Below, one piece after another: positions 1 through 64,000 of a DNA stretch of 64,000 bases. The notes beneath the pieces were generated by a model that saw only the letters and a program-made list of their open reading frames with translations, was not told the origin of the DNA and did not search any database. Made by a program: the position numbers and the translations under genes. The first letter of the stretch is position 1. Each line of letters opens with the position of its first letter. Origin of the DNA: Oscillospiraceae bacterium (GTDB lineage Bacteria > Bacillota > Clostridia > Oscillospirales > Oscillospiraceae); contig CAJTCG010000018.1 in the NCBI GenBank assembly GCA_910574635.1, positions 1 to 64,000 of the forward strand. Direction: 5' to 3'.

Positions 1-176
1 TGTACATGCTTGCCAGGGCGGGCGGTTCCCTATGCCCCGCCTAAGGTTTTTGCGCCCTTCGACCGGGCTGGGACTGGAAAAATGAGGAATTTATCCCCCA
101 ATATGGTCCTTTATTGGTCGTTTCCATTACCTTCGTCTGTTTGCCTGCCTTTTACCTGCTTTAATCAGTGCTTCCT
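1..176 (+). mobile_element. 3' end of an IS5-family element, cut by the window start
   Basis: The first 176 bases match, in inverted orientation, the stretch at about 34619-34795, which carries the C-terminus and outer end of a degraded IS5-type transposase. The frame opening the window reads the same C-terminal residues (LYMLARAGGSLCPA, then stop). The similarity stops at the sequence GCACTGATTAA read inward from the outer end, taken here as the element end. Most of the element lies outside the window. Confidence 0.7.
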
Positions 177-261
177 TAATCACTGCCTTCGACGGGAAAC
201 GCTACAATACCAACCATTACCGTTTACAGCCGATCATTGCGGCGGGCTTCAAAGTAAACAA

Positions 262-449
262 TGAGCGGGCCAGCGCTCTTTGAACAGCCGGGTTCCCTCC
301 ACGCCGTCCATGCCGGTCCATCAGCACCACGTCCGGGCGGCAGGCGGAGGCCGCACCCACCACCTCAATGCCGGGGCTGACGCTGAGAACCACCTTCAGG
401 CTCTCCCGGAACAGCTTCTGGCCGTCCACGATATCAAGACTCGAATCAT
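262..449 (-). pseudogene. Response regulator receiver domain fragment
   Basis: Read on the minus strand, an ATG at 449 gives MIRVLI. A one-base frame change then gives VDGQKLFRESLKVVLSVSPG and RPDVVLMD, and another change gives GMDGVEGTRLFKERWP. These are the beta1/alpha1 and phospho-acceptor Asp regions of a NarL/LuxR-type receiver domain. At least two frameshifts and loss of the rest of the domain and of the output domain make it a remnant. It follows a kinase C-terminal remnant in the usual kinase-regulator order. Confidence 0.6.
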
Positions 450-483
450 GCTTCCTCCTCCAGCGCCTCCCGGTTCCCAAAGG

Positions 484-540
484 TCAATGAGCCCCCAGCG
501 GCTCCAGCCGCTCCCGCATGTGCCGTAGGCCGAAGACTTC
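484..540 (-). pseudogene. Sensor histidine kinase C-terminal remnant
   Basis: The minus strand reads GLRHMRERLEPLGAH followed by TGA at 486-484. This matches the end of the ATPase domain of NarX/DesK-type sensor kinases, where G-L-x-x-M-x-E-R is conserved. Only about 18 codons remain. The receiver remnant begins 35 bases further on, so kinase and regulator were once one operon. The join to the binding-protein fragment near 542 is a deletion point. Confidence 0.5.
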
Positions 541-544
541 CTTA

Positions 545-869
545 GCCTCCCCCCACCGGCCAGGCCGCCAAAGGCTCTGGGGCCGTTGAGGGCCATGAGC
601 AAGTCCGCCTCCGGGGCCTGGCGGAGGAGTGCCTCCATCACCGGCATGGCGTTCTCAGTGTGGCCGTCGGACTCGCCGGAGGCCAGGACGGTGACGCCCT
701 TGCGGCCCGCGAGGGCGTCCCGGAAGCCCTGAATCCGCTCCACGCCGGAGCTGGCGGAGACGTGCTCCGGCAAAATGATCCTATCCTCGTCCCGGACGGA
801 CATCAGCTGCTCCGCGCAGAGGACGCCGGCCTGATAGTTGTCCGAGAGGATGGAGTAGGTGTCCAGCAC
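545..869 (-). pseudogene. Periplasmic-binding-protein-like (LacI/RbsB type) fragment
   Basis: About 105 codons (YSILSDNYQAG... to ...NGPRAFGGL) look like the middle of a type 1 periplasmic sugar-binding or LacI-type ligand domain: a 'DNYQAG' segment, then a helix like 'RIQGFRDAL', then 'A.GESDGHTENAMPVMEALL', typical of the second lobe. There is no signal peptide and no C-terminus, and the frame runs into the kinase remnant. It probably belonged to the sensory input of the adjacent broken two-component system. This is inferred from motif layout only. Confidence 0.5.
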
Positions 870-914
870 CCAATCTGTTATTATGAATCAATCAGCAATT
901 TACTGTATGAAAGC

Positions 915-941
915 AAAAAAGACCGCCTGGGTCAGGCGGCC
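915..941 (-). terminator. Intrinsic terminator of the 31-aa peptide unit
   Basis: On the minus strand CCGCCT, a five-base loop and AGGCGG are followed two bases later by six T (915-920). It lies about 225 bases downstream of the small ORF at 1165-1260 and closes that unit. Confidence 0.75.
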
Positions 942-1004
942 GCGGCGGATACCGCTTTGCTGAATTTCACGTCGCCACCGAAACGGCGGCGTTGGGCGGA
1001 ACGC

Positions 1005-1043
1005 GGAAAACAGGCGGCGTCTCACCGACACCGCCTGTTTTCC
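1005..1043. repeat. Perfect 13-bp inverted repeat
   Basis: GGAAAACAGGCGG at 1005-1017 is repeated as its exact reverse complement at 1031-1043, with a 13-base loop. No T-run follows on either strand. It lies inside the transcribed region between the small ORF and its terminator, so it would form a stable RNA hairpin there. Confidence 0.7.
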
Positions 1044-1164
1044 ACGCCGCTGTTCACTTGTTTCCGCCGCCCCCGTTTTCCGCTGTCCTTGAAAAATGAC
1101 TCTTTTACCGGGGCGATTGTGGTTTCTATCGCGGAACCCTTTGGAAGGGTAGGCCGTTCCGCTG

Positions 1165-1260
1165 TCAGGGAATCTGGCGGAACAGCATCGCCTGGCGCAT
1201 CATCTGGAACCAACGCTCGTCAGAGCGGCTCCGGTTTTTGTGAAACATGTGTAAAGACAT
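1165..1260 (-). CDS. 31-aa basic peptide of unknown function
   Basis: ATG at 1260 is preceded by AAAAAAGGAGATGACTGCC, a strong ribosome site at proper distance, and the frame ends with TGA at 1167-1165. The peptide (MSLHMFHKNRSRSDERWF..., ending FRQIP) is rich in Arg, Met and Phe and has no obvious signal or membrane segment. It has its own candidate promoter (1329-1356) and an intrinsic terminator (915-941), which supports a real transcription unit. I do not recognise the family. It could also be a short leader ORF on a regulatory RNA that carries the 1005-1043 hairpin. Confidence 0.5.
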   Translation of the reverse strand: MSLHMFHKNRSRSDERWFQMMRQAMLFRQIP

Positions 1261-1328
1261 GGCAGTCATCTCCTTTTTTCATCCACGGCGAAACCGCTCT
1301 CCGTGGACTTTACCAAAGAACTGCCATC

Positions 1329-1356
1329 ATTTTAGCGCAAATTGCCCAAAACACAA
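1329..1356 (-). promoter_or_regulatory. Candidate promoter for the 31-aa peptide
   Basis: On the minus strand TTGTGT (1356-1351), a 16-base spacer and TAAAAT (1334-1329). Transcription would start about 60 bases upstream of the ORF. The leader contains CCACGG and CCGTGG arms that can pair just before the ribosome site. Confidence 0.4.
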
Positions 1357-1460
1357 GCCTCAATATATACTAATTATCCAATAACATTCCGCTATTTTTG
1401 TACGCAATGCTGAATAGCTGGATTTCGTGGCCATAATATCCGCGCTGGCGCCGGTGGCCC

Positions 1461-2030
1461 TCACACGGACCATAGTCTCTCGCTGGTAGTGGACACCGCC
1501 ACCGCCCCGGCGGACAAGGCCGCCACCACGTCGGATTTGTCCAGCAGCAGCCCGCTGGCAATCAGAGGCTGGCGGACCTCCCTCACCAAGTGGCTGATGA
1601 CGCTGGGAATGGCGCCGGGCAGCACGTCCACCACATCGGCATTGGAGCTCTGGCGCAGCACGTTGGCAAAGGACAGGGAGTCCAGCATGAAAAAGCGCTG
1701 TATGGTCAGAAGTCCCAGCTCCCTGGCCCGGCGAATCAGATTGGGATGGGTAGAGATGACGCCGTCGGCCTCGGTGCGGCTGGCTATGTACTCGGCGGAG
1801 ATATCACGGGCGGACATCCCCTCAATCAGGTCGATGTGGATAAAGGCCAGCTTTCCGGCCTCCTTGACCCGCCGGACCAGCTCTCCGATGTTCAAAATGG
1901 TCCCATAGAGCAGGAACACCACGGTGCAGCCGGAGCTCAGGGCCCGGTCCAGCCCCTCGTCGTTCTTGACGGCAGCGATAACCGGAGCGTCCTGCATAGC
2001 TTCTACAAAGAGATTCAGCTTTATCTGCAT
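1461..2030 (-). CDS. glpP: Glycerol-3-phosphate-responsive antiterminator (GlpP family)
   Basis: The 189-residue protein matches GlpP in full length and pattern: PVIAAVK near residue 16, a 'VVFLLYGTILNI' strand, HIDLIEGMS, 'ADGVISTHPNLI', a 'DVLPGAIPSV' segment, and a C-terminal AGAVAVSTT phosphate-binding loop of this TIM-barrel family. In Bacillus, GlpP binds glycerol-3-phosphate and lets RNA polymerase read through leader terminators of glycerol-phosphate genes. It is divergent from the ABC importer and close to two glycerophosphodiesterase genes, one with a terminator in its leader (8347-8396). A GGGAGG ribosome site precedes the ATG. The role of antiterminator for this locus is inferred from context. 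Confidence 0.88.
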   Translation of the reverse strand: MQIKLNLFVEAMQDAPVIAAVKNDEGLDRALSSGCTVVFLLYGTILNIGELVRRVKEAGKLAFIHIDLIEGMSARDISAEYIASRTEADGVISTHPNLIRRARELGLLTIQRFFMLDSLSFANVLRQSSNADVVDVLPGAIPSVISHLVREVRQPLIASGLLLDKSDVVAALSAGAVAVSTTSERLWSV

Positions 2031-2515
2031 AAGCGGCCTCCCTCTCCGGCGGACAGACCGCCGCAGCAGTTTTGCGGATCGTTATCTTCTATTAGAATAC
2101 AAATCTCTGGAAAAAGTAATATGTAAAATGCACAATTTTTTCGCGCCGCGCCTATGAAATATGGCGGAATTGCGTTTGAGGCCAATTTTTGACTTGCCGA
2201 AAAGGAAAATTTGTGGTACTGTTAAATAAATCAATAGTGTGTGCTTGAGAGAATGAGAGTCTGCGGTACACAAACGTCCCTTCCGCATTTATTTTTATAA
2301 TGTGGAAGAAGATGTGTTGTGTAACTGTCGGCTCTTACTTTTTGCCCGCCGTTCCTCTCAGACGGAGGGAATGCGCACACGGGGACAAATCCACAGAGAT
2401 AGGAGATGGTCTGGAGCAAAAGGGAAACCGAAAGGGGAGCGCCCCTTTCTTCGCCCCCACGGGGGCGGAACAGCGAACGACTCAGACGAACAAGGAAGAA
2501 GAGGTGACTCCGTAT
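2031..2515. promoter_or_regulatory. Divergent intergenic region and leader of the ABC importer operon
   Basis: This is the 485-base gap between glpP and the permease. A TATAAT lies on the plus strand at 2296-2301 but has no good -35 box. Downstream, a perfect hairpin (GAAAGGGG, four bases, CCCCTTTC, about 2430-2449) and a second GC hairpin lie in the leader, without a T-run. It is a plausible place for control by GlpP or translation. Confidence 0.35.
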
Positions 2516-3361
2516 ATGTTCAAAATGTTGAATCCCCGGCGCTTTTACCACGCAGTGGGCAGGAAAAAATTCCTGGAATTCCTGCTGTTGGCGGCCTTCA
2601 TTCTGTTCTTTTACGGGCCTATGCTCAACATGCTGATGCTAGCCTTCGCAAACGAGTACACCGCTCCCGCGGTCCTTCCCCAGCAGTGGGGCTTTAAGTG
2701 GTGGAGCTATGTGTTCTCTCAGAACAGCCTGGTTTCCTCCATCGTGCAGTCCTTTATCGTGGCCATTGTCACCACGGCGGTGTCCATGGTGCTGTGCATC
2801 CCCGCCGCTTACTCCATCGCCCGGTTTAAATACCGGGGCAGGAAGATCTTCATGCTGTCCTTCCTGCTGACCAACGCTTTCCCCAAGCTGGGCATCTACA
2901 CCTCCATCGCCGTGCTCTTCTACCGCTACGGCCTGATGGGCACCTACGCCGGCGTGGTCATCATCCATATGATCAACTCCATGATGTTCATGGTCTGGCT
3001 CCCCGCCAGCGCCTTCCGCTCGGTCCACCGCCAGCAGGAGGAGGCCGCCCGGGACGTGGGCGCGGGACCCGTCCGCACCTTCTTCAAGATCACCCTGCCC
3101 ATGGCCATGCCCGGCATCGCCGTGGCAACGCTCTACACCTTCCTGGGCTCCATGGAGGAGGCCCAGGGCACCCTGCTGGTGGGCATGGCCAAGGTGCAGA
3201 CCATGCCGGTTGCCATGTACGGCATCGTACTGGACTCCTCGGCGGTGCAGATCGGCGCGGTGTTCGCCATTTTGCTGATTATCCCGTCCGCCCTGATGAT
3301 CTTCCTGATGCGGAAGTATATCGGGCCCGAGGCTATTTCCGGCGGCTTCAAGATGAAATAA
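2516..3361 (+). CDS. ABC transporter permease (spermidine/putrescine or phosphonate type)
   Basis: A 281-residue membrane protein with about six hydrophobic segments and the permease signature EEAARDVGAGPVRTFFKITLP, the EAA loop that contacts the ATPase. I start at the ATG at 2516 because GAGGTG lies nine bases upstream; the frame is open further upstream but that part is not protein-like. It is first in an operon with ATPase (3386), binding lipoprotein (4439) and second permease (5653). The family covers spermidine, iron and 2-aminoethylphosphonate importers. The neighbouring phosphodiesterases suggest glycerophosphodiesters or glycerol-3-phosphate, which is inference. Confidence 0.85.
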   Translation: MFKMLNPRRFYHAVGRKKFLEFLLLAAFILFFYGPMLNMLMLAFANEYTAPAVLPQQWGFKWWSYVFSQNSLVSSIVQSFIVAIVTTAVSMVLCIPAAYSIARFKYRGRKIFMLSFLLTNAFPKLGIYTSIAVLFYRYGLMGTYAGVVIIHMINSMMFMVWLPASAFRSVHRQQEEAARDVGAGPVRTFFKITLPMAMPGIAVATLYTFLGSMEEAQGTLLVGMAKVQTMPVAMYGIVLDSSAVQIGAVFAILLIIPSALMIFLMRKYIGPEAISGGFKMK

Positions 3362-3385
3362 CGTAGTTTGGAGGAGAAGACACTC

Positions 3386-4351
3386 ATGAGCGAGCGCAAA
3401 ATCAAACTGCAAATCAAGGATATGACCAAAAAATATGACAACGGAGACGGCGTTGAGCATATCAACCTTGATATCTACGAGGGTGAAATCGTCACCTTCC
3501 TGGGCCCTTCCGGCTGCGGCAAGACCACCATTCTGCGGACCATCGGCGGCTTTCTGGACGTGACCTCCGGGGACATCACCGTGGACGGCCAGTCCATCAT
3601 CGGCATGCCCCCGGAAAAGCGGCCCACGGCCATGGTCTTCCAGAGCTACAACCTCTGGCCCCACATGACCATTTATGAAAACCTGGCCTTCGGACTGAAG
3701 CTGCGCAAGGTCCCCAAGGCGGAAATCAACGCGGACGTGAAGAAATACCTGGACCTGGTGTCCATGCCCGGCTGCGAGAAGAAGTACCCCGGCCAGCTCT
3801 CCGGCGGACAGCAGCAGCGGATTGCCATCGCCCGGTCCCTGATGCTCAAGCCCTCCCTGCTGCTGCTGGACGAACCCTTCTCCGCCCTGGACGCCAAGAT
3901 CCGCCAGCAGATGCGGGAGGAGCTGAAGAAGATCCAGCAGGACCTGGGCATCACCGTCATCTTCGTCACCCACGACCAGGAGGAGGCCATGTCCCTCTCC
4001 CACCGGATCGTGGTCATGAACAAGGGCAAGTTCGAGCAGACCGGCACCCCGGCGGAAATCTACGACAAGCCCGCCACGCTGCATGTGGCCTCCTTCATTG
4101 GCGAGATGAACTTCCTGAAAAAGGACGGTAAGACCATCGCCGTCCGCCCCGAGGACCTGACGGTCACCGAGGGCTCCGGCGGCCAGTTCGACGCCACGGT
4201 CCGCACCGTCATGCTGCTGGGCCACTATGTGGTCATGACCGCCCAGCACGGAGACGACGTCATCAAATGCTACATCAACCGGGAGCTCAGCGAGAAGCTG
4301 AAAGAAGGCGACCGGGTCAGCCTCACCGTGGGCAAACACACGGTGTTTTAA
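3386..4351 (+). CDS. ABC transporter ATP-binding protein (PotA/FbpC/UgpC type)
   Basis: A 321-residue ATPase with Walker A GPSGCGKTT, Q-loop VFQSYNLWPHM, signature LSGGQQQRIAIARSL, Walker B LLLLDEPFSALD and switch His in VTHDQEEA. A C-terminal regulatory TOBE-like domain follows (AVRPEDLTV... onward). The start at 3386 is chosen for the GGAGGAGA site at 3370-3377. It powers uptake through the permeases at 2516 and 5653. The C-terminal domain and size fit the importer class that includes UgpC and FbpC; the sequence alone does not decide the substrate. Confidence 0.9.
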   Translation: MSERKIKLQIKDMTKKYDNGDGVEHINLDIYEGEIVTFLGPSGCGKTTILRTIGGFLDVTSGDITVDGQSIIGMPPEKRPTAMVFQSYNLWPHMTIYENLAFGLKLRKVPKAEINADVKKYLDLVSMPGCEKKYPGQLSGGQQQRIAIARSLMLKPSLLLLDEPFSALDAKIRQQMREELKKIQQDLGITVIFVTHDQEEAMSLSHRIVVMNKGKFEQTGTPAEIYDKPATLHVASFIGEMNFLKKDGKTIAVRPEDLTVTEGSGGQFDATVRTVMLLGHYVVMTAQHGDDVIKCYINRELSEKLKEGDRVSLTVGKHTVF

Positions 4352-4438
4352 AGCCCCATGCGCAGCTGCGCCCTCTTATCAGGGGGAATCCCCTTCTCAT
4401 CCCATATACGAGCACATACTTGAAAGGAGATTACTGAA

Positions 4439-5617
4439 ATGAAAAGAAGACTGCTCACCATGATCCTCTCCGCCGTCATGCTGGCGGCCTGCCTCACCGG
4501 CTGCGGCGGCAAGGCCGGCGATTCCGGCAATTCCGGCGACGCCGGGTCCGGCGGAAAGAAAGCCGTCAGCCTCTGGGCCACCGGCTCCGACAACGTCCGG
4601 GAGATTTTTGAAGCGCTTGTCAGCGACTTCAACACCAATTCCGAGTACGCCGGCCAGTACGAGGTCACCCTCCAGTTCATGCTCTCCGGCACCGGTGCCC
4701 AGACCCTGGCCGACATGCTGGCCGCCGCCTCCAAGGCCGGTCAGACCAACACGGACTACGACATCGTGGACCTCAGCGGCGACGACCTTTCCAAGCTGGT
4801 TTCCCTCATCGGCCAAGAGCAGTTCGTAAAGCTGGACAGCTCCAAGATTCCCAACGCCGCGTCTGTGGAAGCAAAGAGCTCCATCGCCACGGATTACTGC
4901 CAGCCCTACCGCGGCACCACCGTCATCCTGGCCTATGACTCCGCCAAGGTTCCCACCCCGCCCGCCACCATGGACGAGCTGGTGGCGTGGATGAAGGCCA
5001 ACCCCGGCCGCTTCGCCTACAACACTCCCGGCACCGGCGGCGCCGGCGACTCCTTCGCCCGTTCCTCCGTGTACAACTTCCTGCCGGAGGAGGCCTTTAC
5101 CTCCGACGACGAGAAGTGGATCGGCGAGTGGGACGAGGGCTTCAACTTCCTGAAGGAAATCCATCCCTACATCTATTCCTCCGGCGGCTCCGTCGTCTAC
5201 CCCAACAAGAACCAGGGCACCCTGGATCTGCTGAACCAGGGCGAGATCGACATGTGCCCCAACTGGGCGGACATGGTCCTTTCTCAGCGGGCTTCCGGCG
5301 AGATTAAGGACAGCATTAAAATCACTCAGATCGACCCCGCCCTCACCGGCTCCCTCCAGTCCCTGGTCATCCCCACCTTCGGCTCCAATACCGACGGTGC
5401 TTATGCGTTCATGAACTACATGCTCTCCCCCGCCGCCCAGGAGCTGATGGTCAAGCAGATGGCCGCCATCCCCCTGATCGACGCCTCCAGCATGGACATG
5501 ACCGGCTATGAGGACCTCCAGGGCCTGGACGTGTCCAACTTCCGCCTCCAGTCCATCGGCGGCCTGTCCACCTCTTTCAACGAGCGCTGGGACAGCGAAA
5601 TCGCCACCATCGGCTGA
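4439..5617 (+). CDS. Extracellular solute-binding lipoprotein
   Basis: A 392-residue protein with a lipoprotein signal peptide: basic MKRR start, hydrophobic core and lipobox LTGC with Cys22 as lipidation site, then a Gly/Ser/Asp linker. The mature part has a cluster-D-type binding fold (RGTTVILAYDSAKVP... , ...NQGEIDMCPNW..., AFMNYMLSPAAQE near the end), as in spermidine or phosphonate binding proteins. It captures the substrate outside the membrane for the flanking permeases. The AAAGGAGAT ribosome site is 6-14 bases before the ATG. With the glycerophosphodiesterases downstream, a glycerophosphodiester ligand is possible but unproven. Confidence 0.87.
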   Translation: MKRRLLTMILSAVMLAACLTGCGGKAGDSGNSGDAGSGGKKAVSLWATGSDNVREIFEALVSDFNTNSEYAGQYEVTLQFMLSGTGAQTLADMLAAASKAGQTNTDYDIVDLSGDDLSKLVSLIGQEQFVKLDSSKIPNAASVEAKSSIATDYCQPYRGTTVILAYDSAKVPTPPATMDELVAWMKANPGRFAYNTPGTGGAGDSFARSSVYNFLPEEAFTSDDEKWIGEWDEGFNFLKEIHPYIYSSGGSVVYPNKNQGTLDLLNQGEIDMCPNWADMVLSQRASGEIKDSIKITQIDPALTGSLQSLVIPTFGSNTDGAYAFMNYMLSPAAQELMVKQMAAIPLIDASSMDMTGYEDLQGLDVSNFRLQSIGGLSTSFNERWDSEIATIG

Positions 5618-5652
5618 ACAAGGCCGTAATTCACGCGAATGAAGGGGATGCT

Positions 5653-6498
5653 ATGAGTAAAAACCTGAAGCGAAATCTGGTGGCCTACGGCCTGGTGCTG
5701 CCGGCGTTCCTCGTCGTCATGCTGACCGTGGCTTACCCGATTGTCCTGGCGGTGATTCAAAGCTTCCAGGACTCCAAGACCGGCGAGTTTACGCTGGACA
5801 ACTACACCTACTTCTTCACCGAACCGGCCCAGCTGAAAAACATCCTGTATACCCTGTACGTGTGCCTGATGACCGTGGCCATCGCCATTGTGGTGGCCTA
5901 TCTGCTGGCGCTGTACCTGCGCTTTGTCCGGTCTAAGATTGCCAAGACCATCGGTACGCTGTACCTGGTTCCCCGCTTCGTTCCCGCCATGTGCGCCGTG
6001 TACGCCATGATCACCATCATCCGGGACTCCGGCCTCATCAACCGCATCGGACTGGTGTTCGGGCACGACGTAAAGCTGGGATTGATGTACCATGCCAACG
6101 GCATGATTATGATGAACCTCTGGTTCAACATCCCGTTTGCCGCGCTGATGATTACGGCCGGCCTCGGCGCCATCCCCGATTCCATCATCGAGGGCGCCCG
6201 GGACGTGGGAGCCAGCAAGTTCAAGGTGTTCACCTCCATGATTCTGCCGCTGTCCATCAAGGACGTGGTCGTGGCGGCCACCTTTGTGTTCATGTCCAAC
6301 GTGGGTTCTTTCACCACGCCCTATTTGATGGGCGGAAGCGCCCCCAAGATGCTGGGCATCGCCCTGTTCGACCAGTTCAACAAGTACCTGGCCTACAATC
6401 GCTCCGCGGCCTTGTCGGTCATTATGTTCCTCATCTGCTCCGTCTCCGCCGGCGTGTATATCTACACCAACCTGAAGGAAAACGAGTGGGAAAAGTGA
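5653..6498 (+). CDS. ABC transporter permease, second subunit
   Basis: A 281-residue polytopic membrane protein with six hydrophobic segments. The EAA loop reads EGARDVGASKFKVFTSMILP. It pairs with the permease at 2516; binding protein and ATPase lie between them. GAAGGGGATGCT precedes the ATG. A strong GC hairpin (6506-6538) follows the stop codon and may protect or end the transporter mRNA before the enzyme genes. Confidence 0.87.
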   Translation: MSKNLKRNLVAYGLVLPAFLVVMLTVAYPIVLAVIQSFQDSKTGEFTLDNYTYFFTEPAQLKNILYTLYVCLMTVAIAIVVAYLLALYLRFVRSKIAKTIGTLYLVPRFVPAMCAVYAMITIIRDSGLINRIGLVFGHDVKLGLMYHANGMIMMNLWFNIPFAALMITAGLGAIPDSIIEGARDVGASKFKVFTSMILPLSIKDVVVAATFVFMSNVGSFTTPYLMGGSAPKMLGIALFDQFNKYLAYNRSAALSVIMFLICSVSAGVYIYTNLKENEWEK

Positions 6499-6505
6499 CC
6501 ATCAA

Positions 6506-6538
6506 AACCGGCGGAGGGGCTCAGCCCTTCCGCCGGTT
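6506..6538 (+). terminator. GC-rich hairpin after the transporter genes
   Basis: AACCGGCGGA and TCCGCCGGTT form a 10-bp stem, with a further GGGCT/AGCCC pairing inside. There is no T-run, so it may act as an mRNA-processing or weak termination element between the importer and the downstream enzymes. Confidence 0.4.
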
Positions 6539-6659
6539 CGGCCCCACGCGAAATGAGGACGCGGGAGTCAGGAATTAAAAAGCGGAAAAGGCCGCAAGTT
6601 CGAAGGGTTCCCCATTCCTAGAGCAGTTCCCGGAAATCATGAGAAAAAGGAGAGGCATT

Positions 6660-7331
6660 ATGGAAACGCTTATTACCGCTCACACAGGGGCGGACGGCAG
6701 GCCGGATAACAGCCTGGAATTTGTGGAGTATGCCCTGGGCTGCGGGGCGGACACGCTGGAGGTGGACGTCCGCCGCCTGCCCGGCGGGAACGGGAGCGAG
6801 ACCCTGGCCATCGGGCACGACCAGGTGGGAGCGCAGGCGCCCCGGCTGGCGGAGGTTCTGCGGATGACGGCGGCCCGGCCCGGCGTGAACATCAATTGCG
6901 ACCTCAAGGAGCCGGGACTGGAGGCGGCGGTCTGCCGCCTGGCGGAGGAAGCCGGCCTCTCTGGCCGGCTGATTCTCTCCGGGACGGTGGACGCCGCCGC
7001 CCCCGCTCTCGGTGCCGAGGTCTATCTGAACATGGAGGAATACGTTCCCGGCCTCTACCTCAGCTACCGGGAAAAGCCGGACTTTGAACTGGAGGCGGCG
7101 GAAAAAATCATCGCCGTCTGCCAGAAAGCCGGCATCCGTACGGTTAACATCTACCAGGGCCTGGTAACCCGGCGGCTGGCCGAAACCCTGGGCCGGGCGG
7201 GCGTCGGCCTGTCGGTCTGGACCGTCAACGAAGCCTGGGAGCTGAAATGGTTCCTGTCCCTGGGAGTCCGGAACATCACCACCCGGCGGCCCGCCCTGGC
7301 CCTTTGCCTGCGGGAGGGCCGGGAGCCATGA
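6660..7331 (+). CDS. Glycerophosphodiester phosphodiesterase, atypical
   Basis: A 223-residue GDPD-family TIM barrel that should hydrolyse glycerophosphodiesters to glycerol-3-phosphate and an alcohol. The family pattern is visible: N-terminal AH, then the metal-binding E and D in TLEVDVRRL, then IGHDQ, and NINCDLKEPG for the second metal site. The usual HRG is HTG here, so a conserved Arg is replaced by Thr, and the NT after the first loop is NS. Activity may be altered. The start at 6660 follows AAAGGAGAGG; upstream codons lack a ribosome site. The stop overlaps the next gene's start (ATGA). Confidence 0.78.
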   Translation: METLITAHTGADGRPDNSLEFVEYALGCGADTLEVDVRRLPGGNGSETLAIGHDQVGAQAPRLAEVLRMTAARPGVNINCDLKEPGLEAAVCRLAEEAGLSGRLILSGTVDAAAPALGAEVYLNMEEYVPGLYLSYREKPDFELEAAEKIIAVCQKAGIRTVNIYQGLVTRRLAETLGRAGVGLSVWTVNEAWELKWFLSLGVRNITTRRPALALCLREGREP

Positions 7332-7942
7332 GGCCCGGCCTTCCGGACCGGAGCGTTCCCTTTTACAACCTGATTCTCCGCCTCGACCACTGGCAGAGGC
7401 GGGACCCTGTTTTGCCAGAGGGCTTCCGGCTGCGCTTTTACCAGCCGGGGGACGAGGCGGCCTGGGCGGCTTTGGAATACGGAATCGGGGATTTTGACCC
7501 TCAGGAGGAGGCCCGGGCCTATTTTGCCCAGACCTACGGCTCCCACGCCCAAGACCTGGCCCGGCGCTGCCTTTTCGCCGTGGACGGCGGAGGGCGGGTG
7601 GCCGGGACCTGCAGCGCCTGGCGGGACCCCAGGGGCGGCGGGGAGGTCGCCTCTCTCCACTGGCTGGCGGTATCTCCGGAGGCCCAGGGCCGGGGCCTGG
7701 GAAAGGCCCTCTGCCGGGAGGCCTTGGCCGTATTTCAGGACCTGGGGGAGTTCCCCGTCTATATCCATACCCAGCCCTGGAGCTGGAAGGCGCTGCTCCT
7801 GTATGTCCGGGAGGGCTTCAAGATCCAGCGGACGGATTCCTTCGCCGCTTATGAGAACCAGTATCAACAGGGCATGGAGACCCTCCGGGACCTGCTGCCC
7901 CGTGACCTCTACGCCGAGCTGTTCCGGTGTTCCCAGGACTAG
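7328..7942 (+). CDS. GNAT-family N-acetyltransferase
   Basis: A 204-residue protein whose middle carries the acetyl-CoA site: LAVSPEAQGRGLGKALCREAL fits the Q/R-x-x-G-x-G/A loop, preceded by the strand ASLHWL. The C-terminal YVREGFKIQ is also typical of GNAT folds. The ATG overlaps the TGA of the phosphodiesterase, so the two are translationally coupled. Its acceptor is unknown; coupling suggests a small molecule released from glycerophosphodiesters, such as an amino alcohol, which is speculative. The frame is open upstream but no other start has a ribosome site. Confidence 0.82.
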   Translation: MRPGLPDRSVPFYNLILRLDHWQRRDPVLPEGFRLRFYQPGDEAAWAALEYGIGDFDPQEEARAYFAQTYGSHAQDLARRCLFAVDGGGRVAGTCSAWRDPRGGGEVASLHWLAVSPEAQGRGLGKALCREALAVFQDLGEFPVYIHTQPWSWKALLLYVREGFKIQRTDSFAAYENQYQQGMETLRDLLPRDLYAELFRCSQD

Positions 7943-8194
7943 AGCCCGTTTTAAAATCGTCAAAACGCCGACCCGGAGCGTTTTTCCGCCAGGATTGGGT
8001 TGACGCCCGTCAAGGACGGCAACGCGGCCCTGTGATTGCTGGACCGCTGAACGTTTCTCATGATTTTTGGGTGCTGCTCTAAGAGCCCGGCGGGCGGGCG
8101 GCCTTCGGGAAATGGCCAAAATCGGCAAAGCGCCAAAATTTCCGGGCAAATCCTGTGCCTTTTGTAAGAATTATCTGCGGAGTGGAGAAAACCC
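7943..8194. other. Intergenic, no gene seen
   Basis: About 250 bases between the acetyltransferase and the promoter at 8195. I see AT-poor sequence with short repeated AAAATCG/CAAAACG motifs and no supported ORF or clear terminator. Confidence 0.5.
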
Positions 8195-8223
8195 TTGCCA
8201 GAGCGGCTGCGGGGTGCTATAAT
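8195..8223 (+). promoter_or_regulatory. Strong sigma-A promoter of the second glycerophosphodiesterase
   Basis: TTGCCA (8195-8200), exactly 17 bases, then a perfect TATAAT (8218-8223). The start codon it serves lies at 8678, giving a leader of about 450 bases that contains an intrinsic terminator. Confidence 0.82.
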
Positions 8224-8346
8224 CCAATCATAGTTGGTTTCGGAGCACGGCGGCGCAAATAAAAACGCCGGTGAAACTCGGATCGGGCCCTGTAAAATTG
8301 ATGAAGTGATAAAAGTGAATATCGTTGCTTAGAGTTTTGAGACATG

Positions 8347-8396
8347 GCAATCGACACCGTACCTGGCTGGTACAGTGTTCGTTGTCGTGTTTTTTT
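8347..8396 (+). terminator. Leader terminator (attenuator), candidate GlpP target
   Basis: A long stem (ACACxGTACC/GGTACxGTGT core, five-base loop TGGCT, extended by further pairs to about 8346 and 8387) is followed by GTGTTTTTTT. It sits about 115 bases after the promoter at 8195-8223 and 280 bases before the gene it would block. In Bacillus such leader terminators before glp genes are relieved by GlpP with glycerol-3-phosphate, and a GlpP homologue lies at 1461-2030. The stem and T-run are seen; the GlpP link is inferred. Confidence 0.7.
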
Positions 8397-8677
8397 AAAC
8401 TTTTCAAACGCCCGCTCTGTGTTAAATCAGGGAATGCCGCGGCCCGGCTGTTGCTGCAGGACGGCCGGGAACCTGGAATTCCTTGAATTTAATAAATATC
8501 CCCCGCGCGCTTCCCCAACCCGGCGCGCTTTCGCGCCAAGACCCTCCTGTCCGCCATTCCCACCCCGGCGGCGGGCAGCAAAAACGAAAATCCCGACTTG
8601 AAGGAGGTACGTCCCTGCCGTTTCGTGACCCGCCGGCATGTGTCCAGGTGGCCGGAACGGTTTGAACGGAACGAATC

Positions 8678-9409
8678 ATGACAAGAAATTTCGCGCACCG
8701 CGGCTACAGCGGCAAATATCCTGAGAACACCATGCTTGCTTTCCGCAAGGCGGCGGAGGCCGGAGCGGACGGCATTGAGCTGGACGTCCAGCTCACCCGT
8801 GACGGGGAGCCCGTCATCATCCACGACGAGCTGGTGGACCGCACCACGGATGGAACCGGGCGGGTGAAGGATTTCACCCTGGCGGAGCTTCAGGCGCTGG
8901 ACGCCTCCTATATCTACACCGGGCAGTATGGCCGGAACCCCATTCCCACCCTCCGGGAGTACTGCGAGTTTGTCAAGGATCTGCCCATTGTCACCAATAT
9001 TGAGATGAAAACCGGCGTTTATGAGTATTTGGGCATGGAGGAAAAGGTCTGGGCCATGATCCAGGAGTATCACCTGGAGGAGAAGGTCATCATCTCCAGC
9101 TTCAATCACTTCACCATCCTGCGGATGCGGGAGATCGCGCCCAAGCTGAAATACGGCTTCCTCAGCGAGACCTGGATTGTCGGCGCGGGCAGGTACTGCC
9201 ATGAGCACGGCGTGCCCTGCTACCACCCTATGTTCCGGAACCTGACCCATGAGGTCGTGGCGGAGCTTAAGAAATACGGCCTGGAGATCAATACGTATAC
9301 GGTGAACACGGAAGAGGACGTGCGGGACCTGGCGGCCAAGGGAATTGACACCGTGATTGGAAATTTCCCCGAGCTGACCCGCGACGTGCTGGCCTCCATT
9401 CAGGGCTGA
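8678..9409 (+). CDS. Glycerophosphodiester phosphodiesterase (UgpQ/GlpQ-like)
   Basis: A 243-residue cytoplasmic GDPD of canonical type: AHRGYSGKYPENT at the N-terminus, GIELDVQLTRDGEPVIIHDE with both catalytic His and metal-binding Glu/Asp, NIEMKT for the second metal ligand, and INTYTVNTEEDVRDL near the end. It converts glycerophosphodiesters to glycerol-3-phosphate, the ligand of GlpP, which could close a feedback loop. There is no signal peptide, so the substrate must be imported, consistent with the ABC system upstream. The immediate ribosome site is weak, while a strong AAGGAGGT lies about 70 bases upstream at 8601-8608. Confidence 0.9.
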   Translation: MTRNFAHRGYSGKYPENTMLAFRKAAEAGADGIELDVQLTRDGEPVIIHDELVDRTTDGTGRVKDFTLAELQALDASYIYTGQYGRNPIPTLREYCEFVKDLPIVTNIEMKTGVYEYLGMEEKVWAMIQEYHLEEKVIISSFNHFTILRMREIAPKLKYGFLSETWIVGAGRYCHEHGVPCYHPMFRNLTHEVVAELKKYGLEINTYTVNTEEDVRDLAAKGIDTVIGNFPELTRDVLASIQG

Positions 9410-9669
9410 GAACGGGACCCTCGAAGACAGCCGCCCATATCCGGAGGTCTTCGCCCGGCCTGCCCGGCCCCCGGCGCGCCGGACCATAACCATATATGAG
9501 GCCGAGAGCTTTTTAAGCCGGGGCCGCCGGAAAACTTCCGGGGGCGGCTCCCCCGAATCTACTCTCGCCGGGGCTGAGGCCAGCCCCGCTGTCTGCCGGG
9601 ATCACAGCGCTCTTTCCCCTCTGAGCGGTTAAAATAAAATTATAAAATTAAGTAAAGGAGAACTGAACC
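9410..9669. other. Intergenic with GC hairpin
   Basis: GGGGCCGCCGG and CCGGGGGCGGCTCC (about 9520-9552) can fold into a strong hairpin, likely the end of the phosphodiesterase transcript although the T-run is poor. AT-rich sequence (AAAATAAAATTATAAAATTAAG) just before the next gene holds its AAAGGAG ribosome site. Confidence 0.4.
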
Positions 9670-10785
9670 ATGGAGACAAGACCCTATGTAAGGTGGGAGC
9701 TGATGAACAGCTTCCTCATCGACGCCTTCAAGGGCTACGGCGTACCGGAGGACGACGCGAAAATCTGCGCCGACGTCCTGCTGGAATCCGATCGGCGGGG
9801 CATCGAAAGCCACGGATGCAACCGGTTCAAGCCCATCTACATTGACCGGATTGTCAACGGGACCCTGCTGCCGGAGACTAAAATGGACATTGTGAAAGAC
9901 ACCCCCACCACGGTGGTCATGGACGCCAACAACGGAATGGGCATGGTGGCCAGCTACCACATGATGGAAATGCTGATTGAAAAAGCCGCCAAATACGGCA
10001 TGGCCGGCGGCGCGGTCTACAACTCCACCCACTACGGCATCGCGGGCTACTGGACTACCATGGCGGAAAAAGCCGGCATGATCGGTATTACCGGCACCAA
10101 CGCCCGGCCCTCCGTAGCTCCCACCTGGGGCGTAGAGCCCATGATGGGCACCAATCCCCTGACCTTCACCATGCCCACCGACGAGGAGTTCCCCTTTAAC
10201 TTTGACTGCGCCACCTCTACCATCCAGAACGGGAAAATCGAGTTCTATGCCCGCAGCGGCAAGCCCACTCCCGAGGGGCTGGTGGTCACCAAGGACGGCG
10301 GCACCATGAGCGATTCCGCAAAAATTCTCACGGAGATGCGGGCCGGGAACTGCGCCCTGCTCTCTGTCGGCGGCCTGGGGGAGGCCACCGGCGGTTACAA
10401 GGGCTACGGCTTTACCACCATCGTGGAGATTCTCTCCGCGGCGCTGGCTGGGGGCCCCTACTTGAAGGACCTCAGCGGCAAGGCCCCCGACGGCAGCAGC
10501 CAGATGTACCGCCTGGGCCACTTCTTCTTCGTCATTAATCCCGAGTTCTTCATGGGCCTGGATACCTTCAAGAAGACTGCCGGCGGCATCTGCCGGGGCC
10601 TCCGGGACTCTCAGAAGGCCCCCGGCGCGGAGCGCATCTACACCGCCGGCGAGAAGGAATGGCTGGCCTGGCAGGAGCGGAAGGACAAGGGCGTACCCGT
10701 GGGCGAGACCATCCAAAAGGAAATTATCGAGGTCCGGGATAAGCTGGGTCTGCCCTACCACTTCGATTTTGAGGACCAGAAATAA
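9670..10785 (+). CDS. Malate/L-lactate/ureidoglycolate dehydrogenase family oxidoreductase
   Basis: A 371-residue NAD(P)-dependent dehydrogenase of the Ldh2/MDH2 family. Visible landmarks are DRRGIESHGCNRF near residue 47 (family S-H-G), DANNGMGMVASYHMME, NSTHYGIAGYWTTMA with the catalytic His region, and GTNPLTFTMP. It oxidises a 2-hydroxy acid such as malate or lactate. The gene directly downstream is a malic enzyme (17-base gap), so a joint role in malate/pyruvate metabolism is likely. AAAGGAGAACTGAACC precedes the ATG. Substrate within the family cannot be fixed from sequence alone. Confidence 0.85.
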   Translation: METRPYVRWELMNSFLIDAFKGYGVPEDDAKICADVLLESDRRGIESHGCNRFKPIYIDRIVNGTLLPETKMDIVKDTPTTVVMDANNGMGMVASYHMMEMLIEKAAKYGMAGGAVYNSTHYGIAGYWTTMAEKAGMIGITGTNARPSVAPTWGVEPMMGTNPLTFTMPTDEEFPFNFDCATSTIQNGKIEFYARSGKPTPEGLVVTKDGGTMSDSAKILTEMRAGNCALLSVGGLGEATGGYKGYGFTTIVEILSAALAGGPYLKDLSGKAPDGSSQMYRLGHFFFVINPEFFMGLDTFKKTAGGICRGLRDSQKAPGAERIYTAGEKEWLAWQERKDKGVPVGETIQKEIIEVRDKLGLPYHFDFEDQK

Positions 10786-10802
10786 GAAGGAGGAACAGCA
10801 TT

Positions 10803-11975
10803 ATGGATTACGCGAAGGAATCCCTCCGGCTCCACGGCGAGTGGAAGGGTAAGATTGAGGTCGTGACTACCGTCCCCGTGGAGACCAAGGACGATCTGAG
10901 CCTGGCCTACACCCCCGGCGTGGCCCAGCCCTGCCTGGAAATTCAAAAGGACGTGAGTAAGAGCTATGAGCTCACCCGGCGGCACAACCTCTGCGCCGTC
11001 ATCACCGATGGCTCCGCCGTCCTGGGCCTGGGAGACATCGGCCCCGAGGCGGGCATGCCCGTCATGGAGGGCAAATGCGTGCTCTTCAAGGCTTTTGGCG
11101 ATGTGGACGCCTTCCCCCTGTGCGTGAAGACCCACGACGTGGACGAGTTCGTCAACGCCGTGTGGCTGATGTCCGGGTCCTTCGGCGGCATCAACCTGGA
11201 GGATATCGCCGCCCCCCGGTGCTTTGAAATCGAGCGGAAGCTGAAGGAAAAGTGCGACATCCCCATCTTCCACGACGACCAGCACGGGACGGCCATCATC
11301 ACCCTGGCGGGCCTGACCAACGCGCTGAAGGTGGTAGGCAAGAAAAGGGAAGACGTGAAGGTGGTCACCTCCGGCGCGGGGGCCGCCGCCATCTCCATCG
11401 TAAAGCTGCTGCTGTCCGCGGGCTTTAAAAACGTCACCATGTGCGACCGGAAGGGCGCGATTTACCAGGGCCGGGAGGGTTTGAACTGGATTAAGGAGGA
11501 GATGGCCCAGGTGACAAACCTGGAGAAGAAGCCGGGAACCCTGGCTGATGCCCTGGTGGGTGCAGACGTGTTCATCGGTGTCTCCGCCCCGGGGACCGTC
11601 ACCACGGAAATGGTGAAAACCATGAACAAAGACGCCATCGTCTTCGCCTGCGCCAACCCCACGCCGGAGATTTTCCCCGACGAGGCCAAGGCCGGCGGCG
11701 CGGCGGTGGTATCCACGGGCCGCAGCGACTTCCCCAACCAGATCAACAACGTCCTGGCTTTCCCGGGCGTGTTCCGGGGGACCTTCGACGTCCGGGCCAG
11801 CGACATCAACGAGGAGATGAAAATGGCCGCCGCCCAGGCGCTGGCCGGGCTGATCTCCGACGAGGAGCTGACCGCCGACTATATCATCCCCAAGGCCTTT
11901 GACAAGCGGGTTGGCCCCGCTGTCGCCAAGGCTGTGGCCGATGCCGCCCGGAAGTCCGGCGTGGCCCGGCTGTAA
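10803..11975 (+). CDS. NAD(P)-dependent malic enzyme
   Basis: A 390-residue protein of the short bacterial malic enzyme type, decarboxylating malate to pyruvate. Motifs: LAYTPGVAQPCLEI at residues 33-46 with the catalytic Tyr, ITDGSAVLGLGDIGPEAGMPVMEGK for substrate and metal binding, FHDDQHGTAI with the metal-binding Asp, and the nucleotide fold VVTSGAGAAAISIVKLL. DFPNQINNVLAFPGVFRGT near the C-terminus is also typical. AAGGAGGAACAGCATT precedes the ATG. It forms an operon with the 2-hydroxy-acid dehydrogenase; together they could interconvert lactate or malate and pyruvate for fermentation. Confidence 0.92.
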   Translation: MDYAKESLRLHGEWKGKIEVVTTVPVETKDDLSLAYTPGVAQPCLEIQKDVSKSYELTRRHNLCAVITDGSAVLGLGDIGPEAGMPVMEGKCVLFKAFGDVDAFPLCVKTHDVDEFVNAVWLMSGSFGGINLEDIAAPRCFEIERKLKEKCDIPIFHDDQHGTAIITLAGLTNALKVVGKKREDVKVVTSGAGAAAISIVKLLLSAGFKNVTMCDRKGAIYQGREGLNWIKEEMAQVTNLEKKPGTLADALVGADVFIGVSAPGTVTTEMVKTMNKDAIVFACANPTPEIFPDEAKAGGAAVVSTGRSDFPNQINNVLAFPGVFRGTFDVRASDINEEMKMAAAQALAGLISDEELTADYIIPKAFDKRVGPAVAKAVADAARKSGVARL

Positions 11976-12384
11976 GCCCCGGCGTTTCCGCGCCATAACG
12001 GCGGCAGCGGAGTTCGTCCCCGCCGCATCAGGAAGCCGCTTCCGCCTGATCCTGGCCCTGTGGTACGCAATTTTGCCCCCTCATACTCAATGAGGCTCCG
12101 TGTGCAGTTGGCGTGCGGGGTGCAGTTCCCACGGGAAGCGCACGCCGGACAAACCATCGTTTCGCCTCCCTCAAACCGTCGTGCATTGCGTACAGCTTCC
12201 CGGCAGATATTTTTGTGGAAAACAGCTTGTAAAATAACCGGTGATATCTTATCATAATTTCTGGCTGCTGCTCCTGCTGTTGAAATGTGTGGGCTTTGCG
12301 GCTGGAGAAGAAACGAACTGTGGTAGGGGCTGTTCCTTCTCACTATTTATCTTTTCTTTCCTAATACTACACCTTAATGCTGGA
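11976..12384. other. Intergenic, no supported gene
   Basis: About 400 bases after malic enzyme. Open frames here lack ribosome sites and recognisable motifs. A run of TTCC/TTTC-rich sequence precedes the terminator at 12385. Confidence 0.5.
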
Positions 12385-12415
12385 AAGAGCGTGCCGTCTT
12401 TTGCGGCACGCTCTT
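12385..12415 (+). terminator. Intrinsic terminator stem interrupted by an IS1182 element
   Basis: AAGAGCGTGCCG, a six-base loop TCTTTT, and CGGCACGCTCTT. The T-run expected after the stem is replaced by CAGCTTGTCGAAAAAATC, the end of the IS1182-type element, so the element sits at the 3' foot of the hairpin. Confidence 0.7.
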
Positions 12416-12490
12416 CAGCTTGTCGAAAAAATCAGCCGTAGGGCAGACATTTTCGTGTGGAAGTAGTAAAATAGGACAGAGAAATAAAGG

Positions 12491-12832
12491 ATGCTGGAGC
12501 GAGGGAAAAATGAGCGCGGGGTCATAGTAATGGTGGAGACGGAAAGTCTGATGCCAGCAAATCACCTGTTTCGGCAGGTAGACGCGGCGGTGAATTTTGA
12601 GAAGCTGCACGAGATCGTGGAGCCGCTATACAGTGAGAACAAAGGGCAGAACAGTATTGACCCGGCAGTACTGTTCAAGATCGTGCTGCTTCAGCATCTG
12701 GATGGGAACATCTCGCTGCGCGGGACATTGCGCAGGGCACAGACAGGTGTAGCGTACCGATGGTTTTTAAGATATACATTGAGCGAGGAACTGCCTCACT
12801 TCCCTGTTCTTTCGCCTACTATATTTTCACTC
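12491..12832 (+). pseudogene. IS1182-family transposase, N-terminal fragment
   Basis: MLERGKNERGVIVMVETESL followed by LMPANHLFRQVDAAVNF and IDPAVLFKIVLLQHLDG is the N-terminal domain of IS1182-type DDE transposases. After LPHF the frame is lost and the IS5 element follows. The catalytic domain is gone, so the gene is dead. It is close in sequence to the fragment at 16955. Confidence 0.8.
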
Positions 12833-13927
12833 TACTTAGGGTCTGCTCCGTAAGCTCAAAGCCGTTGAAAGACAAGCAAATGAGACGGGAAGATGATACA
12901 ATAGGCGCAAGGGAAATACCGCGGTAAGAGCAAAAAAGCTTGCGCTTGAGGAGGCGGGGCAGATGTACAAGGACACCAGCCAGCTGAAAATCGAAGATTT
13001 TGTATTCCCTTATGGGAACCTGGACCCGGAAAACGACTGGGTAAAACTTGCGGGGTTGGTTCCGTGGGAAACGGCGGAGGAGCGGTATGCGGCGCAGTTT
13101 GCAGACAACGGTGCGCCCAACGGCGGCACGCTGGTGCTGGACGCCACCTGCTGTCCTGCGGGCATTGCTTATCCCCAGGACGTAAATCTGCTCAACCAGA
13201 AGCGGGAAAAGTTGGAGAAAACAGTGGATGAGATATGTGAAAGCACCGGGGAGAAGAAACCAAGGATGTACCGCCAGCTTGCCCGCCGGGACTTTCTGCG
13301 GCTGTCCAAGAGCAAAAAGCGCAACGCCAAGTCGATTCATTCCGCTATCAAAAAGCAGCTGCAATACATCCGGCGGGATATAGGCTACATCGTCCAGTTC
13401 ATACAAAACAGCGTAAAACTGACCGAAAAGCAGAAAAACCGCATGAATCTGGTGACTACGGCCTACGAAACAGCAGCGCCTCATGTTCGAGAGCGGAACC
13501 CACAGCATTCCCCGGAGGATCGTCAGTCTGGCCCAGCCTTGGGTGCGCCCCATCGTCTGGGGAAAGCCCCACGCCAATACTGAATTTGGAGCCAAGCTGC
13601 ACATCAGCCTGGTGGATGGGTATGCCCGGATCGAACGACTGGACTTTGGAGCCGTACAATGAATCGGAGGATTTCTGGAGCGCTGTTTATCGTTATCACG
13701 ACTGCTATGGCCGCTGGCCGGAGCGCATTCTGGCAGACAAGCTTTACCGGAACCGGCAAACCCTGTCCTTCTGCAAGGAACACGGGATTCGTCTGTCCGG
13801 CCCGCCTTTGGGCAAGCCTCCCAGGGACCAGGATCTGTCTTGCCAACTCAAAAAGCACGAATATCAGGACAGCTGCGACCGCAATGAGGGGGAGGGCGTC
13901 TTTGGAACCGGCAAGACTGCTTGCGGC

Positions 13928-14768
13928 CTAGGGCTTGTTTGAAAAAACAAGGAAGCTGAGCTAAATCAACAAAATAGCGATGGAAGCCAAGTAAACAAAG
14001 GCGAGAAAAGAAGCATCCAGCCTGTCATATCTGGTGGCAATTCTGCGAAACCATTTCAGCTTTTGGAAGAAGCACTCAACCAAATGGCGTTCTTTATATA
14101 ACCACCAATCAACCGGCCACGGCTTAGAAACATTGCTCTGAGGCGGGATCGCATAGCTGGCTCTCTGTTCTGAGATATAATCTCGGATGGCTTTTGCCCC
14201 TTAAGCACGGTCTGCCAATCCATTGCTGCCGCTAATCTCTATCTTTTCCAATAATTCAACGTCATGGATTGAATCATGGTCATTCCCTGCGGACAGCATA
14301 AATTCAACCGGGTTCCCCAATCCATCCACAATTACGTGCAGCTTTGTATTTACTCCGCCTCTGCTTCGCCCAACCGCCTTATCCGCCGTTTTTCCCCTCC
14401 GTTGGCACTTTCGTGAACTTTGATACAGGTAGAGTCCAGGCTCAGGTTTTCCATATCTGCATCTGCGGACAATGCGCGAAATATGGCTTCCAATGTACCA
14501 TCGTCCCGCCATTTAGCAAATCGGGTATACACGGACTGTCAGGGGCCATACGCCTCCGGCAATTCCCGCCACTGTGCTCCGCTGCGGGCGATTCAGAGCA
14601 TCCTATTGAGCATTCTCCGGTCATCTTTCTGAGGACGGCCTCGCTTCCCTGTTCTTTCCGGCGGCAGCACTGCGTTTACCTGTTCCCATGTTAATTCATA
14701 CCGTTTCATGCCCCTATTTTACTTTTATTCATTATTTGTGCAATATCTTTTTTTCAAACAAGGCCTAG
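13928..14768 (-). mobile_element. IS427-like (IS5 superfamily) element with CTAG ends
   Basis: An 841-bp element bounded by CTAG on both sides, with ends CTAGGGCTTGTTTGAAAAAA (left) and, read inward from the right, CTAGGCCTTGTTTGAAAA. It encodes a two-frame transposase on the minus strand. The 18-base right end is identical to both ends of the short element at 62278-62444, which this family could have mobilised. Confidence 0.78.
13961..14709 (-). pseudogene. IS427-type transposase (orfA/orfB) with stops and frameshift
   Basis: From ATG at 14709: MKRYELTWEQVNAVLPPER, then RGRPQKDD, WRELPEAYGP, SVYTRFAKWRDDG (orfA). After a frame change near 14390 come AVGRSRGGVNTKLHVIVDGL and RHLVECFFQKLKWFRRIATR YD-type residues (orfB). 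Two TGA codons (14595-14593 and 14541-14539) stand where Trp is expected, and a TAA interrupts orfB near 14203. Two-frame coding with programmed frameshift is normal for this group, but the stop codons mark a dead copy. Confidence 0.8.
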
Positions 14769-15053
14769 GCCGTGTCTCAGTGCGCCTGGAACAAACCACC
14801 CGCTGCGTCATCGGCGTGGCCCTGCTACTCTTGAACCTGATGAAACACCTGTACTCCCTTTTGTGCACGCTTTTCCTCCGCCTTTTCCGCTGGGCATTTC
14901 CCGCATGGATTCTCCCTCATTTTTTGCGGGTTGCGGAGTAGGCCCTACTTATCTTTTCCTGCTTTTACGGCCAGCCTGGAGGTTCCCTAGCCTGGCCGCT
15001 TTTCGACAGGCTGAGAGGACAGTGTCCATAAGTCACTGTCCTCTGGCATTTAA

Positions 15054-15320
15054 TCATAAATCAATACAGGTGTTCATGAGCCCTGCCCATTTCAGTGAGG
15101 CGCTGGCCTTCAGTTCCTTTGCTGCTCCGGCCCGCTTTGTCAACTCCGGCATTATCCGCTCAAGCCGTTGGTACGTTGTATAGTTTATCTCCAGCAAATG
15201 CTCGTGTAATTTCCCTGAAAGAAACAGTTGATTGTAAAATTCCGGCTGATATTCTTGAAGGTACTCTCTTTGTATACAGCCATACTTGCCGATGTTTTCG
15301 GTAGCCGCTTCCGATAATAC
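15054..15320 (-). pseudogene. TnpV transposon-encoded protein, N-terminally truncated
   Basis: The minus strand reads ENIGKYGCIQREYLQEY, FYNQLFLSGKLHEHLLEI, QRLERIMPELTKRAGA and LKWAGLMNTCID then TGA. This is the order of segments in TnpV proteins of clostridial mobilizable transposons (IGKYG..., LL.SGKL..HL..I, W...MN). The first 25 or so residues and the start codon are missing. It abuts the IS1182 right end. Confidence 0.7.
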
Positions 15321-15524
15321 AGCGCTTGTACCAGATAAGGCACAATAAGTTGCGCAAATAAAAAGACAATCGTGCTTTCTCTCGGGTGTTAATTTGTGTC
15401 AATTGGCTTCGTTTTGCGGTGACTGCCTGATATTTTTGGGTTCTGTGCGTCATTCTTTATCAGGCACACCCTTTGGCGATTCTGTCATTTTTTTAGATTG
15501 CCTAAAAATTTTTTAGATTTCCTC
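15321..15524. other. Intergenic, remnant DNA
   Basis: AT-richer sequence than the surroundings. A minus-strand frame of 97 residues (15160-15453) overlaps the TnpV remnant in another frame and has no recognisable motif. Repeated TTTTTTAGATT motifs at 15489-15520 lie just before the dpaL promoter and might bind a regulator. Confidence 0.35.
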
Positions 15525-15552
15525 TTGCTTTTTCCGGTTTCTATGCTATCAT
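15525..15552 (+). promoter_or_regulatory. Candidate promoter of dpaL
   Basis: TTGCTT (15525-15530), 16 bases, then TATCAT (15547-15552) with TGC directly before it, an extended -10. Transcription would begin about 50 bases before the start codon. Confidence 0.6.
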
Positions 15553-15608
15553 GGAAATATCACTTGAAATTTTTTAGCTCGATCAATAATATATTTTGGA
15601 GGCGCGTC

Positions 15609-16823
15609 ATGAAAGAAGCCATCAAGTGGACCCTGAACCGCATGCCCAAGAGCGAGGACAAGCAGCTCCCCGTCATGTCCCTGTCCAACGTGGCGAAAGC
15701 CCGCTTTTTCCACAGCAGCTTCCCCCAGTACTCCATCACCCCCCTGGCCGAGCTGGACGGCATGGCCAAGTATCTGGGGCTGGCGGGCCTCTATGTGAAG
15801 AACGAGGCCCACCGCTTCGGCCTCAACGCCTTCAAGGTCCTGGGCGGCTCCTTCGCCATGGGCCGGTACATCGCCAAGGAGATGGGCCGGGACGTGTCCG
15901 AAATGACCTATGACTATCTGACCAGCGAGGCCTTCCGCCGGGAGTTCGGCCAGGCCACCTTCTTCACCGCCACCGACGGCAACCATGGCCGGGGCGTGGC
16001 CTGGGCGGCCAACAAGCTGGGCCAGAAGGCCGTGGTCCACATGCCCAAGGGCAGCAGCCAGCCCCGTTTCGACAACATCGCCAAAGAGGGGGCCCAGGTG
16101 ACCATCGAGGAAGTCAACTACGACGACTGCGTCCGCATGGCCGCCGCCGAGGCCGCCCAGACGGAGCACGGCGTCATTGTCCAGGACACCGCCTGGGACG
16201 GCTATGAGGAAATTCCCTCCTGGATCATGCAGGGCTACGGCACCATGGCCGGGGAGTCTGCGGAGCAGCTGCGGCAGATCGGTGTGAACCGCCCCACCCA
16301 CGTCTTCGTCCAGGCGGGCGTGGGAAGCCTGGCCGGGGCCGTGGTGGGCTATTTCACCAACCTCTTCCCCAACGATCCCCCGAAGTTCATCGTCATGGAG
16401 GCCCAGGCGGCGGACTGCCTGTACCAGGGCGCCATGGCCGGAGACGGAAAGCCCCGGGTGGTGGACGGCGATTTGAAGACCATCATGGCGGGCCTGGCCT
16501 GCGGCGAGCCCAACACCATTTCCTGGGACATCCTCCGCAACCACGTCACCGCCTTCGTCTCCTGCCCCGACTGGGTCAGCGCCCGGGGCATGCGGATGCT
16601 GGGCGTGCCCGTGAAGGGGGACCCGGTGGTCATCTCCGGCGAGAGCGGCGCGGTGGGCATGGGCCTGATCGCCGCCATCATGGAAACCGACGAGTACAAG
16701 GACCTGCGGGAGGCCATCGGCCTGGACCGCTACAGCCAGGTGCTGATGTTCTCCACGGAGGGCAACACCGACCCCCTGAAGTTCCGCAAGGTGCTGTGGG
16801 ACGGCGAGTTTGCCACGGTCTGA
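15609..16823 (+). CDS. dpaL: Diaminopropionate ammonia-lyase
   Basis: A 404-residue PLP-dependent fold-II enzyme that degrades 2,3-diaminopropionate to pyruvate and ammonia. Landmarks are KNEAHRFGLNAFKVLGGSFA with the PLP-binding Lys in the family-specific N-x-F-K context, FTATDGNHGRGVAWAA binding the phosphate/substrate, VQAGVGSLAGAVVG, and SGESGAVGMG near the C-terminus. Length equals the E. coli YgeX class. I use the ATG at 15609, six bases after GGAGG; upstream codons are open but lie in the promoter. It stands alone between two IS graveyards. Confidence 0.93.
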   Translation: MKEAIKWTLNRMPKSEDKQLPVMSLSNVAKARFFHSSFPQYSITPLAELDGMAKYLGLAGLYVKNEAHRFGLNAFKVLGGSFAMGRYIAKEMGRDVSEMTYDYLTSEAFRREFGQATFFTATDGNHGRGVAWAANKLGQKAVVHMPKGSSQPRFDNIAKEGAQVTIEEVNYDDCVRMAAAEAAQTEHGVIVQDTAWDGYEEIPSWIMQGYGTMAGESAEQLRQIGVNRPTHVFVQAGVGSLAGAVVGYFTNLFPNDPPKFIVMEAQAADCLYQGAMAGDGKPRVVDGDLKTIMAGLACGEPNTISWDILRNHVTAFVSCPDWVSARGMRMLGVPVKGDPVVISGESGAVGMGLIAAIMETDEYKDLREAIGLDRYSQVLMFSTEGNTDPLKFRKVLWDGEFATV

Positions 16824-16848
16824 GGGGGAATCTATATTATAATGTATC

Positions 16849-16874
16849 AGAGCCGGACCGGAGGGTCCGGCTCT
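16849..16874 (+). terminator. dpaL terminator stem, disrupted by an IS1182 end
   Basis: AGAGCCGGACC, loop GGAG-like, GGTCCGGCTCT. The T-run is missing because CGGCTTGTCGAAAAAG, the IS1182-type end, follows immediately. Confidence 0.7.
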
Positions 16875-17170
16875 CGGCTTGTCGAAAAAGTCTGCCATCC
16901 GGCAGACTTTTCTCAGTAAATGCAGTAAAATAAAATAGGATAGGGGTGGGAAAGATGCTGGAACGAGGAAAGCATGAGCGGGGGGTTATAGAAATGGTGG
17001 ACACAGAAAGCCTAGTGCCGCCCGGTCATCTTTTGCGGCAGGTGGATGCAGCAGTAGAGTTTGAGAAACTGTACGAAATCGTAGAGCCACTGTACGGTGC
17101 GGAGGAAGGCCGGCGGAGCATCGACCCAGTGGTGGGACGCCATCTGGAAAACCGGGCTTTCCAGTAAGGA
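16875..17170 (+). mobile_element. IS1182 left end with transposase N-terminal fragment
   Basis: After the end CGGCTTGTCGAAAAAG, an ATG at 16955 reads MLERGKHERGVIEMVDTESL, then HLLRQVDAAVEFEKLYEIVEP, a close relative of the fragment at 12491. Similarity ends near 17125 at RRSIDPV, where unrelated sequence begins and the frame soon stops. Only the N-terminal domain remains. Confidence 0.72.
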
Positions 17171-17204
17171 CTTCATCGCGCTGGACAGCTTCACATTTAA
17201 GTCT

Positions 17205-17500
17205 GAAGTGCCCCCTGTCAAGTGGACAAAACAGAGAAAAAGGAGAGCGGGGACTATCAGAAGATGGTCTCGGTTCCTATTTGCCACCAACAGCCAAGAA
17301 TTCTATGGGCGTCATACAGCCAAGTCTTTTCTGACATCGTTCGCAGTTGTAAAAATGGATGTATGAAGCAATCGCATCACAAAAAGGAGCTGTACGATGT
17401 GGAGATATCTCCAGAGCTGGTGACGGAGATCGCAGAGAAGATCATGCCGGAGGTGACGGCATGGCAGAACCGGCCTCCGGAATGGGAAGGGCTTCAGCCT
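17205..17500 (+). mobile_element. Fused fragments of IS3-like and IS256-like elements
   Basis: TGCCCCCTGTCAAGTGGACA at about 17209 resembles the terminal repeat and leader of IS3-family elements. From about 17390 the frame reads DVEISPELVTEIAEKIMPEV and TAWQNRPPEW, the N-terminal part of an IS256/mutator transposase catalytic region. Neither has a complete gene. The segment shows repeated insertion and deletion behind dpaL. Confidence 0.55.
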
Positions 17501-17648
17501 ACCCCGCTGCTTTGACTTTGTCGATTTTCGCTTACACAGAATTTTACGGAGTGCCCCGTATCGCTCCTGCATCATGCGGTGGTCTCCCGCCGGGAAAGCT
17601 TCTTCATCAGGGTTCCCTTTTGACAGCTTTTTTTGCGCCCGCGGGCGT

Positions 17649-17744
17649 TTATCCGATGTAAGGCAGGATCATCGAGGCCAGCAGGGCCACCACCAGCACC
17701 ACCGCCAGGGTCAGCGCGATGACCCGCTTCAGCTTGCCGTTCAT
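17649..17744 (-). CDS. 31-aa single-pass membrane peptide
   Basis: ATG at 17744 overlaps the TGA of the DUF951 gene (ATGA), and AAGGAGGAATCCAC lies upstream within that gene. The product is MNGKLKRVIALTLAVV, then LVVALLASMILPYIG: two Lys and an Arg followed by one hydrophobic helix of about 20 residues. Translational coupling, a good ribosome site and a coherent membrane segment support a real small gene. Function unknown; it may anchor or regulate a membrane partner. Confidence 0.6.
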   Translation of the reverse strand: MNGKLKRVIALTLAVVLVVALLASMILPYIG

Positions 17745-17932
17745 GTGGATTCCTCCTTTGTCAGTACTTTGCGGATGCTCTTTTCCGCCTTGCTCCGGGG
17801 GAGCATCAGCTCGTGGCCGCAGCCCCGGCAGCGGAGCTTAATATCCATGCCCACCCGCAGGATCTCCCATTGGACGCTCCCGCAAGGGTGGGGCTTTTTC
17901 AATTCCACCAGATCATGAAGATGCAGGTCCAT
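17741..17932 (-). CDS. DUF951 domain-containing protein
   Basis: A 63-residue protein matching DUF951 over its whole length: LHDLVELKKPHPCGSVQWEI, then GMDIKLRCRGCGHELMLPRS, ending with KAEKSIRKVL. The Cys of HPCG and the CRGC pair suggest a small metal-binding fold. AGGAGGACAAG precedes the ATG. It is common in Firmicutes, often near mscS, parB or gidB, but its function is not established. Here it is divergent from an S1-domain gene and coupled to a membrane peptide. Confidence 0.85.
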   Translation of the reverse strand: MDLHLHDLVELKKPHPCGSVQWEILRVGMDIKLRCRGCGHELMLPRSKAEKSIRKVLTKEEST

Positions 17933-18000
17933 CTTGTCCTCCTGTCAACCATTTCGGTTTTCCGCATATATTGATTTATCAACGATAAGGATGCGATATC

Positions 18001-18933
18001 ATGCCGGAAAATAAACTGTACCTGCCGGAGGGCCTCCGCCCTCCCGTCCCCCTCGCCCTCGACCATCTGCGGGAAGCCCTGGAAACCGGGGACATTCTGG
18101 AAGCTCCCGTCCAGCGCTGCGGCGTGGACCACACTCTGCTTTTGAACCTGGGCGGCGTCCAGGGCCGCATCCCCCGGGAGGAGGCCGTGGCCCCCTGGAT
18201 CAGCGGCGCGGACCGGGACATCGCCGTCCTCTCCCGGGTGGGAAAGCCCACCTGCTTCACCGTCACGGCCCTGGAATCCGACGGAAAGGGGGCTCCTGTG
18301 GCGCTCCTCTCCCGCCGGGCGGCCCAGGAGCGGGCCATGGCCTATTTCCTGGAGCGGTTGGAACCCGGGGCCGTCCTCACGGGCCGGGTGACCCGGCTGG
18401 AGAGCTTCGGGGCCTTTGTGGACGTGGGCTGCGGCATTGTCGCCATGCTGCCCATCGAACATATTTCCGTCTCCCGCATCTCCCACCCCAGGGAGCGCTT
18501 TCAGGAGGGACAGAAAATCCTGACGGCGGTATGGTCCCTGGACCGGGAAGCCCGGCGCATCACCCTCACCCACCGGGAGCTGCTGGGCACCTGGATGGAC
18601 AACGCCAGCCGCTTCCGCCCCGGAGAGACGGTGCGGGGCGTGGTGCGGACAGTGAAGGACTACGGCAGCTTCATCGAACTGGCCCCCAACCTCTCCGGCC
18701 TGGCGGACGCCAAGGAGCGCCTTTCCCCCGGAGACGGGGTCAGCGTGTACATCAAGAGCATCCGGCCGGAGCGGATGAAAATCAAGCTCCAGGTCATTGA
18801 GAAGCTGCCCCCCGCCCCGCCGGAGCCCATGCAGTACCAGATCACCGACGGGAAGCTGGAGCGCTGGGTTTACTCCCCGCCGAACTATGAAAAGCCGGTG
18901 GTGGAAACGGTGTTCACAGCTCCTTCCCCTTGA
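18001..18933 (+). CDS. S1 RNA-binding domain protein
   Basis: A 310-residue protein with two clear S1/OB domains: GAVLTGRVTRLESFGAFVDV followed by GIVAMLPIEHIS (about residues 123-190), and GETVRGVVRTVKDYGSFIEL followed by SGLADAKE (about 205-260). The N-terminal 100 residues look like a third, diverged S1-like barrel (GDILEAPVQRCGVDHTLLLN). Such ribosomal-protein-S1-like proteins bind mRNA. The last 20 bases overlap the convergent rarA gene. AAGGATGCGATATC precedes the ATG, a modest ribosome site. Confidence 0.85.
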   Translation: MPENKLYLPEGLRPPVPLALDHLREALETGDILEAPVQRCGVDHTLLLNLGGVQGRIPREEAVAPWISGADRDIAVLSRVGKPTCFTVTALESDGKGAPVALLSRRAAQERAMAYFLERLEPGAVLTGRVTRLESFGAFVDVGCGIVAMLPIEHISVSRISHPRERFQEGQKILTAVWSLDREARRITLTHRELLGTWMDNASRFRPGETVRGVVRTVKDYGSFIELAPNLSGLADAKERLSPGDGVSVYIKSIRPERMKIKLQVIEKLPPAPPEPMQYQITDGKLERWVYSPPNYEKPVVETVFTAPSP

Positions 18934-20182
18934 GCTTTTCCCAATAGGCCTTGGCCGCCTGTTCCGTCTTGTTCTCTCCCCATTCGTAGTACTTCACGCC
19001 CTTCAAAGCGTCGGGGAGATACTGCTGGTCCACCCAGTGGCCGGGGAAATTGTGGGGGTAGAGGTAGTGCTGCTGGTTATCAAAGCCGGTGGTGTCGGCG
19101 TGGACGTTCTGGAGCTGCCGGGGCACGTCCCCGGTGCGGCCCGCCCGGACGTCCGCCCGGGCCTTCCCGATGCCCTCCACCACGCTGTTGGATTTCGGGG
19201 CGGTGGCCAGCAGAACGGCGGCCTGGGCCAGGGGAAGCTGCGCCTCCGGCAGGCCCAGCTGCATCGCCGTGTCCACACAGGCCTTCACAATGGCCACGGC
19301 CTGGGGATAGGCCATGCCCACATCCTCGCTGGCGGAGCAGAGCAGGCGGCGGCAGGGCGTCACCAGATCCCCCGCCTCCAGGAAGCGGGCCAGGTAGTGG
19401 AGGGCCGCGTCCGGGTCGCTGCCGCGAAGCGATTTCATCAGCGCGGAGGCGATGTCATACATGGCGTCGCCTCCCTTGTCATAGCGCATGGCGCTGCGCT
19501 GGGCCACCTGGGCGGCATCCTCTTTCGAGAGAAAGAGCGTTCCCTTTTTCGGCTGGGCCGCGTGGCTGAGAAGCTCCACGGCGTTGACGGCCTTCCGCAC
19601 GTCCCCGCCGCAGGCGGTGGCGATTTGCAGGGGCAAACCCTCCTCCCACTCCAGGGGAAGGGGCGAGCGCTCCTTCTCAATCTCCAGCGCCCGGAGGACG
19701 GCGGGCTCCGCCTCCTCCGGCGGCACGGCCTTGAACTCGAAAACCGTGCTCCGGCTGAGAAGGGCCCCGTAGACATAAAAATAGGGGTTCTCCGTGGTGG
19801 AGGCAATCAGAGTCAGCTTGCCGTTCTCCATAAACTCCAGCAGGCTCTGCTGCTGCTTCTTATTAAAATATTGAATCTCGTCCAGGTAGAGAAGCACCCC
19901 GCCGGGGGCCAGCAGGGTCCCCACGTCGGCGATGATGTCCTTCACGTCCTGGAGGGAGGCGGTGGTGGCGTTGAGGCGGTAGAGGGCCTTGTGGGTCCGT
20001 TCGGCCACGATGTTGGCGATGGTGGTTTTCCCGGTGCCGGAGGGGCCGTAAAAGACCATGTTGGCCTCGGTCCCGCTCTCGATCAGGCGGCGGAGCACCG
20101 CGCCGGGGGCCAGGAGGTGCCGCTGGCCCACCACTTCGTCCAAGGTTTTGGGGCGGATCTCATCCGCCAGGGGGCGCTGCAT
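18914..20182 (-). CDS. rarA: Replication-associated recombination protein A
   Basis: A 422-residue AAA+ ATPase (RarA/MgsA/WRNIP1 family) that works at stalled replication forks. It opens with MQRPLADEIRPKTLDEVVGQ, then Walker A GPSGTGKTT, LNATTASLQDVKDII, Walker B LLYLDEIQYFNKKQQQ and sensor 1 ASTTENPYF. C-terminal RarA-specific segments are SALMKSLRGSDPDAALHYLA, ASEDVGMAYPQA and the HNFPGHWVDQQYLP motif. Start chosen at 20182, after AAAGGAGGGACCGCC; the open frame upstream overlaps a promoter. A minus-strand TATAAT lies at 20222-20217. Confidence 0.94.
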   Translation of the reverse strand: MQRPLADEIRPKTLDEVVGQRHLLAPGAVLRRLIESGTEANMVFYGPSGTGKTTIANIVAERTHKALYRLNATTASLQDVKDIIADVGTLLAPGGVLLYLDEIQYFNKKQQQSLLEFMENGKLTLIASTTENPYFYVYGALLSRSTVFEFKAVPPEEAEPAVLRALEIEKERSPLPLEWEEGLPLQIATACGGDVRKAVNAVELLSHAAQPKKGTLFLSKEDAAQVAQRSAMRYDKGGDAMYDIASALMKSLRGSDPDAALHYLARFLEAGDLVTPCRRLLCSASEDVGMAYPQAVAIVKACVDTAMQLGLPEAQLPLAQAAVLLATAPKSNSVVEGIGKARADVRAGRTGDVPRQLQNVHADTTGFDNQQHYLYPHNFPGHWVDQQYLPDALKGVKYYEWGENKTEQAAKAYWEKLKGKEL

Positions 20183-20272
20183 GGCGGTCCCTCCTTTTCT
20201 CGTCTTATGGGAAGGGATTATACCACACCCAAGCCAAAGTTTCCAGACGTAGCGGAAAAAATTGTTTTCCCC

Positions 20273-20301
20273 TGGACAAGCCCCCATATCTTTAGTATAA
20301 T
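20273..20301 (+). promoter_or_regulatory. Strong promoter of the galE operon
   Basis: TGGACA (20273-20278), exactly 17 bases, then TATAAT (20296-20301). A second candidate lies at 20349-20377 (TTCCCA, 17 bases, TACAAT). Between them GACGAT and ATCGTC can pair in the leader, a possible regulatory hairpin. Confidence 0.72.
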
Positions 20302-20447
20302 AAACGCATAAATCGGACGATATTTCTAATAATTGGGACTATCGTCTCTTCCCATTTCCATCCAATGGGCCTACAATAAGCGTAATGATTCTCGAAAATA
20401 TTTCACCAAAGCGGTCAATTTTTATAACTTGAAAGGAGCGGCTTTTT

Positions 20448-21467
20448 ATGTCCATTCTTGTTTGCGGCGGCGCGGGCTACATCGGCAGCCACACCTGCGT
20501 GGAGCTCGTCCAGGCGGGCTATGACATCATCGTGGCGGACAATCTCTACAACTCCAGCGAGGAGGCCATCCGGCGGGTGGAGCAGATTGTGGGAAAGAAG
20601 ATCCCCTTCATCAAGGCGGAGCTGTGCGATCTGGAGCAGGCGGAGGCCCTCTTTGCCCAGAATCCCGGCATTGACTCCGTGATCCACTTCGCCGGGCTCA
20701 AGGCCGTGGGCGAGAGCGTCGCCAAGCCCCTGGAGTACTATTCCAATAATCTTATCAGCACGCTCTACCTCCTCCAGGCCATGCGGAAGCACGGGGTAAA
20801 GAACTTCGTCTTCTCCTCCTCCGCCACGGTCTACGGCGACCCCGCCTCCGTGCCCATCCGGGAGGACTTCCCCACCGGCGGCACAACGAACCCCTACGGC
20901 ACCAGCAAGCTCTTCCAGGAGAAGATGCTCATGGACATCTGCGCCGCGGACCCCACCCTGAATGTGGCCCTGCTCCGCTATTTCAACCCCATTGGAGCCC
21001 ATGAGAGCGGCCTCATCGGCGAGGACCCCAACGGCATCCCCAACAACCTGGTGCCCTATATCGCCAAAGTCGCCGTGGGCCAGCTGGAGAAGGTCCATGT
21101 CTACGGAAACGACTACGACACCCCCGACGGCACCGGCGTGCGGGATTATATCCACGTCGTCGACCTGGCCAAGGGCCATGTGGCGGCGCTGAAAAAGCTG
21201 GAGCGGAACTGCGGCCTCTTCGTCTGCAACCTGGGCACCGGCAACGGCTACAGCGTGCTGGATGTGCTCCACGCCTATGAAAAGGCCTGCGGCCATGAGC
21301 TGCCCCACGTCATGGACCCCCGCCGCCCCGGGGACATCGCCCAGTGCTACGCCGACCCCAAAAAGGCCAGGGATGAGCTGGGCTGGACCGCGGAGCTGGG
21401 CATTGAGGAGATGTGCGCCTCCTCCTGGAAGTGGCAGTCCATGAACCCCAACGGTTACAAGGGATAA
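20448..21467 (+). CDS. galE: UDP-glucose (UDP-N-acetylglucosamine) 4-epimerase
   Basis: A 339-residue short-chain dehydrogenase-type epimerase. N-terminal NAD site GGAGYIGSHTCVEL, catalytic Ser in SSSATVYG, catalytic Tyr/Lys in NPYGTSKLFQE, and FNPIGAHESGLIGEDP near the middle are all GalE features. It interconverts UDP-glucose/galactose and possibly the N-acetyl forms. GAAAGGAGCGGCTTTTT precedes the ATG. It leads an operon with a nucleotidyltransferase and an N-acetylhexosamine kinase homologue, which suggests epimerisation of UDP-GalNAc to UDP-GlcNAc or UDP-Gal to UDP-Glc in sugar salvage. Confidence 0.94.
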   Translation: MSILVCGGAGYIGSHTCVELVQAGYDIIVADNLYNSSEEAIRRVEQIVGKKIPFIKAELCDLEQAEALFAQNPGIDSVIHFAGLKAVGESVAKPLEYYSNNLISTLYLLQAMRKHGVKNFVFSSSATVYGDPASVPIREDFPTGGTTNPYGTSKLFQEKMLMDICAADPTLNVALLRYFNPIGAHESGLIGEDPNGIPNNLVPYIAKVAVGQLEKVHVYGNDYDTPDGTGVRDYIHVVDLAKGHVAALKKLERNCGLFVCNLGTGNGYSVLDVLHAYEKACGHELPHVMDPRRPGDIAQCYADPKKARDELGWTAELGIEEMCASSWKWQSMNPNGYKG

Positions 21468-21489
21468 GGGAGAGAAAGGGAGAGAGGAA

Positions 21490-22410
21490 ATGAACAAGCC
21501 TGTCCTGGTCATCATGGCCGCCGGCATGGGCAGCCGGTACGGCGGCCTCAAGCAGCTGGACCCTGTGGGGAACCACGGCCAGCTTATCATCGACTACTCC
21601 ATCTACGACGCCCGCCGGGCGGGCTTTGAGACGGTGGTCTTCGTCATCAAGCCCGAGATCGAGGAGGACTTCAAGCGCTGCATCGGCGACCGGGTGTCCC
21701 GGGTGATGGACGTCCGCTACGCTTATCAGCTCAAGGAGGACCTGCCGGAGGGCTACGGTGTCCCCGACGTGCGGCAAAAGCCCTGGGGCACCGCCCACGC
21801 CGCCCTGGCCGCCCGGAACGTGGTGGACGGCCCCTTCGCCGTCATCAACGCCGACGACTACTATGGACCCGAGGCCTTCCGGGAGATTTACGGCTACCTC
21901 TCCGCCCACGCCGACGGAGACGTCTATGAATACGTCATGGTGGGATACCTTTTGAAAAATACCGTCACGGAAAACGGCACCGTGGCCCGGGGCGTGTGCG
22001 AGGAGACGGCGGACAACTTCCTCACCCGTGTCACCGAGCGGACCAAGATTGAAAAAGGCGAGCCCCCCCGCTATACCGAGGACGACGGGCAGACCTGGAC
22101 GGAGCTGTCCGAAGACACCATCGTCTCCATGAACATGTGGGGCTTCACCCGCAGCTTCCTGGACGAGGCCTGGGCGCGCTTCCCCGCCTTCTTAGACAAG
22201 GCCCTGGCGGAGAACCCCGCCAAGGCGGAGTACTTCCTGCCCACCGTGGTCAGCCAGCTCATCGACGAGGGCAAGGCCCGGGTCAAGGTCCTGCGCAGCG
22301 AGGACAAGTGGTACGGCGTCACCTACCGGGAGGATAAGCCCACCGTGGTGAGCGCCATCGCCGAAAAGACAGCATCCGGTCTTTACCCCGACCGGCTTTG
22401 GGAGGGTTAA
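21490..22410 (+). CDS. Sugar-1-phosphate nucleotidyltransferase
   Basis: A 306-residue protein with an NTP-transferase fold: MAAGMGSRYGGLKQLDPVG is the nucleotide-binding loop with the basic activating residue, KPWGTAHAAL binds the base, and INADDYYGPEAF holds the metal-binding Asp. It should couple a sugar-1-phosphate and an NTP to an NDP-sugar. It lies between galE and the kinase with 1-22 base gaps, so its probable substrate is the kinase product (GlcNAc-1-P or GalNAc-1-P). It would replace the GalT-like uridylyltransferase of the bifidobacterial pathway. Substrate assignment is inference. Confidence 0.86.
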   Translation: MNKPVLVIMAAGMGSRYGGLKQLDPVGNHGQLIIDYSIYDARRAGFETVVFVIKPEIEEDFKRCIGDRVSRVMDVRYAYQLKEDLPEGYGVPDVRQKPWGTAHAALAARNVVDGPFAVINADDYYGPEAFREIYGYLSAHADGDVYEYVMVGYLLKNTVTENGTVARGVCEETADNFLTRVTERTKIEKGEPPRYTEDDGQTWTELSEDTIVSMNMWGFTRSFLDEAWARFPAFLDKALAENPAKAEYFLPTVVSQLIDEGKARVKVLRSEDKWYGVTYREDKPTVVSAIAEKTASGLYPDRLWEG

Positions 22411-22411
22411 G

Positions 22412-23524
22412 ATGAACGCCGCGGAAGAGAGATTGCAGGAAGTCCTGGCCGCCTTTGACTTCGGGGCCCCCGTGGTGGGCGCCCTGCGGTACGGCCAGGG
22501 GCATATCAACGACACCTTCGTGGTCCACACCCAGCCGGAGGACCGCTGCTGCCGCCGCTTCATCCTTCAGCGGATGAGCGCCGCCGCCTTCAAGCATCCC
22601 GACGAGCTGATGGAGAACATCATCGGCGTCACCGAGTATCTGCGCCGCGAAATCGCGAAGCACGGCGGCGACCGGAGCCGGGAGGCCATGGAGGTCCTCC
22701 GCCCCCGGAATGGCGAGTCCTTCTTCACCGACAGCGCCGGAGGGGCCTGGAGGGTCTATCCCTTCGTGGAGCGCACCATCTGCTACCAGTCGGCGGAATC
22801 GGAGGAGCTGTTCGCCGCCTCCGGCCGGGCCTTCGGCCGCTTCCAGCGGCTGCTGGGGGATTATCCGGCGCAGACCCTCCACGAGACCATCCCCAACTTC
22901 CACAACACCGAGGACCGGCTTCAAAAGTTCAAGGCCGCCCTGGCAGCAGACCCCCTGGGCCGGGCCAAGGACTGCGGGCCGGAGATTCAATTTGTGCTGG
23001 ACCGGGAGGCGGACTGCTCCGTGGCCCTGAACGCCATGCGGGCAGGAACGCTTCCCCTCCGGGTCACCCACAACGACACGAAGCTGAACAATGTCCTCAT
23101 GGATGAAGAAACCCACGAGGGCCTGTGCATCATCGACCTGGACACCGTTATGCCGGGCCTGGTGATTTACGACTTCGGCGACTCCATCCGCTTCGGGGCC
23201 AACCACAGCGCCGAGGACGAGCGGGACCTCTCCAAGGTCAATCTGGACGTGGAGCTCTTCTCCGCCTACACCGCCGCTTTTCTGGAGGGCGCCGGGGGCT
23301 CCCTCACCAACGAGGAAATCGAGTACCTTCCCTGGGGCGCCAAGCTCATGACCCTGGAGTGCGGCATCCGCTTCCTCACGGACTACATCGACGGCGACCA
23401 TTACTTCCACATCAGCCGGGAGGCCCAGAATCTGGATCGCTGCCGCACCCAGTTCAAGCTGGTGGCGGACATGGAGTCCCGCTGGGCCGAGCTGGAGGCT
23501 ATCGTAAGGCAATATCAGAAATGA
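22412..23524 (+). CDS. N-acetylhexosamine 1-kinase homologue (NahK/LnpB-like)
   Basis: A 370-residue phosphotransferase of the aminoglycoside-kinase fold. It follows NahK of Bifidobacterium segment by segment as I recall that protein: YGQGHINDTFVVHT, RFILQRM, GGAWRVYPFVE, ETIPNFHNTEDRL, FKAALAADPLGRA, LRVTHNDTKLNNVLMDEE (catalytic Asp), CIIDLDTVMPG (metal-binding Asp), YDFGDSIRFGAN and ECGIRFLTDYIDGD. NahK phosphorylates GlcNAc or GalNAc at C1. The ATG lies two bases after the nucleotidyltransferase stop, and its TGA overlaps the next ATG. Low doubt about family; moderate about exact substrate. Confidence 0.88.
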   Translation: MNAAEERLQEVLAAFDFGAPVVGALRYGQGHINDTFVVHTQPEDRCCRRFILQRMSAAAFKHPDELMENIIGVTEYLRREIAKHGGDRSREAMEVLRPRNGESFFTDSAGGAWRVYPFVERTICYQSAESEELFAASGRAFGRFQRLLGDYPAQTLHETIPNFHNTEDRLQKFKAALAADPLGRAKDCGPEIQFVLDREADCSVALNAMRAGTLPLRVTHNDTKLNNVLMDEETHEGLCIIDLDTVMPGLVIYDFGDSIRFGANHSAEDERDLSKVNLDVELFSAYTAAFLEGAGGSLTNEEIEYLPWGAKLMTLECGIRFLTDYIDGDHYFHISREAQNLDRCRTQFKLVADMESRWAELEAIVRQYQK

Positions 23525-24384
23525 ACATACTCTTTGACGAGGAGCGTCTGCGCAAGCTGATCGCCAACCTCAACATTCTCACCGGCGTGCCCGCCAACAT
23601 TCTGGACCTGTCGGGCCGGGACATCAACCTCTTCCGGGGCCATCCCCCCTTCTGCCGGGCCATCAACGACCTGCCCGAGGGCCATGAGCGCTGCGTCGCC
23701 TGCGACCGCTGCAAAATTCAGCATTATCAGGCGGAGAGCGGCTTTCAGCACTACCGCTGCCACGCGGGCATCTGCGAGGCCGTCATGCCCCTTTACAGCA
23801 AGCAGAACCCCGTGGCCTACCTTGCCGTGGGCTGCTATCTGGATGATTCCCCCATGGAGGAGCAGTGGGAATACACCCGCTCCCTGCTGGACTGGTGGCC
23901 CGACGGCCCCGACGCTTTGAAGGACGCCTTCTTTCAGTTCCGCCGGTACTCCAAGGCGGAAATCCAGGCCTACACCGAAACCCTGGAGGCCCTGTCCGCC
24001 TATATCCAGCTCAAGGGCATGATTTTAACGGCGGAGCAGACGGACCTCCAAAAGCTGGAGCTGTACCTGGAACAGCACTATATGGACAAGCTCTCCCTGG
24101 AATCCATCTCCCAGCAGCTCCACATCGGCCGGACCAAGCTCTGCTCCCTGGCCAAGGAGCTCTCCGGGGGGCGGACCCTCTCCTACCTGATTACCCGGCG
24201 GCGGATCGAGGCCGCCAAGCGTCTGCTGCTCCAGAGCAGCATGCCCATTTCCGCCGTGGGGGAAAAGGTGGGAATCAGCGACTATAACTACTTTTCCAAG
24301 GTTTTCCGCTCCGCCACCGGCATGACTCCCAGCGCTTTCCGCAAGAGCTGCCGGGACGCGGCGGCCGCTTCCAATTTTAGTTAA
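23521..24384 (+). CDS. PocR-domain AraC-family transcriptional regulator
   Basis: A 287-residue regulator. The N-terminal 160 residues match the PocR ligand-binding domain, including the Cys-rich stretch RCVACDRCKIQ and the later YRCHAGICEAVMPLY. The C-terminal 100 residues are two AraC-type helix-turn-helices: LSLESISQQLHIGRTKLCSL and ISAVGEKVGISDYNYFSKVF, ending with GMTPSAFRKS. The ATG overlaps the kinase stop. It probably activates the importer operon that begins 185 bases downstream, whose -10 box lacks a good -35, as expected for an activated promoter. The inducer may be an amino sugar. Confidence 0.87.
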   Translation: MNILFDEERLRKLIANLNILTGVPANILDLSGRDINLFRGHPPFCRAINDLPEGHERCVACDRCKIQHYQAESGFQHYRCHAGICEAVMPLYSKQNPVAYLAVGCYLDDSPMEEQWEYTRSLLDWWPDGPDALKDAFFQFRRYSKAEIQAYTETLEALSAYIQLKGMILTAEQTDLQKLELYLEQHYMDKLSLESISQQLHIGRTKLCSLAKELSGGRTLSYLITRRRIEAAKRLLLQSSMPISAVGEKVGISDYNYFSKVFRSATGMTPSAFRKSCRDAAAASNFS

Positions 24385-24394
24385 TCGTTTACGG

Positions 24395-24429
24395 AAATCG
24401 TACGAACTTTCGTGGTTCGTACGATTTTT
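24395..24429 (+). terminator. Intrinsic terminator after the regulator gene
   Basis: AAATCGTACGAAC, a seven-base loop, GTTCGTACGATTT, then TT. The stem is a perfect 13 bp. It ends the galE-kinase-regulator transcript before the importer genes. Confidence 0.9.
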
Positions 24430-24449
24430 CTACAAACTGTACGGAGCCC

Positions 24450-24479
24450 CCTATTATTTACAAATTCTACAAGTATAAT
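24450..24479 (+). promoter_or_regulatory. Activator-dependent promoter of the sugar importer (candidate)
   Basis: A perfect TATAAT at 24474-24479 without a recognisable -35 box 17 bases upstream, in an AT-rich stretch. It lies immediately downstream of the AraC-type regulator's terminator, so activation by that regulator is plausible. Confidence 0.45.
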
Positions 24480-24569
24480 AAGAGTATGAGGGCGGCGTTT
24501 GTGAATTTTTCATATCGCATCCCTCACATGTGTATTCCGCACATAAAAATTGTAAAGAGGAGAATGACG

Positions 24570-25901
24570 ATGAAAAAGTTTCTTGCCACTTTGCTTGCTC
24601 TTGTGATGGTCCTGTCCCTGGCCGCCTGCGGCGGCGACAAGGGCGGCGAGACCACGCCCCCGCCCGCCGACACCGGCAGCACCGACGCCCAGACTCCGCC
24701 CGCCGGCTCCGGAGACAAAATTGACATCAGCGTCATCGCCGCCGAATACGGCCAGAACACCAAGGAATGGTGGGCCGGCTTCCAGAACGACTTCAACGGA
24801 AGCCACGACGGGATCAACCTGAATGTGGAGGTCGTCTCCTGGAACGACATCTACACCGTGGTCAACACCCGGATCTCCAACAATGACGCCCCGGACATCC
24901 TGAACATCGATGTCTTCGCCGACTACGTGGCCGACGACCTGCTCCTCCCCGCGCAGGACTACGTCTCCGACGAGACCTACGCCAAGTTCTATGACGCCTT
25001 CCTGGAGCAGTCCAACATCGACGGCACCATCTGGGCCATCCCCGACCTGGCCTCCGCCCGCGCCATGTACTACAACAAGGGCATTCTGGAAGCCGCCGGC
25101 GCGGAAGTTCCCACCACCTGGGACGAGCTGAAGGACGTCTGCGCCAAGATCAAGGCCTATGACTCCAGCATCTATCCCTGGGGCATCGACATGACCACCG
25201 ACGAAGGCCAGGCCGCTTTCGCCTACTACATCTGGAACAACGGAAGCGACTTCACCGACGCCTCCGGAAACTGGACCTTGAACGCCGACGCCAATGTGGA
25301 AGCGATTGAATACGCCATCAGCCTGGTCAAGGACGGCTACACCAACTCCGACCCCGCCACCGAGACCCGCTATGCCCTGCAGGATCTGTTCGGCGCGGGC
25401 AAGCTGGCCATGGTCATCGGCCCCAACTCCATCCCCACCTACATCGCCGACAACTATGCCAAGGCCAATACCCCCGAGGAAGAGCAGATTGACTTTGCCT
25501 TTGCGGCCATCCCCACCAACGGCGGCAACGCCTCCGTCTCCGCCGGCGTCATGGACCGGTTCATGTGCTTCGACAACGGCCATTCCGACGAAAAGCTCGA
25601 GGCCATCAAGGAGTTCTTCGACTTCTTCTATGAGGACACCCGCTATTCCGACTGGGTACTGATGGAAGGCTTCCTGCCCGCCACCTCCGCCGGCGGCGAG
25701 ATCGTGGCCGCTTCCGACCCCGATATGGCCCCCTGGGTGGACATCGTGGGCTCCTGCAAGTTCTATCCCACCGCCAAGGCCGAGTGGGCCAACGTGAAGC
25801 AGGGCGTCATCAATGTGGAGCAGCAGGCTCTGATGGGCGGCAATGTTCAGGAGCTGCTGGATGAGCTCCAGGCCGAGATTGAGGCCGAGGCTGCCGGCTG
25901 A
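24570..25901 (+). CDS. Sugar ABC transporter substrate-binding lipoprotein
   Basis: A 443-residue lipoprotein: MKKFLATLLALVMVLSLAAC with the lipobox at Cys20 and a Pro/Thr/Gly-rich linker after it. The mature domain is of the carbohydrate-binding type (family 1 extracellular solute-binding): FQNDFNGSHDGINLNVEV, NDAPDILNIDVFADYVADDL, MYYNKGILEAAGAEVPTTWD and EGFLPATSAGGE. I choose the ATG at 24570, nine bases after AGAGGAG; an ATG six bases earlier is too close to it. It feeds the permeases at 26063 and 27016 and probably binds an amino sugar or a GlcNAc/GalNAc oligosaccharide. Confidence 0.9.
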   Translation: MKKFLATLLALVMVLSLAACGGDKGGETTPPPADTGSTDAQTPPAGSGDKIDISVIAAEYGQNTKEWWAGFQNDFNGSHDGINLNVEVVSWNDIYTVVNTRISNNDAPDILNIDVFADYVADDLLLPAQDYVSDETYAKFYDAFLEQSNIDGTIWAIPDLASARAMYYNKGILEAAGAEVPTTWDELKDVCAKIKAYDSSIYPWGIDMTTDEGQAAFAYYIWNNGSDFTDASGNWTLNADANVEAIEYAISLVKDGYTNSDPATETRYALQDLFGAGKLAMVIGPNSIPTYIADNYAKANTPEEEQIDFAFAAIPTNGGNASVSAGVMDRFMCFDNGHSDEKLEAIKEFFDFFYEDTRYSDWVLMEGFLPATSAGGEIVAASDPDMAPWVDIVGSCKFYPTAKAEWANVKQGVINVEQQALMGGNVQELLDELQAEIEAEAAG

Positions 25902-26062
25902 CGCCTCCAATCGCTTCACCGTTCACCGACATGCCACCGCGGGGCCGGGCCTGAACGGCCCGGCCCCCGTTTTCTTCCAGCCGTTCTCAAAGCGCGGCGG
26001 TCCCGCCGGGTTTTGACAGCGGCCGGAAGACGCTTTGATTCTGACTATAGGGAGGTGTCCCC

Positions 26063-27019
26063 GTGAGTACAAAGACCCCTGCTGCCCCTGCGGCATCCCA
26101 GGAGCTGGCCAGGAAGGCCCCACGTTCCTCCAAAAGCAAAAAATTCTTCCGCAAGGTCGAGCCCTACATCTGGATTGCCCCCAGCATCATCCTGATGGCC
26201 ATTTTCATCGTAACCCCCATTGTCAAGGTCTTCCAGCTCTCCATGAGCAAGGTGACCCGGGCGGGTCTGGTCAAGGGCTACAACAACTTTGAGAACTTCT
26301 CCAAGGTCCTTAAAAGCCCCACCTTTGCCCTGGTGCTGAAAAACACCATCGTCTGGACCATCGCTGTGGTGGTGATTTCCACCGTGCTGGGCTTCATGCT
26401 GGCCCTGGTGCTGAACAATAAATTCCGGGGCCGGAAGGTGGCCCGGGCCATCGTAGTCTTCCCCTGGGCCACCACGCTGGTCATTCAGGCCAGCGCCTGG
26501 AACTTCATCATCAACAAGGACTACGGCACCTTGAACACCCTGCTGATGAAAATCGGCCTCATCAGCGCCCCGGTGAACTGGACGCCCACCCCGGGAGCCT
26601 ACTTCGCCTGGGAGATCGCCTGCGGCATCTTCGTCACCATTCCCTTTGTCACCTTCTGCGTGCTCTCCGGCCTCCAGAGCATCGACGCGTCCTATTACGA
26701 GGCCGCCACCGTGGACGGGGCCGGGTACTTCCAGAAGCTCTTCAGCATCACCCTGCCCCTGGTGAAGTCCTCTTTGACGGTGGCCACGGTGCTGAACATC
26801 ATCTACGTCTTCAACTCCTTCCCCATCATCTGGACCATGACCAAGGGCGACCCGGCCAACCACACGGACACCCTGGTCACCTACCTCTACAAGCTGGCCT
26901 TCTACAACGGCAAGCAGGGCGAGGCCTCCGCCGTCTCGGTTATCGGCTTTCTCATCCTGCTGGTCTGCGCCAGCGTCTACATGATCTACACCCTGCGGAA
27001 AGGAGATGACGATTTATGA
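26063..27019 (+). CDS. Sugar ABC transporter permease (MalF/UgpA type)
   Basis: A 318-residue permease with a cytoplasmic N-terminus of about 35 residues and six hydrophobic helices. The EAA loop is DASYYEAATVDGAGYFQKLF followed by SITLPL. The start codon is GTG at 26063, 7 bases after GGAGGTG. Its TGA overlaps the next gene's ATG, so the two permeases are made in step. It forms the membrane channel with the MalG-type partner downstream. Confidence 0.9.
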   Translation: MSTKTPAAPAASQELARKAPRSSKSKKFFRKVEPYIWIAPSIILMAIFIVTPIVKVFQLSMSKVTRAGLVKGYNNFENFSKVLKSPTFALVLKNTIVWTIAVVVISTVLGFMLALVLNNKFRGRKVARAIVVFPWATTLVIQASAWNFIINKDYGTLNTLLMKIGLISAPVNWTPTPGAYFAWEIACGIFVTIPFVTFCVLSGLQSIDASYYEAATVDGAGYFQKLFSITLPLVKSSLTVATVLNIIYVFNSFPIIWTMTKGDPANHTDTLVTYLYKLAFYNGKQGEASAVSVIGFLILLVCASVYMIYTLRKGDDDL

Positions 27020-27879
27020 GCCAGCCCGTGAATACCGTGAAAAAGCCGGTTTCCATAAAGAAAACCATTCTGCGCGTCCTGCTCTATTTCGTCGTCCTGG
27101 ACGTGTGCGTCATCACCCTGTACCCCTACTTTGCCATGCTGTGCACCGCCCTGAAAAACCGAGTGGAGATCTTCTCCGGCGGCACCGTCCTGCCCGTCGT
27201 GCCCCTGTGGTCCAACTTCATCGACATCTGGAGCCGGGCTCCCATGGCCAAGTACATGCTGAACTCCGTCCTCATCGCCGGCGGGTCCACCATCATCGCC
27301 ATGCTCTGCGGCATCCCGGCGGCCTATGCCCTGGCCCGGATGAAGTTCAAGGGACAGACCGCTTTCCTGGGCTTCGTCATTGTTTCCCAGATGTTCGCCC
27401 CGGTGGTGCTGCTGATCGGCATCTACCAGGTCATGCAGCGCCTGGGCCTGACGGACAACATTTTGGGGCTCATCTTTATCAACGCCGCTTTCAACCAGGC
27501 GTTCACCATCTGGCTGCTCCGGGGCACCTTCATGGGCATCTCCGCGGAAATGGAACAGGCCGCCACCATCGACGGCTGCACCCGTGTCCAGTCCATGATG
27601 AAGGTGCTGCTCCCCGTGGCGGCCCCCGGCATCGTCACCACGCTGATCTTCATCTTCATCAACGCCTGGAACGAGTACACGGTAGCCCTGTGCCTCATCT
27701 CCACCGACGACTATAAGCCCCTGACGGTGGGTATCAATACCTTTAACGGGTATAATATGATCGAGTGGCAGTACCTGTTCGCCGCTTCCATCTTCGCCAT
27801 CATCCCCGTGGTCATCCTGTTTATGTGCATTGAGAAGAACCTGGTCAGCGGCCTCGCCTCCGGCGGCGTAAAAGGCTGA
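27016..27879 (+). CDS. Sugar ABC transporter permease (MalG/UgpE type)
   Basis: A 287-residue permease with six hydrophobic helices, FIIA-CGIPAAYALARMKFKG pattern after the second helix, and EAA loop SAEMEQAATIDGCTRVQSMM then KVLLPVA. The ATG is embedded in the TGA of the upstream gene; AAAGGAGATGACG lies just before. GLASGGVKG at the very end is typical for this subfamily. A perfect 26-bp palindrome follows 0-25 bases after the stop. Confidence 0.92.
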   Translation: MSQPVNTVKKPVSIKKTILRVLLYFVVLDVCVITLYPYFAMLCTALKNRVEIFSGGTVLPVVPLWSNFIDIWSRAPMAKYMLNSVLIAGGSTIIAMLCGIPAAYALARMKFKGQTAFLGFVIVSQMFAPVVLLIGIYQVMQRLGLTDNILGLIFINAAFNQAFTIWLLRGTFMGISAEMEQAATIDGCTRVQSMMKVLLPVAAPGIVTTLIFIFINAWNEYTVALCLISTDDYKPLTVGINTFNGYNMIEWQYLFAASIFAIIPVVILFMCIEKNLVSGLASGGVKG

Positions 27880-27904
27880 TACTTTTTCTCGAGAGAAAAA
27901 GTAT
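27879..27904. repeat. Perfect 26-bp palindrome after the permease genes
   Basis: ATACTTTTTCTC, GA, GAGAAAAAGTAT. It begins at the last base of the permease stop codon. It lacks GC pairs in the outer stem and is followed by CCAAAAAG, so it is unlike a classic terminator. It may be a dispersed genomic repeat or a binding site upstream of nagB. Confidence 0.65.
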
Positions 27905-28020
27905 CCAAAAAGAGCTTTCGCTCGCTCTGATAGTCTGGCAATCCACCTGGCCGAAGCGACGGCAACATAGAATTGCGTTATAGAACCTTGTTTTTGAAAC
28001 TGGAAAGGAGAAATGCCATT

Positions 28021-28773
28021 ATGAGAATCTTTATCGAGAAGGACTACGACGCCATGAGCCGCCGGATGGCCCAGATCATCGCGGCGGAAATCACCCACAA
28101 CCCCGCCTGTGTGCTGGGCCTGGCCACCGGCTCCACCCCCGAGGGGGCCTACAAGTATCTGGTGGACTGGCACAAGCAGGGCTGCCTGAGCTTCCAGGAC
28201 GTGCTCTCCGTCAACCTGGACGAGTACGTGGGCCTGGCCCCCACCCATGACCAGAGCTACCGCTATTTTATGCAAAGCAACCTCTTCGACCATGTGGACA
28301 TCGTCCCCGAGAACACCCGGGTGCCCGACGGGTTGACCAAGGACCCCGCGGCCTTCTGCGCGGAGTACGACGCCTATATCCGCTCCCTGGGCTATGTGGA
28401 CCTCCAGCTCCTGGGCATCGGCCGGAACGGCCACATCGGCTTCAACGAGCCCGGCGACTGCTTCGTCAAGGAGACCCATGTGGTGGACCTGGCGGAAAGC
28501 ACCATCGACGCCAACGCCCGCTTCTTCGCCACCCGGGACGACGTGCCCAAACAGGCCATCAGCATGGGCATCGGGGCCATCATGGGCGCCAAGAAGGTTC
28601 TTCTGGCCGCCAGCGGCGCGGAGAAGGCCGACGCCATCCTGGGCTCCATCTGCGGGGCTATCACGCCCCACTGCCCCGGCTCCATCCTCCAGCTCCATCC
28701 CAACGTGGCGGTGGTCGTGGACGAGGCCGCCGGAAGCAAGCTGAAAGCCGCCGGGGTAAGCGTATGCGGATAA
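28021..28773 (+). CDS. nagB: Glucosamine-6-phosphate deaminase
   Basis: A 250-residue NagB: LGLATGSTPEGAYKYLVDWH at the phosphate site, VNLDEYVGLAPTHDQSYRYFM with the catalytic Asp, LGIGRNGHIGFNEPGD with the catalytic His, and TMG-like ISMGIGAIMGAKKVLL. It isomerises and deaminates glucosamine-6-P to fructose-6-P and ammonia. The ATG at 28021 follows GAAAGGAGAAATGCCATT; the frame extends upstream without a ribosome site. It overlaps nagA by 10 bases. With NagA it sends imported N-acetylglucosamine into glycolysis. Confidence 0.95.
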   Translation: MRIFIEKDYDAMSRRMAQIIAAEITHNPACVLGLATGSTPEGAYKYLVDWHKQGCLSFQDVLSVNLDEYVGLAPTHDQSYRYFMQSNLFDHVDIVPENTRVPDGLTKDPAAFCAEYDAYIRSLGYVDLQLLGIGRNGHIGFNEPGDCFVKETHVVDLAESTIDANARFFATRDDVPKQAISMGIGAIMGAKKVLLAASGAEKADAILGSICGAITPHCPGSILQLHPNVAVVVDEAAGSKLKAAGVSVCG

Positions 28774-29897
28774 CCGGCGGACAGGTCTTTGACCTGGAAC
28801 AGGGCTTCACCGCCCGGGATCTCTGCACCGACGGGGCCCTGATCTCCCATGTCAGCGGCGATGGGGACGTTTTGGACGCCTCCGGGTGCTACGTCATCCC
28901 CGGCCTGGTGGACGTGCATTTCCACGGCGCGGTGGGCGAGGATTTCAGCGACGCCACCCCGGAGGGGCTGCAAAAAATCGCGGACTATGAGCTTAGCCAG
29001 GGCGTGACCTATATCTGTCCGGCGGGCATGACCCTGCCGGAGGACCAGCTGACCGCCATCTGCAAAACCACCGCCGCCCACCGCAGGCAAAATTCCGGCG
29101 GCGCGGAGGTGGTGGGGGCGCACTTAGAGGGTCCCTTCCTCTGCATGGCCAAGAAGGGCGCGCAGAACGGCGCGTTCCTCCACGACCCCGACGTCCCCAT
29201 GCTGGGGCGCCTCCAGGAGGCGGCGGAGGGCTGCGTGAAGCTGGTCACCGTGGCTCCCGAGCAGCCCGGCTCCGTTGAATTTATCAAGGCGGCAAAGGAC
29301 CTGGGGGTCCATGTCTCCGTGGGGCACACCGTGGCGGACTACGAGACGGCCAAAACCGCCTTTGAGGCGGGGGCGGACCACGCCACCCACCTCTATAACG
29401 CCATGCCGCCCCTGGCTCACCGGGACCCCGGCGTCATCGGCGCGGCCTACGAGGTCCCCTCCGTCATGCCGGAATTGATCTGCGACGGCATCCACATTCA
29501 CCCGGCGGTGGTGCGCCTCACCTTTGGCCTGTTTGGAAAAGAGCGGATGATCATCATCTCCGATTCCCTCCGGGCCACGGGCATGCCCGATGGCGAGTAT
29601 CCCTTCGGCGGGCAGATGATCGAGGTCCACGGCAACCGGGCCACCATCCTGCACCACCCGGAGACTCTGGCGGGCTCCGTCACCAGCCTCATGGGCTGCC
29701 TGCGCCAGGCCATCGCCTTCGGCATTCCGGCGGCGGACGCGGTGCGGGCCTGCACCTACAATCCCGCCCAGTCCATCGGCATCGAGGACCGGACGGGCAC
29801 CCTGGACGCGGGCAAGGAGGCCAGCATCGTCCTGCTGGACCAAAAGGACCTGTCCATCCGCAAGATTCTCTTCAAGGGCCAGGCCGTCACAGCCTGA
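28764..29897 (+). CDS. nagA: N-acetylglucosamine-6-phosphate deacetylase
   Basis: A 377-residue amidohydrolase: VIPGLVDVHFHGAVGEDFSD with the metal-site H-x-H, GAHLEGPFLCMAKKGAQN with the metal-binding Glu, SVGHTVADYETAKTAFEAGA, THLYNAMPPLAHRDPG, ICDGIHIHP and the catalytic Asp in IIISDSLRATGM. It removes acetate from GlcNAc-6-P to give the NagB substrate. The ATG lies inside the end of nagB. Together with the upstream kinase genes it shows two routes for N-acetylhexosamines in one locus: C1 activation and C6-phosphate catabolism. Confidence 0.95.
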   Translation: MRITGGQVFDLEQGFTARDLCTDGALISHVSGDGDVLDASGCYVIPGLVDVHFHGAVGEDFSDATPEGLQKIADYELSQGVTYICPAGMTLPEDQLTAICKTTAAHRRQNSGGAEVVGAHLEGPFLCMAKKGAQNGAFLHDPDVPMLGRLQEAAEGCVKLVTVAPEQPGSVEFIKAAKDLGVHVSVGHTVADYETAKTAFEAGADHATHLYNAMPPLAHRDPGVIGAAYEVPSVMPELICDGIHIHPAVVRLTFGLFGKERMIIISDSLRATGMPDGEYPFGGQMIEVHGNRATILHHPETLAGSVTSLMGCLRQAIAFGIPAADAVRACTYNPAQSIGIEDRTGTLDAGKEASIVLLDQKDLSIRKILFKGQAVTA

Positions 29898-30122
29898 GTT
29901 CCGGGCTCAACGTTGGACTTGGCGGGATACCCGCCTTTCCATAAAATCAACGGGCCGGGCGGCGACTCCATTTCCATCGTCCCCGGCACCAACAAAAAAG
30001 GAGGAATCCCCCGCTTTCACTTGCGGTGCGGCAGTGTGGAGACCTGCCGTAATGCCCGCGGGAACGCGCTTCCCGGGGCGAGGCGGAGACGGCGGAGGCC
30101 GCTTCGTCAAAGTGAGTACGCT
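29898..30122. other. Intergenic before the ATPase gene
   Basis: About 225 bases with no supported ORF. AAAAAAGGAGGAATCC at 29996-30010 is a good ribosome-like site but is followed by no start codon at proper distance; the ATPase ATG lies 110 bases further on, with only GTGAG-like bases before it. Confidence 0.4.
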
Positions 30123-31301
30123 ATGGCAACTCTGAACCTCAAGAGCATCAAGAAAATCTACCCCCACAGCGGCGACCAGAAAAAAACCAAGAAAAAGGCG
30201 GCGGACCCTGAAAAGAAGGTCAACCTCCAGGTGACGGACAAGGGCGTCGTGGCGGTGCAGGAGTTCAACCTGGACATCGCGGACAAGGAATTCATCGTCC
30301 TGGTTGGCCCCTCCGGCTGCGGAAAGTCCACCACGCTGCGGATGGTTGCCGGCCTGGAGGAGATTTCCGAGGGCGAGCTGTACATCGACGGCCAGCTCAT
30401 GAACGACGTGGAGCCCAAGAACCGGGACATCGCCATGGTCTTCCAGAGCTACGCCCTCTATCCCCATATGACGGTGTATGAGAACATGGCCTTCCCCCTG
30501 AAGCTCCGCAAGGTGCCCAAGGATGAGATCGACAAGCGGGTCAAGGAAGCCGCCGAGATCCTGGACATCACCCAGTACCTGGACCGCAAGCCCAAGGCCC
30601 TCTCCGGCGGCCAGCGCCAGCGCGTCGCCATTGGCCGCGCTATCGTCCGGGAGCCCAAGGTGCTGCTGATGGACGAACCCCTGTCCAACCTGGACGCCAA
30701 GCTCCGCAACCAGATGCGCGCCGAGATTATCAAGCTCCGGCAGAAAATCAACACCACCTTTATGTACGTCACTCATGACCAGACCGAGGCCATGACCCTG
30801 GGCGACCGGATTGTCATCATGAAGGACGGCTGGATTCAGCAGATCGGCACGCCGCAGGAGGTCTTCGACCATCCCGCGAACCTCTTCGTGGCCGGATTCA
30901 TCGGCACGCCGCAGATGAACTTCTTCGACGCCAAGCTCTTGAAGGAAGACGGCAAATACAGCGTCTCCGTGGGCGGCATCAAGGTGGATCTCTCCGACAC
31001 GAAGCAAAAGGCCCTGGCGGCCAAGAACGTGGGCTCCCAGGCCATCACCCTGGGCGTGCGGCCCAGCCACATCACCCTGGGCGACGGGGCCAACACCCTG
31101 ACGGCCACGGTGGACGTGTCCGAGATGATGGGCAGCGAAGTCCACCTCCACGCCAACGCCGAGGGACGGGACGTAGTGGTCATCGTGCCCACCCTGGACC
31201 TCTCCAGCGTCAGCTTCGCTCCCGGCACCGCCATCCACCTCAGCTTCGACGGCAGCGTCTGCCATCTCTTCGACAGCGAGGGCAAGAACCTGGAATTCTA
31301 A
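30123..31301 (+). CDS. Sugar ABC transporter ATPase (MsmK/UgpC type)
   Basis: A 392-residue ATPase. Motifs: Walker [22 protein letters not shown]-loop [20 protein letters not shown], signature [15 protein letters not shown], Walker [16 protein letters not shown] and switch [16 protein letters not shown]. The C-terminal third is the OB-fold (TOBE/MalK) regulatory domain ([11 protein letters not shown]...). An insert of about 30 residues rich in Lys ([13 protein letters not shown]) sits between the first strands, before Walker A. MsmK-type ATPases often serve several sugar importers; here it completes the system of 24570-27879. Confidence 0.92.
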
Positions 31302-31317
31302 GCGCCTTTGTTTTTAG

Positions 31318-31350
31318 AAAGCCGGTACGGATTTTCCGTACCGGCTTTTT
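31318..31350 (+). terminator. Intrinsic terminator ending the amino-sugar locus
   Basis: AAAGCCGGTACGGA, loop TTT, TCCGTACCGGCTTT and TT. A perfect 14-bp stem 17 bases after the ATPase stop. Confidence 0.92.
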
Positions 31351-31426
31351 GCAAAAAGATTGATTTTTTTCCCGGCTTCCTGTAAACTAATGCTTGTCCC
31401 AAAATCTTACCAACAGGAGGCGCTCT

Positions 31427-31846
31427 ATGAAAGAGCTTTTTCTTCTGGCCGCCGTCATCTGTTTCGGCATGGCCATTCTGAAATTCTTCTCCGCCCGGAT
31501 GGACCGCTCCGCTCCCGCTTCCCAGGACGCCGGAACATCCCGGAACGTCATCAGCGGCGAAGAGGCCAAGGAGCGGCTGGAAGCCAATCCGGACGCCATT
31601 TTGCTGGACGTGCGGACCCAGGAGGAGTACGACGGGGGCCACATTCCCGGCGCGGCGTGCTTTCCCAATGAGGACATCCTGCCGGAATTCCCGCTCCCCT
31701 TTGAGAAGGACGCGGAAATCCTGGTCTACTGCCGCTCCGGCCGCCGCAGCGCCGAGGCGGCGGAGAAGCTGAAGCACATGGGCTATACCAACGTGGCCGA
31801 CCTTGGCGGCATTGTGAACTGGCCCTATGAAACCACCACCGATTGA
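31427..31846 (+). CDS. Membrane-anchored rhodanese-like protein
   Basis: A 139-residue protein. The first 22 residues are a signal anchor (MKELFLLAAVICFGMAILKF), so the domain probably faces outside. The rhodanese domain spans about residues 38-135: LLDVRTQEEYDGGHIPGAAC, then the active-site loop LVYCRSGRRSAEAAEKL with catalytic Cys, and GGIVNWPYE at the end. Rhodaneses transfer sulfane sulfur or sense thiols. CAGGAGGCGCTCT precedes the ATG. It stands as a single gene between two strong terminators. Confidence 0.9.
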   Translation: MKELFLLAAVICFGMAILKFFSARMDRSAPASQDAGTSRNVISGEEAKERLEANPDAILLDVRTQEEYDGGHIPGAACFPNEDILPEFPLPFEKDAEILVYCRSGRRSAEAAEKLKHMGYTNVADLGGIVNWPYETTTD

Positions 31847-31850
31847 CTAA

Positions 31851-31883
31851 GAAGAGCCGCGCCGGAGGGCGCGGCTCTTCTTT
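31851..31883. terminator. Bidirectional intrinsic terminator
   Basis: AAGAGCCGCGCC, loop GGAG, GGCGCGGCTCTT, then CTTTC. It sits between convergent genes (rhodanese on plus, anti-sigma-like on minus) and can serve both. Confidence 0.85.
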
Positions 31884-31888
31884 CGGGT

Positions 31889-32860
31889 TCAGTCCTCCGG
31901 TACGGCGTAGATGCCGTAAACAAAGAGATCGTCCGGCCCCGCCAGCTCCGGCAGGACGGTCATATCCCCGTCCCCGGTCCACTCCGCCTTCAGCTCTCCG
32001 GTGTGGAGCCGGTAAGTCTGCGTTTTTTCCGTTCCATCGCCGGAAGTTACCGTCACCGTCAGCAGCCCGCCGTCGAAGAAGTCTGCGTCCATCTGGGCCT
32101 CGATGCTGATGCCCAGGCCGGTAGGAGCCATCTCCTCCGGAGACACCCAGAAGCCATATCGGGCATCGGGGTCGTAATCCTCCTCCACGCCGGTTCCCAA
32201 CGCGGTCATTTCCGGCATATACCAGACCCCGTCGTCCCGCTGGCTGATGGCGGCGGGGACAATCCGTCCCTCCGCCATGGCTTGCCGGTACTCCGCCAGC
32301 TGCTCGTCTGTCAGGTTCTCCCGGATTTGGTAGCGGTACAATCCACCCCGGTCAATAGAAAGGGATACCTTGGCAATATTCTCCCCGGTAACTTGGAAGA
32401 GACAGCCGGTAAAGTCGCCGAATTCCGGTGTGGTGCAGCCCTCGCCCACCGAGAACGCGATGCTGCCGTCCGGCGCAGGACCGTAGGTCGTATCGGTTCC
32501 CGCGGCATAGGCCGTCAGGCCGAAGGTGGGCACCAGGATTTGGGCCGGCGGCGTCTCCTCCCGCCCGGTGTTTCCGGGGGTCCCGGGCGCCGCTGTAGGC
32601 ACGGGCCGGAGGGAGAAGCCTCCCAGCACCAGAGCCAGGGCGCAGACGGCGCAGACCGCCGTCCGCAGGAGGACCCGCGTCCAATTCCTCGGCGCCGCAG
32701 CGGCTGTAAACGCCGTTTTTGTCCGAGGGCGTCCCCAGCCTTGCCGTTCCCGGCAGGGGGACGCTTCCGCTGTCCGGCGGCGGGCCTCGAAAAGCACCTG
32801 GTCATTCAGCCCGGCGGGCGTATGGATACGTTCCGTCAACTTCCGATAGCGATTTTCCAT
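31889..32860 (-). CDS. Anti-sigma-factor-like membrane protein
   Basis: A 323-residue protein encoded directly after, and overlapping by 59 bases, an ECF sigma factor. The N-terminal 70 residues are cytoplasmic and charged (LTERIHTPAGLNDQVLFEAR), followed by one membrane helix (VLLRTAVCAVCALALVLGGF) and an outside domain of about 220 residues with many beta-type segments. This is the layout of an RsgI/DUF4179-like anti-sigma factor: cytosolic sigma binding, external sensing. The ATG at 32860 lies eight bases after GGGAGG. It has no zinc-finger HxxxCxxC, so it is not a ZAS-type anti-sigma factor. Confidence 0.7.
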   Translation of the reverse strand: MENRYRKLTERIHTPAGLNDQVLFEARRRTAEASPCRERQGWGRPRTKTAFTAAAAPRNWTRVLLRTAVCAVCALALVLGGFSLRPVPTAAPGTPGNTGREETPPAQILVPTFGLTAYAAGTDTTYGPAPDGSIAFSVGEGCTTPEFGDFTGCLFQVTGENIAKVSLSIDRGGLYRYQIRENLTDEQLAEYRQAMAEGRIVPAAISQRDDGVWYMPEMTALGTGVEEDYDPDARYGFWVSPEEMAPTGLGISIEAQMDADFFDGGLLTVTVTSGDGTEKTQTYRLHTGELKAEWTGDGDMTVLPELAGPDDLFVYGIYAVPED

Positions 32861-33335
32861 CGTCAAAACCTCCCAATAAGTCCTTCAGCTCCGCCCTGGC
32901 CCGGCGGAGGCGGCTGCGCACCGTGGCCGCCGGGACGCCCAGCAGGGCCCCAATCTCACCGCTCTCATAGCCCTCGCCGTAGAAGAGGTGGACCGCCGTC
33001 CGCAGCTTCTCCGGCAGACGCCCTACCGCGTCCCACAGCTCCGCCGCCTCCTGGTCCACAGGCCGGGCCATGTCCGGCACCTCGTCCAGGGATATCACTC
33101 CTCCCCTTCTCCGGCGGGCCCGCCCCAGGTCGGCACAGCGGTTCAGCGCCGCCCGAATCAGCCAGGCTTTTGTCCGTTCGCCGTCCCAGCCGCCGGCCCG
33201 CTGTTCCAGCAGGCGGAGGAAGACGTCCTGATAAACGTCCTCCGCGTCGGCGGCGTTTTGCAGCCGGCACAGGGCCAGGCGGTACACCGTGTCGCCATAG
33301 GTTTTCATGGCATTGCTCAATTCCTGCTCCGTCAA
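32802..33335 (-). CDS. ECF-type RNA polymerase sigma factor
   Basis: A 177-residue sigma-70 family protein. Region 2: YRLALCRLQNAADAEDVYQD then VFLRLLEQ, and TKAWLIRAALNRCADLGRAR. Region 4: LPEKLRTAVHLFYGEGYESG then EIGALLGVPAATVRSRLRRA. The start is probably TTG at 33335, seven bases after AAGGAGG; the next ATG is internal. An ECF-like promoter (33381-33408) lies just upstream, so autoregulation is likely. The gene overlaps the membrane anti-sigma gene, the usual way to keep the pair in balance. Confidence 0.9.
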   Translation of the reverse strand: MTEQELSNAMKTYGDTVYRLALCRLQNAADAEDVYQDVFLRLLEQRAGGWDGERTKAWLIRAALNRCADLGRARRRRGGVISLDEVPDMARPVDQEAAELWDAVGRLPEKLRTAVHLFYGEGYESGEIGALLGVPAATVRSRLRRARAELKDLLGGFDDGKSLSEVDGTYPYARRAE

Positions 33336-33380
33336 GGCAATGCCTCCTTTCCTTGGTCTGAAAAGCGCCTTTCACTCATA

Positions 33381-33408
33381 ACACGTTTGGGGAAGCCCTT
33401 CTGTTCAC
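33381..33408 (-). promoter_or_regulatory. Candidate autoregulated ECF promoter
   Basis: On the minus strand GTGAAC (33408-33403), 17 bases, CGTGTT (from 33385). AAC plus CGT boxes at this distance are typical of ECF-dependent promoters. It lies about 45-70 bases upstream of the sigma gene. Confidence 0.5.
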
Positions 33409-33551
33409 TCCGATGAAAAAATTTTTCCCATTAAAACGGGCGGACGCTTTGGCCTCCCCCTAACAGGGATATCTACGACTCGAGGAAGCACCCTGGCAGG
33501 AATCACGCTGAGATTTCCTGCCGGGGCTTTCTTTGTCCTGTTGGATGTACC

Positions 33552-34109
33552 CTACAACGCAGCCAATATCATTGTAATGAATTTCAATGGTCTGCATCGC
33601 GTCCTTGGACCACTTAGTACATTTTTATGCACCACGATCTTCTGAATAAACAGTTGCAGCAGTTCTGGCATCAGCTCCGTAATGTCCGTGCAACGCTTGG
33701 CCTTGGCGATGAAGCCGTCGGTGCTGGAAACCGTATCCCGCAGCTTCTGAATGGCAGCTTCCTTCACTGGGATTTCTGCCGCCAGCTTTTCCTGTTCCTC
33801 CGTGTAGCAGCCGGACAGCGTCTGAAACTGCTCCACCGAAATATGGCCGAGCATGCCCTCCTTCACTCCGGCGTCCTCCATCAGATCGTAGACAGAGGCG
33901 ATGATCTCGCTCATGGTGTATTCGGACACGTCGTACTCCCTGCCGCCGTAAGTCTTGCGGACGATGAAGGGCAGGCCCAGGGCGCTCTGGCGGGTATGGT
34001 GGGTCATGGAGTAGCCCACCAGCCCCACTCCCAGCTCGGACGCGATCTGCTCCATAATAGCCATCTTGCCGATGCCGGGGGGGCCATGAGGAACACGGGC
34101 CGCTGCCAA
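33552..34109 (-). pseudogene. Chimeric remnant: AAA ATPase fused to a serine-recombinase tail
   Basis: One open frame joins two unrelated pieces. Residues 1-85 are an AAA/MoxR-like ATPase segment (GPPGIGKMAIMEQIASELGV, SMTHHTRQSALGLPFI, SEIIASVYDLMEDAG), with Met where the P-loop Thr is expected. Residues 86-165 are the coiled-coil end of a Tn-type large serine recombinase with DUF4368 (HISVEQFQTLSGCYTEEQEK, ELLQLFIQKIVVHK). A frameshift follows; the adjacent frame continues KWSKDAMQTIEIHYNDIGC, the true recombinase ending. It is a deletion scar of two mobile-element genes. Confidence 0.72.
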
Positions 34110-34111
34110 TG

Positions 34112-34338
34112 AAATTTCCGATTTCTGCCGTCAGACCGGGGAGCCGGTCTATATCACCCGCAACGGGGCGGGGGACATGGTGGTGGTCAGCATGGAGGCT
34201 TACGAACGCCAGCAGGCCCTGATCGACCTGTACGGAAAGCTGGCCGTGGCGGAACAGGAGATCGCCTCCGGCGCGGAGGGGGAAGACTTTCTGACCTTCG
34301 CCCGCCGGTTGAGGGAGTCTGTACATGGAGCGGTATAA
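34112..34338 (+). pseudogene. Phd/YefM-type antitoxin, N-terminally truncated
   Basis: From about 34112 the plus strand reads NEISDFCRQTGEPVYITRNG, then AGDMVVVSMEAYERQQALID, and ends ...RRLRESVHGAV. This is the body of a Phd/YefM antitoxin with the MVVVSMEAYE motif. The N-terminal dozen residues and the start codon are lost where the ATPase remnant begins; a stop lies upstream in frame. It overlaps the toxin-like gene at 34325 in the usual antitoxin-toxin order. Confidence 0.7.
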
Positions 34339-34611
34339 GGTCAAAATCTATCCCCCCGCCCAGCAGGACCTGCAGGAGATTGTGGACTATCTCAATACCC
34401 TCTCGCCCGGTGCCGCCCTGCGGTATTACGACAAGCTGACTGAGGAGATCGCCAGCCTGTCAACCATGCCGGAGCGGTGTCCCAAGCCCCGGGATCTGGC
34501 TTTGGCGGCAAAAGGCTACCGGTATCTGATTTTTATGTCGTATCCGGAGGCACGGTGCAGATACGGTGCATCCTGTACGGCCGCAGAGATTACCGCGCAC
34601 TGCTTTGAAGT
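34325..34611 (+). pseudogene. RelE/ParE-type toxin with frameshift
   Basis: The ATG overlaps the antitoxin end. MERYKVKIYPPAQQDLQEIV, then DYLNTLSPGAALRYYDKLTE, is a ParE/RelE toxin N-terminus. After KGYRYLI the frame is wrong; the neighbouring frame continues FYVVSGGTVQIRCILYGRRD and YRALL then TGA at 34609-34611, the normal toxin ending. A small deletion around 34530 removed a few codons and shifted the frame. With the truncated antitoxin, the pair is inactive. Confidence 0.72.
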
Positions 34612-34618
34612 AAATTTG

Positions 34619-35390
34619 AGGAAGCACTGATTAAAGCAAGTAAAAGCCAGGCAAACAGACAAAGGTAAAGGAAACGTCCAACAAAGGGCCATATTCTGGG
34701 ATAAATTCCTCGCTTTTCCAGTCCCAGCCCGGTCGAAGGGCGCAAAAACCTTAGGCGGGGCATAGGGAACCGCCCGCCCTGGCAAGCATGTACAGATTTG
34801 CGCTGGCGAAGAGAACGTGTAATCGGTTAAGATTTTTTCTCAGACCCCGGTAAACGGTTTTTCGAAAACCGAAAATGTTCTTCACAATCCTGCAGGGATG
34901 CTCCACCTTGCAGCGTACGGCAGTTTTTCGGTTTTCAATATACCGCTCCCAGTCAATGGCATTGTCTGAAACCTTGAGGAACCGGCCCGGCCTGCGGTTG
35001 ATGCGGTATTCAATGGCAAAAAGCTGCGGATTGCTTTTGATTTCTGTGGCGTCTACGATGCTGCCGCCCCGCATCATCCGTCCAGCCCGCTCCAGGCAGA
35101 TGCCCTTCTCGTCCAACAGATGCCGAAAGTGCAGCAGGGTCGTGGCGTCCGGAACATCCTGCTCGAAAAAGTTGAACCCCTTAAATTTGCGCATGGCATA
35201 GCTGTCATAAATTGCGTCCTCTACTCCTTCATCGGATAAGCTGAACCAGCATTGCAGCAGATACATCCGCAGCATGGTTTCTATCTCGATCGGCGGACGC
35301 CCGCGTTTCCCGGTTGGATAGTGGGGGACGACCAGCGATACCCATTCCTCCTCCGCGCCCCCTTTCCCTTACTTTATCACATCTTTTATC
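34619..35390 (-). mobile_element. Degraded IS5-family element
   Basis: The right part (34619-34795) is the outer end shared with the window start in inverted orientation. It contains the transposase remnant 34751-35275 plus upstream codons. The two copies, 34 kb apart and in opposite orientation, could recombine to invert the intervening DNA. The left end was not clearly located; 35390 is approximate. Confidence 0.6.
34751..35371 (-). pseudogene. IS5-family transposase with internal deletion
   Basis: KRGRPPIEIETMLRMYLLQCWFSLSDEG-type residues open the preserved part (I quote only the ends: KRGRPPIEIETM and DAIYDSYAMRKFKGF). PDATTLLHFRHLLDEKG and MMRGGSIVDATEI follow. The next residues (YRINRRPGRFLKVSDNAIDW) belong to the C-terminal third, so the central DDE catalytic region is deleted. 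No start codon precedes GKRGRPP in frame before a TAA near 35370. The product cannot be active. Confidence 0.75.
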
Positions 35391-35484
35391 ATTTGGGGGG
35401 ATTAAATCAGCGTTTCCCAAAGTTTTCAACCCGCTTGAACCCGGTAAAATCGGGGTCAATAGTAACAAACTGATAACACTGAAT

Positions 35485-35682
35485 TTACAGCCGTTTGGCA
35501 TAGTCCAGGCTGACCCACCCGGCCCCGCTTTTCAGCTTGCCCCATTTGGTGGTCCCCTTGCCGGTGGCTTCCTCCACAATGGTATAACCCCCCGGTTTGA
35601 TATAGCCCTTGGAACCATTTTTGATGTCCATTTCGTAAAGTGTGTGGTTTAGGGTGTGAAATGCAGGTGGTTGGCCTGACAA
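35485..35682 (-). pseudogene. SH3 domain remnant of a phage-type endolysin
   Basis: KGYIKPGGYTIVEEATGKGT, then KWGKLKSGAGWVSLDYAKRL and stop, is the C-terminal half of a bacterial SH3 (SH3b) domain as found at the end of prophage amidases. There is no catalytic part. The frame's first 20 residues do not look like SH3. It may be the missing tail of the truncated endolysin gene at 42493, now 7 kb away and inverted. Confidence 0.55.
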
Positions 35683-35880
35683 ATTATTTTATAATTAGGG
35701 TAAGAAGCCGGTCTCAAACGGTTTCGGCCAACGAAAAGCCGATTTTCCCAGAATGGAAGAATCCGCTGTGAAAACCTAACGGCCAGATCGCGGCGATCGC
35801 CACACAGGCAGCGCGCGCATCCGGCAAAGCTGTCAACACGCACAGCAGGGGGTTACTAAACGATAGTGAGGAGTGCTACA

Positions 35881-36664
35881 ATGAAAAATTCACGAAACGA
35901 ACGGATCGTCTTGGATTCCTGGCGAAGATGCGCACAGGCGGGACTCTCGCCTGATTCCACCCGGCAGCTTTACCCGCTCTCGGATCAGCAGCTTAAAACG
36001 CTGTGCGAGCAGTCGCACAACGACATTTCCGCCTTTGAGTCCTGTGCGGTGCCCGCCGCCGCCAGCCTGCCAAAAGCCTCCGCGTTTCTTCTGGTCAGCC
36101 AGCAGGGAATACTACTGAAAAAAAATACCTGAACTTCCGCTTTTCCGGCTTTTCAGACCTGGTTTCTCTTTTTCCGAGGCTCATGCGGGCACCAATGCCG
36201 TTGCCCTGTCCATTCGGCACAGCGAGCCGATGTGGACCTTCCCGCAGCAAAACTACTGCACCCTTTTAACGAACTGCACCCTGTACAGCGCCCCATTCAC
36301 CCCTGATCGCTCCTCTGTCACGTTAGCCATTGTTACAAACCAAAAGCAGATATCCGAGTGGCCTCCCGTGCTGCTCCGGCAGCTGATCAGCAGCATGTCG
36401 CTGGAGCTTCGGCAGGTGACACGCTCCCACATCCGCCAGAAAACGGAGTCCATCCATTTAACCGCGCGTCAGCGGACGATTCTTCTGCGCATCGCCGGAG
36501 GCATGACCGACCGGCAGATCGCGGCCGACCTGCACATCACCCAGGAAACCGTACAGTACCACAAAAAGAACCTGTACCGCCAGCTGGACGCCGAAAACGC
36601 CGTGCGGGCCGTGGTCAAAGCACTACAGCTGGGGCTGCTCTCGCTGGAAGATCTCCCGGTTTAG
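35881..36664 (+). pseudogene. GAF-LuxR transcriptional regulator split at an A8 tract
   Basis: Frame 1 starts at ATG 35881 (GAGGAGTGCTACA upstream) and reads SWRRCAQAGLSPDSTRQLYP to FLLVSQQGILLKKNT, then stops at 36130. Reading with one A fewer in the eight-A run at 36118-36125 continues KIPELPLF..., FSEAHAGTNAVALSIRHSEP (a GAF motif), YCTLLTNCTLYSAPF, and a LuxR helix-turn-helix LTARQRTILLRIAGGMTDRQ, IAADLHITQETVQYHKKNLY. The whole is about 260 residues: AcoR-like GAF sensor plus LuxR output. The single break in a homopolymer may be a mutation, a phase switch, transcript slippage or a sequencing error. It precedes the paralogue pair. Confidence 0.75.
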
Positions 36665-36830
36665 GCGGACCCGGACTGCGGAAACCGGTAGGATTCTGCA
36701 TCGCTCAGGCAAAACTACTGAAATTAGGGAATTGAAAAAGCTTTGCGTATTTTACATAATTAGCATGAGGTTTGAACCAAAGACACCTCGTATAAGCCCG
36801 GGCAGCTCACAAGTAAGGTAGGAGGTTTTT

Positions 36831-37451
36831 ATGAGCAGCAATGTGAACATCAAATATGTCAACCACTCCATGAATCTGGATCAGCCGTCTGTATTCGTAT
36901 TCACCAAAAACGAGATCCCCAGCTTCGACGCCCTGCGGGAGGGCGTGGCCTGGCGTGTGATTAACAAGGTCGGGCGCGGCTCCTCCTGCAACTTCACCTT
37001 CCCCATCTCCACTGAAATCAGCGCCTCCTGGAACGACGGATGCTGCCGGACGGCTATGCTGCCCGCAGTCATCGGAAGCCGCTTCTGCGTCGCCAAGGAC
37101 AGCACCGGCATTGTCCTTCGGGCCGATGGAAACGCCTCCAGCACGACCTCCATCGACGTTTGCAGCGACATCCAGACCCCAGGCGGCGTCAGCGTCAGCC
37201 TGTATAAGGACGGCCGCGTGGTCATGACCAAACAGGTCGTGTCCTACAATCAGAAGGCGACCTTCGTGCTGCATCCCAAGCTGTACTGGGGCCTGGCCTC
37301 CGAGATCCAGGAGGGCGACCAGCTCAGCTCCGCGGTCCTCAACTCGGACAGCTTCTTCGAGCAAGACCTGGAAGGCGTATCCGAGGTGACGGTGGGCCTG
37401 TACGGAAACGCCGAGGACGGATACTCCTTCAAAATCGACGGCTGGAAGTGA
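36831..37451 (+). CDS. Conserved protein of unknown function, paralogue 1
   Basis: A 206-residue protein without signal peptide or membrane segment, preceded by AAGGTAGGAGGTTTTT. It reads YVNHSMNLDQPSVFVFTKNE, PSFDALREGVAWRVINKVGR, FPISTEISASWNDG, then VLHPKLYWGLASEIQEGDQL and SFFEQDLEGVSEVTVGLYGN. Alternating short hydrophobic strands suggest an all-beta sandwich. I recall similar uncharacterised proteins in other phyla but no assigned function. It lies between the GAF-LuxR regulator and a second paralogue (37543 onward). The codons for the C-terminal third are nearly identical in both genes. Confidence 0.8.
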   Translation: MSSNVNIKYVNHSMNLDQPSVFVFTKNEIPSFDALREGVAWRVINKVGRGSSCNFTFPISTEISASWNDGCCRTAMLPAVIGSRFCVAKDSTGIVLRADGNASSTTSIDVCSDIQTPGGVSVSLYKDGRVVMTKQVVSYNQKATFVLHPKLYWGLASEIQEGDQLSSAVLNSDSFFEQDLEGVSEVTVGLYGNAEDGYSFKIDGWK

Positions 37452-37542
37452 CCCCCTCCGTCCCCGGCTTCCGCTGGAGAGGTCAAATCCAGCATATCCC
37501 ACCCACCGAACTCCCAAATCTATCATGAAAGGCTGTCTAATT

Positions 37543-38163
37543 ATGAGCAATCAAATCAAAATTACTTATGTGAACCGCTCCATGAACGAGGACCTCCCCA
37601 AGATCTTCCTGTTCCTCAAGAACGAGATCCCCACCTTCGACGCGCTGAAGGACGGCGTGGCCTGGCGCGTCATCCCCGACGTGGGCCGCGGCTCCCAGTG
37701 TACGGTGACCTATCCCATCGAAACCGCGGTCAGCGCCTCCTGGAATGACCACGCCTGCCGCACCGCCATGCTCACCGCCTCCATCGGCAAACGCTACCAC
37801 ATCATAGAGGACGGGACCGGCATCACCATCGACGAGGACGGCAACGCCGGCAACACCCGCTCCATCGACGTGGCCAATGATATCCGAGTACCCGGCGGCA
37901 TCAGCGTCGATCTATACAAGGACGGGAAGCTGATGATGCGGAAAAAGACGGTGGCCTACGACCAGAAGGCGACCTTCGTGCTGCATCCCAAGCTGTATTG
38001 GGGCCTGGCCTCCGAGATTCAGGAGGGCGATCAGCTCAGCTCCGCGGTCCTCAACTCGGACAGCTTCTTCGAGCAAGACCTGGAAGGCGTGTCTGAGGTG
38101 ACGGTGGGCCTGTACGGGAATCCCGAGGAAGGCTATCGCTTTGAGGTCGAAAGCCAGAAGTAA
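37543..38163 (+). CDS. Conserved protein of unknown function, paralogue 2
   Basis: A 206-residue protein starting at ATG 37543 (MSNQIKITYVNRSMNEDLPK); an ATG at 37525 is in frame but its ribosome site is weaker than AAGGCTG-like bases allow deciding. It shares the whole layout of paralogue 1: FLFLKNEIPTFDALKDGVAW, GRGSQCTVTYPIETAVSASW, then VLHPKLYWGLASEIQEGDQL and EQDLEGVSEVTVGLYGN. The N-terminal two thirds have diverged (about 55-60 percent identity by eye), while the last third is almost identical in DNA. No catalytic motif is evident. Together with the nitrilase-like gene it may form one functional unit. Confidence 0.8.
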   Translation: MSNQIKITYVNRSMNEDLPKIFLFLKNEIPTFDALKDGVAWRVIPDVGRGSQCTVTYPIETAVSASWNDHACRTAMLTASIGKRYHIIEDGTGITIDEDGNAGNTRSIDVANDIRVPGGISVDLYKDGKLMMRKKTVAYDQKATFVLHPKLYWGLASEIQEGDQLSSAVLNSDSFFEQDLEGVSEVTVGLYGNPEEGYRFEVESQK

Positions 38164-38224
38164 GCCTGCGCCTTTGGATACCCGCTCATCGCTGCCGGAG
38201 CGGCGCTCCAGCGCTGTTTGAGGA

Positions 38225-38280
38225 AAGCCAGTCCCTCCCGGGAAGGCCGGCCGTCCGCCCGGGAAGAGACTGGCCTTTTT
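38225..38280 (+). terminator. Terminator-like hairpin between paralogue 2 and the nitrilase-like gene
   Basis: GCCAGTC and CCCGGG pair with CCCGGG and GACTGGC around a GC-rich loop, followed by CTTTTT. It ends the paralogue transcript or attenuates reading into the next gene, 70 bases on. Confidence 0.75.
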
Positions 38281-38349
38281 CTGTCTGGCCGCCGCGCCAA
38301 CAGCTGCGCGGCGTGCCAGAGCGATTTGGATATAAACGGAGTTGAATAT

Positions 38350-39777
38350 ATGCCAGAATATTCAAAAGTACAGTTTATCGCATGGGAGATCTACACCGGG
38401 GCGGTATATGGACCGTCGGGCGCGGACCATTATGCCGGCCTCGCTCCGGCGGCGGGAGACCGGCGGTTTCATGTGCTCAGCCAATGCCTGGATATCATGG
38501 CGCGCGTCGAGTTCACCCGCCGGGCCATTGAGACGGCCTATAAAAATGCGCAGGCGGATTCCGAAACACTGAAAATCTTTATGGCGCCGGAGTTCCTATA
38601 CAGAGGGGCGGCAGGGGCGTACTTCTACGACCTGCTGAACGGCTGGGAGAAGGCGCCCGCCTCCTTTGGCCCCCTGCCCGCTTATTTTAAAGGGCCTTGG
38701 GGCGGCCTGTTTGGCGAGCTGCGGGCATTGGCGGCAGAGGAGCGGTTCCAGGACTGGGTCTTTGTATTCGGCAGCGCCATAGGCGCCAGCTTTCCTCTCT
38801 CCTCCGTAATTCCCGGCGATCCCCGCTTTTCCGCTGCCACGGGCTGCAACATAGCGCTGATCCAATGCGGCGGCAGTACGCCGCGGCAGCGCGACGCCTG
38901 CTACTTCACCGAAAAGCACCTGAAGTCTGCCATTGACTTCGTGAACTTCACCCTGCGCAATGCCACGCCGCGGATACTCACCGATCAGGACATCGCCCAT
39001 GGCAGCCAGCCCACCTGGAGAATTCTGGACCGCTTGATCCAGGAGGACCCCAACGGTCTGGGCGGCTCCCTGTTCCGGTTTCCCCACCTCCGCAGAAGCG
39101 GCGGGCAGATCCTCCAGTTCGGCCTTGAGCTGTGCCTGGACCACTGCGTGGGCTATGTCACCGCCGGCGGCGCGCCCTCGCCCACCGGCCGGCTGGCTGC
39201 AGGCACAACCCTGGTGGATATCCAGCTTGTGCCCTCCTGCGGGATGTCGCTGATTCCAACCTCCCTCGCCCTCGGCCCTCGGAGCGGTCCGCGGAATTTC
39301 TCCTATGCCTTCAACTGCGATGGACTGATCCCGATAGGCGGCAGCGGCCATGACCGCAATACGCACATTCAGCTCTGGAACGAGCTTGAGAGCGGGGAAG
39401 GCTACCAAGCAAATGAAGTGGCGGTCATTCGGAGAGGCTATGCCGAAGCGGGGCATATCCCCGTCGATGCCGCCGCCGCGGATCTGTCGGCGCTGGCTCC
39501 GGCCGAGGAAATCCCGCACACCCTCAGGATCGATGTGCAAAACATTTTGGCCGGCGACCTCTGGCGCAGCCACGAGCCCTTCCGGACAGGCCAAAACAAC
39601 CACGGGCAGTTCTGGCCCCACGGACCCGGCTTCATCCGCACGCTGGACCCCCAGCCGTTGGCGGAGGCCCGTGAATCCCTGATTCCATCCGCAAATGGGG
39701 CAGGGCCGTCCCTGCCGCTGCATGAGCATCCCGCCACCGCCTTGAAGGCGCTGGCCAGCGGGGAGGAAACGAGCTGA
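38350..39777 (+). CDS. Nitrilase-superfamily (carbon-nitrogen hydrolase) protein
   Basis: A 475-residue protein with a Glu-Lys-Cys pattern of the nitrilase fold: the Glu in KIFMAPEFLYRG (about residue 80), a Lys in CYFTEKHLKSAIDF (about 197) and the Cys in FGLELCLDHCVGYV (about 263). It is larger than usual amidases, with an extra C-terminal 120 residues. These enzymes hydrolyse or condense amides and nitriles through the Cys. The ATG at 38350 follows CGGAGTTGAAT; an in-frame extension upstream crosses the terminator. Context with two unassigned beta-type paralogues and a GAF regulator is unusual. Substrate unknown. Confidence 0.72.
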   Translation: MPEYSKVQFIAWEIYTGAVYGPSGADHYAGLAPAAGDRRFHVLSQCLDIMARVEFTRRAIETAYKNAQADSETLKIFMAPEFLYRGAAGAYFYDLLNGWEKAPASFGPLPAYFKGPWGGLFGELRALAAEERFQDWVFVFGSAIGASFPLSSVIPGDPRFSAATGCNIALIQCGGSTPRQRDACYFTEKHLKSAIDFVNFTLRNATPRILTDQDIAHGSQPTWRILDRLIQEDPNGLGGSLFRFPHLRRSGGQILQFGLELCLDHCVGYVTAGGAPSPTGRLAAGTTLVDIQLVPSCGMSLIPTSLALGPRSGPRNFSYAFNCDGLIPIGGSGHDRNTHIQLWNELESGEGYQANEVAVIRRGYAEAGHIPVDAAAADLSALAPAEEIPHTLRIDVQNILAGDLWRSHEPFRTGQNNHGQFWPHGPGFIRTLDPQPLAEARESLIPSANGAGPSLPLHEHPATALKALASGEETS

Positions 39778-39971
39778 GCTTCGCGCGGCGGCCTGACCCA
39801 CCGTGCGAAGCGGCGCGGCTGAAGCAAGGCCGCGGCCCCAAGCTAACAGTTTTTTACCGGCGGAGTGCCCCTGCCCGTCCGGCGCCCTCGGAGCGGCGGC
39901 AATTTTCGTCCGTTCCGGGGGCTGCTTTTGGGCGTTTTAGCACTGCGACGCGATATTCTGCGCCCCAAAAG

Positions 39972-41169
39972 CTATATCCCCAGCATGACCGACGAATGGA
40001 ATACCTCCGCCTCATGGGTAAACTCCACGCCGCCGGAATACTTTTCCGCAATCGCCTCCACGCTGGCCAGGCCAAAGCCGCTGTGCTGGTCTTTGGTGGA
40101 CAGATAGCGGCCTGCCTCCATTTTTACGGTCCCGTTAAAGCCGTTGTCCACGGTGACCGCCAGCATCTTCCCGAAGCAGGCCATGTTGAAGCGGATAAAA
40201 CGGGCCTCGCCCTCCACCAGAAGCGCGGCGTCAAACGCGTTTTCCAGCAGGTTCCCGATCAGGACGGACAGATCAATATCCTGGACGGCCAGATCCGCCG
40301 GGATCGCAATACGCGCTGAAAAGCAGATGTCCTGCTCCGCCGACAGCATTCGATAATAGTCGGCCACCGTGTTCACCACGGCGTTATCGCACAGCTTGGG
40401 GATTTCGAGCTCCTTCGTGACCAGCAGGTAATGGTCCAAATACTGCTCCACCTCCTTTACGTTCCCGCCTTGGAGGAAGCCCTGTATCGTAATCATATGG
40501 TGTTTGAGATCATGGCGCATCCGCCGGGTTGCCTCCATATTGTTGCTGATCCGGCGGTATTGCTCCACCTGAAGGGAGAGCTGGCAATGCAGCTCGTCAT
40601 ATTTCCGCTGGGCGCTCATTTTCTCATGTGTGATGTCCAATAGCTTGAAGCAGATGCCGTTCATCGCAAAAATTGAGATCAGCAGAGCGATATAGAGAAG
40701 CAAATTCATTGGCTCATAAAGATTGAGGTAGCCGAAGCAGATCAGGCCGCTGGACAGCGCCACGCACAAAACGATGGACAGCGTGGATATGTAGATGCTC
40801 TCCCTGTTCGTAAAGCTGTCCGCCATGATTTGGTAGTGCCGCTTGAGGACGAAAAACAAAACGGGCAGGAACGCCGCGGCCGCCAGAAGCAGAATCAGCG
40901 GCGTACAAATACCACAGGAAGCAGAAAATCAGGCTCACAAAAAAAGCCATGTTGACCTTGACAAACAGCCAGGGGTCGGAGGCCGACGCACGGTGCAGCG
41001 CACATCCTGTCAGCGCGAACGCCGCCGCAAGCCCCGCAAACAGAATCAGCATAACGGCCCCGGTTTTCCGGAGGGGAAAGCGAAGCTGCCCCGCAAAAGG
41101 CTGAATGCACAGGAGCGCAAAGGGCCCAATCTGTATCAGCCAGCCGAAAAACAGTCTCCAAAAGATCAC
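39972..41169 (-). pseudogene. Agr-type sensor histidine kinase, frameshifted
   Basis: The gene starts with GTG at 41169, overlapping the regulator stop (GTGA). Frame 1 gives membrane helices (MIFWRLFFGWLIQIGPFALL..., FVKVNMAFFVSLIFCFLW) to about 40915. There one base is lost or gained and the protein continues in frame 2: CGICTPLILLLAAAAFLPVL, then RMRHDLKHHMITIQGFLQGG with the phospho-acceptor His, CDNAVVNTVADYY, IGNLLENAFDAALLV (N box) and HSGFGLASVEAIAEKYSGG. That is a GHKL kinase of the AgrC type, about 400 residues in total. The one-base break could be real or a sequence error. Confidence 0.8.
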
Positions 41170-41879
41170 TCCTCAGCCCTCCTCGCTAAACGAAAGAGAA
41201 AGCTTTGATACTGTCTTTTCAGCTCGGTCCGATTGCTTCTGGACAGCATGATCTCTGTGCCGCCTGCTAAAATTACCCGGTCAAACAGGAAGGACTCCAC
41301 AAACCGCATATTCACCACATAGCTGCGCTGCGCCCGCAGGAAAGCATCGTCCAGCTGTTCAAACAGCGCGTCCAGAGAGGTATAGGTGCGGAAGTCGCTT
41401 TTGGCGGTATGTACAATGCACAGCTTGTTCAGCACTTCGATAAACACGATCTGCTCCATCGGCACCGGAATCGTTCCCTGATTCGTCTTTATCACCAGGC
41501 TTTTCCGGGGAGGTTCCCCCAGCCGCATCAGGCACCGCTCCATCGCCTCCGCCACAGACTGGGCGCTCAGCGGCTTCGTGAGATAGTGGGCGGCGTTCAG
41601 CCGGAAGGCTTCCACGGCATACTCCCGGCTGACGGTGGTGAACACGATCTGCTGGCGGGCCAGGGCACCGGCCCGCTCCGCCGCCTCCATCCCGTTCATG
41701 CCGGGCAGGTAGATGTCCATAAAAAGAATGTCATACCGCTGAGCTGACGCCAAAAAATCCTCCCCGCCGGAAAATACATCTATGACGGCCTCCAGCCTCT
41801 TTTTTTCGCAAAATGCCTGGACCATCTCCCGCAGCAGGAGCAGCTCGTTCTTTTCATCATCACACAAAGCGATATGCAA
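41166..41879 (-). CDS. LytTR-family response regulator (AgrA-like)
   Basis: A 237-residue regulator. Receiver domain: HIALCDDEKNELLLLREMVQ, phospho-acceptor Asp in YDILFMDIYLPGMNGMEAAE, and HYLTKPLSAQSVAEAMER. C-terminal LytTR DNA-binding domain: LVIKTNQGTIPVPMEQIVFI, then YTSLDALFEQLDDAFLRAQR and SYVVNMRFVESF. I choose TTG at 41879 because GGGGAGATTGAT precedes it and it places IALCDDE at the right distance. It forms an operon with the AgrC-like kinase. No precursor peptide or AgrB gene is visible nearby. Confidence 0.88.
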   Translation of the reverse strand: MHIALCDDEKNELLLLREMVQAFCEKKRLEAVIDVFSGGEDFLASAQRYDILFMDIYLPGMNGMEAAERAGALARQQIVFTTVSREYAVEAFRLNAAHYLTKPLSAQSVAEAMERCLMRLGEPPRKSLVIKTNQGTIPVPMEQIVFIEVLNKLCIVHTAKSDFRTYTSLDALFEQLDDAFLRAQRSYVVNMRFVESFLFDRVILAGGTEIMLSRSNRTELKRQYQSFLFRLARRAEE

Positions 41880-41977
41880 ATCAATCTCCCCTTCAGACCG
41901 GCGGCGCAAAATACCGGACGTGCGCCTGTCAGTATGAGCCGGCGCGCGGCTTTTGGCCGGTCAGCGCCCCAGTACTG

Positions 41978-42013
41978 CAAAAACCCCTGTGTCCGTACCA
42001 ACACAGGAGTTTT
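41978..42013 (-). terminator. Minus-strand terminator upstream of the regulator gene
   Basis: AAAACTCCTGTGT, eight-base loop, ACACAGGGGTTTT then T, read on the minus strand. It ends about 100 bases before the regulator start, so it either ends a lost upstream gene or attenuates the two-component operon. Confidence 0.6.
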
Positions 42014-42480
42014 GGGCGGCTCACCGGATTCCTTGCTGCCGGTATTTGAAACTCAGGCCATCGGAGTCAGGGACGGGCGAATTCTAATCGACACGGATAA
42101 ATCCGACGGCACCGCCGGGAGGGGCTGGCGGTGCTGAGCCGCCTGTCCTCTTAGCCGGATCAATCGGAGTAAGGCGGAAGCATTGCTGTACCCTGGATAA
42201 GCCTTTTTACGTTTGTATTATAACACAGCAGATAAAAATTTCCATACTGATTTGGCAAAAATAATATGCCTTTCCGTAAATATGTAAGCGGAGGGAACGG
42301 CAACGTCTTGAGTGGGGGAACCGCATAGCCCGTGGCCAAGATTTGGATTTACCGGGAGCAGGGCGGCGTTCTACGCTTTCGCTGGAGGCGAGGCCGGTTT
42401 TTGGGGACTGATAAAGCACAGCGACCACAAGTATAGCGGCAGCAGCGGCACCGATGCCGGAGGCCAAGCCCCCGGCAGGA
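42014..42480. other. Intergenic, no supported gene
   Basis: About 470 bases. CACCGCC and GGCGGTG (about 42107-42130) form a hairpin. The 3' part reads like phage-derived coding debris in several frames, none with a ribosome site. It leads to the endolysin-like gene's TAGGAGA site. Confidence 0.4.
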
Positions 42481-42492
42481 TAGGAGAAAGCA

Positions 42493-43134
42493 ATGGCACA
42501 CATGAAAAGCAAAACCCTGGTCGAAAAGGCCGTTGACATCGCAAAGAACTATAAGACCCTTTATGTTATGGGCTGCTTTGGCTCGCCTATGACGGCAGCA
42601 AACAAGACCAGGTACACGCAAAATCACAGTTATAACAAAGCGGCGGCAAGGGCGGCCATGATTAAAGCCGCCACATCCGACACGTTCGGATTTGATTGCG
42701 TTAATCTAATCAAGGGCATCTTGTGGGGGTGGAGCGGCAGCAAAATCAAAACTTACGGCGGAGCTACATACCCCACGACTACCGCCATTAGCGCCGGGGC
42801 TTGCCCGGACGTTGGAGCGGACGGCATGATCGCGAGGTGTACCGGCGTCAGCACCACCGGCTGGACCTCCATGGTGCCGGGGGAGGCGGTATGGATGAGC
42901 GGACACATCGGCATTTACATCGGGGACGGGCTTGCCGTCGAGTGTACCCCGAAGTGGGAAAACAAGGTCCAGATCACCGCCGTTGGAAACATTGGAGCAA
43001 AGGCCGGGTATAACACCAGGACCTGGACCAAGCACGGCAGAATTCCCTGGGTTGACTATTCGGATCACAGCTCCGGCCCGGACACCGGCCGCCACGCCGA
43101 AAGAGGTCACAGCAAAGGACGCCCAGACTTTTAA
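42493..43134 (+). pseudogene. Phage-type endolysin (NlpC/P60-like), frameshifted and lacking its tail
   Basis: MAHMKSKTLVEKAVDIAKNY starts after TAGGAGAAAGCA. FGFDCVNLIKGILWGWSG carries the catalytic-type Cys (residue 77), and GEAVWMSGHIGIYIGDGLAV the His, as in phage cell-wall hydrolases of the NlpC/P60-like group. After RIPWVDYS a one-base shift occurs near 43075; the other frame continues ATPKEVTAKDAQTFNKTLAG, the linker to a C-terminal domain that is absent. An SH3 remnant of that kind lies at 35485-35682 on the other strand. It is a leftover of a prophage. Confidence 0.7.
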
Positions 43135-43254
43135 CAAGACCCTGGCCGGGATCTACGCCGTAAACGCCGCAATAGTCCCTGCCGTCATACCGCAAGCAGA
43201 TCCTATCCCAATGGGAGCTGTCCAATCGCGATAGGTAATCCTTTGATGTTATCT

Positions 43255-43320
43255 CTTGATTTTCCCCCGCTCTAAACCGGACGTGAGACTTCCGCCTCAT
43301 CCGGCTTCTCTTGTCGCCAC
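43255..43320 (-). mobile_element. Possible group II intron RNA fragment
   Basis: On the minus strand GAAGCCGGATGAGGCGGAAG is followed by TCTCACGTCCGGTTTAGAGC. GCCGGATGA and TCACGTCCGG pair as a hairpin; this GCCGGATGAGGCGAAAGTC-like stem is familiar from bacterial group II intron regions. No reverse transcriptase remains. Identification is from memory of the motif and needs a covariance-model test. Confidence 0.4.
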
Positions 43321-43630
43321 AACATCGAACACGCTCCCGCTCTGCCGCGTAAAAAGACTTCTTCTTGTAAACATAACCCAGTCCAATCACGGCCTTTCAC
43401 ACTGTTTCGTTACTAACAGACAGTCCCTGTTTTTCGATAAACTCGTCGATTGTAATATCCGGCTGGGCTACGATCAGTTGGTCTATGCCCTGCAAATCTT
43501 CTTCCGTCAGTGCCGGTTTCCTTCCTCGCCGGCTGGTTTGAAGTTCTACACTGCCGGTTTTCTTCTATCGTGGGTCTGTCCATATGCCTGCACCAGCAGT
43601 CTTCGCGCCTCATTGTGTAACATTGCTATC
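43320..43630 (-). pseudogene. IS630-family transposase N-terminal fragment
   Basis: RRGRKPALTEEDLQGIDQLI, then VAQPDITIDEFIEKQGLSVS, NETV-stop-KAVIGLGYVYKK and KSFYAAERER is the helix-turn-helix half of an IS630 orfA. A TGA stands inside the recognition region, and the start portion is out of frame. The fragment runs into the group II intron-like piece at about 43320. Confidence 0.65.
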
Positions 43631-43754
43631 ACCTTCTGATTACATTCTACACCTTTAGTCATTCACTGCTATTTTATTGGATTGCTAAAAAATATCGTCT
43701 CTTCTTCAATTTTGCTCTTGACATTCATTGCTACAATGCCAACAGGCCGGGAGA

Positions 43755-43779
43755 GGCACGCCAGCCAGGCGTGCTTTTC
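43755..43779 (+). terminator. Terminator-like hairpin upstream of IS110
   Basis: GCACGCC, loop AGCCA, GGCGTGC, then TTTTCT. It lies about 230 bases before the IS110 gene and may mark the end of an older gene or belong to the element's left end. Confidence 0.55.
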
Positions 43780-43799
43780 TCGTACTCACACCTAAGCTA

Positions 43800-44010
43800 C
43801 AATGGAAGGGAAATTGGCCTGACGAGACTTTTAATGGACTATCCATGTCCGGCTGCTAAACAGTCAGCCATCCTTCCACTGTAGCGTTCGGTTGAGGCAG
43901 GTTGAACCACTGGACACCCAGGATGTTCGTGTGACCAAGCAATTTGAATCGGCAGTGAGAAAACGATGGCCGCCAATTTGAAACTGATTGGACAGAGAGG
44001 GATAAAAGAA
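43800..44010 (+). ncRNA. Candidate IS110 bridge RNA region
   Basis: The 200 bases before the IS110 transposase contain no supported ORF but several short pairings (for example GGTTGAGGCAGGTTGAACC near 43890). In IS110-group elements the noncoding left end encodes the bridge RNA whose loops pair with target and donor DNA. The location fits; the exact RNA and its guide loops are not derived here. Confidence 0.4.
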
Positions 44011-45213
44011 ATGAACGCAGTAGGGATCGACGTTTCCAAGGGAAAAAGCACAGTAGCCATTATGCGGCCCTTTGGCGAAGTGGTCGCAGAACCATTTGAG
44101 GTGTCCCATACGGATGTGGAGCTAAGGAAATTGGCCTGCTTTCTGGAGAAGCTGCCCGGAGAAACACGGATCGTCATGGAATACACCGGAAGCTACTGGC
44201 AGCCTATCGCCAAGGTGTTGCACGATTCGGGCCTTTTTGTTTCTGTCGTGAACGCACTGCTGATCTACAAATATGGCAACAATTCCATCCGAAAGGGTAA
44301 GACAGACAAACTGGACGCTGTGAAAATTGCAAATTACTGTCTTGACCGTTGGACAGATCTGGAACGTTACGCTCCTGCTGATCAGATTCGGCAAACACTT
44401 AAAACATGCCGCCGCCAGTACGACCAGTACATAAGATTGAAGGTCAATCTCAAAAACAATCTGATTGCGCTGCTGGATGGGACGTTTCCTGGCCTCAACA
44501 CTCTGTTCAAAAGTGCCCCCAGGGATACGGACGGACACGAGAAATGGATCGATTTCGCTGCAAAATTCTGGCATCTAGAGTGTATCTATGGGAGTTCTGA
44601 AAAAGCATTTACAAACCAGTATCAAAAATGGTGTGCCAGAGCCGGATACAGATTCAGCGAGGAAAAGGCTGCGTCCATCTATGCTTACGCTGGCTCACAG
44701 GTGAATACACTTCCCATGACCGATGCGGTCAAATGCCTCGTTACCCTTGCAGTATCTCAACTCAACACAATCATAGAAACGATTTCCGTGATCCAACATG
44801 AGATGCTCTCTCTGGCCGCTCAACTTCCAGAGTACCCTGTCGTGATGCGGATGTTTGGTGTTGGCCCTGTCCTCAGGCCTCAGCTTATGGCAGAGATTGG
44901 CGACGTGCGCCGTTTTGACCGTAAGCAGTCCTTAGTGGCCTTTGCCGGTGTGGACGCGCCACCTTGCCAGTCCGGTACGTTTGAATCGAAGAATAGGCAC
45001 ATTTCCAAGCGTGGCTCTCCCAGACTGCGTAAAACGCTTTTTCAAGTCATGTCTACCATCATCCAGCACGCACCCGCTGATGATCCTGTATTTCAGTTCC
45101 TCGATCGTAAAAGGCAGGAGGGCAAGCACTACTACGTCTACATGACTGCTGCGGCGAACAAGTTCCTGAGAATCTACTATGGCACTGTCATGGCTTATTT
45201 AGAGAAGCTGTAA
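44011..45213 (+). CDS. IS110-family transposase (DEDD recombinase)
   Basis: A 400-residue transposase that appears intact. The RuvC-like N-terminus starts AVGIDVSKGKSTVAIMRPFG (first Asp), with VMEYTGSYWQPIAKVL (Glu) and KTDKLDAVKIANYCLD (Asp pair). The C-terminal helix-hairpin-helix and Ser site is FGVGPVLRPQLMAEIGDVRR then APPCQSGTFESKNRHISKRG. IS110 enzymes insert DNA using a bridge RNA. I use the ATG at 44011 with AGAGAGGGAT upstream; an ATG at 43966 would add 15 residues. It lies among dead elements and may be the only active one here. Confidence 0.93.
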   Translation: MNAVGIDVSKGKSTVAIMRPFGEVVAEPFEVSHTDVELRKLACFLEKLPGETRIVMEYTGSYWQPIAKVLHDSGLFVSVVNALLIYKYGNNSIRKGKTDKLDAVKIANYCLDRWTDLERYAPADQIRQTLKTCRRQYDQYIRLKVNLKNNLIALLDGTFPGLNTLFKSAPRDTDGHEKWIDFAAKFWHLECIYGSSEKAFTNQYQKWCARAGYRFSEEKAASIYAYAGSQVNTLPMTDAVKCLVTLAVSQLNTIIETISVIQHEMLSLAAQLPEYPVVMRMFGVGPVLRPQLMAEIGDVRRFDRKQSLVAFAGVDAPPCQSGTFESKNRHISKRGSPRLRKTLFQVMSTIIQHAPADDPVFQFLDRKRQEGKHYYVYMTAAANKFLRIYYGTVMAYLEKL

Positions 45214-45402
45214 CTCCATCGTAAACGATGATTTTCATTCCAATTCTACAGCCGCCGGAACTCGACGGCTTTCTTTGCTATGCCCATTTTCGTGGAATCA
45301 ACTTCTTCAGCTTTTTATACTTTTAGGTCTTGACAACTCTTGGCAGGTTTAGCAAGTCTTGTGTCTGTAACAAAGATGTAACATACAAATTGTGGTTTGG
45401 GC
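45214..45402. other. IS110 right end and intergenic
   Basis: AGCCGCCGGAACTCGACGGCTTTCTTT (about 45250-45277; arms AGCCG and CGGCT) is a weak terminator after the transposase. The right end of the element was not located; no coding frame is supported. Confidence 0.4.
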
Positions 45403-45431
45403 TTGCAAGGGCGGGGAAAATATCTTACAAT
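45403..45431 (+). promoter_or_regulatory. Promoter of the SLH protein gene
   Basis: TTGCAA (45403-45408), exactly 17 bases, TACAAT (45426-45431), about 50 bases before the start codon. Confidence 0.75.
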
Positions 45432-45483
45432 AGAGCTTGAGCCTTTTGGTCCCAAACTTTGAAACGAAACGAGGTGCGCGCAT

Positions 45484-46617
45484 ATGAAAAAGACGCTGGC
45501 CGCTTTCTTCCTGGCCCTGGCCCTGCTGACAGGCGGCGCCGCCGCTTTCTCCGACGTGGACGAGGGGCTGTACTATGCCGCGCCCATCGCCTGGGCCGTG
45601 GAGCGGGGCATTACCACCGGAACCTCCGAGGACACCTTCTCTCCCGACGCCCTGTGCACCCAGGGGCAGATCCTCACCTTCCTCTGGCGGGCCGCCGGGT
45701 CCCCTCAGGCCGAGGCCCTGGAGGCCGTATCCCTCAATCCTGCCTTTGCACAGGCCGTGGCCTGGGCCGCGGAGCAGGGCATTTTGGACAGCGCGGACGT
45801 TTCCGCCTCTGGGGGGGCCGTCCTCTTCAATCCCTCCGCCCCCTGCACCCGGGGCGCGGCCATGAGCTTCCTCTGGCGCTACGCCGGTTCTCCCGAAGCC
45901 AGCGCCCCCGGGGACTTTACCGACGTGGCCCCCAACGCCCCGTATGCCCAAGCCGTGGCCTGGGCCGTGGAGCGTGGCATCACCTCCGGCACCTCCGAGG
46001 CCACCTTCTCCCCCGGCGAGACCTGCACCCGGGGACAGATCGCCACCTTCCTGTACCGCTGCCTGAACGAGGGCGGAGAAAAGGCCGCCCTGCCGGAGGA
46101 GGTGATTCCGCAGGCCCCCGCCGGTCCCGAGCCGGAGGAGAGAATCCAGCGGACCTATACCGGGACGGGCCAGGCCCATTCCCTGGGCCTGGACGGCAGC
46201 GAGTTTACCAGCGCGGGCGAGTACGAGGCGGAGGTCACCGTGGACGTTTATTCCCCCTACGAGGCGGTGTTTACCGTCAAGGTGCCCTTCCCCCTGTACC
46301 AGGCCTGCGCCTACACCGTGCGGTTCGAGGACCCGGAGACCCCCGGAAAGGGCTACCACTTCACCTGCTTCCGGCGGGACGAGGCTTTCTCCGACATCCT
46401 TCCCTGGGTGGGGGACTCCGTACAATTTCTGTTTTCCAATATGTCCGGAGAAGAGACCCGGGCCGATTATACCGCCGCCTCCCAGGAGGAGGGACGGACG
46501 GACGGCGTGCTCTCCTGGCGGGTGGTCTTTACCAACGGAGAGGGCAACTTTACCTACGACCTTCTGGAGGGGCTCCGCCTCAGCTGCCGGGTCGACGCGA
46601 AGGTGCCAGCGGGCTGA
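45484..46617 (+). CDS. Secreted S-layer-homology (SLH) domain protein
   Basis: A 377-residue exported protein: signal peptide MKKTLAAFFLALALLTGGAA cleaved near residue 20. Three SLH repeats follow: FSDVDEGLYYAAPIAWAVER... with TFSPDALCTQGQILTFLWR, a diverged middle copy (CTRGAAMSFLWRYAG), and FTDVAPNAPYAQAVAWAVER with TFSPGETCTRGQIATFLYR. They bind pyruvylated cell-wall polymer. The C-terminal 170 residues form an unassigned beta-rich domain (YTGTGQAHSLGLDGSEFTSA...). GAGGTGCGCGCAT precedes the ATG. It lies next to the IS110 copy, at the border of the accessory island. Confidence 0.9.
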   Translation: MKKTLAAFFLALALLTGGAAAFSDVDEGLYYAAPIAWAVERGITTGTSEDTFSPDALCTQGQILTFLWRAAGSPQAEALEAVSLNPAFAQAVAWAAEQGILDSADVSASGGAVLFNPSAPCTRGAAMSFLWRYAGSPEASAPGDFTDVAPNAPYAQAVAWAVERGITSGTSEATFSPGETCTRGQIATFLYRCLNEGGEKAALPEEVIPQAPAGPEPEERIQRTYTGTGQAHSLGLDGSEFTSAGEYEAEVTVDVYSPYEAVFTVKVPFPLYQACAYTVRFEDPETPGKGYHFTCFRRDEAFSDILPWVGDSVQFLFSNMSGEETRADYTAASQEEGRTDGVLSWRVVFTNGEGNFTYDLLEGLRLSCRVDAKVPAG

Positions 46618-46630
46618 CCGCGCGCATATC

Positions 46631-46665
46631 AACAGGGCTGTGCCTTTTGGCACAGCCCTGTTTTT
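46631..46665. terminator. Bidirectional terminator (SLH gene / nine-gene operon)
   Basis: CAGGGCTGTGCC, loop TTTT, GGCACAGCCCTG, TTTTT; a perfect 12-bp stem with AACAG on the other side. It separates two convergent genes. Confidence 0.92.
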
Positions 46666-46668
46666 ATC

Positions 46669-48075
46669 TTATTCCTTTGCCTGGAAAATGGCCCTCATGC
46701 CCTTGTAGGTTTCGTAGCAGTCCAGCTTGGAAACCGTCTCGAAGGGGGCGTGCATGCTCAGTACCGGAACCCCCGCGTCCAGAGTGCTGATGTTCCGGTT
46801 GGCCATATACATGGCCACGGTGCCGCCGCCTCCGGCGTCCACCTTGCCAAGCTCCGAAATCTGCCAGATGACTCCCGCCTGGTCAAAGAGCCGCCGGACA
46901 TAGGCCACCGTCTCCGCGTCCGCGTCGGAGGCCCCGGACTTGCCCCGGGCCCCGGTGTACTTGCACAGGCCCACGCCGTAGTTCAGCTGGGACTCGTTCC
47001 GCTTCTCGAACACGTCGGGGTAGTTGGGGTCGTAGGCCGCCGTCACGTCGGCGCTGAGGCAGAAGGACTTGGCAAAGCAGGTCCGCAGGGCCGCGCCCTG
47101 GGCGGCGCACAAGTCTTCGATGAAGGTGTCGAAGGCGGCGGACTGCATGCCCGTCACGCCGTCGGAGCCGATCTCCTCCTTGTCTGCCAGGATGCACACG
47201 GCGGTCTTCACCGGGGTTTCCTCCAGGTCCAAAAGAGCCTTGAGGGCGGCGTAGGCGCAGACCCGGTCGTCGTGGCCGTAAGCCCCGATCAAGGAGCGGT
47301 CCAGGCCGATGTCGCAGGCCTTTACCGCCGGGACGGCCTCCAGCTCGGCGGAAGCGAGGTCGTCCTCCACAATGCCGTACTTCTCGTGTAGCAGCTTCAT
47401 GACGGCCAGCTTTACCCGGCCGGACTCCTCCTCGTTCCCGATGGGCTCGCTGCCCAGCAGCAGGTTCAGCGTTTCTCCGGGGACGGCCTCCGCCAGGGGC
47501 TTCTTGTTTTGAGCGGCCCCCAGGTGGGGCAGAAGATCCGTGATGACCAGCCGGGGCTCCCCCTCCTCCTCGCCGATGCGGACGGTGACCTTGGTCCCGT
47601 CCTTCCGGATGACCACGCCGTGGAGGGCCAGGGGGATGGTCACCCACTGGTACTTGCGGATGCCGCCGTAGTAGTGGGTTTTGAAATAGGCCAGCTCGCT
47701 GTCCTCATAGAGGGGGTTGGGCTTCAGGTCCAGCCGGGGGGAATCGATGTGGGCCGCCGCCAGCTGGACGCCCTCCGAGAGGGGCTTTTGCCCGATGTGG
47801 GCCAGCATAACCGCCTTGCCCCGGTTGCAGACATAGAGCTTGTTTCCAGGATTCACGGCCATTCCCGGCACATAGGGCCGGTAGCCCGCGGCCTCCGCCA
47901 GGCGGATGGTTTCCGCGGCGCAGAGGCGTTCCGTCTTGCTCACGTCCAAAAAGCGCTTGTAGCCGGCACAGTAGTCCTCCATGGCCGCCCGGCCGTCGTC
48001 GGTGAGGATGTCGTAGCCGTTCTTCTTTGTTGAGAGAAGCTGCTTCTTCAGCTCCTTGCAGTCCGATTTTTCCAT
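46669..48075 (-). CDS. M18-family aminopeptidase
   Basis: A 468-residue metallopeptidase of the aspartyl aminopeptidase family. Metal ligands appear in AAAHIDSPRLDLKP (His-x-Asp), DKEEIGSDGVTGMQ (Glu-Glu) and the C-terminal SMHAPFETVSKLD (His). RSLIGAYGHDDRVCAYAAL holds the bridging Asp. It trims N-terminal acidic or other residues from cytoplasmic peptides. The ATG at 48075 follows ATGGAGGTATTTTGCT; the frame is open further upstream without a ribosome site. It is the last gene of the minus-strand operon that starts at ddl. Confidence 0.92.
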   Translation of the reverse strand: MEKSDCKELKKQLLSTKKNGYDILTDDGRAAMEDYCAGYKRFLDVSKTERLCAAETIRLAEAAGYRPYVPGMAVNPGNKLYVCNRGKAVMLAHIGQKPLSEGVQLAAAHIDSPRLDLKPNPLYEDSELAYFKTHYYGGIRKYQWVTIPLALHGVVIRKDGTKVTVRIGEEEGEPRLVITDLLPHLGAAQNKKPLAEAVPGETLNLLLGSEPIGNEEESGRVKLAVMKLLHEKYGIVEDDLASAELEAVPAVKACDIGLDRSLIGAYGHDDRVCAYAALKALLDLEETPVKTAVCILADKEEIGSDGVTGMQSAAFDTFIEDLCAAQGAALRTCFAKSFCLSADVTAAYDPNYPDVFEKRNESQLNYGVGLCKYTGARGKSGASDADAETVAYVRRLFDQAGVIWQISELGKVDAGGGGTVAMYMANRNISTLDAGVPVLSMHAPFETVSKLDCYETYKGMRAIFQAKE

Positions 48076-48183
48076 AGCAAAATACCTCCATAAAGGGTGA
48101 TCAAAGTTGCCGCCGCACCGGCTGACCTTCAAAAAGATCCCGCGGCGCAGAATCAAAGGCCGTTATAGCCTTTTGGAAAGAAG

Positions 48184-49845
48184 TCAGCCGTGGCGCTTTT
48201 CCTCCTGGACAGCCTCCACCAGCCGCTCGAAGAACAGGTAGGCGTCCCGGCGGAACTCCTCCGGAGACTCCGTGGCGTTGTTCAGCTCGCAGTCGCATTT
48301 GCCCCGGTAGTACTCGTCCTGCTTCTGGGCGTTGAGGCGCAGGCGGGCATACTGTTCCGTGATGTGGTCCCGGGCCATGATGCGCTTCACCCGCAGCTCC
48401 GTGGGGGCCGTCACGGCCACGGTGCGGTCGCAGAGACGGTCCAGCCCGCTTTCGAAGAGGTTGATGGCGTCCAAGGCGCAGAGACCTTCCGCGGCCTCCA
48501 CCATGGCCTCCAGCTCCGGCAGGAGAAAGCGGGAGACAATGGCGTTCAGCTGGTCCAGCCGGTCCCGCTTGGCAAACACCTCCTGGCCCAGCTTCTTCCG
48601 GTTCAGCTGGCCGTCGGCGGTGAAGACGCCGGGGAAGCGCACGTTGATGGCGTTTTTGAATTCCTCGCTGCCATTCAGCACCTGGTGGTAGACCGCGTCG
48701 CAGTCGATGACGCTTCCCCCCAGCTCCCGGATGGCTTGGAGGGCGCTGCTTTTTCCCGCGCCGGTGCCCCCGGTGACTCCCAGGATGATCCGCTGGCTGT
48801 CCGCGTTGATGACGTGGAAGCCCGCGGCCTTTTTCAGCCGGTTGCCGATGGCCAGGCCCAGCCCGCGGTTGTCCGGGCACTGGGCGTAAATCTCCTCCAC
48901 CTCGCAGCTGTCGAAGCTCCGCAGGGCCTCGAAAACCCGCTGGGCCTGAATCTGCTTGTCGCTGCAGGGGCCCAGGGTGCGGACCACCTGCTGGGTAAAG
49001 AGATGGGCGTACTCGTCAAAGCAGATGACGCCGCTTCCCGGGCCCGCCCGCTCCGCGATCTTCCGGGCGGAGTTCGTGGGGGAGCCGGTGACCACCGTTA
49101 CCGGGGCCTTGGGGGCGTAGTGGCGGTACTTCATGCCCGGCGCGCCGGGGCGCTCGTCCGGGCGGAGGGAGGCGGCCACGGCCCGGTCCACGTCGATGTG
49201 TCCGATGAGGCGCTCAATGTCCTCCACCGGCAGTCCGCCGGGGCGCAGGAGCCGGGGAGGCTCCTGCGTCAGGTCCAGCACGGTGGACTCCACGCCCACG
49301 GCGCAGCTTCCCCCGTCGATGATCATGTCGATCCGGCCGCCCACATCCTCCAGCACGTCCTGGGCCGAGGTGCAGCTGGGACGGCCGGAGGTGTTGGCGC
49401 TGGGGGCGGCGATGGCCATCCCCGCCTCCCGGATAATGGCCAGGGTGACAGGGTGGTTGGGGCAGCGGACACCCACGGTGTCCAGACCCGCCGTAGTCTC
49501 GTCAGGGACCGTGGGCTGGCGCTTTAAAACCATGGTCAGCGGCCCCGGCCAGAACTTCCGCGCCAGGGTGTAGGCCACCGGGGGGATGTCCGCGCAGTAC
49601 CGGGGCAGCCACTGGGCCCCGGTGACGTGGAGGATCAGGGGGTTGTCCTGGGGCCGCCCCTTCACCTCGAAAATGCGCCGGACGGCGGCGGGGTTGGTCC
49701 CGTCGGCCCCCAGGCCGTATACCGTTTCCGTGGGAATGCCCACCAGCCCCCCCTCCCGGAGAATCTTGGCGGCGGCGGAAATCTTGTCCTCGATCTCCTT
49801 CTGCTGTCCCTTCGTGTCCCGCAAATCATAATAAATCGTCTGCAT
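48184..49845 (-). CDS. Fusion of threonylcarbamoyl-AMP synthase (Sua5) and dephospho-CoA kinase (CoaE)
   Basis: A single 553-residue frame joins two enzymes. Residues 1-340: YrdC/Sua5 (KILREGGLVGIPTETVYGLG, FEVKGRPQDNPLILHV, SANTSGRPSCTSAQDVLED, LRPGGLPVEDIERLIG) with the Sua5 C-terminal domain (GMKYRHYAPKAPVTVVTGSP). It makes threonylcarbamoyl-AMP for tRNA t6A. Residues 358-553: CoaE (ILGVTGGTGAGKSSALQAIR with P-loop, VIDCDAVYHQVL, CALDAINLFESGLDRLCDRT, RIMARDHITEQYARLR), the last step of CoA synthesis. AGAGGCGAACAAT precedes the ATG at 49845. No stop or shift separates the halves. Confidence 0.9.
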   Translation of the reverse strand: MQTIYYDLRDTKGQQKEIEDKISAAAKILREGGLVGIPTETVYGLGADGTNPAAVRRIFEVKGRPQDNPLILHVTGAQWLPRYCADIPPVAYTLARKFWPGPLTMVLKRQPTVPDETTAGLDTVGVRCPNHPVTLAIIREAGMAIAAPSANTSGRPSCTSAQDVLEDVGGRIDMIIDGGSCAVGVESTVLDLTQEPPRLLRPGGLPVEDIERLIGHIDVDRAVAASLRPDERPGAPGMKYRHYAPKAPVTVVTGSPTNSARKIAERAGPGSGVICFDEYAHLFTQQVVRTLGPCSDKQIQAQRVFEALRSFDSCEVEEIYAQCPDNRGLGLAIGNRLKKAAGFHVINADSQRIILGVTGGTGAGKSSALQAIRELGGSVIDCDAVYHQVLNGSEEFKNAINVRFPGVFTADGQLNRKKLGQEVFAKRDRLDQLNAIVSRFLLPELEAMVEAAEGLCALDAINLFESGLDRLCDRTVAVTAPTELRVKRIMARDHITEQYARLRLNAQKQDEYYRGKCDCELNNATESPEEFRRDAYLFFERLVEAVQEEKRHG

Positions 49846-49856
49846 ATTGTTCGCCT

Positions 49857-50135
49857 CTATCTCTCCGTTCGGGCTTTTGCCCGCGTTTTCCACCACAAAA
49901 CCGTCTCGCGCGCCGCCCACACCAGGGCCCCCAGGCACAGCGGCAAAAGCAGCAGGGCGCAGATTCCCGCAATGTCCGCGTCCTCGGCGGCATAGGGGTT
50001 TTCCGCTCTTCCATAGCGTGATACATACAGCGTTCCCTGCCGCCAGGACCAGGCCAGCAAAGCCTCCAGCCCCGCCAGGACCGCCGTCAGCACCGCGCCC
50101 GCCGCCCGGGCCAAGCGCCGCGCCGCCCGCTTCAC
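49857..50135 (-). CDS. Small membrane protein of unknown function
   Basis: A 92-residue protein with two hydrophobic helices (about residues 10-30 and 57-80), a basic N-terminus ([13 protein letters not shown]) and a basic C-terminus ([10 protein letters not shown]). The start is GTG at 50135, overlapping the prfA stop (GTGA), so it is translationally coupled to prfA. It is 11 bases upstream of the Sua5-CoaE gene. I do not recognise a family; the position between translation genes suggests no clear role. Confidence 0.7.
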
Positions 50136-51193
50136 GCCCCGCCGCCTTTCAGCCGCTCCGCCGTATCCGCCGTAACCAGAGCGTCGATGATTTCATCCAA
50201 ATCGCCGTTCAGCACCGCGTCCAGCCGGTACACCGTCAGTCCGATCCGGTGCTCCACTACCTGGCTCTGGAGGAAGCGGTAGGTCCGGACCTTCTCGCTG
50301 CGCCAGCCGCCGCCCACCTGGCTTTTCCGCTCGGACGCGGCGGCGGCGTCCCGGCTCTCCCGTTCCCGCTGGTAGAGCCGGGAGCGGAGGACCCGCATGG
50401 CCTTGTCCCGATTCTTATACTGGCTCCGCTCGTCCTGGCAGGTGACCACCATCCCTGTGGGCAGATGGGTGATGCGGATGGCGGACTCCGTCTTGTTGAC
50501 ATGCTGCCCTCCCGCGCCGGAGGAGCGGTAGGTGTCGATCTGGAGGTCCCCCGGGTCGACAGCTACGTCCACCTCCTCCGCCTCCGGCAGCACGGCCACG
50601 GTGGCGGTGCTGGTCTGGATGCGGCCGCTGGACTCCGTTTCTGGAACCCGCTTCACCTGGTGGACGCCGCTTTCAAATTTCAAGCGGGAGAATACGTCCT
50701 CCCCCTCCATCAGGACCACGGCCTCCTTCACGCCCCCCAGCTCCGTCTCATTGGCGCTGAGGACCTCCGCCCGCCAGCCCCGGCGCTGGGCGTACATGGT
50801 GTACATCCGCAGCAGCTCCCCGGCGAAGAGGGCCGCTTCCTCACCGCCCACCCCGGCCCGAAGCTCCAGGATGACGTTCCGCCCGTCGTTGGGGTCCCGG
50901 GGGAGGAGAAGACGTTTCAGCTCCTCCCGGAGCGCTTCCGCCTCCGCCTTGGCGGCGGACAGCTCCTCCTGGGCCAGGGCCTTCAGCTCCGGGTCCCGGA
51001 GCAGGGCCTCCGCCTCCGCCCGGCGGCGCTCCGCCGCCTCCAGGGACCCGGCGGCCTCCACCACCGGCGTCAGCTCCTTTAATTCCCGCTGAATCGCCGC
51101 CAGCTTTCTCCCGTCCCCGTAAACGGCGGGGTCCGTCAGCTGAGCCTCCAGGTTCTCCCGGCGGAGGGCCAGCTCTTTCAATCTTTCCAACAT
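50132..51193 (-). CDS. prfA: Peptide chain release factor 1
   Basis: A 353-residue class I release factor. The GGQ motif for peptide release is in [20 protein letters not shown]. The tripeptide region reads [20 protein letters not shown], a P-x-T pattern as in RF1 (UAA/UAG), not the SPF of RF2. The N-terminal coiled coil ([20 protein letters not shown]) is complete. The ATG at 51193 follows AGGAGGGGCCCT. Its stop overlaps the membrane-protein gene. Confidence 0.95.
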
Positions 51194-51238
51194 AGGGCCC
51201 CTCCTAAACAAGATGATTTGGCACGCTTTGAGGGAACC

Positions 51239-51736
51239 CTACCGGCCCGTGGTCTGCAAAAATTCCTGGGTCTGGCGGAGGAACTCCTCCAGCCAGAAGG
51301 CGTAGCCCACGGAGCCGCTCCGCAGGGACGCCGCCGTCCGGTGGCCGCAGGGGACGTAATGGTCCATCTGCTCGAAAATCTCCTCGTTCTTGTCCTCGCA
51401 GCCCCGGGTCAGCACATAGGAGGCGTTGCGGATATGCTTCCCGTTTTCCTTCAAAAAACTCCGGACCACGGAGCTGCACCGCCCCGCCCACACCGGGGAC
51501 CCCACGATGACCAGGCGGTAGTCCGTCAGGGGAAAGCGGGCGGGGCACTTCACGGCCGGCAAAGTCCGGCGCATGGCGTCCAGGCCGCACCGGAGCCACC
51601 CGCCCCAGCCGCTTCGGTCCACGCTGTCCTGGAGTTCCACCAGTTCCGCCCCCAGGGTTTTGGCAATTTCCTCCATGGCCGCCCGTGTGTTTCCCGTCCG
51701 GGAGTAGTACACGCACAGCACGTTGTTCCATGCCAC
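51239..51736 (-). CDS. Flavodoxin-like protein
   Basis: A 165-residue flavodoxin-fold protein. VLCVYYSRTGNTRAAMEEIA is the FMN phosphate loop (S/T-x-T-G-x-T type), LVIVGSPVWAGRCSSVVRSF is the second flavin loop, and the final third carries the remaining alpha/beta unit. It would carry electrons or reduce quinones. GGAGATGAACGCCAAGTGGC lies before the ATG. It sits in the ddl-murF-prfA operon between ydcF-like and prfA genes. Confidence 0.88.
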   Translation of the reverse strand: MAWNNVLCVYYSRTGNTRAAMEEIAKTLGAELVELQDSVDRSGWGGWLRCGLDAMRRTLPAVKCPARFPLTDYRLVIVGSPVWAGRCSSVVRSFLKENGKHIRNASYVLTRGCEDKNEEIFEQMDHYVPCGHRTAASLRSGSVGYAFWLEEFLRQTQEFLQTTGR

Positions 51737-51761
51737 TTGGCGTTCATCTCCTTTAATTCCG

Positions 51762-52529
51762 TTAATTCAAGTCAAACAGGCTCGTCTTCACCACGGCGAA
51801 GGCCTCCCGTAAATAGTAATTCGCGGTGAGCCACCACCAAGGCAGCTCCGCCGGGACGTCGATGGTCTTCAAGCCCTGCCTCCGGGCAATCATATGGGCC
51901 CGGAAGCAGTGAAAATCGTTGGTCACCACGGCAATTGTGGCCCTCCCCGTATCCAGGCCCCGCTCCTCCAGCAGGGCCTTGGAAAACCGGAAGTTCTCCG
52001 CCGTGTTGGTGGAGCGCTCCTCCAGGAGCAGGCGGGCGTTTTCCGCCCCGTCCTCCTTCCACAGCGCCCGGCGCATGGCCTCCGCCTCGGAAATGGCCTC
52101 TCCGGCTCCCTGTCCCCCGGAGAGGACCACCGGCACGTCCGGGTGGATTTCCAGATAATCCTCCGCCGCCCGGATGCGGCTCCACAGGGCCGCGGACGGC
52201 GTTTCACCGTTGACCCCGGCCCCCAGGACGATGACCGCGTCCACGGGAATGGCGGAGTTGTCCGCCTCCCCCCGGAAGACGACGGCGGCCTCAATGCCCG
52301 CCAGGCACACGATGCCAAGGCCCAAGCCCGCGAGAAAAACGCGGTAACAGGCCTGTCCCCTTCGGGACCGTTTCCCCCAGCGGTGAAGATACATCCCGCA
52401 ATACCAAATGGCCAGTGTGCCCAGAAGGAAGTACCCGGTGAATTTCATCCCGTTTGGAATCGACACCAGCGCCAATCCGGCACAGGCCAGGGCCAGCCGG
52501 CCAATCCGGCGGAGCCTTTTTGCCGTCAT
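51762..52529 (-). CDS. YdcF/ElyC-family (DUF218) membrane protein
   Basis: A 255-residue protein with two N-terminal hydrophobic helices (about 12-45 and 65-85) and a DUF218 domain: VDAVIVLGAGVNGETPSAAL, VPVVLSGGQGAGEAISEAEA, LLEERSTNTAENFRFSKALL and VVTNDFHCFRAHMIARRQGL. Family members act in cell-envelope biogenesis, for example in undecaprenyl-phosphate-linked steps in E. coli ElyC. The ATG overlaps the stop of the ABC-F gene (ATGA). Placement after murF and ddl supports an envelope role. Confidence 0.88.
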   Translation of the reverse strand: MTAKRLRRIGRLALACAGLALVSIPNGMKFTGYFLLGTLAIWYCGMYLHRWGKRSRRGQACYRVFLAGLGLGIVCLAGIEAAVVFRGEADNSAIPVDAVIVLGAGVNGETPSAALWSRIRAAEDYLEIHPDVPVVLSGGQGAGEAISEAEAMRRALWKEDGAENARLLLEERSTNTAENFRFSKALLEERGLDTGRATIAVVTNDFHCFRAHMIARRQGLKTIDVPAELPWWWLTANYYLREAFAVVKTSLFDLN

Positions 52530-54424
52530 GCCTCCCCGGCCTCCTCGCTGAGCTGCTCCCAGCGCTCATAGAGGGCGTCCAGCTCTCCCTGGGCGGCCTC
52601 CCTCTGGGCGGTGAGCTCGGTCAGCTTTTCATAGTCGCAGGCGGCGGCTTCCATGCCGACTTCCAGGGCGGCGATCTGTTCCTCCGCCTTGGCGATGTCC
52701 CGCTCGCAGATGGTCAGCTGGCGCCGGGCGTTCTGCTGGGCCCGGTTTCCCCGGGCGGGGCGCTCGTTTTTTTCCTTAGCGGGCTTCGGCGGCTCGATTT
52801 TCGCCGCCTCCTCCTGGGCCTTCATCTGCCGGTACTGGGTAAAGCCGCAGGGGTAGTCTGTAATCGTCCCCTCCGCCAGCTCCCAGATCCGGGTGGCGAA
52901 GCGGTTGATGAAATAGCGGTCGTGGCTGACGAAGAGCAGCGTCCCGTCGTAGGACTCCACCGCCTCCTCAATCCACTCCCTGGAGGCGATGTCCAGGTGG
53001 TTGGTGGGCTCGTCCAGGATGAGGAAGTTGACCTCCCCGTCCATCAGCATGCAAAGGCGCAGGCGGCTCTGCTCTCCGCCGGAGAGCACCGACACAGGCT
53101 TAAACACGTCTTCTCCCCGGAAGTCGTAAGCCGCCAGGCGGTTCCGGGCGCTCTGGGCGGAGAGGCCCCGTTTCGAGGCCATCATGTTCTCCACCAGATT
53201 CCAGTCCGGGTGGTCAAAGCGGATGATCTGGGGCAGGTAGGCGGGCTTGGCCTGGGGCCCCAGCTTGATGCGCCCGTCGTCGGGGTACAGCTCCCCCATG
53301 ATCATCTTGATGAGGGTGGACTTTCCCGTCCCGTTGTCCCCGATGAGGGCGATGCGCTCTCCCCCTTCGGCCTTCAAGGTGATGCCGGAAAACAAGCGCT
53401 TATCCCCGTAGGACTTGGCCACGTTCCGGATGCCCAGCATCTCGTCCCCGTGGAACTCGGCGGTGGAAAACCGGGCGTCCATCTTCCTTGCCTTGGTGGG
53501 CTTTGCGGTGGTGCGCATCCGCTCAATCCGCCGCTCGATGTTCACCGCCCGGCGGTAGGTCTTGTCCATGCCCATGAAGGCCCAGACCCGGAGCTGTTCC
53601 GCCGCCTTTTCCAGCTGCTCGATTTTCGCCTGTTCCTTCTGATACTGCTTCAGCCGCTCCTGATAGCGGCGCTCCTTCTCCACGGCGTAAAAGCTGTAGT
53701 TCCCGCTGTAGAACTCTGCTTTGCCGCCCTCAATCTCAATGACCCGGGTGACCACCCGGTCCAGGAAGTAGCGGTCGTGGGAGATGGCCAGCACCGTGCC
53801 CCGGAAGCCCCGGATGTACTCCTCCAGCCACTCCGTGGCGTGGAGGTCCAGGTGGTTCGTGGGCTCGTCCAAAAGCAGGATGTCCGTGTCCTCCAGAATG
53901 AGGCGGCCCAGGTTTACCCGGGTCTTCTCCCCGCCGGAGAGGCTGTCGAACAGCTGCTTTCGCTGCTCCGGGGAGATGGAAAGGCCGTTGGCGATTTTAT
54001 TCACCGCCACGTCCGTGTCATAGCCCCCGAAGACCTCGAACCGCTCGGCAAGGGACCCGTAGCGCCGCAGCAGCGCCGGGTCCGATTCTCCCGCCGCCAT
54101 GCGGCCCTCCAGGGCCTCCATCTCCCCTGCCAGGCTTTCCAGCCGGGCGAAGGCGGAGCGGAGCACGTCCTCCACGGTGTACCCCGCCGGGTAGACGGGG
54201 ATCTGGGAGATGAGCCCCAGCCGGTGGCGGTCGGCGATGGAAACCTGTCCCTCGTCGTGGTCCAGCTCTCCCGTCAATATGCGAAACAGGGTGGTTTTGC
54301 CCGCGCCGTTCCGGCCCAGCAGGCCCACCCGCTCCCCCTGGTCAATCTGAAAGGTCAGCCCGTCCAGGACGTTGTGCCCCACCTCAAAGGACTTGACCAG
54401 GGAGTTGATCTGTATCTCAATCAT
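52526..54424 (-). CDS. ABC-F family ATPase
   Basis: A 632-residue soluble protein with two ABC domains and no membrane part. Domain 1: LLGRNGAGKTTLFRILTG, LSGGEKTRVNLGRLIL, ILLLDEPTNHLDLHATEWLE. Linker of about 90 residues (YQERLKQYQKEQAKIEQLEK...), the P-site tRNA interaction motif region. Domain 2: LIGDNGTGKSTLIKMIMG, LSGGEQSRLRLCMLM, LILDEPTNHLDIASREWIEE. A C-terminal coiled coil (QLTICERDIAKAEEQIAALE...) ends it. ABC-F proteins act on the ribosome in translation or antibiotic protection. Which subfamily cannot be told here. Confidence 0.93.
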   Translation of the reverse strand: MIEIQINSLVKSFEVGHNVLDGLTFQIDQGERVGLLGRNGAGKTTLFRILTGELDHDEGQVSIADRHRLGLISQIPVYPAGYTVEDVLRSAFARLESLAGEMEALEGRMAAGESDPALLRRYGSLAERFEVFGGYDTDVAVNKIANGLSISPEQRKQLFDSLSGGEKTRVNLGRLILEDTDILLLDEPTNHLDLHATEWLEEYIRGFRGTVLAISHDRYFLDRVVTRVIEIEGGKAEFYSGNYSFYAVEKERRYQERLKQYQKEQAKIEQLEKAAEQLRVWAFMGMDKTYRRAVNIERRIERMRTTAKPTKARKMDARFSTAEFHGDEMLGIRNVAKSYGDKRLFSGITLKAEGGERIALIGDNGTGKSTLIKMIMGELYPDDGRIKLGPQAKPAYLPQIIRFDHPDWNLVENMMASKRGLSAQSARNRLAAYDFRGEDVFKPVSVLSGGEQSRLRLCMLMDGEVNFLILDEPTNHLDIASREWIEEAVESYDGTLLFVSHDRYFINRFATRIWELAEGTITDYPCGFTQYRQMKAQEEAAKIEPPKPAKEKNERPARGNRAQQNARRQLTICERDIAKAEEQIAALEVGMEAAACDYEKLTELTAQREAAQGELDALYERWEQLSEEAGEA

Positions 54425-54449
54425 AGCGTTTTGTCATTCATTCTCCAGT

Positions 54450-55823
54450 TTACGTTTCTTGCAGGCGGTCCACCAGCCAGCCGAATTTCATGGAGTGGGA
54501 CGCCTTTACCAGCACGATGGTCCCCGGCCCCAGCTGCCGCCGGAGCTCCGGCAGGGCCTCCTCCTTCGTGGGGAAGTACAGCACGGACCCGCCGCTGAGG
54601 GCCACGCCGTCGGCGATTTTTCCCGCCAGGTCCCCGCTGCCGACGGCAAACACCAGATCGACGCCCAGCATGGCGGCCAGGGCCCCCATGTTGAAGTGCG
54701 CCCGGTTCCCGATGGCTCCCAGCTCTCCCATGTCGCCCAAGACGGCCACCCGCTTGTCGCAGTCCGTCCGGGCCAGAATTTCCAGGGCCGCCGCCACGGA
54801 TTGGGGGTTGGCGTTGTAGCAGTCGTCCAGAATCATCCGCCGCGACCGCAGGCGGAGGACCCGCATGCGGCTTCCCGCCGGGACGTAGGAGGCCGCGCCG
54901 CGGGCAATCTCCTCCCGGCTCAATCCCAGGGCCTCTCCCACCGCCGCGGCGATGGCGGCGGCGTAGGCCATGTGTTCCCCGGGGGCGGGGATGCTCAGGG
55001 GATTCCGGCCCTTTTCCGTGGAAATGGTGCAGCGGATGCCCTCCACGCCATAGTCGGAAATCTCGGTGATGCGGGCCTGGCAGTGCTCCGACTTGCCGCA
55101 GCGCACGGTCCGGAAGGGGACCGCCACGGTGTCCAGCAGGGCGTCGTCTCCGTTGAGGATGGCCAGGCCGTCTTTTTTCAGGTGGGAGAAAATCTCGCAC
55201 TTGGCCTTCAGGATGCCCTCCCGGCTTCCCAGATACTCAATGTGGGCGTCTCCCACGTTGGAGATGACGGCAATATCCGGCTTCACCATCTCCGTAAGGT
55301 ATTCGATTTCCCCAAAGTGGTTCATGCCGGTTTCAATAACCGCCGCCTCGTGTTCCCGCGTCAGGCCCAGCAGGGTGAGGGGGGTCCCCACGTCGTTGTT
55401 GTAATTCTCCGGGGTCTTCCAGACCTTGAGCTTCGCCCCCAGGACGGCGGCGATCATCTCCTTGGTGGTGGTTTTCCCCACGCTGCCGGTGACTTGAATC
55501 ACCGGGATGGAAAACTGGTCCCGGTAGGCGGAGGCCAGGGCCTTGAGGGCCAGCCGGGTGTCCGGGACCTGGATGTAAAATTTGTCCTCCCGGAGCGTTT
55601 CCGGTACGCGGGCGCAGAGGCATCCCGCCGCGCCGGCGTCCAGGGCCGCGTCGATAAAATCGTGTCCGTCGAACCGTGTTCCCACCCAGGGGAGGAAGAG
55701 GCAGCCCGGCTCCGGCCTGCGGCTGTCGGTACAGACCGCGGTAACGGCGGGGGCGTACTCTCCGGGGTTCAGCCATACGCCGTCTACGGCGCCGGCAATC
55801 TGGCGGGCAGTCATGGGCTCCAT
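54450..55823 (-). CDS. murF: UDP-N-acetylmuramoyl-tripeptide--D-alanyl-D-alanine ligase
   Basis: A 457-residue Mur ligase: N-terminal MTARQIAGAVDGVWLNPGEY with the TDSRRPEPGCLF loop, ATP site ITQVTGSVGKTTTKEMIAAV-type P-loop (VTGSVGKTTTKEM), METGMNHFGEIEYLTEMV region (VIETGMNHFGEIEYLT), and RMRVLRLRSRRMILDDCYNA NPQS in the C-terminal domain. It adds D-Ala-D-Ala to the UDP-MurNAc-tripeptide. ddl, which makes that dipeptide, lies just upstream in the same operon, so the two steps are co-expressed. Confidence 0.95.
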   Translation of the reverse strand: MEPMTARQIAGAVDGVWLNPGEYAPAVTAVCTDSRRPEPGCLFLPWVGTRFDGHDFIDAALDAGAAGCLCARVPETLREDKFYIQVPDTRLALKALASAYRDQFSIPVIQVTGSVGKTTTKEMIAAVLGAKLKVWKTPENYNNDVGTPLTLLGLTREHEAAVIETGMNHFGEIEYLTEMVKPDIAVISNVGDAHIEYLGSREGILKAKCEIFSHLKKDGLAILNGDDALLDTVAVPFRTVRCGKSEHCQARITEISDYGVEGIRCTISTEKGRNPLSIPAPGEHMAYAAAIAAAVGEALGLSREEIARGAASYVPAGSRMRVLRLRSRRMILDDCYNANPQSVAAALEILARTDCDKRVAVLGDMGELGAIGNRAHFNMGALAAMLGVDLVFAVGSGDLAGKIADGVALSGGSVLYFPTKEEALPELRRQLGPGTIVLVKASHSMKFGWLVDRLQET

Positions 55824-55877
55824 TCCATCGTCCTCCCCGCGCCCCGAGGGGCGCGCTTTCTCTTTATAATTGATGTA

Positions 55878-56930
55878 TCAGCGGCGCTTGATGTGGAGGG
55901 ACAGCCGCACGATCTCCTCGCACAGCTCCGCGTAGCTCATGCCCGCGGCGGCGGCCTCCTGGGGCACGAAGCTGGTGGGGGTCATCCCCGGCAGGGAGTT
56001 GGCCTCCAGGCACCAGAGCTTTCCGTCCTTGTCCAGAATCATGTCCGTCCGGGAGTACACCTGAAGGCCCAGGGCCTTGTGGGCCCGGAGGGCCAGCTCC
56101 CCGGCGGCGGCGGCCTCTGCCTCCGTCAGGGGGGCGGGGCAGACCTCCCTGGCGCCGCCCTTTTGGTACTTGGCGGCGTAGTCGAAGTCCTTCCCGGCGG
56201 GGGTGGTCTCCACGGCGGGCAGGGCCCGGTCTCCCAGCACCGCCACCGTCAGCTCCCGGCCGTAAATCCGTTCCTCCCAGAGGATCTCTCCGCCGAACTG
56301 CCGGACTTTTATCAGCGCGTTCATCAGCTCGCCACGGTCCTCCGGCAGGAAAACCCCCAAAGAGGACCCGCCGGTGGTGCATTTGATGACGCAGGGCATG
56401 GGCAGCTCCTGGGCCAGGCGGCAGGCGTCCTCCGGCCTGTATTCCAGCATACCCCACTTCGGTGTGGGAATGCCCTCGGCCAGCATGACCCGTTTTGCCA
56501 CCGCCTTGTCCATGGCCACGCCCGAGGCCAGATACCCGGACCCGGTGTAGGGCACCCCCAGCAGCTCCAGGGCCGCCTGGATCCTTCCGTCCTCCCCGTC
56601 CTGGCCATGGAGGCCCAGGAACACAATGTCCGCCCGGCGGCAGAGCTCCAGCACATGGGGGCCGAACACCTGGGGGCTCTGGTCCTTCCGGCTCCGCCGG
56701 ACGGCCTCCAGATCCGGGGCCGTGCTCTCAATTTTCGCGTCGGGGCACAGGCCGTCCTCCGCGTCAAAGAGGGCTTCCGGGTCCTCCGGGACCTCCTCCA
56801 CCCCCAGAAACAAATCGACTAAAATGGCCCGGTGGCCCCGTTCCCGCAGGCTGCGGCAGATGCCGGTGCCCGTCACCAGGGAGACGGCCCGCTCGGTGGA
56901 GAGGCCCCCGGCCAGTACGACGATCTTCAT
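55878..56930 (-). CDS. ddl: D-alanine--D-alanine ligase
   Basis: A 350-residue ATP-grasp ligase. VLAGGLSTERAVSLVTGTGI is the N-terminal substrate site (variant of GG-x-S-x-E), FLGLHGQDGEDGRIQAALEL and GVPYTGSGYLASGVAMDKAV follow, CVIKCTTGGSSLGVFLPED binds ATP, and LEANSLPGMTPTSFVPQEAA is the metal site. The ATG is followed by AAGATCGTCGTACTGG. It is the first gene of the nine-gene minus-strand operon; TATAAT on that strand at 56971-56966 may be its -10 box. Confidence 0.94.
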   Translation of the reverse strand: MKIVVLAGGLSTERAVSLVTGTGICRSLRERGHRAILVDLFLGVEEVPEDPEALFDAEDGLCPDAKIESTAPDLEAVRRSRKDQSPQVFGPHVLELCRRADIVFLGLHGQDGEDGRIQAALELLGVPYTGSGYLASGVAMDKAVAKRVMLAEGIPTPKWGMLEYRPEDACRLAQELPMPCVIKCTTGGSSLGVFLPEDRGELMNALIKVRQFGGEILWEERIYGRELTVAVLGDRALPAVETTPAGKDFDYAAKYQKGGAREVCPAPLTEAEAAAAGELALRAHKALGLQVYSRTDMILDKDGKLWCLEANSLPGMTPTSFVPQEAAAAGMSYAELCEEIVRLSLHIKRR

Positions 56931-57057
56931 GCGATATCCTCCAGCAATGGTATTATTTTCATCTTATTATAGTCCGTTATAGTTTAGCACAAGCGGCCGG
57001 TGAATACAACCGCCAAAACGGTTTTTTTACATTCCCGCCCCAAATACCGGAAAGGGC

Positions 57058-57088
57058 TTGACATGGACCGTACTCCATGTGATACACT
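57058..57088 (+). promoter_or_regulatory. MerR-type promoter with overstretched spacer
   Basis: TTGACA (57058-57063), 19 bases, TACACT (57083-57088). The spacer is filled by the dyad CATGGA-CCGTAC-TCCATG (57062-57079). A 19-bp spacer with a central dyad is the signature of promoters activated by MerR-family regulators, which underwind the DNA. No merR gene is visible in the window. It would control the ferredoxin-DUF362 gene 50 bases downstream. Confidence 0.72.
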
Positions 57089-57136
57089 GTGTGCCAAACA
57101 ATCACGCAAACCATACGGAAAAGGAGAACGACCATC

Positions 57137-58258
57137 ATGTCTGAGACTTCTAAGGTTTATTTCGCAGATTTCCGTTGCCCCAGCTGGCGGGAGAACCTGC
57201 CCCAGAAGCTGGCCCGGCTGATGATGACCGCCGGGTTCGGCGAGATTGATATGGAGGACAAATTCGTCGCCATCAAGATGCACTTCGGCGAGCCGGGAAA
57301 CCTGGCCTACCTCCGGCCCAACTGGGCCCGGGCCGTGGCGGATCTCATCAAGTCCCAGGGGGGCAAGCCCTTCCTGACGGACTGCAACACGTTGTACGTG
57401 GGCGGGCGGAAGAACGCCCTGGACCACCTGGAGTCCGCCTATGTCAACGGCTTCCACCCTTACGCCACCGGCTGCCATGTGGTTATTGCCGACGGGCTGA
57501 AGGGCACCGACGAGGTGCTGGTCCCCGTGGAAGGCGGCGAGTACGTGAAGGAGGCCAAAATCGGCCGGGCCGTCATGGACGCGGACGTGTTCGTCAGCCT
57601 TACCCACTTCAAGGGCCACGAGCAGGCGGGCATGGGCGGAGCCCTGAAAAACATCGGCATGGGCTGCGGCTCCCGGGCGGGGAAGATGGAGCAGCACAAC
57701 TCCGGCAAGCCCTTTGTGAAGGAAAAGAAGTGCATCGGCTGCAAGGCCTGCGCCAAAATCTGCGCCCACGGCGCGCCCCAGTTCGGGCCGGACGGCAAGG
57801 CCTCCATCGACATGGACAAGTGCGTGGGCTGCGGCCGGTGCCTGGCGGTCTGCCCCAAGGACGCCATCGACTGTCTCTATGACGAGGCCCCCACCATCCT
57901 GAACAAGAAAATCGCCGAGTACACCAAGGCTGTGGTGGACGGGCGTCCCTGCTTCCACGTCTCCCTGGTGCTGGACATCTCCCCCAACTGCGACTGCCAC
58001 GGGGAGAACGACGTGCCCATCGCCGCGGACGTGGGCATGTTCGCCTCCTTCGACCCCGTGGCCCTGGACCAGGCCTGCGCCGACGCGGTGGTGGCCCAGC
58101 CCCCGCTGCCGGGCTCCGTGCTGTTTGACGAGGGCTTCGACTGTAACTGCGGCGACGTTTTCCAGGCGGCCCACCCGGACACCCATTGGCAGTCCTGTCT
58201 GGAGCACGCGGAAAAGCTGGGGCTTGGGTCCCGGAAGTATGAGCTTATCAAAATCTGA
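57137..58258 (+). CDS. DUF362 protein with 2x[4Fe-4S] ferredoxin domain
   Basis: A 373-residue protein. The N-terminal and C-terminal parts are DUF362 (KMHFGEPGNLAYLRPNWARA, KPFLTDCNTLYVGGRKNALD, FVSLTHFKGHEQAGMGGALK, and FASFDPVALDQACADAV near the end). Between them are two ferredoxin clusters, KKCIGCKACAKICAHGAPQF and DKCVGCGRCLAVCPKDAIDC. It is probably an electron-transfer or maturation protein of anaerobes; its partner is unknown. AAAAGGAGAACGACCATC precedes the ATG at 57137. The upstream promoter is of MerR type, suggesting induction by a metal, oxidant or drug. Confidence 0.9.
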   Translation: MSETSKVYFADFRCPSWRENLPQKLARLMMTAGFGEIDMEDKFVAIKMHFGEPGNLAYLRPNWARAVADLIKSQGGKPFLTDCNTLYVGGRKNALDHLESAYVNGFHPYATGCHVVIADGLKGTDEVLVPVEGGEYVKEAKIGRAVMDADVFVSLTHFKGHEQAGMGGALKNIGMGCGSRAGKMEQHNSGKPFVKEKKCIGCKACAKICAHGAPQFGPDGKASIDMDKCVGCGRCLAVCPKDAIDCLYDEAPTILNKKIAEYTKAVVDGRPCFHVSLVLDISPNCDCHGENDVPIAADVGMFASFDPVALDQACADAVVAQPPLPGSVLFDEGFDCNCGDVFQAAHPDTHWQSCLEHAEKLGLGSRKYELIKI

Positions 58259-58269
58259 CCAATGCATCG

Positions 58270-58302
58270 AAAGAGGCGCGGCTGAAAGCCGCGCCTCTTT
58301 TT
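58270..58302 (+). terminator. Intrinsic terminator of the DUF362 gene
   Basis: AAAGAGGCGCGGC, loop TGAAA, GCCGCGCCTCTTT, TT. A perfect 13-bp stem 12 bases after the stop codon. Confidence 0.93.
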
Positions 58303-58363
58303 CCGGTTCTATCCGTCTCCTCCTCCTCATACAATGCGGTATCACGACCGAGAGGTGGACAAC

Positions 58364-58972
58364 ATGACGACAAAGAATGAAGTGCTGCTGGAGGGCCTGG
58401 CCCTGGGGGAACCGGAGTGGTCCCACGAAAACCACGGGTCGCAGTTCTACCGCTTATATCTCCAGGTCCCCCGGCTCAGCGGCCAGGTGGACCTGCTGCC
58501 GGTGCTGCTGCCCGGGGGCCTGGCCGCCCAGGCGGCGGAGGGGAGGCTCCTCCGCATCCGGGGCCAGCTCCGCTCCTTCAATAACCGCAGCGGCGTGGGC
58601 AGCCGCCTGGTGCTGACGGTCTACGCCCAGGAGCTCCAGCCGGGACTGGACGAGCCCCAGAATCAGATCACCCTCTCCGGCGCGCTGTGCAAGCCCCCCA
58701 TTTTCCGCCGAACCCCCCTGGGGCGGAGCATCTGCGATCTGATGCTGGCGGTGCCCCGGCGCTATGGACGGGCGGACTACCTGCCGGTCATCGCCTGGGG
58801 CCAGCTGGCGGTGAAGGCCAGCCGCCTCCGGGTGGGGGACCCGCTGGCCTTGGAGGGGCGGGTCCAGAGCCGTACATACCACAAGGCCCTGGAATCCGGG
58901 GAGACGGAGGAGCGGACGGCCTACGAGGTCTCCATGATGCGCCTGCTGGACCCGGAGGAGCCGGAGGCATGA
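58364..58972 (+). CDS. Tandem OB-fold, SSB-like protein
   Basis: A 202-residue protein built of two single-strand-binding-protein-like OB folds. First copy (about 7-95): VLLEGLALGEPEW..., FYRLYLQVPRLSGQVDLLPV, GRLLRIRGQLRSFNNRSGVG, LVLTVYAQEL. Second copy (about 103-195): ITLSGALCKPPIFRRTPLGR, CDLMLAVPRRYGRADYLPVI, GDPLALEGRVQSRTYHK. The second reads most like SSB (NxxxLxGxLxxxPxxRxTPxG). It lacks the acidic C-terminal tip of replication SSB; it ends LDPEEPEA. It may bind single-stranded DNA as a monomer with two sites. AGAGGTGGACAAC precedes the ATG. Confidence 0.8.
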   Translation: MTTKNEVLLEGLALGEPEWSHENHGSQFYRLYLQVPRLSGQVDLLPVLLPGGLAAQAAEGRLLRIRGQLRSFNNRSGVGSRLVLTVYAQELQPGLDEPQNQITLSGALCKPPIFRRTPLGRSICDLMLAVPRRYGRADYLPVIAWGQLAVKASRLRVGDPLALEGRVQSRTYHKALESGETEERTAYEVSMMRLLDPEEPEA

Positions 58973-58976
58973 GAAT

Positions 58977-59020
58977 GGGGCGAGGGCCCTCCGCTTACCG
59001 CGGAGGGCCCTCGCCCCGTT
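58977..59020. terminator. Bidirectional terminator between SSB-like gene and hppA
   Basis: GGGGCGAGGGCCCTCCGC, loop TTACC, GCGGAGGGCCCTCGCCCC. A perfect 18-bp stem between convergent genes; T-content after it is low on the plus strand. Confidence 0.8.
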
Positions 59021-59047
59021 AAAAGGGAAAGGAAGGAATCAAAGCAG

Positions 59048-61168
59048 TCACAGGAAACTCATGAGGTTGAAGGCCAGAATCAGGCCGGAGAACACGATGG
59101 ACACGGTGGAGCACAGCTTAATGAGGATATTCAGGGACGGGCCGGAGGTGTCCTTGAAGGGGTCGCCCACGGTGTCGCCCACCACCGCCGCCTTGTGCTG
59201 GTCGGAGCCCTTGCCGCCGTGATGCCCGGTTTCAATGTACTTTTTCGCGTTGTCCCAGGCGCCGCCGGCGTTGGACATGAACACGGCCATGGCGAAGCCG
59301 GAGACGGACACGCCGCCAAGCAGCCCCACAACGCCGGTGGGCCCGAGAATCAGGCCCGTGATGATGGGCACCACAATGGCCAGCACGGCGGGGGTCACCA
59401 TCTCATGGAGCGCGCCCTTGGTGCACAGGCCCACGCAGGAGGCGTAGTCCGGCTCGGCCTTGTACTCCATGATGCCGGGGATTTCCTTGAACTGGCGGCG
59501 GACCTCCACCACGATGGACTGGGCCGCCTTCTGCACGGCGTTCATGGTCTCGGCGGTGAAGACGAAGGTCAGCATGGCGCCGATGAACAGGCCGACCAGA
59601 ACCGTGGGACTGGTGAGGGTGAAGTTCAGGATCTCGTCGGTGTTGTCCTGGACGATGTTGACATAGCTGACCAGCAGGGCCAGGGCGGTGAGGGAGGCGG
59701 AGCCGATGGCGAAGCCCTTGCCGGTGGCGGCGGTGGTGTTGCCCAGGGAGTCCAGGGCGTCGGTCCGCTGGCGGACAGTCTCCGGCAGGCCGCTCATTTC
59801 CGCGATGCCGCCGGCGTTGTCGGCCACGGGGCCGTAAGCGTCCGTCGCCAGGGTGATGCCCAGGGTGGAGAGCATGCCCACGCCCGCGATGCCGATGCCG
59901 TAGAGCCCACGGTTGAAGGCGGCGGTGAAGTGGCCCGCGCCGTCCACGATCTGAACGGTGCCGCCGGCGGCGAAGTAGCTCACCAGCACGGCCACGGCCA
60001 CGATGATAATGGAGGTCATGGTGGATTTCAGGCCCAGGGAGACGCCGCCGATGATGATGGTGGCGGAGCCGGTCTCGGAGGCCGCCGCCAGCTCCTGGGT
60101 GGGCTTATAGGTATCGGAGGTGTAGTACTCGGTGAAGTAGCCGATGGCGCAGCCGCCGATGAGGCCGCAGAGGATGGCGATGTACACGCCCCAGCTGCCA
60201 AGAATCCAGTAGGTCAGGGGGGCCGCCAGCGCGGCCGCCAGCACGGCGGCGGTGTAGGTGCCGGTGCGGAGGCTCTTGAGCAGGGACTCCTGGGTGGCGT
60301 TCTCCTTGGTCTTTACCAGAAAGGAGCCGAAGATGGAGCAGATGATGCCGCAGACCGCCAGGGCCACGGGGAGCAGCATGCCGTTCCAGCCGTAGCCGCC
60401 CACGGCGCCCAGGGCAAAGGTGGCCAGGATGGAGCCCACGTAGGACTCGTAGAGGTCCGCGCCCATGCCGGCCACGTCGCCCACGTTGTCGCCCACATTG
60501 TCGGCGATGGTGGCGGGGTTCCGGGGGTCGTCCTCGGGGATGCCGGCCTCGACCTTGCCCACCAGGTCCGCGCCCACGTCGGCGGCCTTGGTGTAGATGC
60601 CGCCGCCCACGCGGGCGAAGAGGGCCATGAAGGACGCGCCCATGCCGTTCATAACCATGATGTTGCCCAGGGCGACGGGGTCGTTGATGCCAAAAGCGTA
60701 GCGCAGCAGGAAGAACCACATGGTAATGTCCAGCATGCCCAGGCCCACCACGGTGAAGCCCATGACGGAGCCGGAGGAGAAGGCCACCCGCAGGCCCTTG
60801 TTCAGGCTCTCGGAGGCGGCCTGCGCGGTGCGAGCGTTGGAGTTGGTGGCGATCTTCATGCCGATGAAGCCCGCCAGCATGGAGAAGATGCCGCCGGTGA
60901 CGAAGGCGAAGGGAGTGAACTTGGAGAGCATCTTGCCTCCGGTGGCGAAGGCGATGACCAGAAGAATGACGAAGACCACGATGAAGACCTTAAACACCGT
61001 GGTGTACTGCTGCTTTAGGTAAGCGTTTGCGCCGGAGCGGATGTTTGCCGCGATTTTACGCATTTTTTCGCTGCCTTCTGAGTAGGAAAGCACTTTTTTT
61101 GCCTGCATAACGGCAAAAAGTCCGGCGACAAGCGCGCCTATAAAACCGATCCAAAACAAGTTTTCCAT
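59048..61168 (-). CDS. hppA: Membrane-bound ion-translocating pyrophosphatase
   Basis: A 706-residue integral membrane protein with about 16 hydrophobic segments that couples pyrophosphate hydrolysis to H+ or Na+ pumping. Signature pieces: AAFVTGGIFSMLAG-like early helix, GVGGGIYTKAADVGADLVGK (I see RVGGGIYTKAADVGADLVGK), DDPRNPATIADNVGDNVGDV with the metal-binding Asp residues, TDAYGPVADNAGGIAEMSGL, and NAGGAWDNAKKYIETG and VVGDTVGDPFKDTSGPSLNI at the C-terminus. I use ATG 61168 rather than TTG 61171; AAGGAGGAGAG lies upstream. It runs alone from its own promoter. Confidence 0.96.
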   Translation of the reverse strand: MENLFWIGFIGALVAGLFAVMQAKKVLSYSEGSEKMRKIAANIRSGANAYLKQQYTTVFKVFIVVFVILLVIAFATGGKMLSKFTPFAFVTGGIFSMLAGFIGMKIATNSNARTAQAASESLNKGLRVAFSSGSVMGFTVVGLGMLDITMWFFLLRYAFGINDPVALGNIMVMNGMGASFMALFARVGGGIYTKAADVGADLVGKVEAGIPEDDPRNPATIADNVGDNVGDVAGMGADLYESYVGSILATFALGAVGGYGWNGMLLPVALAVCGIICSIFGSFLVKTKENATQESLLKSLRTGTYTAAVLAAALAAPLTYWILGSWGVYIAILCGLIGGCAIGYFTEYYTSDTYKPTQELAAASETGSATIIIGGVSLGLKSTMTSIIIVAVAVLVSYFAAGGTVQIVDGAGHFTAAFNRGLYGIGIAGVGMLSTLGITLATDAYGPVADNAGGIAEMSGLPETVRQRTDALDSLGNTTAATGKGFAIGSASLTALALLVSYVNIVQDNTDEILNFTLTSPTVLVGLFIGAMLTFVFTAETMNAVQKAAQSIVVEVRRQFKEIPGIMEYKAEPDYASCVGLCTKGALHEMVTPAVLAIVVPIITGLILGPTGVVGLLGGVSVSGFAMAVFMSNAGGAWDNAKKYIETGHHGGKGSDQHKAAVVGDTVGDPFKDTSGPSLNILIKLCSTVSIVFSGLILAFNLMSFL

Positions 61169-61216
61169 CAATTTCTCTCCTCCTTTTGGTTTTGCAGCCC
61201 TTAAGTGGGTAGCCTT

Positions 61217-61244
61217 ATTGTAACATATACGAACATTTTTTCAA
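61217..61244 (-). promoter_or_regulatory. Promoter of hppA
   Basis: On the minus strand TTGAAA (61244-61239), 16 bases, TACAAT (61222-61217) preceded by TGT, an extended -10. The leader is about 45 bases. Confidence 0.7.
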
Positions 61245-61514
61245 GAGATTAATTCACTTTTTCTTACGCAAACGTTGTATTTCTTACAATTAGACAAAAA
61301 TAACCTGGTAAATATGGGCATATTGCTTTAGTACCCAGGAAAATTTTCGTAAAATTGCTGACTTGATAGCGCAAATTTTGATATTTTCATAACAATCTGC
61401 TTAGCCATCCGCGGCGGAATTTCAAAATGTTACGCAAAGAAAGAAAAATTTGCGTAGTTTTTTGCGCTCGCCTCCGGGCGGGGCGGCTTTGGCCCACGCA
61501 CCGCTTTACGAAAA
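61245..61514. other. Intergenic, no gene seen
   Basis: About 270 bases of AT-rich sequence (AAATTTTCGTAAAATTGC..., AAAGAAAGAAAAATTTGCG). No ORF with ribosome site and no further terminator until 61515. Confidence 0.5.
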
Positions 61515-61556
61515 GCGCCCCTTGGACTGTAATTTGTCCAAGGGGCGCGCGTTTTT
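61515..61556. terminator. Terminator of the lipoprotein gene
   Basis: GCGCCCCTTGGAC, eight-base loop, GTCCAAGGGGCGC. Minus-strand transcripts from the lipoprotein gene meet it 15 bases after the stop and then UUUU. On the plus strand GCGTTTTTC follows, so it may work both ways. Confidence 0.82.
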
Positions 61557-61570
61557 CTGCTTTTGTGGAA

Positions 61571-62209
61571 TTAATAGACCAGCCGGAAATCCGTGAAGAC
61601 CCAGCGGTCGTTTACGAAAGCGTAAGGAAACGACCAGCTTTCCAGCCCCACGACGGTTTCTCCGTCCTCGCCCAAGAGCTCCACCATCACGTTAACGGAA
61701 TAGAGCGTTTCCTCCAGCTGTTCCGCCTCCACGCGAATCCGGCCCTTTCCGGCGTTGTGCTCCCGGCTCTCGCCGCATACGCAGAGAATGCCGTTTACGT
61801 CCTGGTATGAGATCCGGGCGGCCTCTCCGCTCAGCAGGCGGTCCGTCAGCTCCTGGGAGAACACGCCCCGCAGATAGGTCCGCAAATCCTCCAATTCCAC
61901 GATGCCCTCCATGTCGACCGGGTAGTAGGTCCTGCCGTTTACGGAGGAGGGCTGGCCGGAGGAGGGCAGGGGGGCCAGGTCAAACCAGCCGTAGATCCGT
62001 TCGGCCCGCTCATAGGCCGCCAGGACTTCCTCCTCCGGTAAGGGCCGGGCGGAGGACTCCACCATGGAGGAGCTCATATTTTCCACCTCCGGCGCGGACG
62101 CGGCCCGGACGGCGGAAGCCGTTGAAGAGGAGGCGGGCGCTTCCCCCGCGGGCGCGGCACAGCCCGCCAGCAGCAGCGCGAAGAGCATCACGGCTATGGT
62201 CTTCCGCAT
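61571..62209 (-). CDS. Lipoprotein of unknown function
   Basis: A 212-residue protein with signal MRKTIAVMLFALLLAGC (lipobox LAGC, Cys17) and a Ser/Ala-rich linker to about residue 55. The mature domain begins with PLPEEEVLAAYERAERIYGW, followed by YYPVDMEGIVELEDLRTYLR and alternating strands ending WVFTDFRLVY. The fold resembles small alpha+beta (NTF2/SnoaL-like) secreted domains of Firmicutes. GGGGGACGGCGTT precedes the ATG. No neighbour explains its role. Confidence 0.8.
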   Translation of the reverse strand: MRKTIAVMLFALLLAGCAAPAGEAPASSSTASAVRAASAPEVENMSSSMVESSARPLPEEEVLAAYERAERIYGWFDLAPLPSSGQPSSVNGRTYYPVDMEGIVELEDLRTYLRGVFSQELTDRLLSGEAARISYQDVNGILCVCGESREHNAGKGRIRVEAEQLEETLYSVNVMVELLGEDGETVVGLESWSFPYAFVNDRWVFTDFRLVY

Positions 62210-62277
62210 AACGCCGTCCCCCTTTCATCGGACTGGCTGCTCCGGCTCTCCGGAAAGCGGCTGTCCGCAACCTTTTC

Positions 62278-62444
62278 CTAGGCCTTGTTTGAAAATTGGC
62301 GGAATGCCGGATTGGGGCAGATTTTTTTGCCAGGCAAGGCGATTTGACGCGGGAATCCTGACGGATTTCAAGTCAAATCAACGCAGTCCTGGCGGAAAAA
62401 GATGCCCAAAGACGGCGTTTTGCCATTTTTCAAACAAGGCCTAG
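62278..62444. mobile_element. 167-bp MITE with the ends of the nested IS427-like element
   Basis: Both ends read CTAGGCCTTGTTTGAAAA inward, and the similarity of the two ends extends to about 30 bases (ATGGCxxAAxGCC). The 18 bases are identical to the right end of the transposase-coding element at 13928-14768. The interior has no gene but contains GATTTGAC and GTCAAATC arms around 62340-62387. CTAG at both borders fits a palindromic target duplication. It is a non-autonomous derivative. Confidence 0.8.
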
Positions 62445-62629
62445 TTCAAATGTATCATATCCGGCGGCAAAACGCCATGAAAATTTTTCAAAAAAACCAC
62501 GATTTTTCGAGCCTTTTTTTGACGTGTTCATACATCATTTGACAGCCAATGGAAAAAAGCGCCCCAGCCCGCCGCGACATCCAGCGGCAGGCCGGGGAAG
62601 GCGCCCGGCGGGCAGAAAATTTCCGGTAA

Positions 62630-62660
62630 AACAAACGGAACCCTCCGTGGGTTCCGTTCG
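62630..62660 (-). terminator. Second minus-strand terminator-like hairpin
   Basis: On the minus strand AACGGAACCC, loop ACGG, AGGGTTCCGTT followed by TGTTTT. It lies 120 bases beyond the terminator at 62771-62800 and may end a further small transcript or read-through. Confidence 0.6.
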
Positions 62661-62770
62661 CGGTGGTCTTTCTTGCAAGGGGTCTCAGTGCGAGGCAATA
62701 TGATAGAGGCTGCGGCCGCCGTTTTCCGGGGACCGTCATATCGTCAACGGGCGCGGGGGCCCGATTCGCG

Positions 62771-62800
62771 GAAAAAGAAAAATCCACGCCGACGGCGTGG
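62771..62800 (-). terminator. Intrinsic terminator of the 27-aa peptide gene
   Basis: On the minus strand CCACGCC, GTC, GGCGTGG, then ATTTTTCTTTTTC. It lies 11 bases after the stop codon. Confidence 0.88.
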
Positions 62801-62810
62801 CTTCCGGTTT

Positions 62811-62894
62811 TCAGCGATCGCTGTGAGTCCAAGGCTCATCCAGAAAGATCATGTCGTCCAAATCGTCAGGCAGCGCTTGTGCAAAAATTCTCAT
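62811..62894 (-). CDS. 27-aa acidic peptide of unknown function
   Basis: ATG at 62894 follows AGAGGAGATTACAGAT, and the frame ends TGA at 62813-62811. The peptide is MRIFAQALPDDLDDMIF, then LDEPWTHSDR: seven acidic residues, a single Trp, no membrane segment. Its promoter (62930-62958), ribosome site and terminator (62771-62800) are all in place within 190 bases, so it is a complete small gene. I know no family for it. It may be a regulatory peptide or bind a protein partner through its acidic helix. Confidence 0.65.
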   Translation of the reverse strand: MRIFAQALPDDLDDMIFLDEPWTHSDR

Positions 62895-62929
62895 ATCTGT
62901 AATCTCCTCTCTTGAAATATCTGTAAAGT

Positions 62930-62958
62930 ACTATACCACACCGGTCAACATAACGCAA
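62930..62958 (-). promoter_or_regulatory. Promoter of the 27-aa peptide gene
   Basis: On the minus strand TTGCGT (62958-62953), exactly 17 bases, TATAGT (62935-62930). The leader is about 30 bases. Confidence 0.65.
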
Positions 62959-63171
62959 GTGGAATTTTCTGTATTTCATAAAAATTTCACATTTCTCCCC
63001 GACAGGTTTCGTCACCCCGCCCTAAGGCCGTCCTTTTTGCGGCGGGGCGAACGAAGTTTTCTGTATCCCTCCGCCCTTCTTTGTGTATTTTTCCTCTCGC
63101 CAGGGAAATACTCCCTGTGCTATACTTAAAAAATCAAGGCAACATCGCCGTTTGACGGCACGGAGGTGTCT

Positions 63172-64000
63172 ATGGAGAGGCGTTCCAAACCACGTCGGCG
63201 GCGGGGGCGGGGACTGCTGTTTCTGCTGGTTTTCGCGGCGCTGACAGGACTCTATGTCCGCTGGGACAACACGGCTTTGCAGGTGTCCTCCTTCAGCGCC
63301 GTCCTCCGGGACCTGCCCCCGGGCTTCGACGGCTGCCGGGCCGTGGTGCTGGGGGATCTGCACTCCACCTGGTTCGGCGGGAAAAACGGGAAGCTCCTGG
63401 AGGCCGTGAAGGCCCAGGAGCCGGAATATATCTTTTTGGTGGGGGATCTGCTGGACGCCTTCCGTGATGTGCCGGAGGGCTACGCGGAAGAGACGGCGGC
63501 GGGCCTGGCGGGCATCGCCCCCACCTACTACGTCACCGGAAACCACGAATGGGCCGTGGGGGACGTGCCCGAGCTGAAAAAGGCCCTGGAGGCCCGGGGC
63601 GTGACGGTGCTGTCCAACGAGTTTTTGGCCCTGGAGCGGAACGGGGACACGGCGGTGCTGGCGGGGATTGACGATCCCAACGGCTACGCGGACCAGAAGT
63701 CCCCGGAGGCAGTGGCGGAGGAAGTCCGCGCCGCCTATGGAGAAAACGCTTTTTGGATGCTGCTGGCCCACCGGAACGACCATTTCCCGGAGCAGTACAG
63801 CCTCCTGGGAGCGGACCTGGTGCTATCCGGCCACGGCCACGGCGGCGTAATCCGCCTGCCTTTCACCGACGGGCTGGTGTCCACGGACCGGTCGCTGTTC
63901 CCCAGCTATACGGCGGGGCTGTATGAGAAAAACGGGTCCACGCTGTTCGTCACCCGGGGCCTGGGGAACACGGGGCCCAGCTTCCGGCTGTTCAACCGCC
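63172..64000 (+). CDS. Metallophosphoesterase, cut by the window end
   Basis: ATG at 63172 follows CGGAGGTGTCT. The N-terminus is very basic (MERRSKPRRRRGRG) and followed by one hydrophobic helix (LLFLLVFAALTGLYV), so the enzyme is membrane-anchored with the domain outside. Calcineurin-type metal motifs: VVLGDLHS (D-x-H), FLVGDLLDAF (GD), TGNHEWAVGD (GNHE), LLAHRNDHF and LSGHGHGGVIRLPF (GHxH). It resembles YaeI/YkuE lipid or UDP-sugar phosphoesterases. 276 codons are visible without a stop; the end lies beyond base 64000. Confidence 0.92.
   Translation, partial: MERRSKPRRRRGRGLLFLLVFAALTGLYVRWDNTALQVSSFSAVLRDLPPGFDGCRAVVLGDLHSTWFGGKNGKLLEAVKAQEPEYIFLVGDLLDAFRDVPEGYAEETAAGLAGIAPTYYVTGNHEWAVGDVPELKKALEARGVTVLSNEFLALERNGDTAVLAGIDDPNGYADQKSPEAVAEEVRAAYGENAFWMLLAHRNDHFPEQYSLLGADLVLSGHGHGGVIRLPFTDGLVSTDRSLFPSYTAGLYEKNGSTLFVTRGLGNTGPSFRLFNR

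Follow-up and report, generated by a model that had tools for sequence, protein, structure and literature searches.

Does a regulator gene that is split between two reading frames, in an island of broken mobile genes, still produce a regulator, and what would that regulator control? The locus raising this question lies in a 64 kb stretch of Oscillospiraceae DNA, hereafter the window. The ORF list of the window bore out a row of four plus-strand genes, namely a regulator, two paralogues and a nitrilase-like enzyme, and the mobile surroundings were evident from a DUF772/DDE transposase fragment at 34751-35275. Using the whole window as the blastn query against a 20 kb region of Oscillibacter sp. 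1-3, we found a shared block at 35613-42284, in three pieces of 94.6-98.4% identity. The flanks of this block within that 20 kb region had no match anywhere in the window, and blastn and ORF comparison showed that the block sits in different, unrelated flanks in the two Oscillibacter genomes. No Rfam family reached its gathering score in 35000-42600.

The first regulator frame runs on the plus strand from 35866 (or from the ATG at 35881) to 36132, giving an 83-aa N-terminal piece from that ATG and ending with a TGA at 36130-36132. The second frame (+1; 36119-36664, plus strand) encodes the remainder of the sensor with a GTNAVALS motif, followed by a LuxR-type helix-turn-helix (HTH); the ORF call for this piece, in a frame different from that of the first, covers 36230-36664. 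Of the original prediction of a GAF sensor with a LuxR output, the output was confirmed. PF00196 (GerE/LuxR HTH) matched the window regulator at E 9.1e-15 and its homologues in UBA1320, from another family, and in the clostridial genome G425 at 6.2e-13 and 1.3e-8, respectively, whereas neither the regulator pieces nor the intact G425 protein had a Pfam GAF match even at E<=10. The sensor half of the G425 homologue matched plasmid-borne sigma-54-dependent Fis-family regulators, and the N-terminal piece and the G425 sensor region aligned to sigma-54-dependent regulators at E 1e-7 to 3e-3. These activators, which we take to be AcoR-type, have the sensor region in common with the present regulator, whose output is a LuxR-type HTH; unlike them, the intact G425 regulator matched neither an AAA+ nor a Fis domain in Pfam.

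The two frames meet at a run of eight A's (A8; 36118-36125, plus strand), and neither eight consecutive A's nor eight T's occur anywhere else in the window. Counting codons from the start of the run, the fifth is the zero-frame stop, and the LuxR part goes on in the +1 frame. UBA1320 has the same split: its first piece is likewise 83 aa long and aligns over residues 1-82 to residues 1-82 of the window piece with 35% identity, its A8 (L015, 12743-12736, minus strand) begins at codon position 1, as in the window, and its zero-frame stop is also the fifth codon from the A8 start. The second pieces, both open, share 32% identity over 177 residues. A8 is also present in Oscillibacter sp. 1-3. The split is known from only two lineages, the two Oscillibacter genomes being near relatives and UBA1320 being a MAG of 76% completeness. 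The G425 regulator is a single intact frame, and the 120 nt inspected there contain no stretch of five A's; no viral contig contained the regulator junction when the run was allowed 5-11 letters. As the A8 split is common to a distant relative, the regulator looks used rather than broken. Between the window and Oscillibacter sp. 1-3, dN/dS was 0.22 for the first piece (5 differences) and 0.23 for the second (12 differences), compared with 0.26 for the enzyme and, for paralogue 1, 0.21 over the whole gene and 0.12 over its first part. Each stretch differs at only 5 to 28 positions, and the two regulator values are weak. The few substitutions between the two genomes suggest purifying selection in both regulator frames, a reading that the conservation in UBA1320 backs up.

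A junction homopolymer kept in a diverged homologue, together with two frames that both appear to be under purifying selection, is what programmed slippage leads one to expect, and suggests that the full regulator is made by programmed transcriptional slippage at A8. According to the report on IS1447 from Clostridium thermocellum, an A9 run slips in both directions, at ~16% each, the full product arises from +1 slippage only, and seven A's suffice (PMC6211511); there, as here, the A-run lies at the frame junction and the full product is in the +1 frame. The Shigella regulator gene mxiE is described (PMC5009743) as yielding an extended product via slippage, a regulator with a slippage-made form as proposed here. 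The present case differs from both in being an AcoR-LuxR hybrid regulator whose slippage is predicted from sequence, and from IS1447 in having A8 rather than A9 and no stable hairpin 5' of the run. On that side of A8, folding was not beyond chance (z +1.12 and +1.33); on the 3' side, UBA1320 has a stable hairpin (z -2.93), whereas the window shows none (z +0.40).

We consider programmed transcriptional slippage the best explanation of the split, with phase variation as its main rival. If slipped-strand mispairing altered the length of A8 at the DNA level, individual cells would have the regulator switched on or off, and the sequenced genomes would have been caught in the off state. Such a switch ahead of a sensor would fit, and PMC3711429 notes that DNA polymerase, too, can slip on poly-A/T stretches, which could give phase variation. 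However, free variation should give other lengths, and all three split assemblies, two of them from near relatives, have exactly A8 with the same frame offset. Eight A's are also short for a contingency tract, which counts against phase variation, and we regard it as unlikely.

The genes that a slippage-made regulator would control begin with paralogue 1 (36831-37451) and paralogue 2 (37543-38163, with an additional in-frame ATG at 37525), both on the plus strand and 206 aa long. They are 69% identical, and in part of the last third the DNA of paralogue 2 is near-identical to that of paralogue 1 (117/120 positions against 37251-37370). A profile search assigned them to no Pfam, NCBIfam or PHROG family; this absence of any family match is the basis for the statement that they have no export motif. 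Their beta-rich character held in part, the predicted secondary structure being mostly strands at low model confidence; structure prediction from five sequences gave a mean pLDDT of 36.9 and an unusable model. One search of PDB sequences returned nothing and another a best E of 0.62, which is chance. PixA/AidA inclusion-body proteins are small, cytosolic and often paralogous, but they were missing from the Pfam matches with E<=1 for 10 paralogue-family members. A viral origin was considered and rejected, as paralogue 1 had no match at E<=0.1 in 50,697 phage records and a family search of viral contigs yielded no relative.

Upstream of paralogue 1 lie a promoter-like site, TTGAAA-17-CATAAT (36732-36760, plus strand), of a kind hardly above chance in 35600-40000 (2 found on both strands vs 1.2 expected), and a Shine-Dalgarno-like AGGAGG, read from the sequence at 36820-36825 (plus strand), 5 nt 5' of the ATG. 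Between paralogue 2 and the enzyme, a terminator-like hairpin with a T run on its 3' side (38220-38281, plus strand) folds at -36.2 kcal/mol (z -3.33) and recurs in near-same sequence in Oscillibacter sp. 1-3; it was absent from the list produced by a consensus terminator scan. The presence of this hairpin in the gap makes a simple four-gene operon doubtful. Codon adaptation was 0.61 for both paralogues and 0.26-0.42 for the regulator pieces, the enzyme, and the kinase and response regulator of the block. As the paralogue value is near the upper quartile of window ORFs (0.62), several of which reach 0.7, it is high only relative to the block.

The enzyme gene (38350-39777, plus strand; open frame 38218-39777) encodes 475 aa from an ATG at 38350 that is backed by homologues. 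To 40 homologous stretches we added the window and L016 and removed seven rows of odd length or low score (L036, L044, both L048, L051, L053 and L055). The proposed Glu-Lys-Cys pattern was confirmed as E81, K189 and C262 in all 35 aligned rows, window included, and in 40/42 with the seven added back; five of the seven have the triad, and the exceptions are two Bacteroidales sequences (L044, L048) without Lys and Cys. The C-terminal extension was equally apparent, as most distant relatives match only to about residue 326. The enzyme belonged to no Pfam, NCBIfam or PHROG family in the profile search, and the Pfam nitrilase profile matched 0/35 alignment members at E<=0.1. Its AF2 model had a pTM of 0.80, and the top five of 57 PDB matches were nitrilase-superfamily chains (four at E<=0.001, prob 1.00; the fifth at E 0.011, prob 0.69), with query-normalised TM-scores of only 0.27-0.31. 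Judged by the triad and the fold matches, this seems to be a distant nitrilase-fold amidase. The triad is shared with the nitrilase superfamily, whose members vanin-1, N-terminal amidase and yeast Nit2 gave the best fold matches; the enzyme differs in its low identity in the fold alignments (8-12%), C-terminal extension and gene neighbours.

We then asked how far these genes travel together. The paralogue occurred in 3/149 related genomes, and the enzyme in the same three, adjacent every time, which is more than chance. The regulator and one or both paralogues occurred together in all four clostridial genomes found (three genera), confirming a recurring unit. The enzyme follows in three of these genomes (two of the three genera) and is an optional member, since it had no match in the whole G425 genome, which has the regulator and both paralogues. 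At six non-clostridial paralogue loci, neither the enzyme nor this regulator is adjacent; at one of the six, L004, only the HTH is matched, ~4.6 kb away. Outside Clostridia, 3/37 genomes with a distant enzyme relative carry a paralogue-family gene elsewhere in the genome, as did 0/2 plasmid records with the enzyme. Set against these 3/37 were 0/273 further genomes from the class to which Undibacterium fentianense belongs (Fisher p 0.0016) and 0/397 further genomes from the window's phylum (p 0.0006); as these p-values carry no control for lineage or genome size, we give them little weight. A LytTR/GHKL pair adjoins the unit in the window and G425 (25% and 37% identity); a two-component system as a unit member was rejected, as none was present among the ORFs of the 18 kb UBA1320 region. 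We found no published work on the regulator-paralogue-enzyme unit in the open-access literature.

Another reading is a bacterial conflict island whose cargo would be the pair and its third gene, the latter being an exchangeable effector delivered, stored or guarded by the pair. G425 has a DUF1906-type (Rv2525c-like) gene and a Peptidase_C58-like gene in place of the enzyme, with an eCIS_core protein 1.8 kb past the second paralogue and three eCIS_core matches in the genome, and the unrelated flanks of the block would suit such cargo. However, eCIS_core matches were present in 0/3 enzyme-holding genomes (G000, G051 and G122), on which grounds eCIS cargo was rejected; the phage records had no match to paralogue 1 and the viral contigs no relative of the family, and no toxin family (Pfam, NCBIfam, PHROG) was found in the paralogues or the enzyme. 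We therefore think a conflict island improbable.

The split could also reflect two independent products, one a small sensor piece and the other a LuxR protein translated from an internal start, and the UBA1320 second piece does have possible GTG (12757) and ATG starts. In the window, however, the second frame has no ATG, GTG or TTG between A8 and 36230, past the conserved GTNAVALS (GANAVALS in G425), although CTG, ATT or ATA could serve, and G425 has a single fused protein; two proteins thus seem quite improbable. Least probable of all is decay, with the frame break inactivating the regulator and the remaining genes running without it: broken mobile genes lie nearby and, by ORF comparison, the window has a shorter form of the block's kinase than Oscillibacter sp. 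1-3, but UBA1320 shares the split at 32-35% protein identity with both frames open and alike, and dN/dS, from few changes, is ~0.22 in both pieces.

Under programmed slippage, the unit would be a horizontally moving regulator-plus-product cassette. RNA polymerase would slip on A8, with some transcripts giving the full-length regulator and others the 83-residue sensor piece; slippage would thus hold the activator at a low level, and the sensor piece may act as its competitor. Through a promoter in the gap at 36665-36830, the full-length regulator would activate the gene pair, which would be produced in quantity, and read-through of the 38220-38281 hairpin would yield a lower enzyme level. Our guess is that the pair binds or stores a small molecule or peptide whose amide or nitrile the enzyme hydrolyses. 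We favor this account as a whole, a mobile cassette with a slippage-made regulator driving the pair and the enzyme, as a fairly probable one. A bolder version we judge less likely than not: a small-molecule-sensing regulator, full-length only through slippage and kept across families, would control an abundant, undescribed protein pair together with nitrilase-fold amidases of a new branch, and the short piece would itself be functional and competing.

The unit is a small one, rarely found, of gut bacteria, with two copies of an undescribed protein and an amidase-like enzyme. Readers or annotation pipelines would call such a regulator a pseudogene, and split regulators in mobile islands are due a homologue check before they are labelled decayed. 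Confirmation of slippage would add an environment-sensing activator from anaerobic gut bacteria to the regulators that slippage is known to produce, and would make one A-run a direct handle on two protein families named by no library searched.

The unit formed by the split regulator, two paralogues (36831-37451 and 37543-38163) and a nitrilase-like enzyme (38350-39777), all on the plus strand, is real and has no name in the libraries searched. The four genes of the original prediction were borne out as ORFs. The paralogues comprise 206 aa each and share 69% identity; for the enzyme, the start at 38350 (475 aa), where its homologues begin, was preferred. Searches of both paralogues and the enzyme against Pfam, NCBIfam and PHROGs gave no match beyond chance. 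The paralogue alignment (10 rows) had no Pfam match below E 0.12, and 0/35 rows of the enzyme alignment matched the Pfam nitrilase profile at E<=0.1.

A paralogue was found in 3 of 149 related genomes and the enzyme in the same three: the window's own, Oscillibacter sp. 1-3 and Ruminococcaceae UBA1320, a member of another family. Each of them carries regulator, paralogue(s) and enzyme in this order on one strand. Using the second regulator piece as query, we obtained matches in 68/394 genomes of the order (E<=0.001), three of which covered it almost fully: those in the window's genome, UBA1320 and G425, a clostridial genome of a third genus. The other matches listed were weak and, with one exception, restricted to the region around the HTH. 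Both paralogues adjoin the regulator in G425, and a search of this whole genome for the enzyme family found none. The paralogue is rare, occurring in 1/398 genomes of the phylum, namely that of the window, and 1/87 of G425's family. Non-clostridial relatives were plasmid-borne in Calothrix, Burkholderia and Photobacterium, and also present in Undibacterium, Pseudoduganella and one Bacteroidales genome; the stretches examined at these six loci contained neither the enzyme nor this regulator, save for an HTH-only match at the Burkholderia locus. Among 40 loci with enzyme relatives, a paralogue or regulator was seen only at the two clostridial ones, though several of the others have short flanks. 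From this distribution, the predicted association stands for the regulator and pair, the core, which recur together in 3/3 clostridial genera, but not generally for the enzyme, present in 2/3 genera and at 0/6 non-clostridial paralogue loci. A functional tie of the pair to the enzyme is a guess.

The Glu-Lys-Cys nitrilase pattern predicted for the enzyme was upheld. E81, K189 and C262 were kept in 35/35 aligned sequences, which span at least seven phyla judging from record titles, and E260 in 34/35; when seven stretches left out of the alignment were re-added, the triad was present in 40/42. Two Bacteroidales relatives (L044 and L048 9983-11869) lack the catalytic Lys and Cys and are possibly inactive homologues. 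For the predicted fold (mean pLDDT 70.8, pTM 0.80), the five top-ranked PDB matches were vanin-1 (three entries), N-terminal amidase and yeast Nit2, with low TM-scores. The enzyme is most likely a remote nitrilase-fold amidase. At a Longitalea locus (L017 8411-12675), the enzyme relative is flanked by ORFs of 505 and 482 aa, similar by eye, neither with a Pfam match above the curated cut-off.

Codon adaptation was calculated against 17 ORFs of the same genome, taken as ribosomal-protein genes. Both paralogues scored 0.61, the regulator pieces 0.26 and 0.38, the enzyme 0.39, and the kinase and response regulator of the same block 0.42 and 0.39; the median over 44 window ORFs was 0.56 (quartiles 0.48 and 0.62). 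Because of these values, the pair looks like well-expressed chromosomal genes, unlike the other genes of the block. Pair and enzyme are separated by a hairpin with a T run (z -3.33), which is nearly identical in Oscillibacter sp. 1-3. Together with codon adaptation, this suggests that the pair is abundant and the enzyme less so. In the tree, paralogue 2 groups with the second G425 copy (moderate support, 83/90), so the pair may be old. Within their last third, the paralogues share nearly identical DNA (37251-37370 and 37963-38082; 117/120 positions), a sign of gene conversion. The single paralogue gene of Oscillibacter sp. 1-3 is a hybrid of copy 1 front and copy 2 end.

Several neighbouring genes were also observed. 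A LytTR response regulator and GHKL kinase adjoin the unit (39975-41909, minus strand); the kinase, an intact 446-aa ORF in Oscillibacter sp. 1-3, is shorter in the window. A ParE-type toxin gene (34325-34630; PF05016, E 1.9e-8) lies near a transposase fragment. Around the G425 unit (L086) are an eCIS_core protein, a Peptidase_C58-like protein and two DUF1906-type (PF08924) copies (4369-6165, 6350-7129, 7156-7845 and 10797-11435). Three tandem paralogue relatives of Burkholderia stagnalis (L004 4851-8615) adjoin a phasin-like gene, whose Phasin_2 match (E 2.9e-4) falls short of the curated cut-off, and an ORF with the appearance of a depolymerase-type esterase, which had no Pfam match at E<=0.01. 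A Bacteroidales relative (L104 232-2385) adjoins a phosphatidylserine-decarboxylase-domain protein (PF02666, E 6.5e-39).

The regulator had been described as a GAF sensor with LuxR output. The intact G425 protein confirmed the LuxR HTH in Pfam, its only other match being an HTH at chance level, but gave no GAF match; the GAF label stands as a resemblance. Since this protein aligns to plasmid-borne sigma-54-dependent Fis-family regulators (residues 1-221, E 3e-3; 62-243, E 1e-7; and others), the sensor half is, by alignment, AcoR-like.

In the window, the first regulator frame starts at 35881 and ends with the TGA 36130-36132, and the second is open from after a stop at 36116-36118 up to 36664. 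The two can join only within 36119-36129, at an A8 run (36118-36125) that is the window's only homopolymer of eight A's or T's. In the second frame, a GTNAVALS motif comes before any ATG, GTG or TTG and is therefore translatable only via frame transit or an unusual start. Oscillibacter sp. 1-3 has an identical junction. UBA1320 matches the window's arrangement, with an 83-aa first piece ending in ILLKKNK, an A8 run at 12743-12736, a stop at the fifth codon from the run start and a second frame again at +1. Aligned over their whole length, the first pieces of window and UBA1320 are 35% identical; the second pieces share 32% over 177 residues. In G425, one frame encodes the entire protein, residues 6-79 matching the window's first piece and residues 84-250 its second, and no A-run occurs at the corresponding junction region.

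Ribosomal frameshifting at the usual A-rich sites goes in the -1 direction, whereas a clostridial A-run is known to slip +1 in transcription (PMC6211511); for the +1 offset seen here, a slip of RNA polymerase is therefore a better fit than a shift of the ribosome. Shigella mxiE, likewise a regulator with slippage (PMC5009743), offers a precedent. Phase variation of the regulator, the main rival account of the split, is in our estimate less probable. Decay is unlikely because the same split occurs in UBA1320 and dN/dS between the two Oscillibacter was 0.22 for the first piece (5 differences) and 0.23 for the second (12 differences), although these numbers are small. The split common to the window and a distant relative is our strongest result: what had passed for a pseudogene becomes a candidate for programmed slippage.
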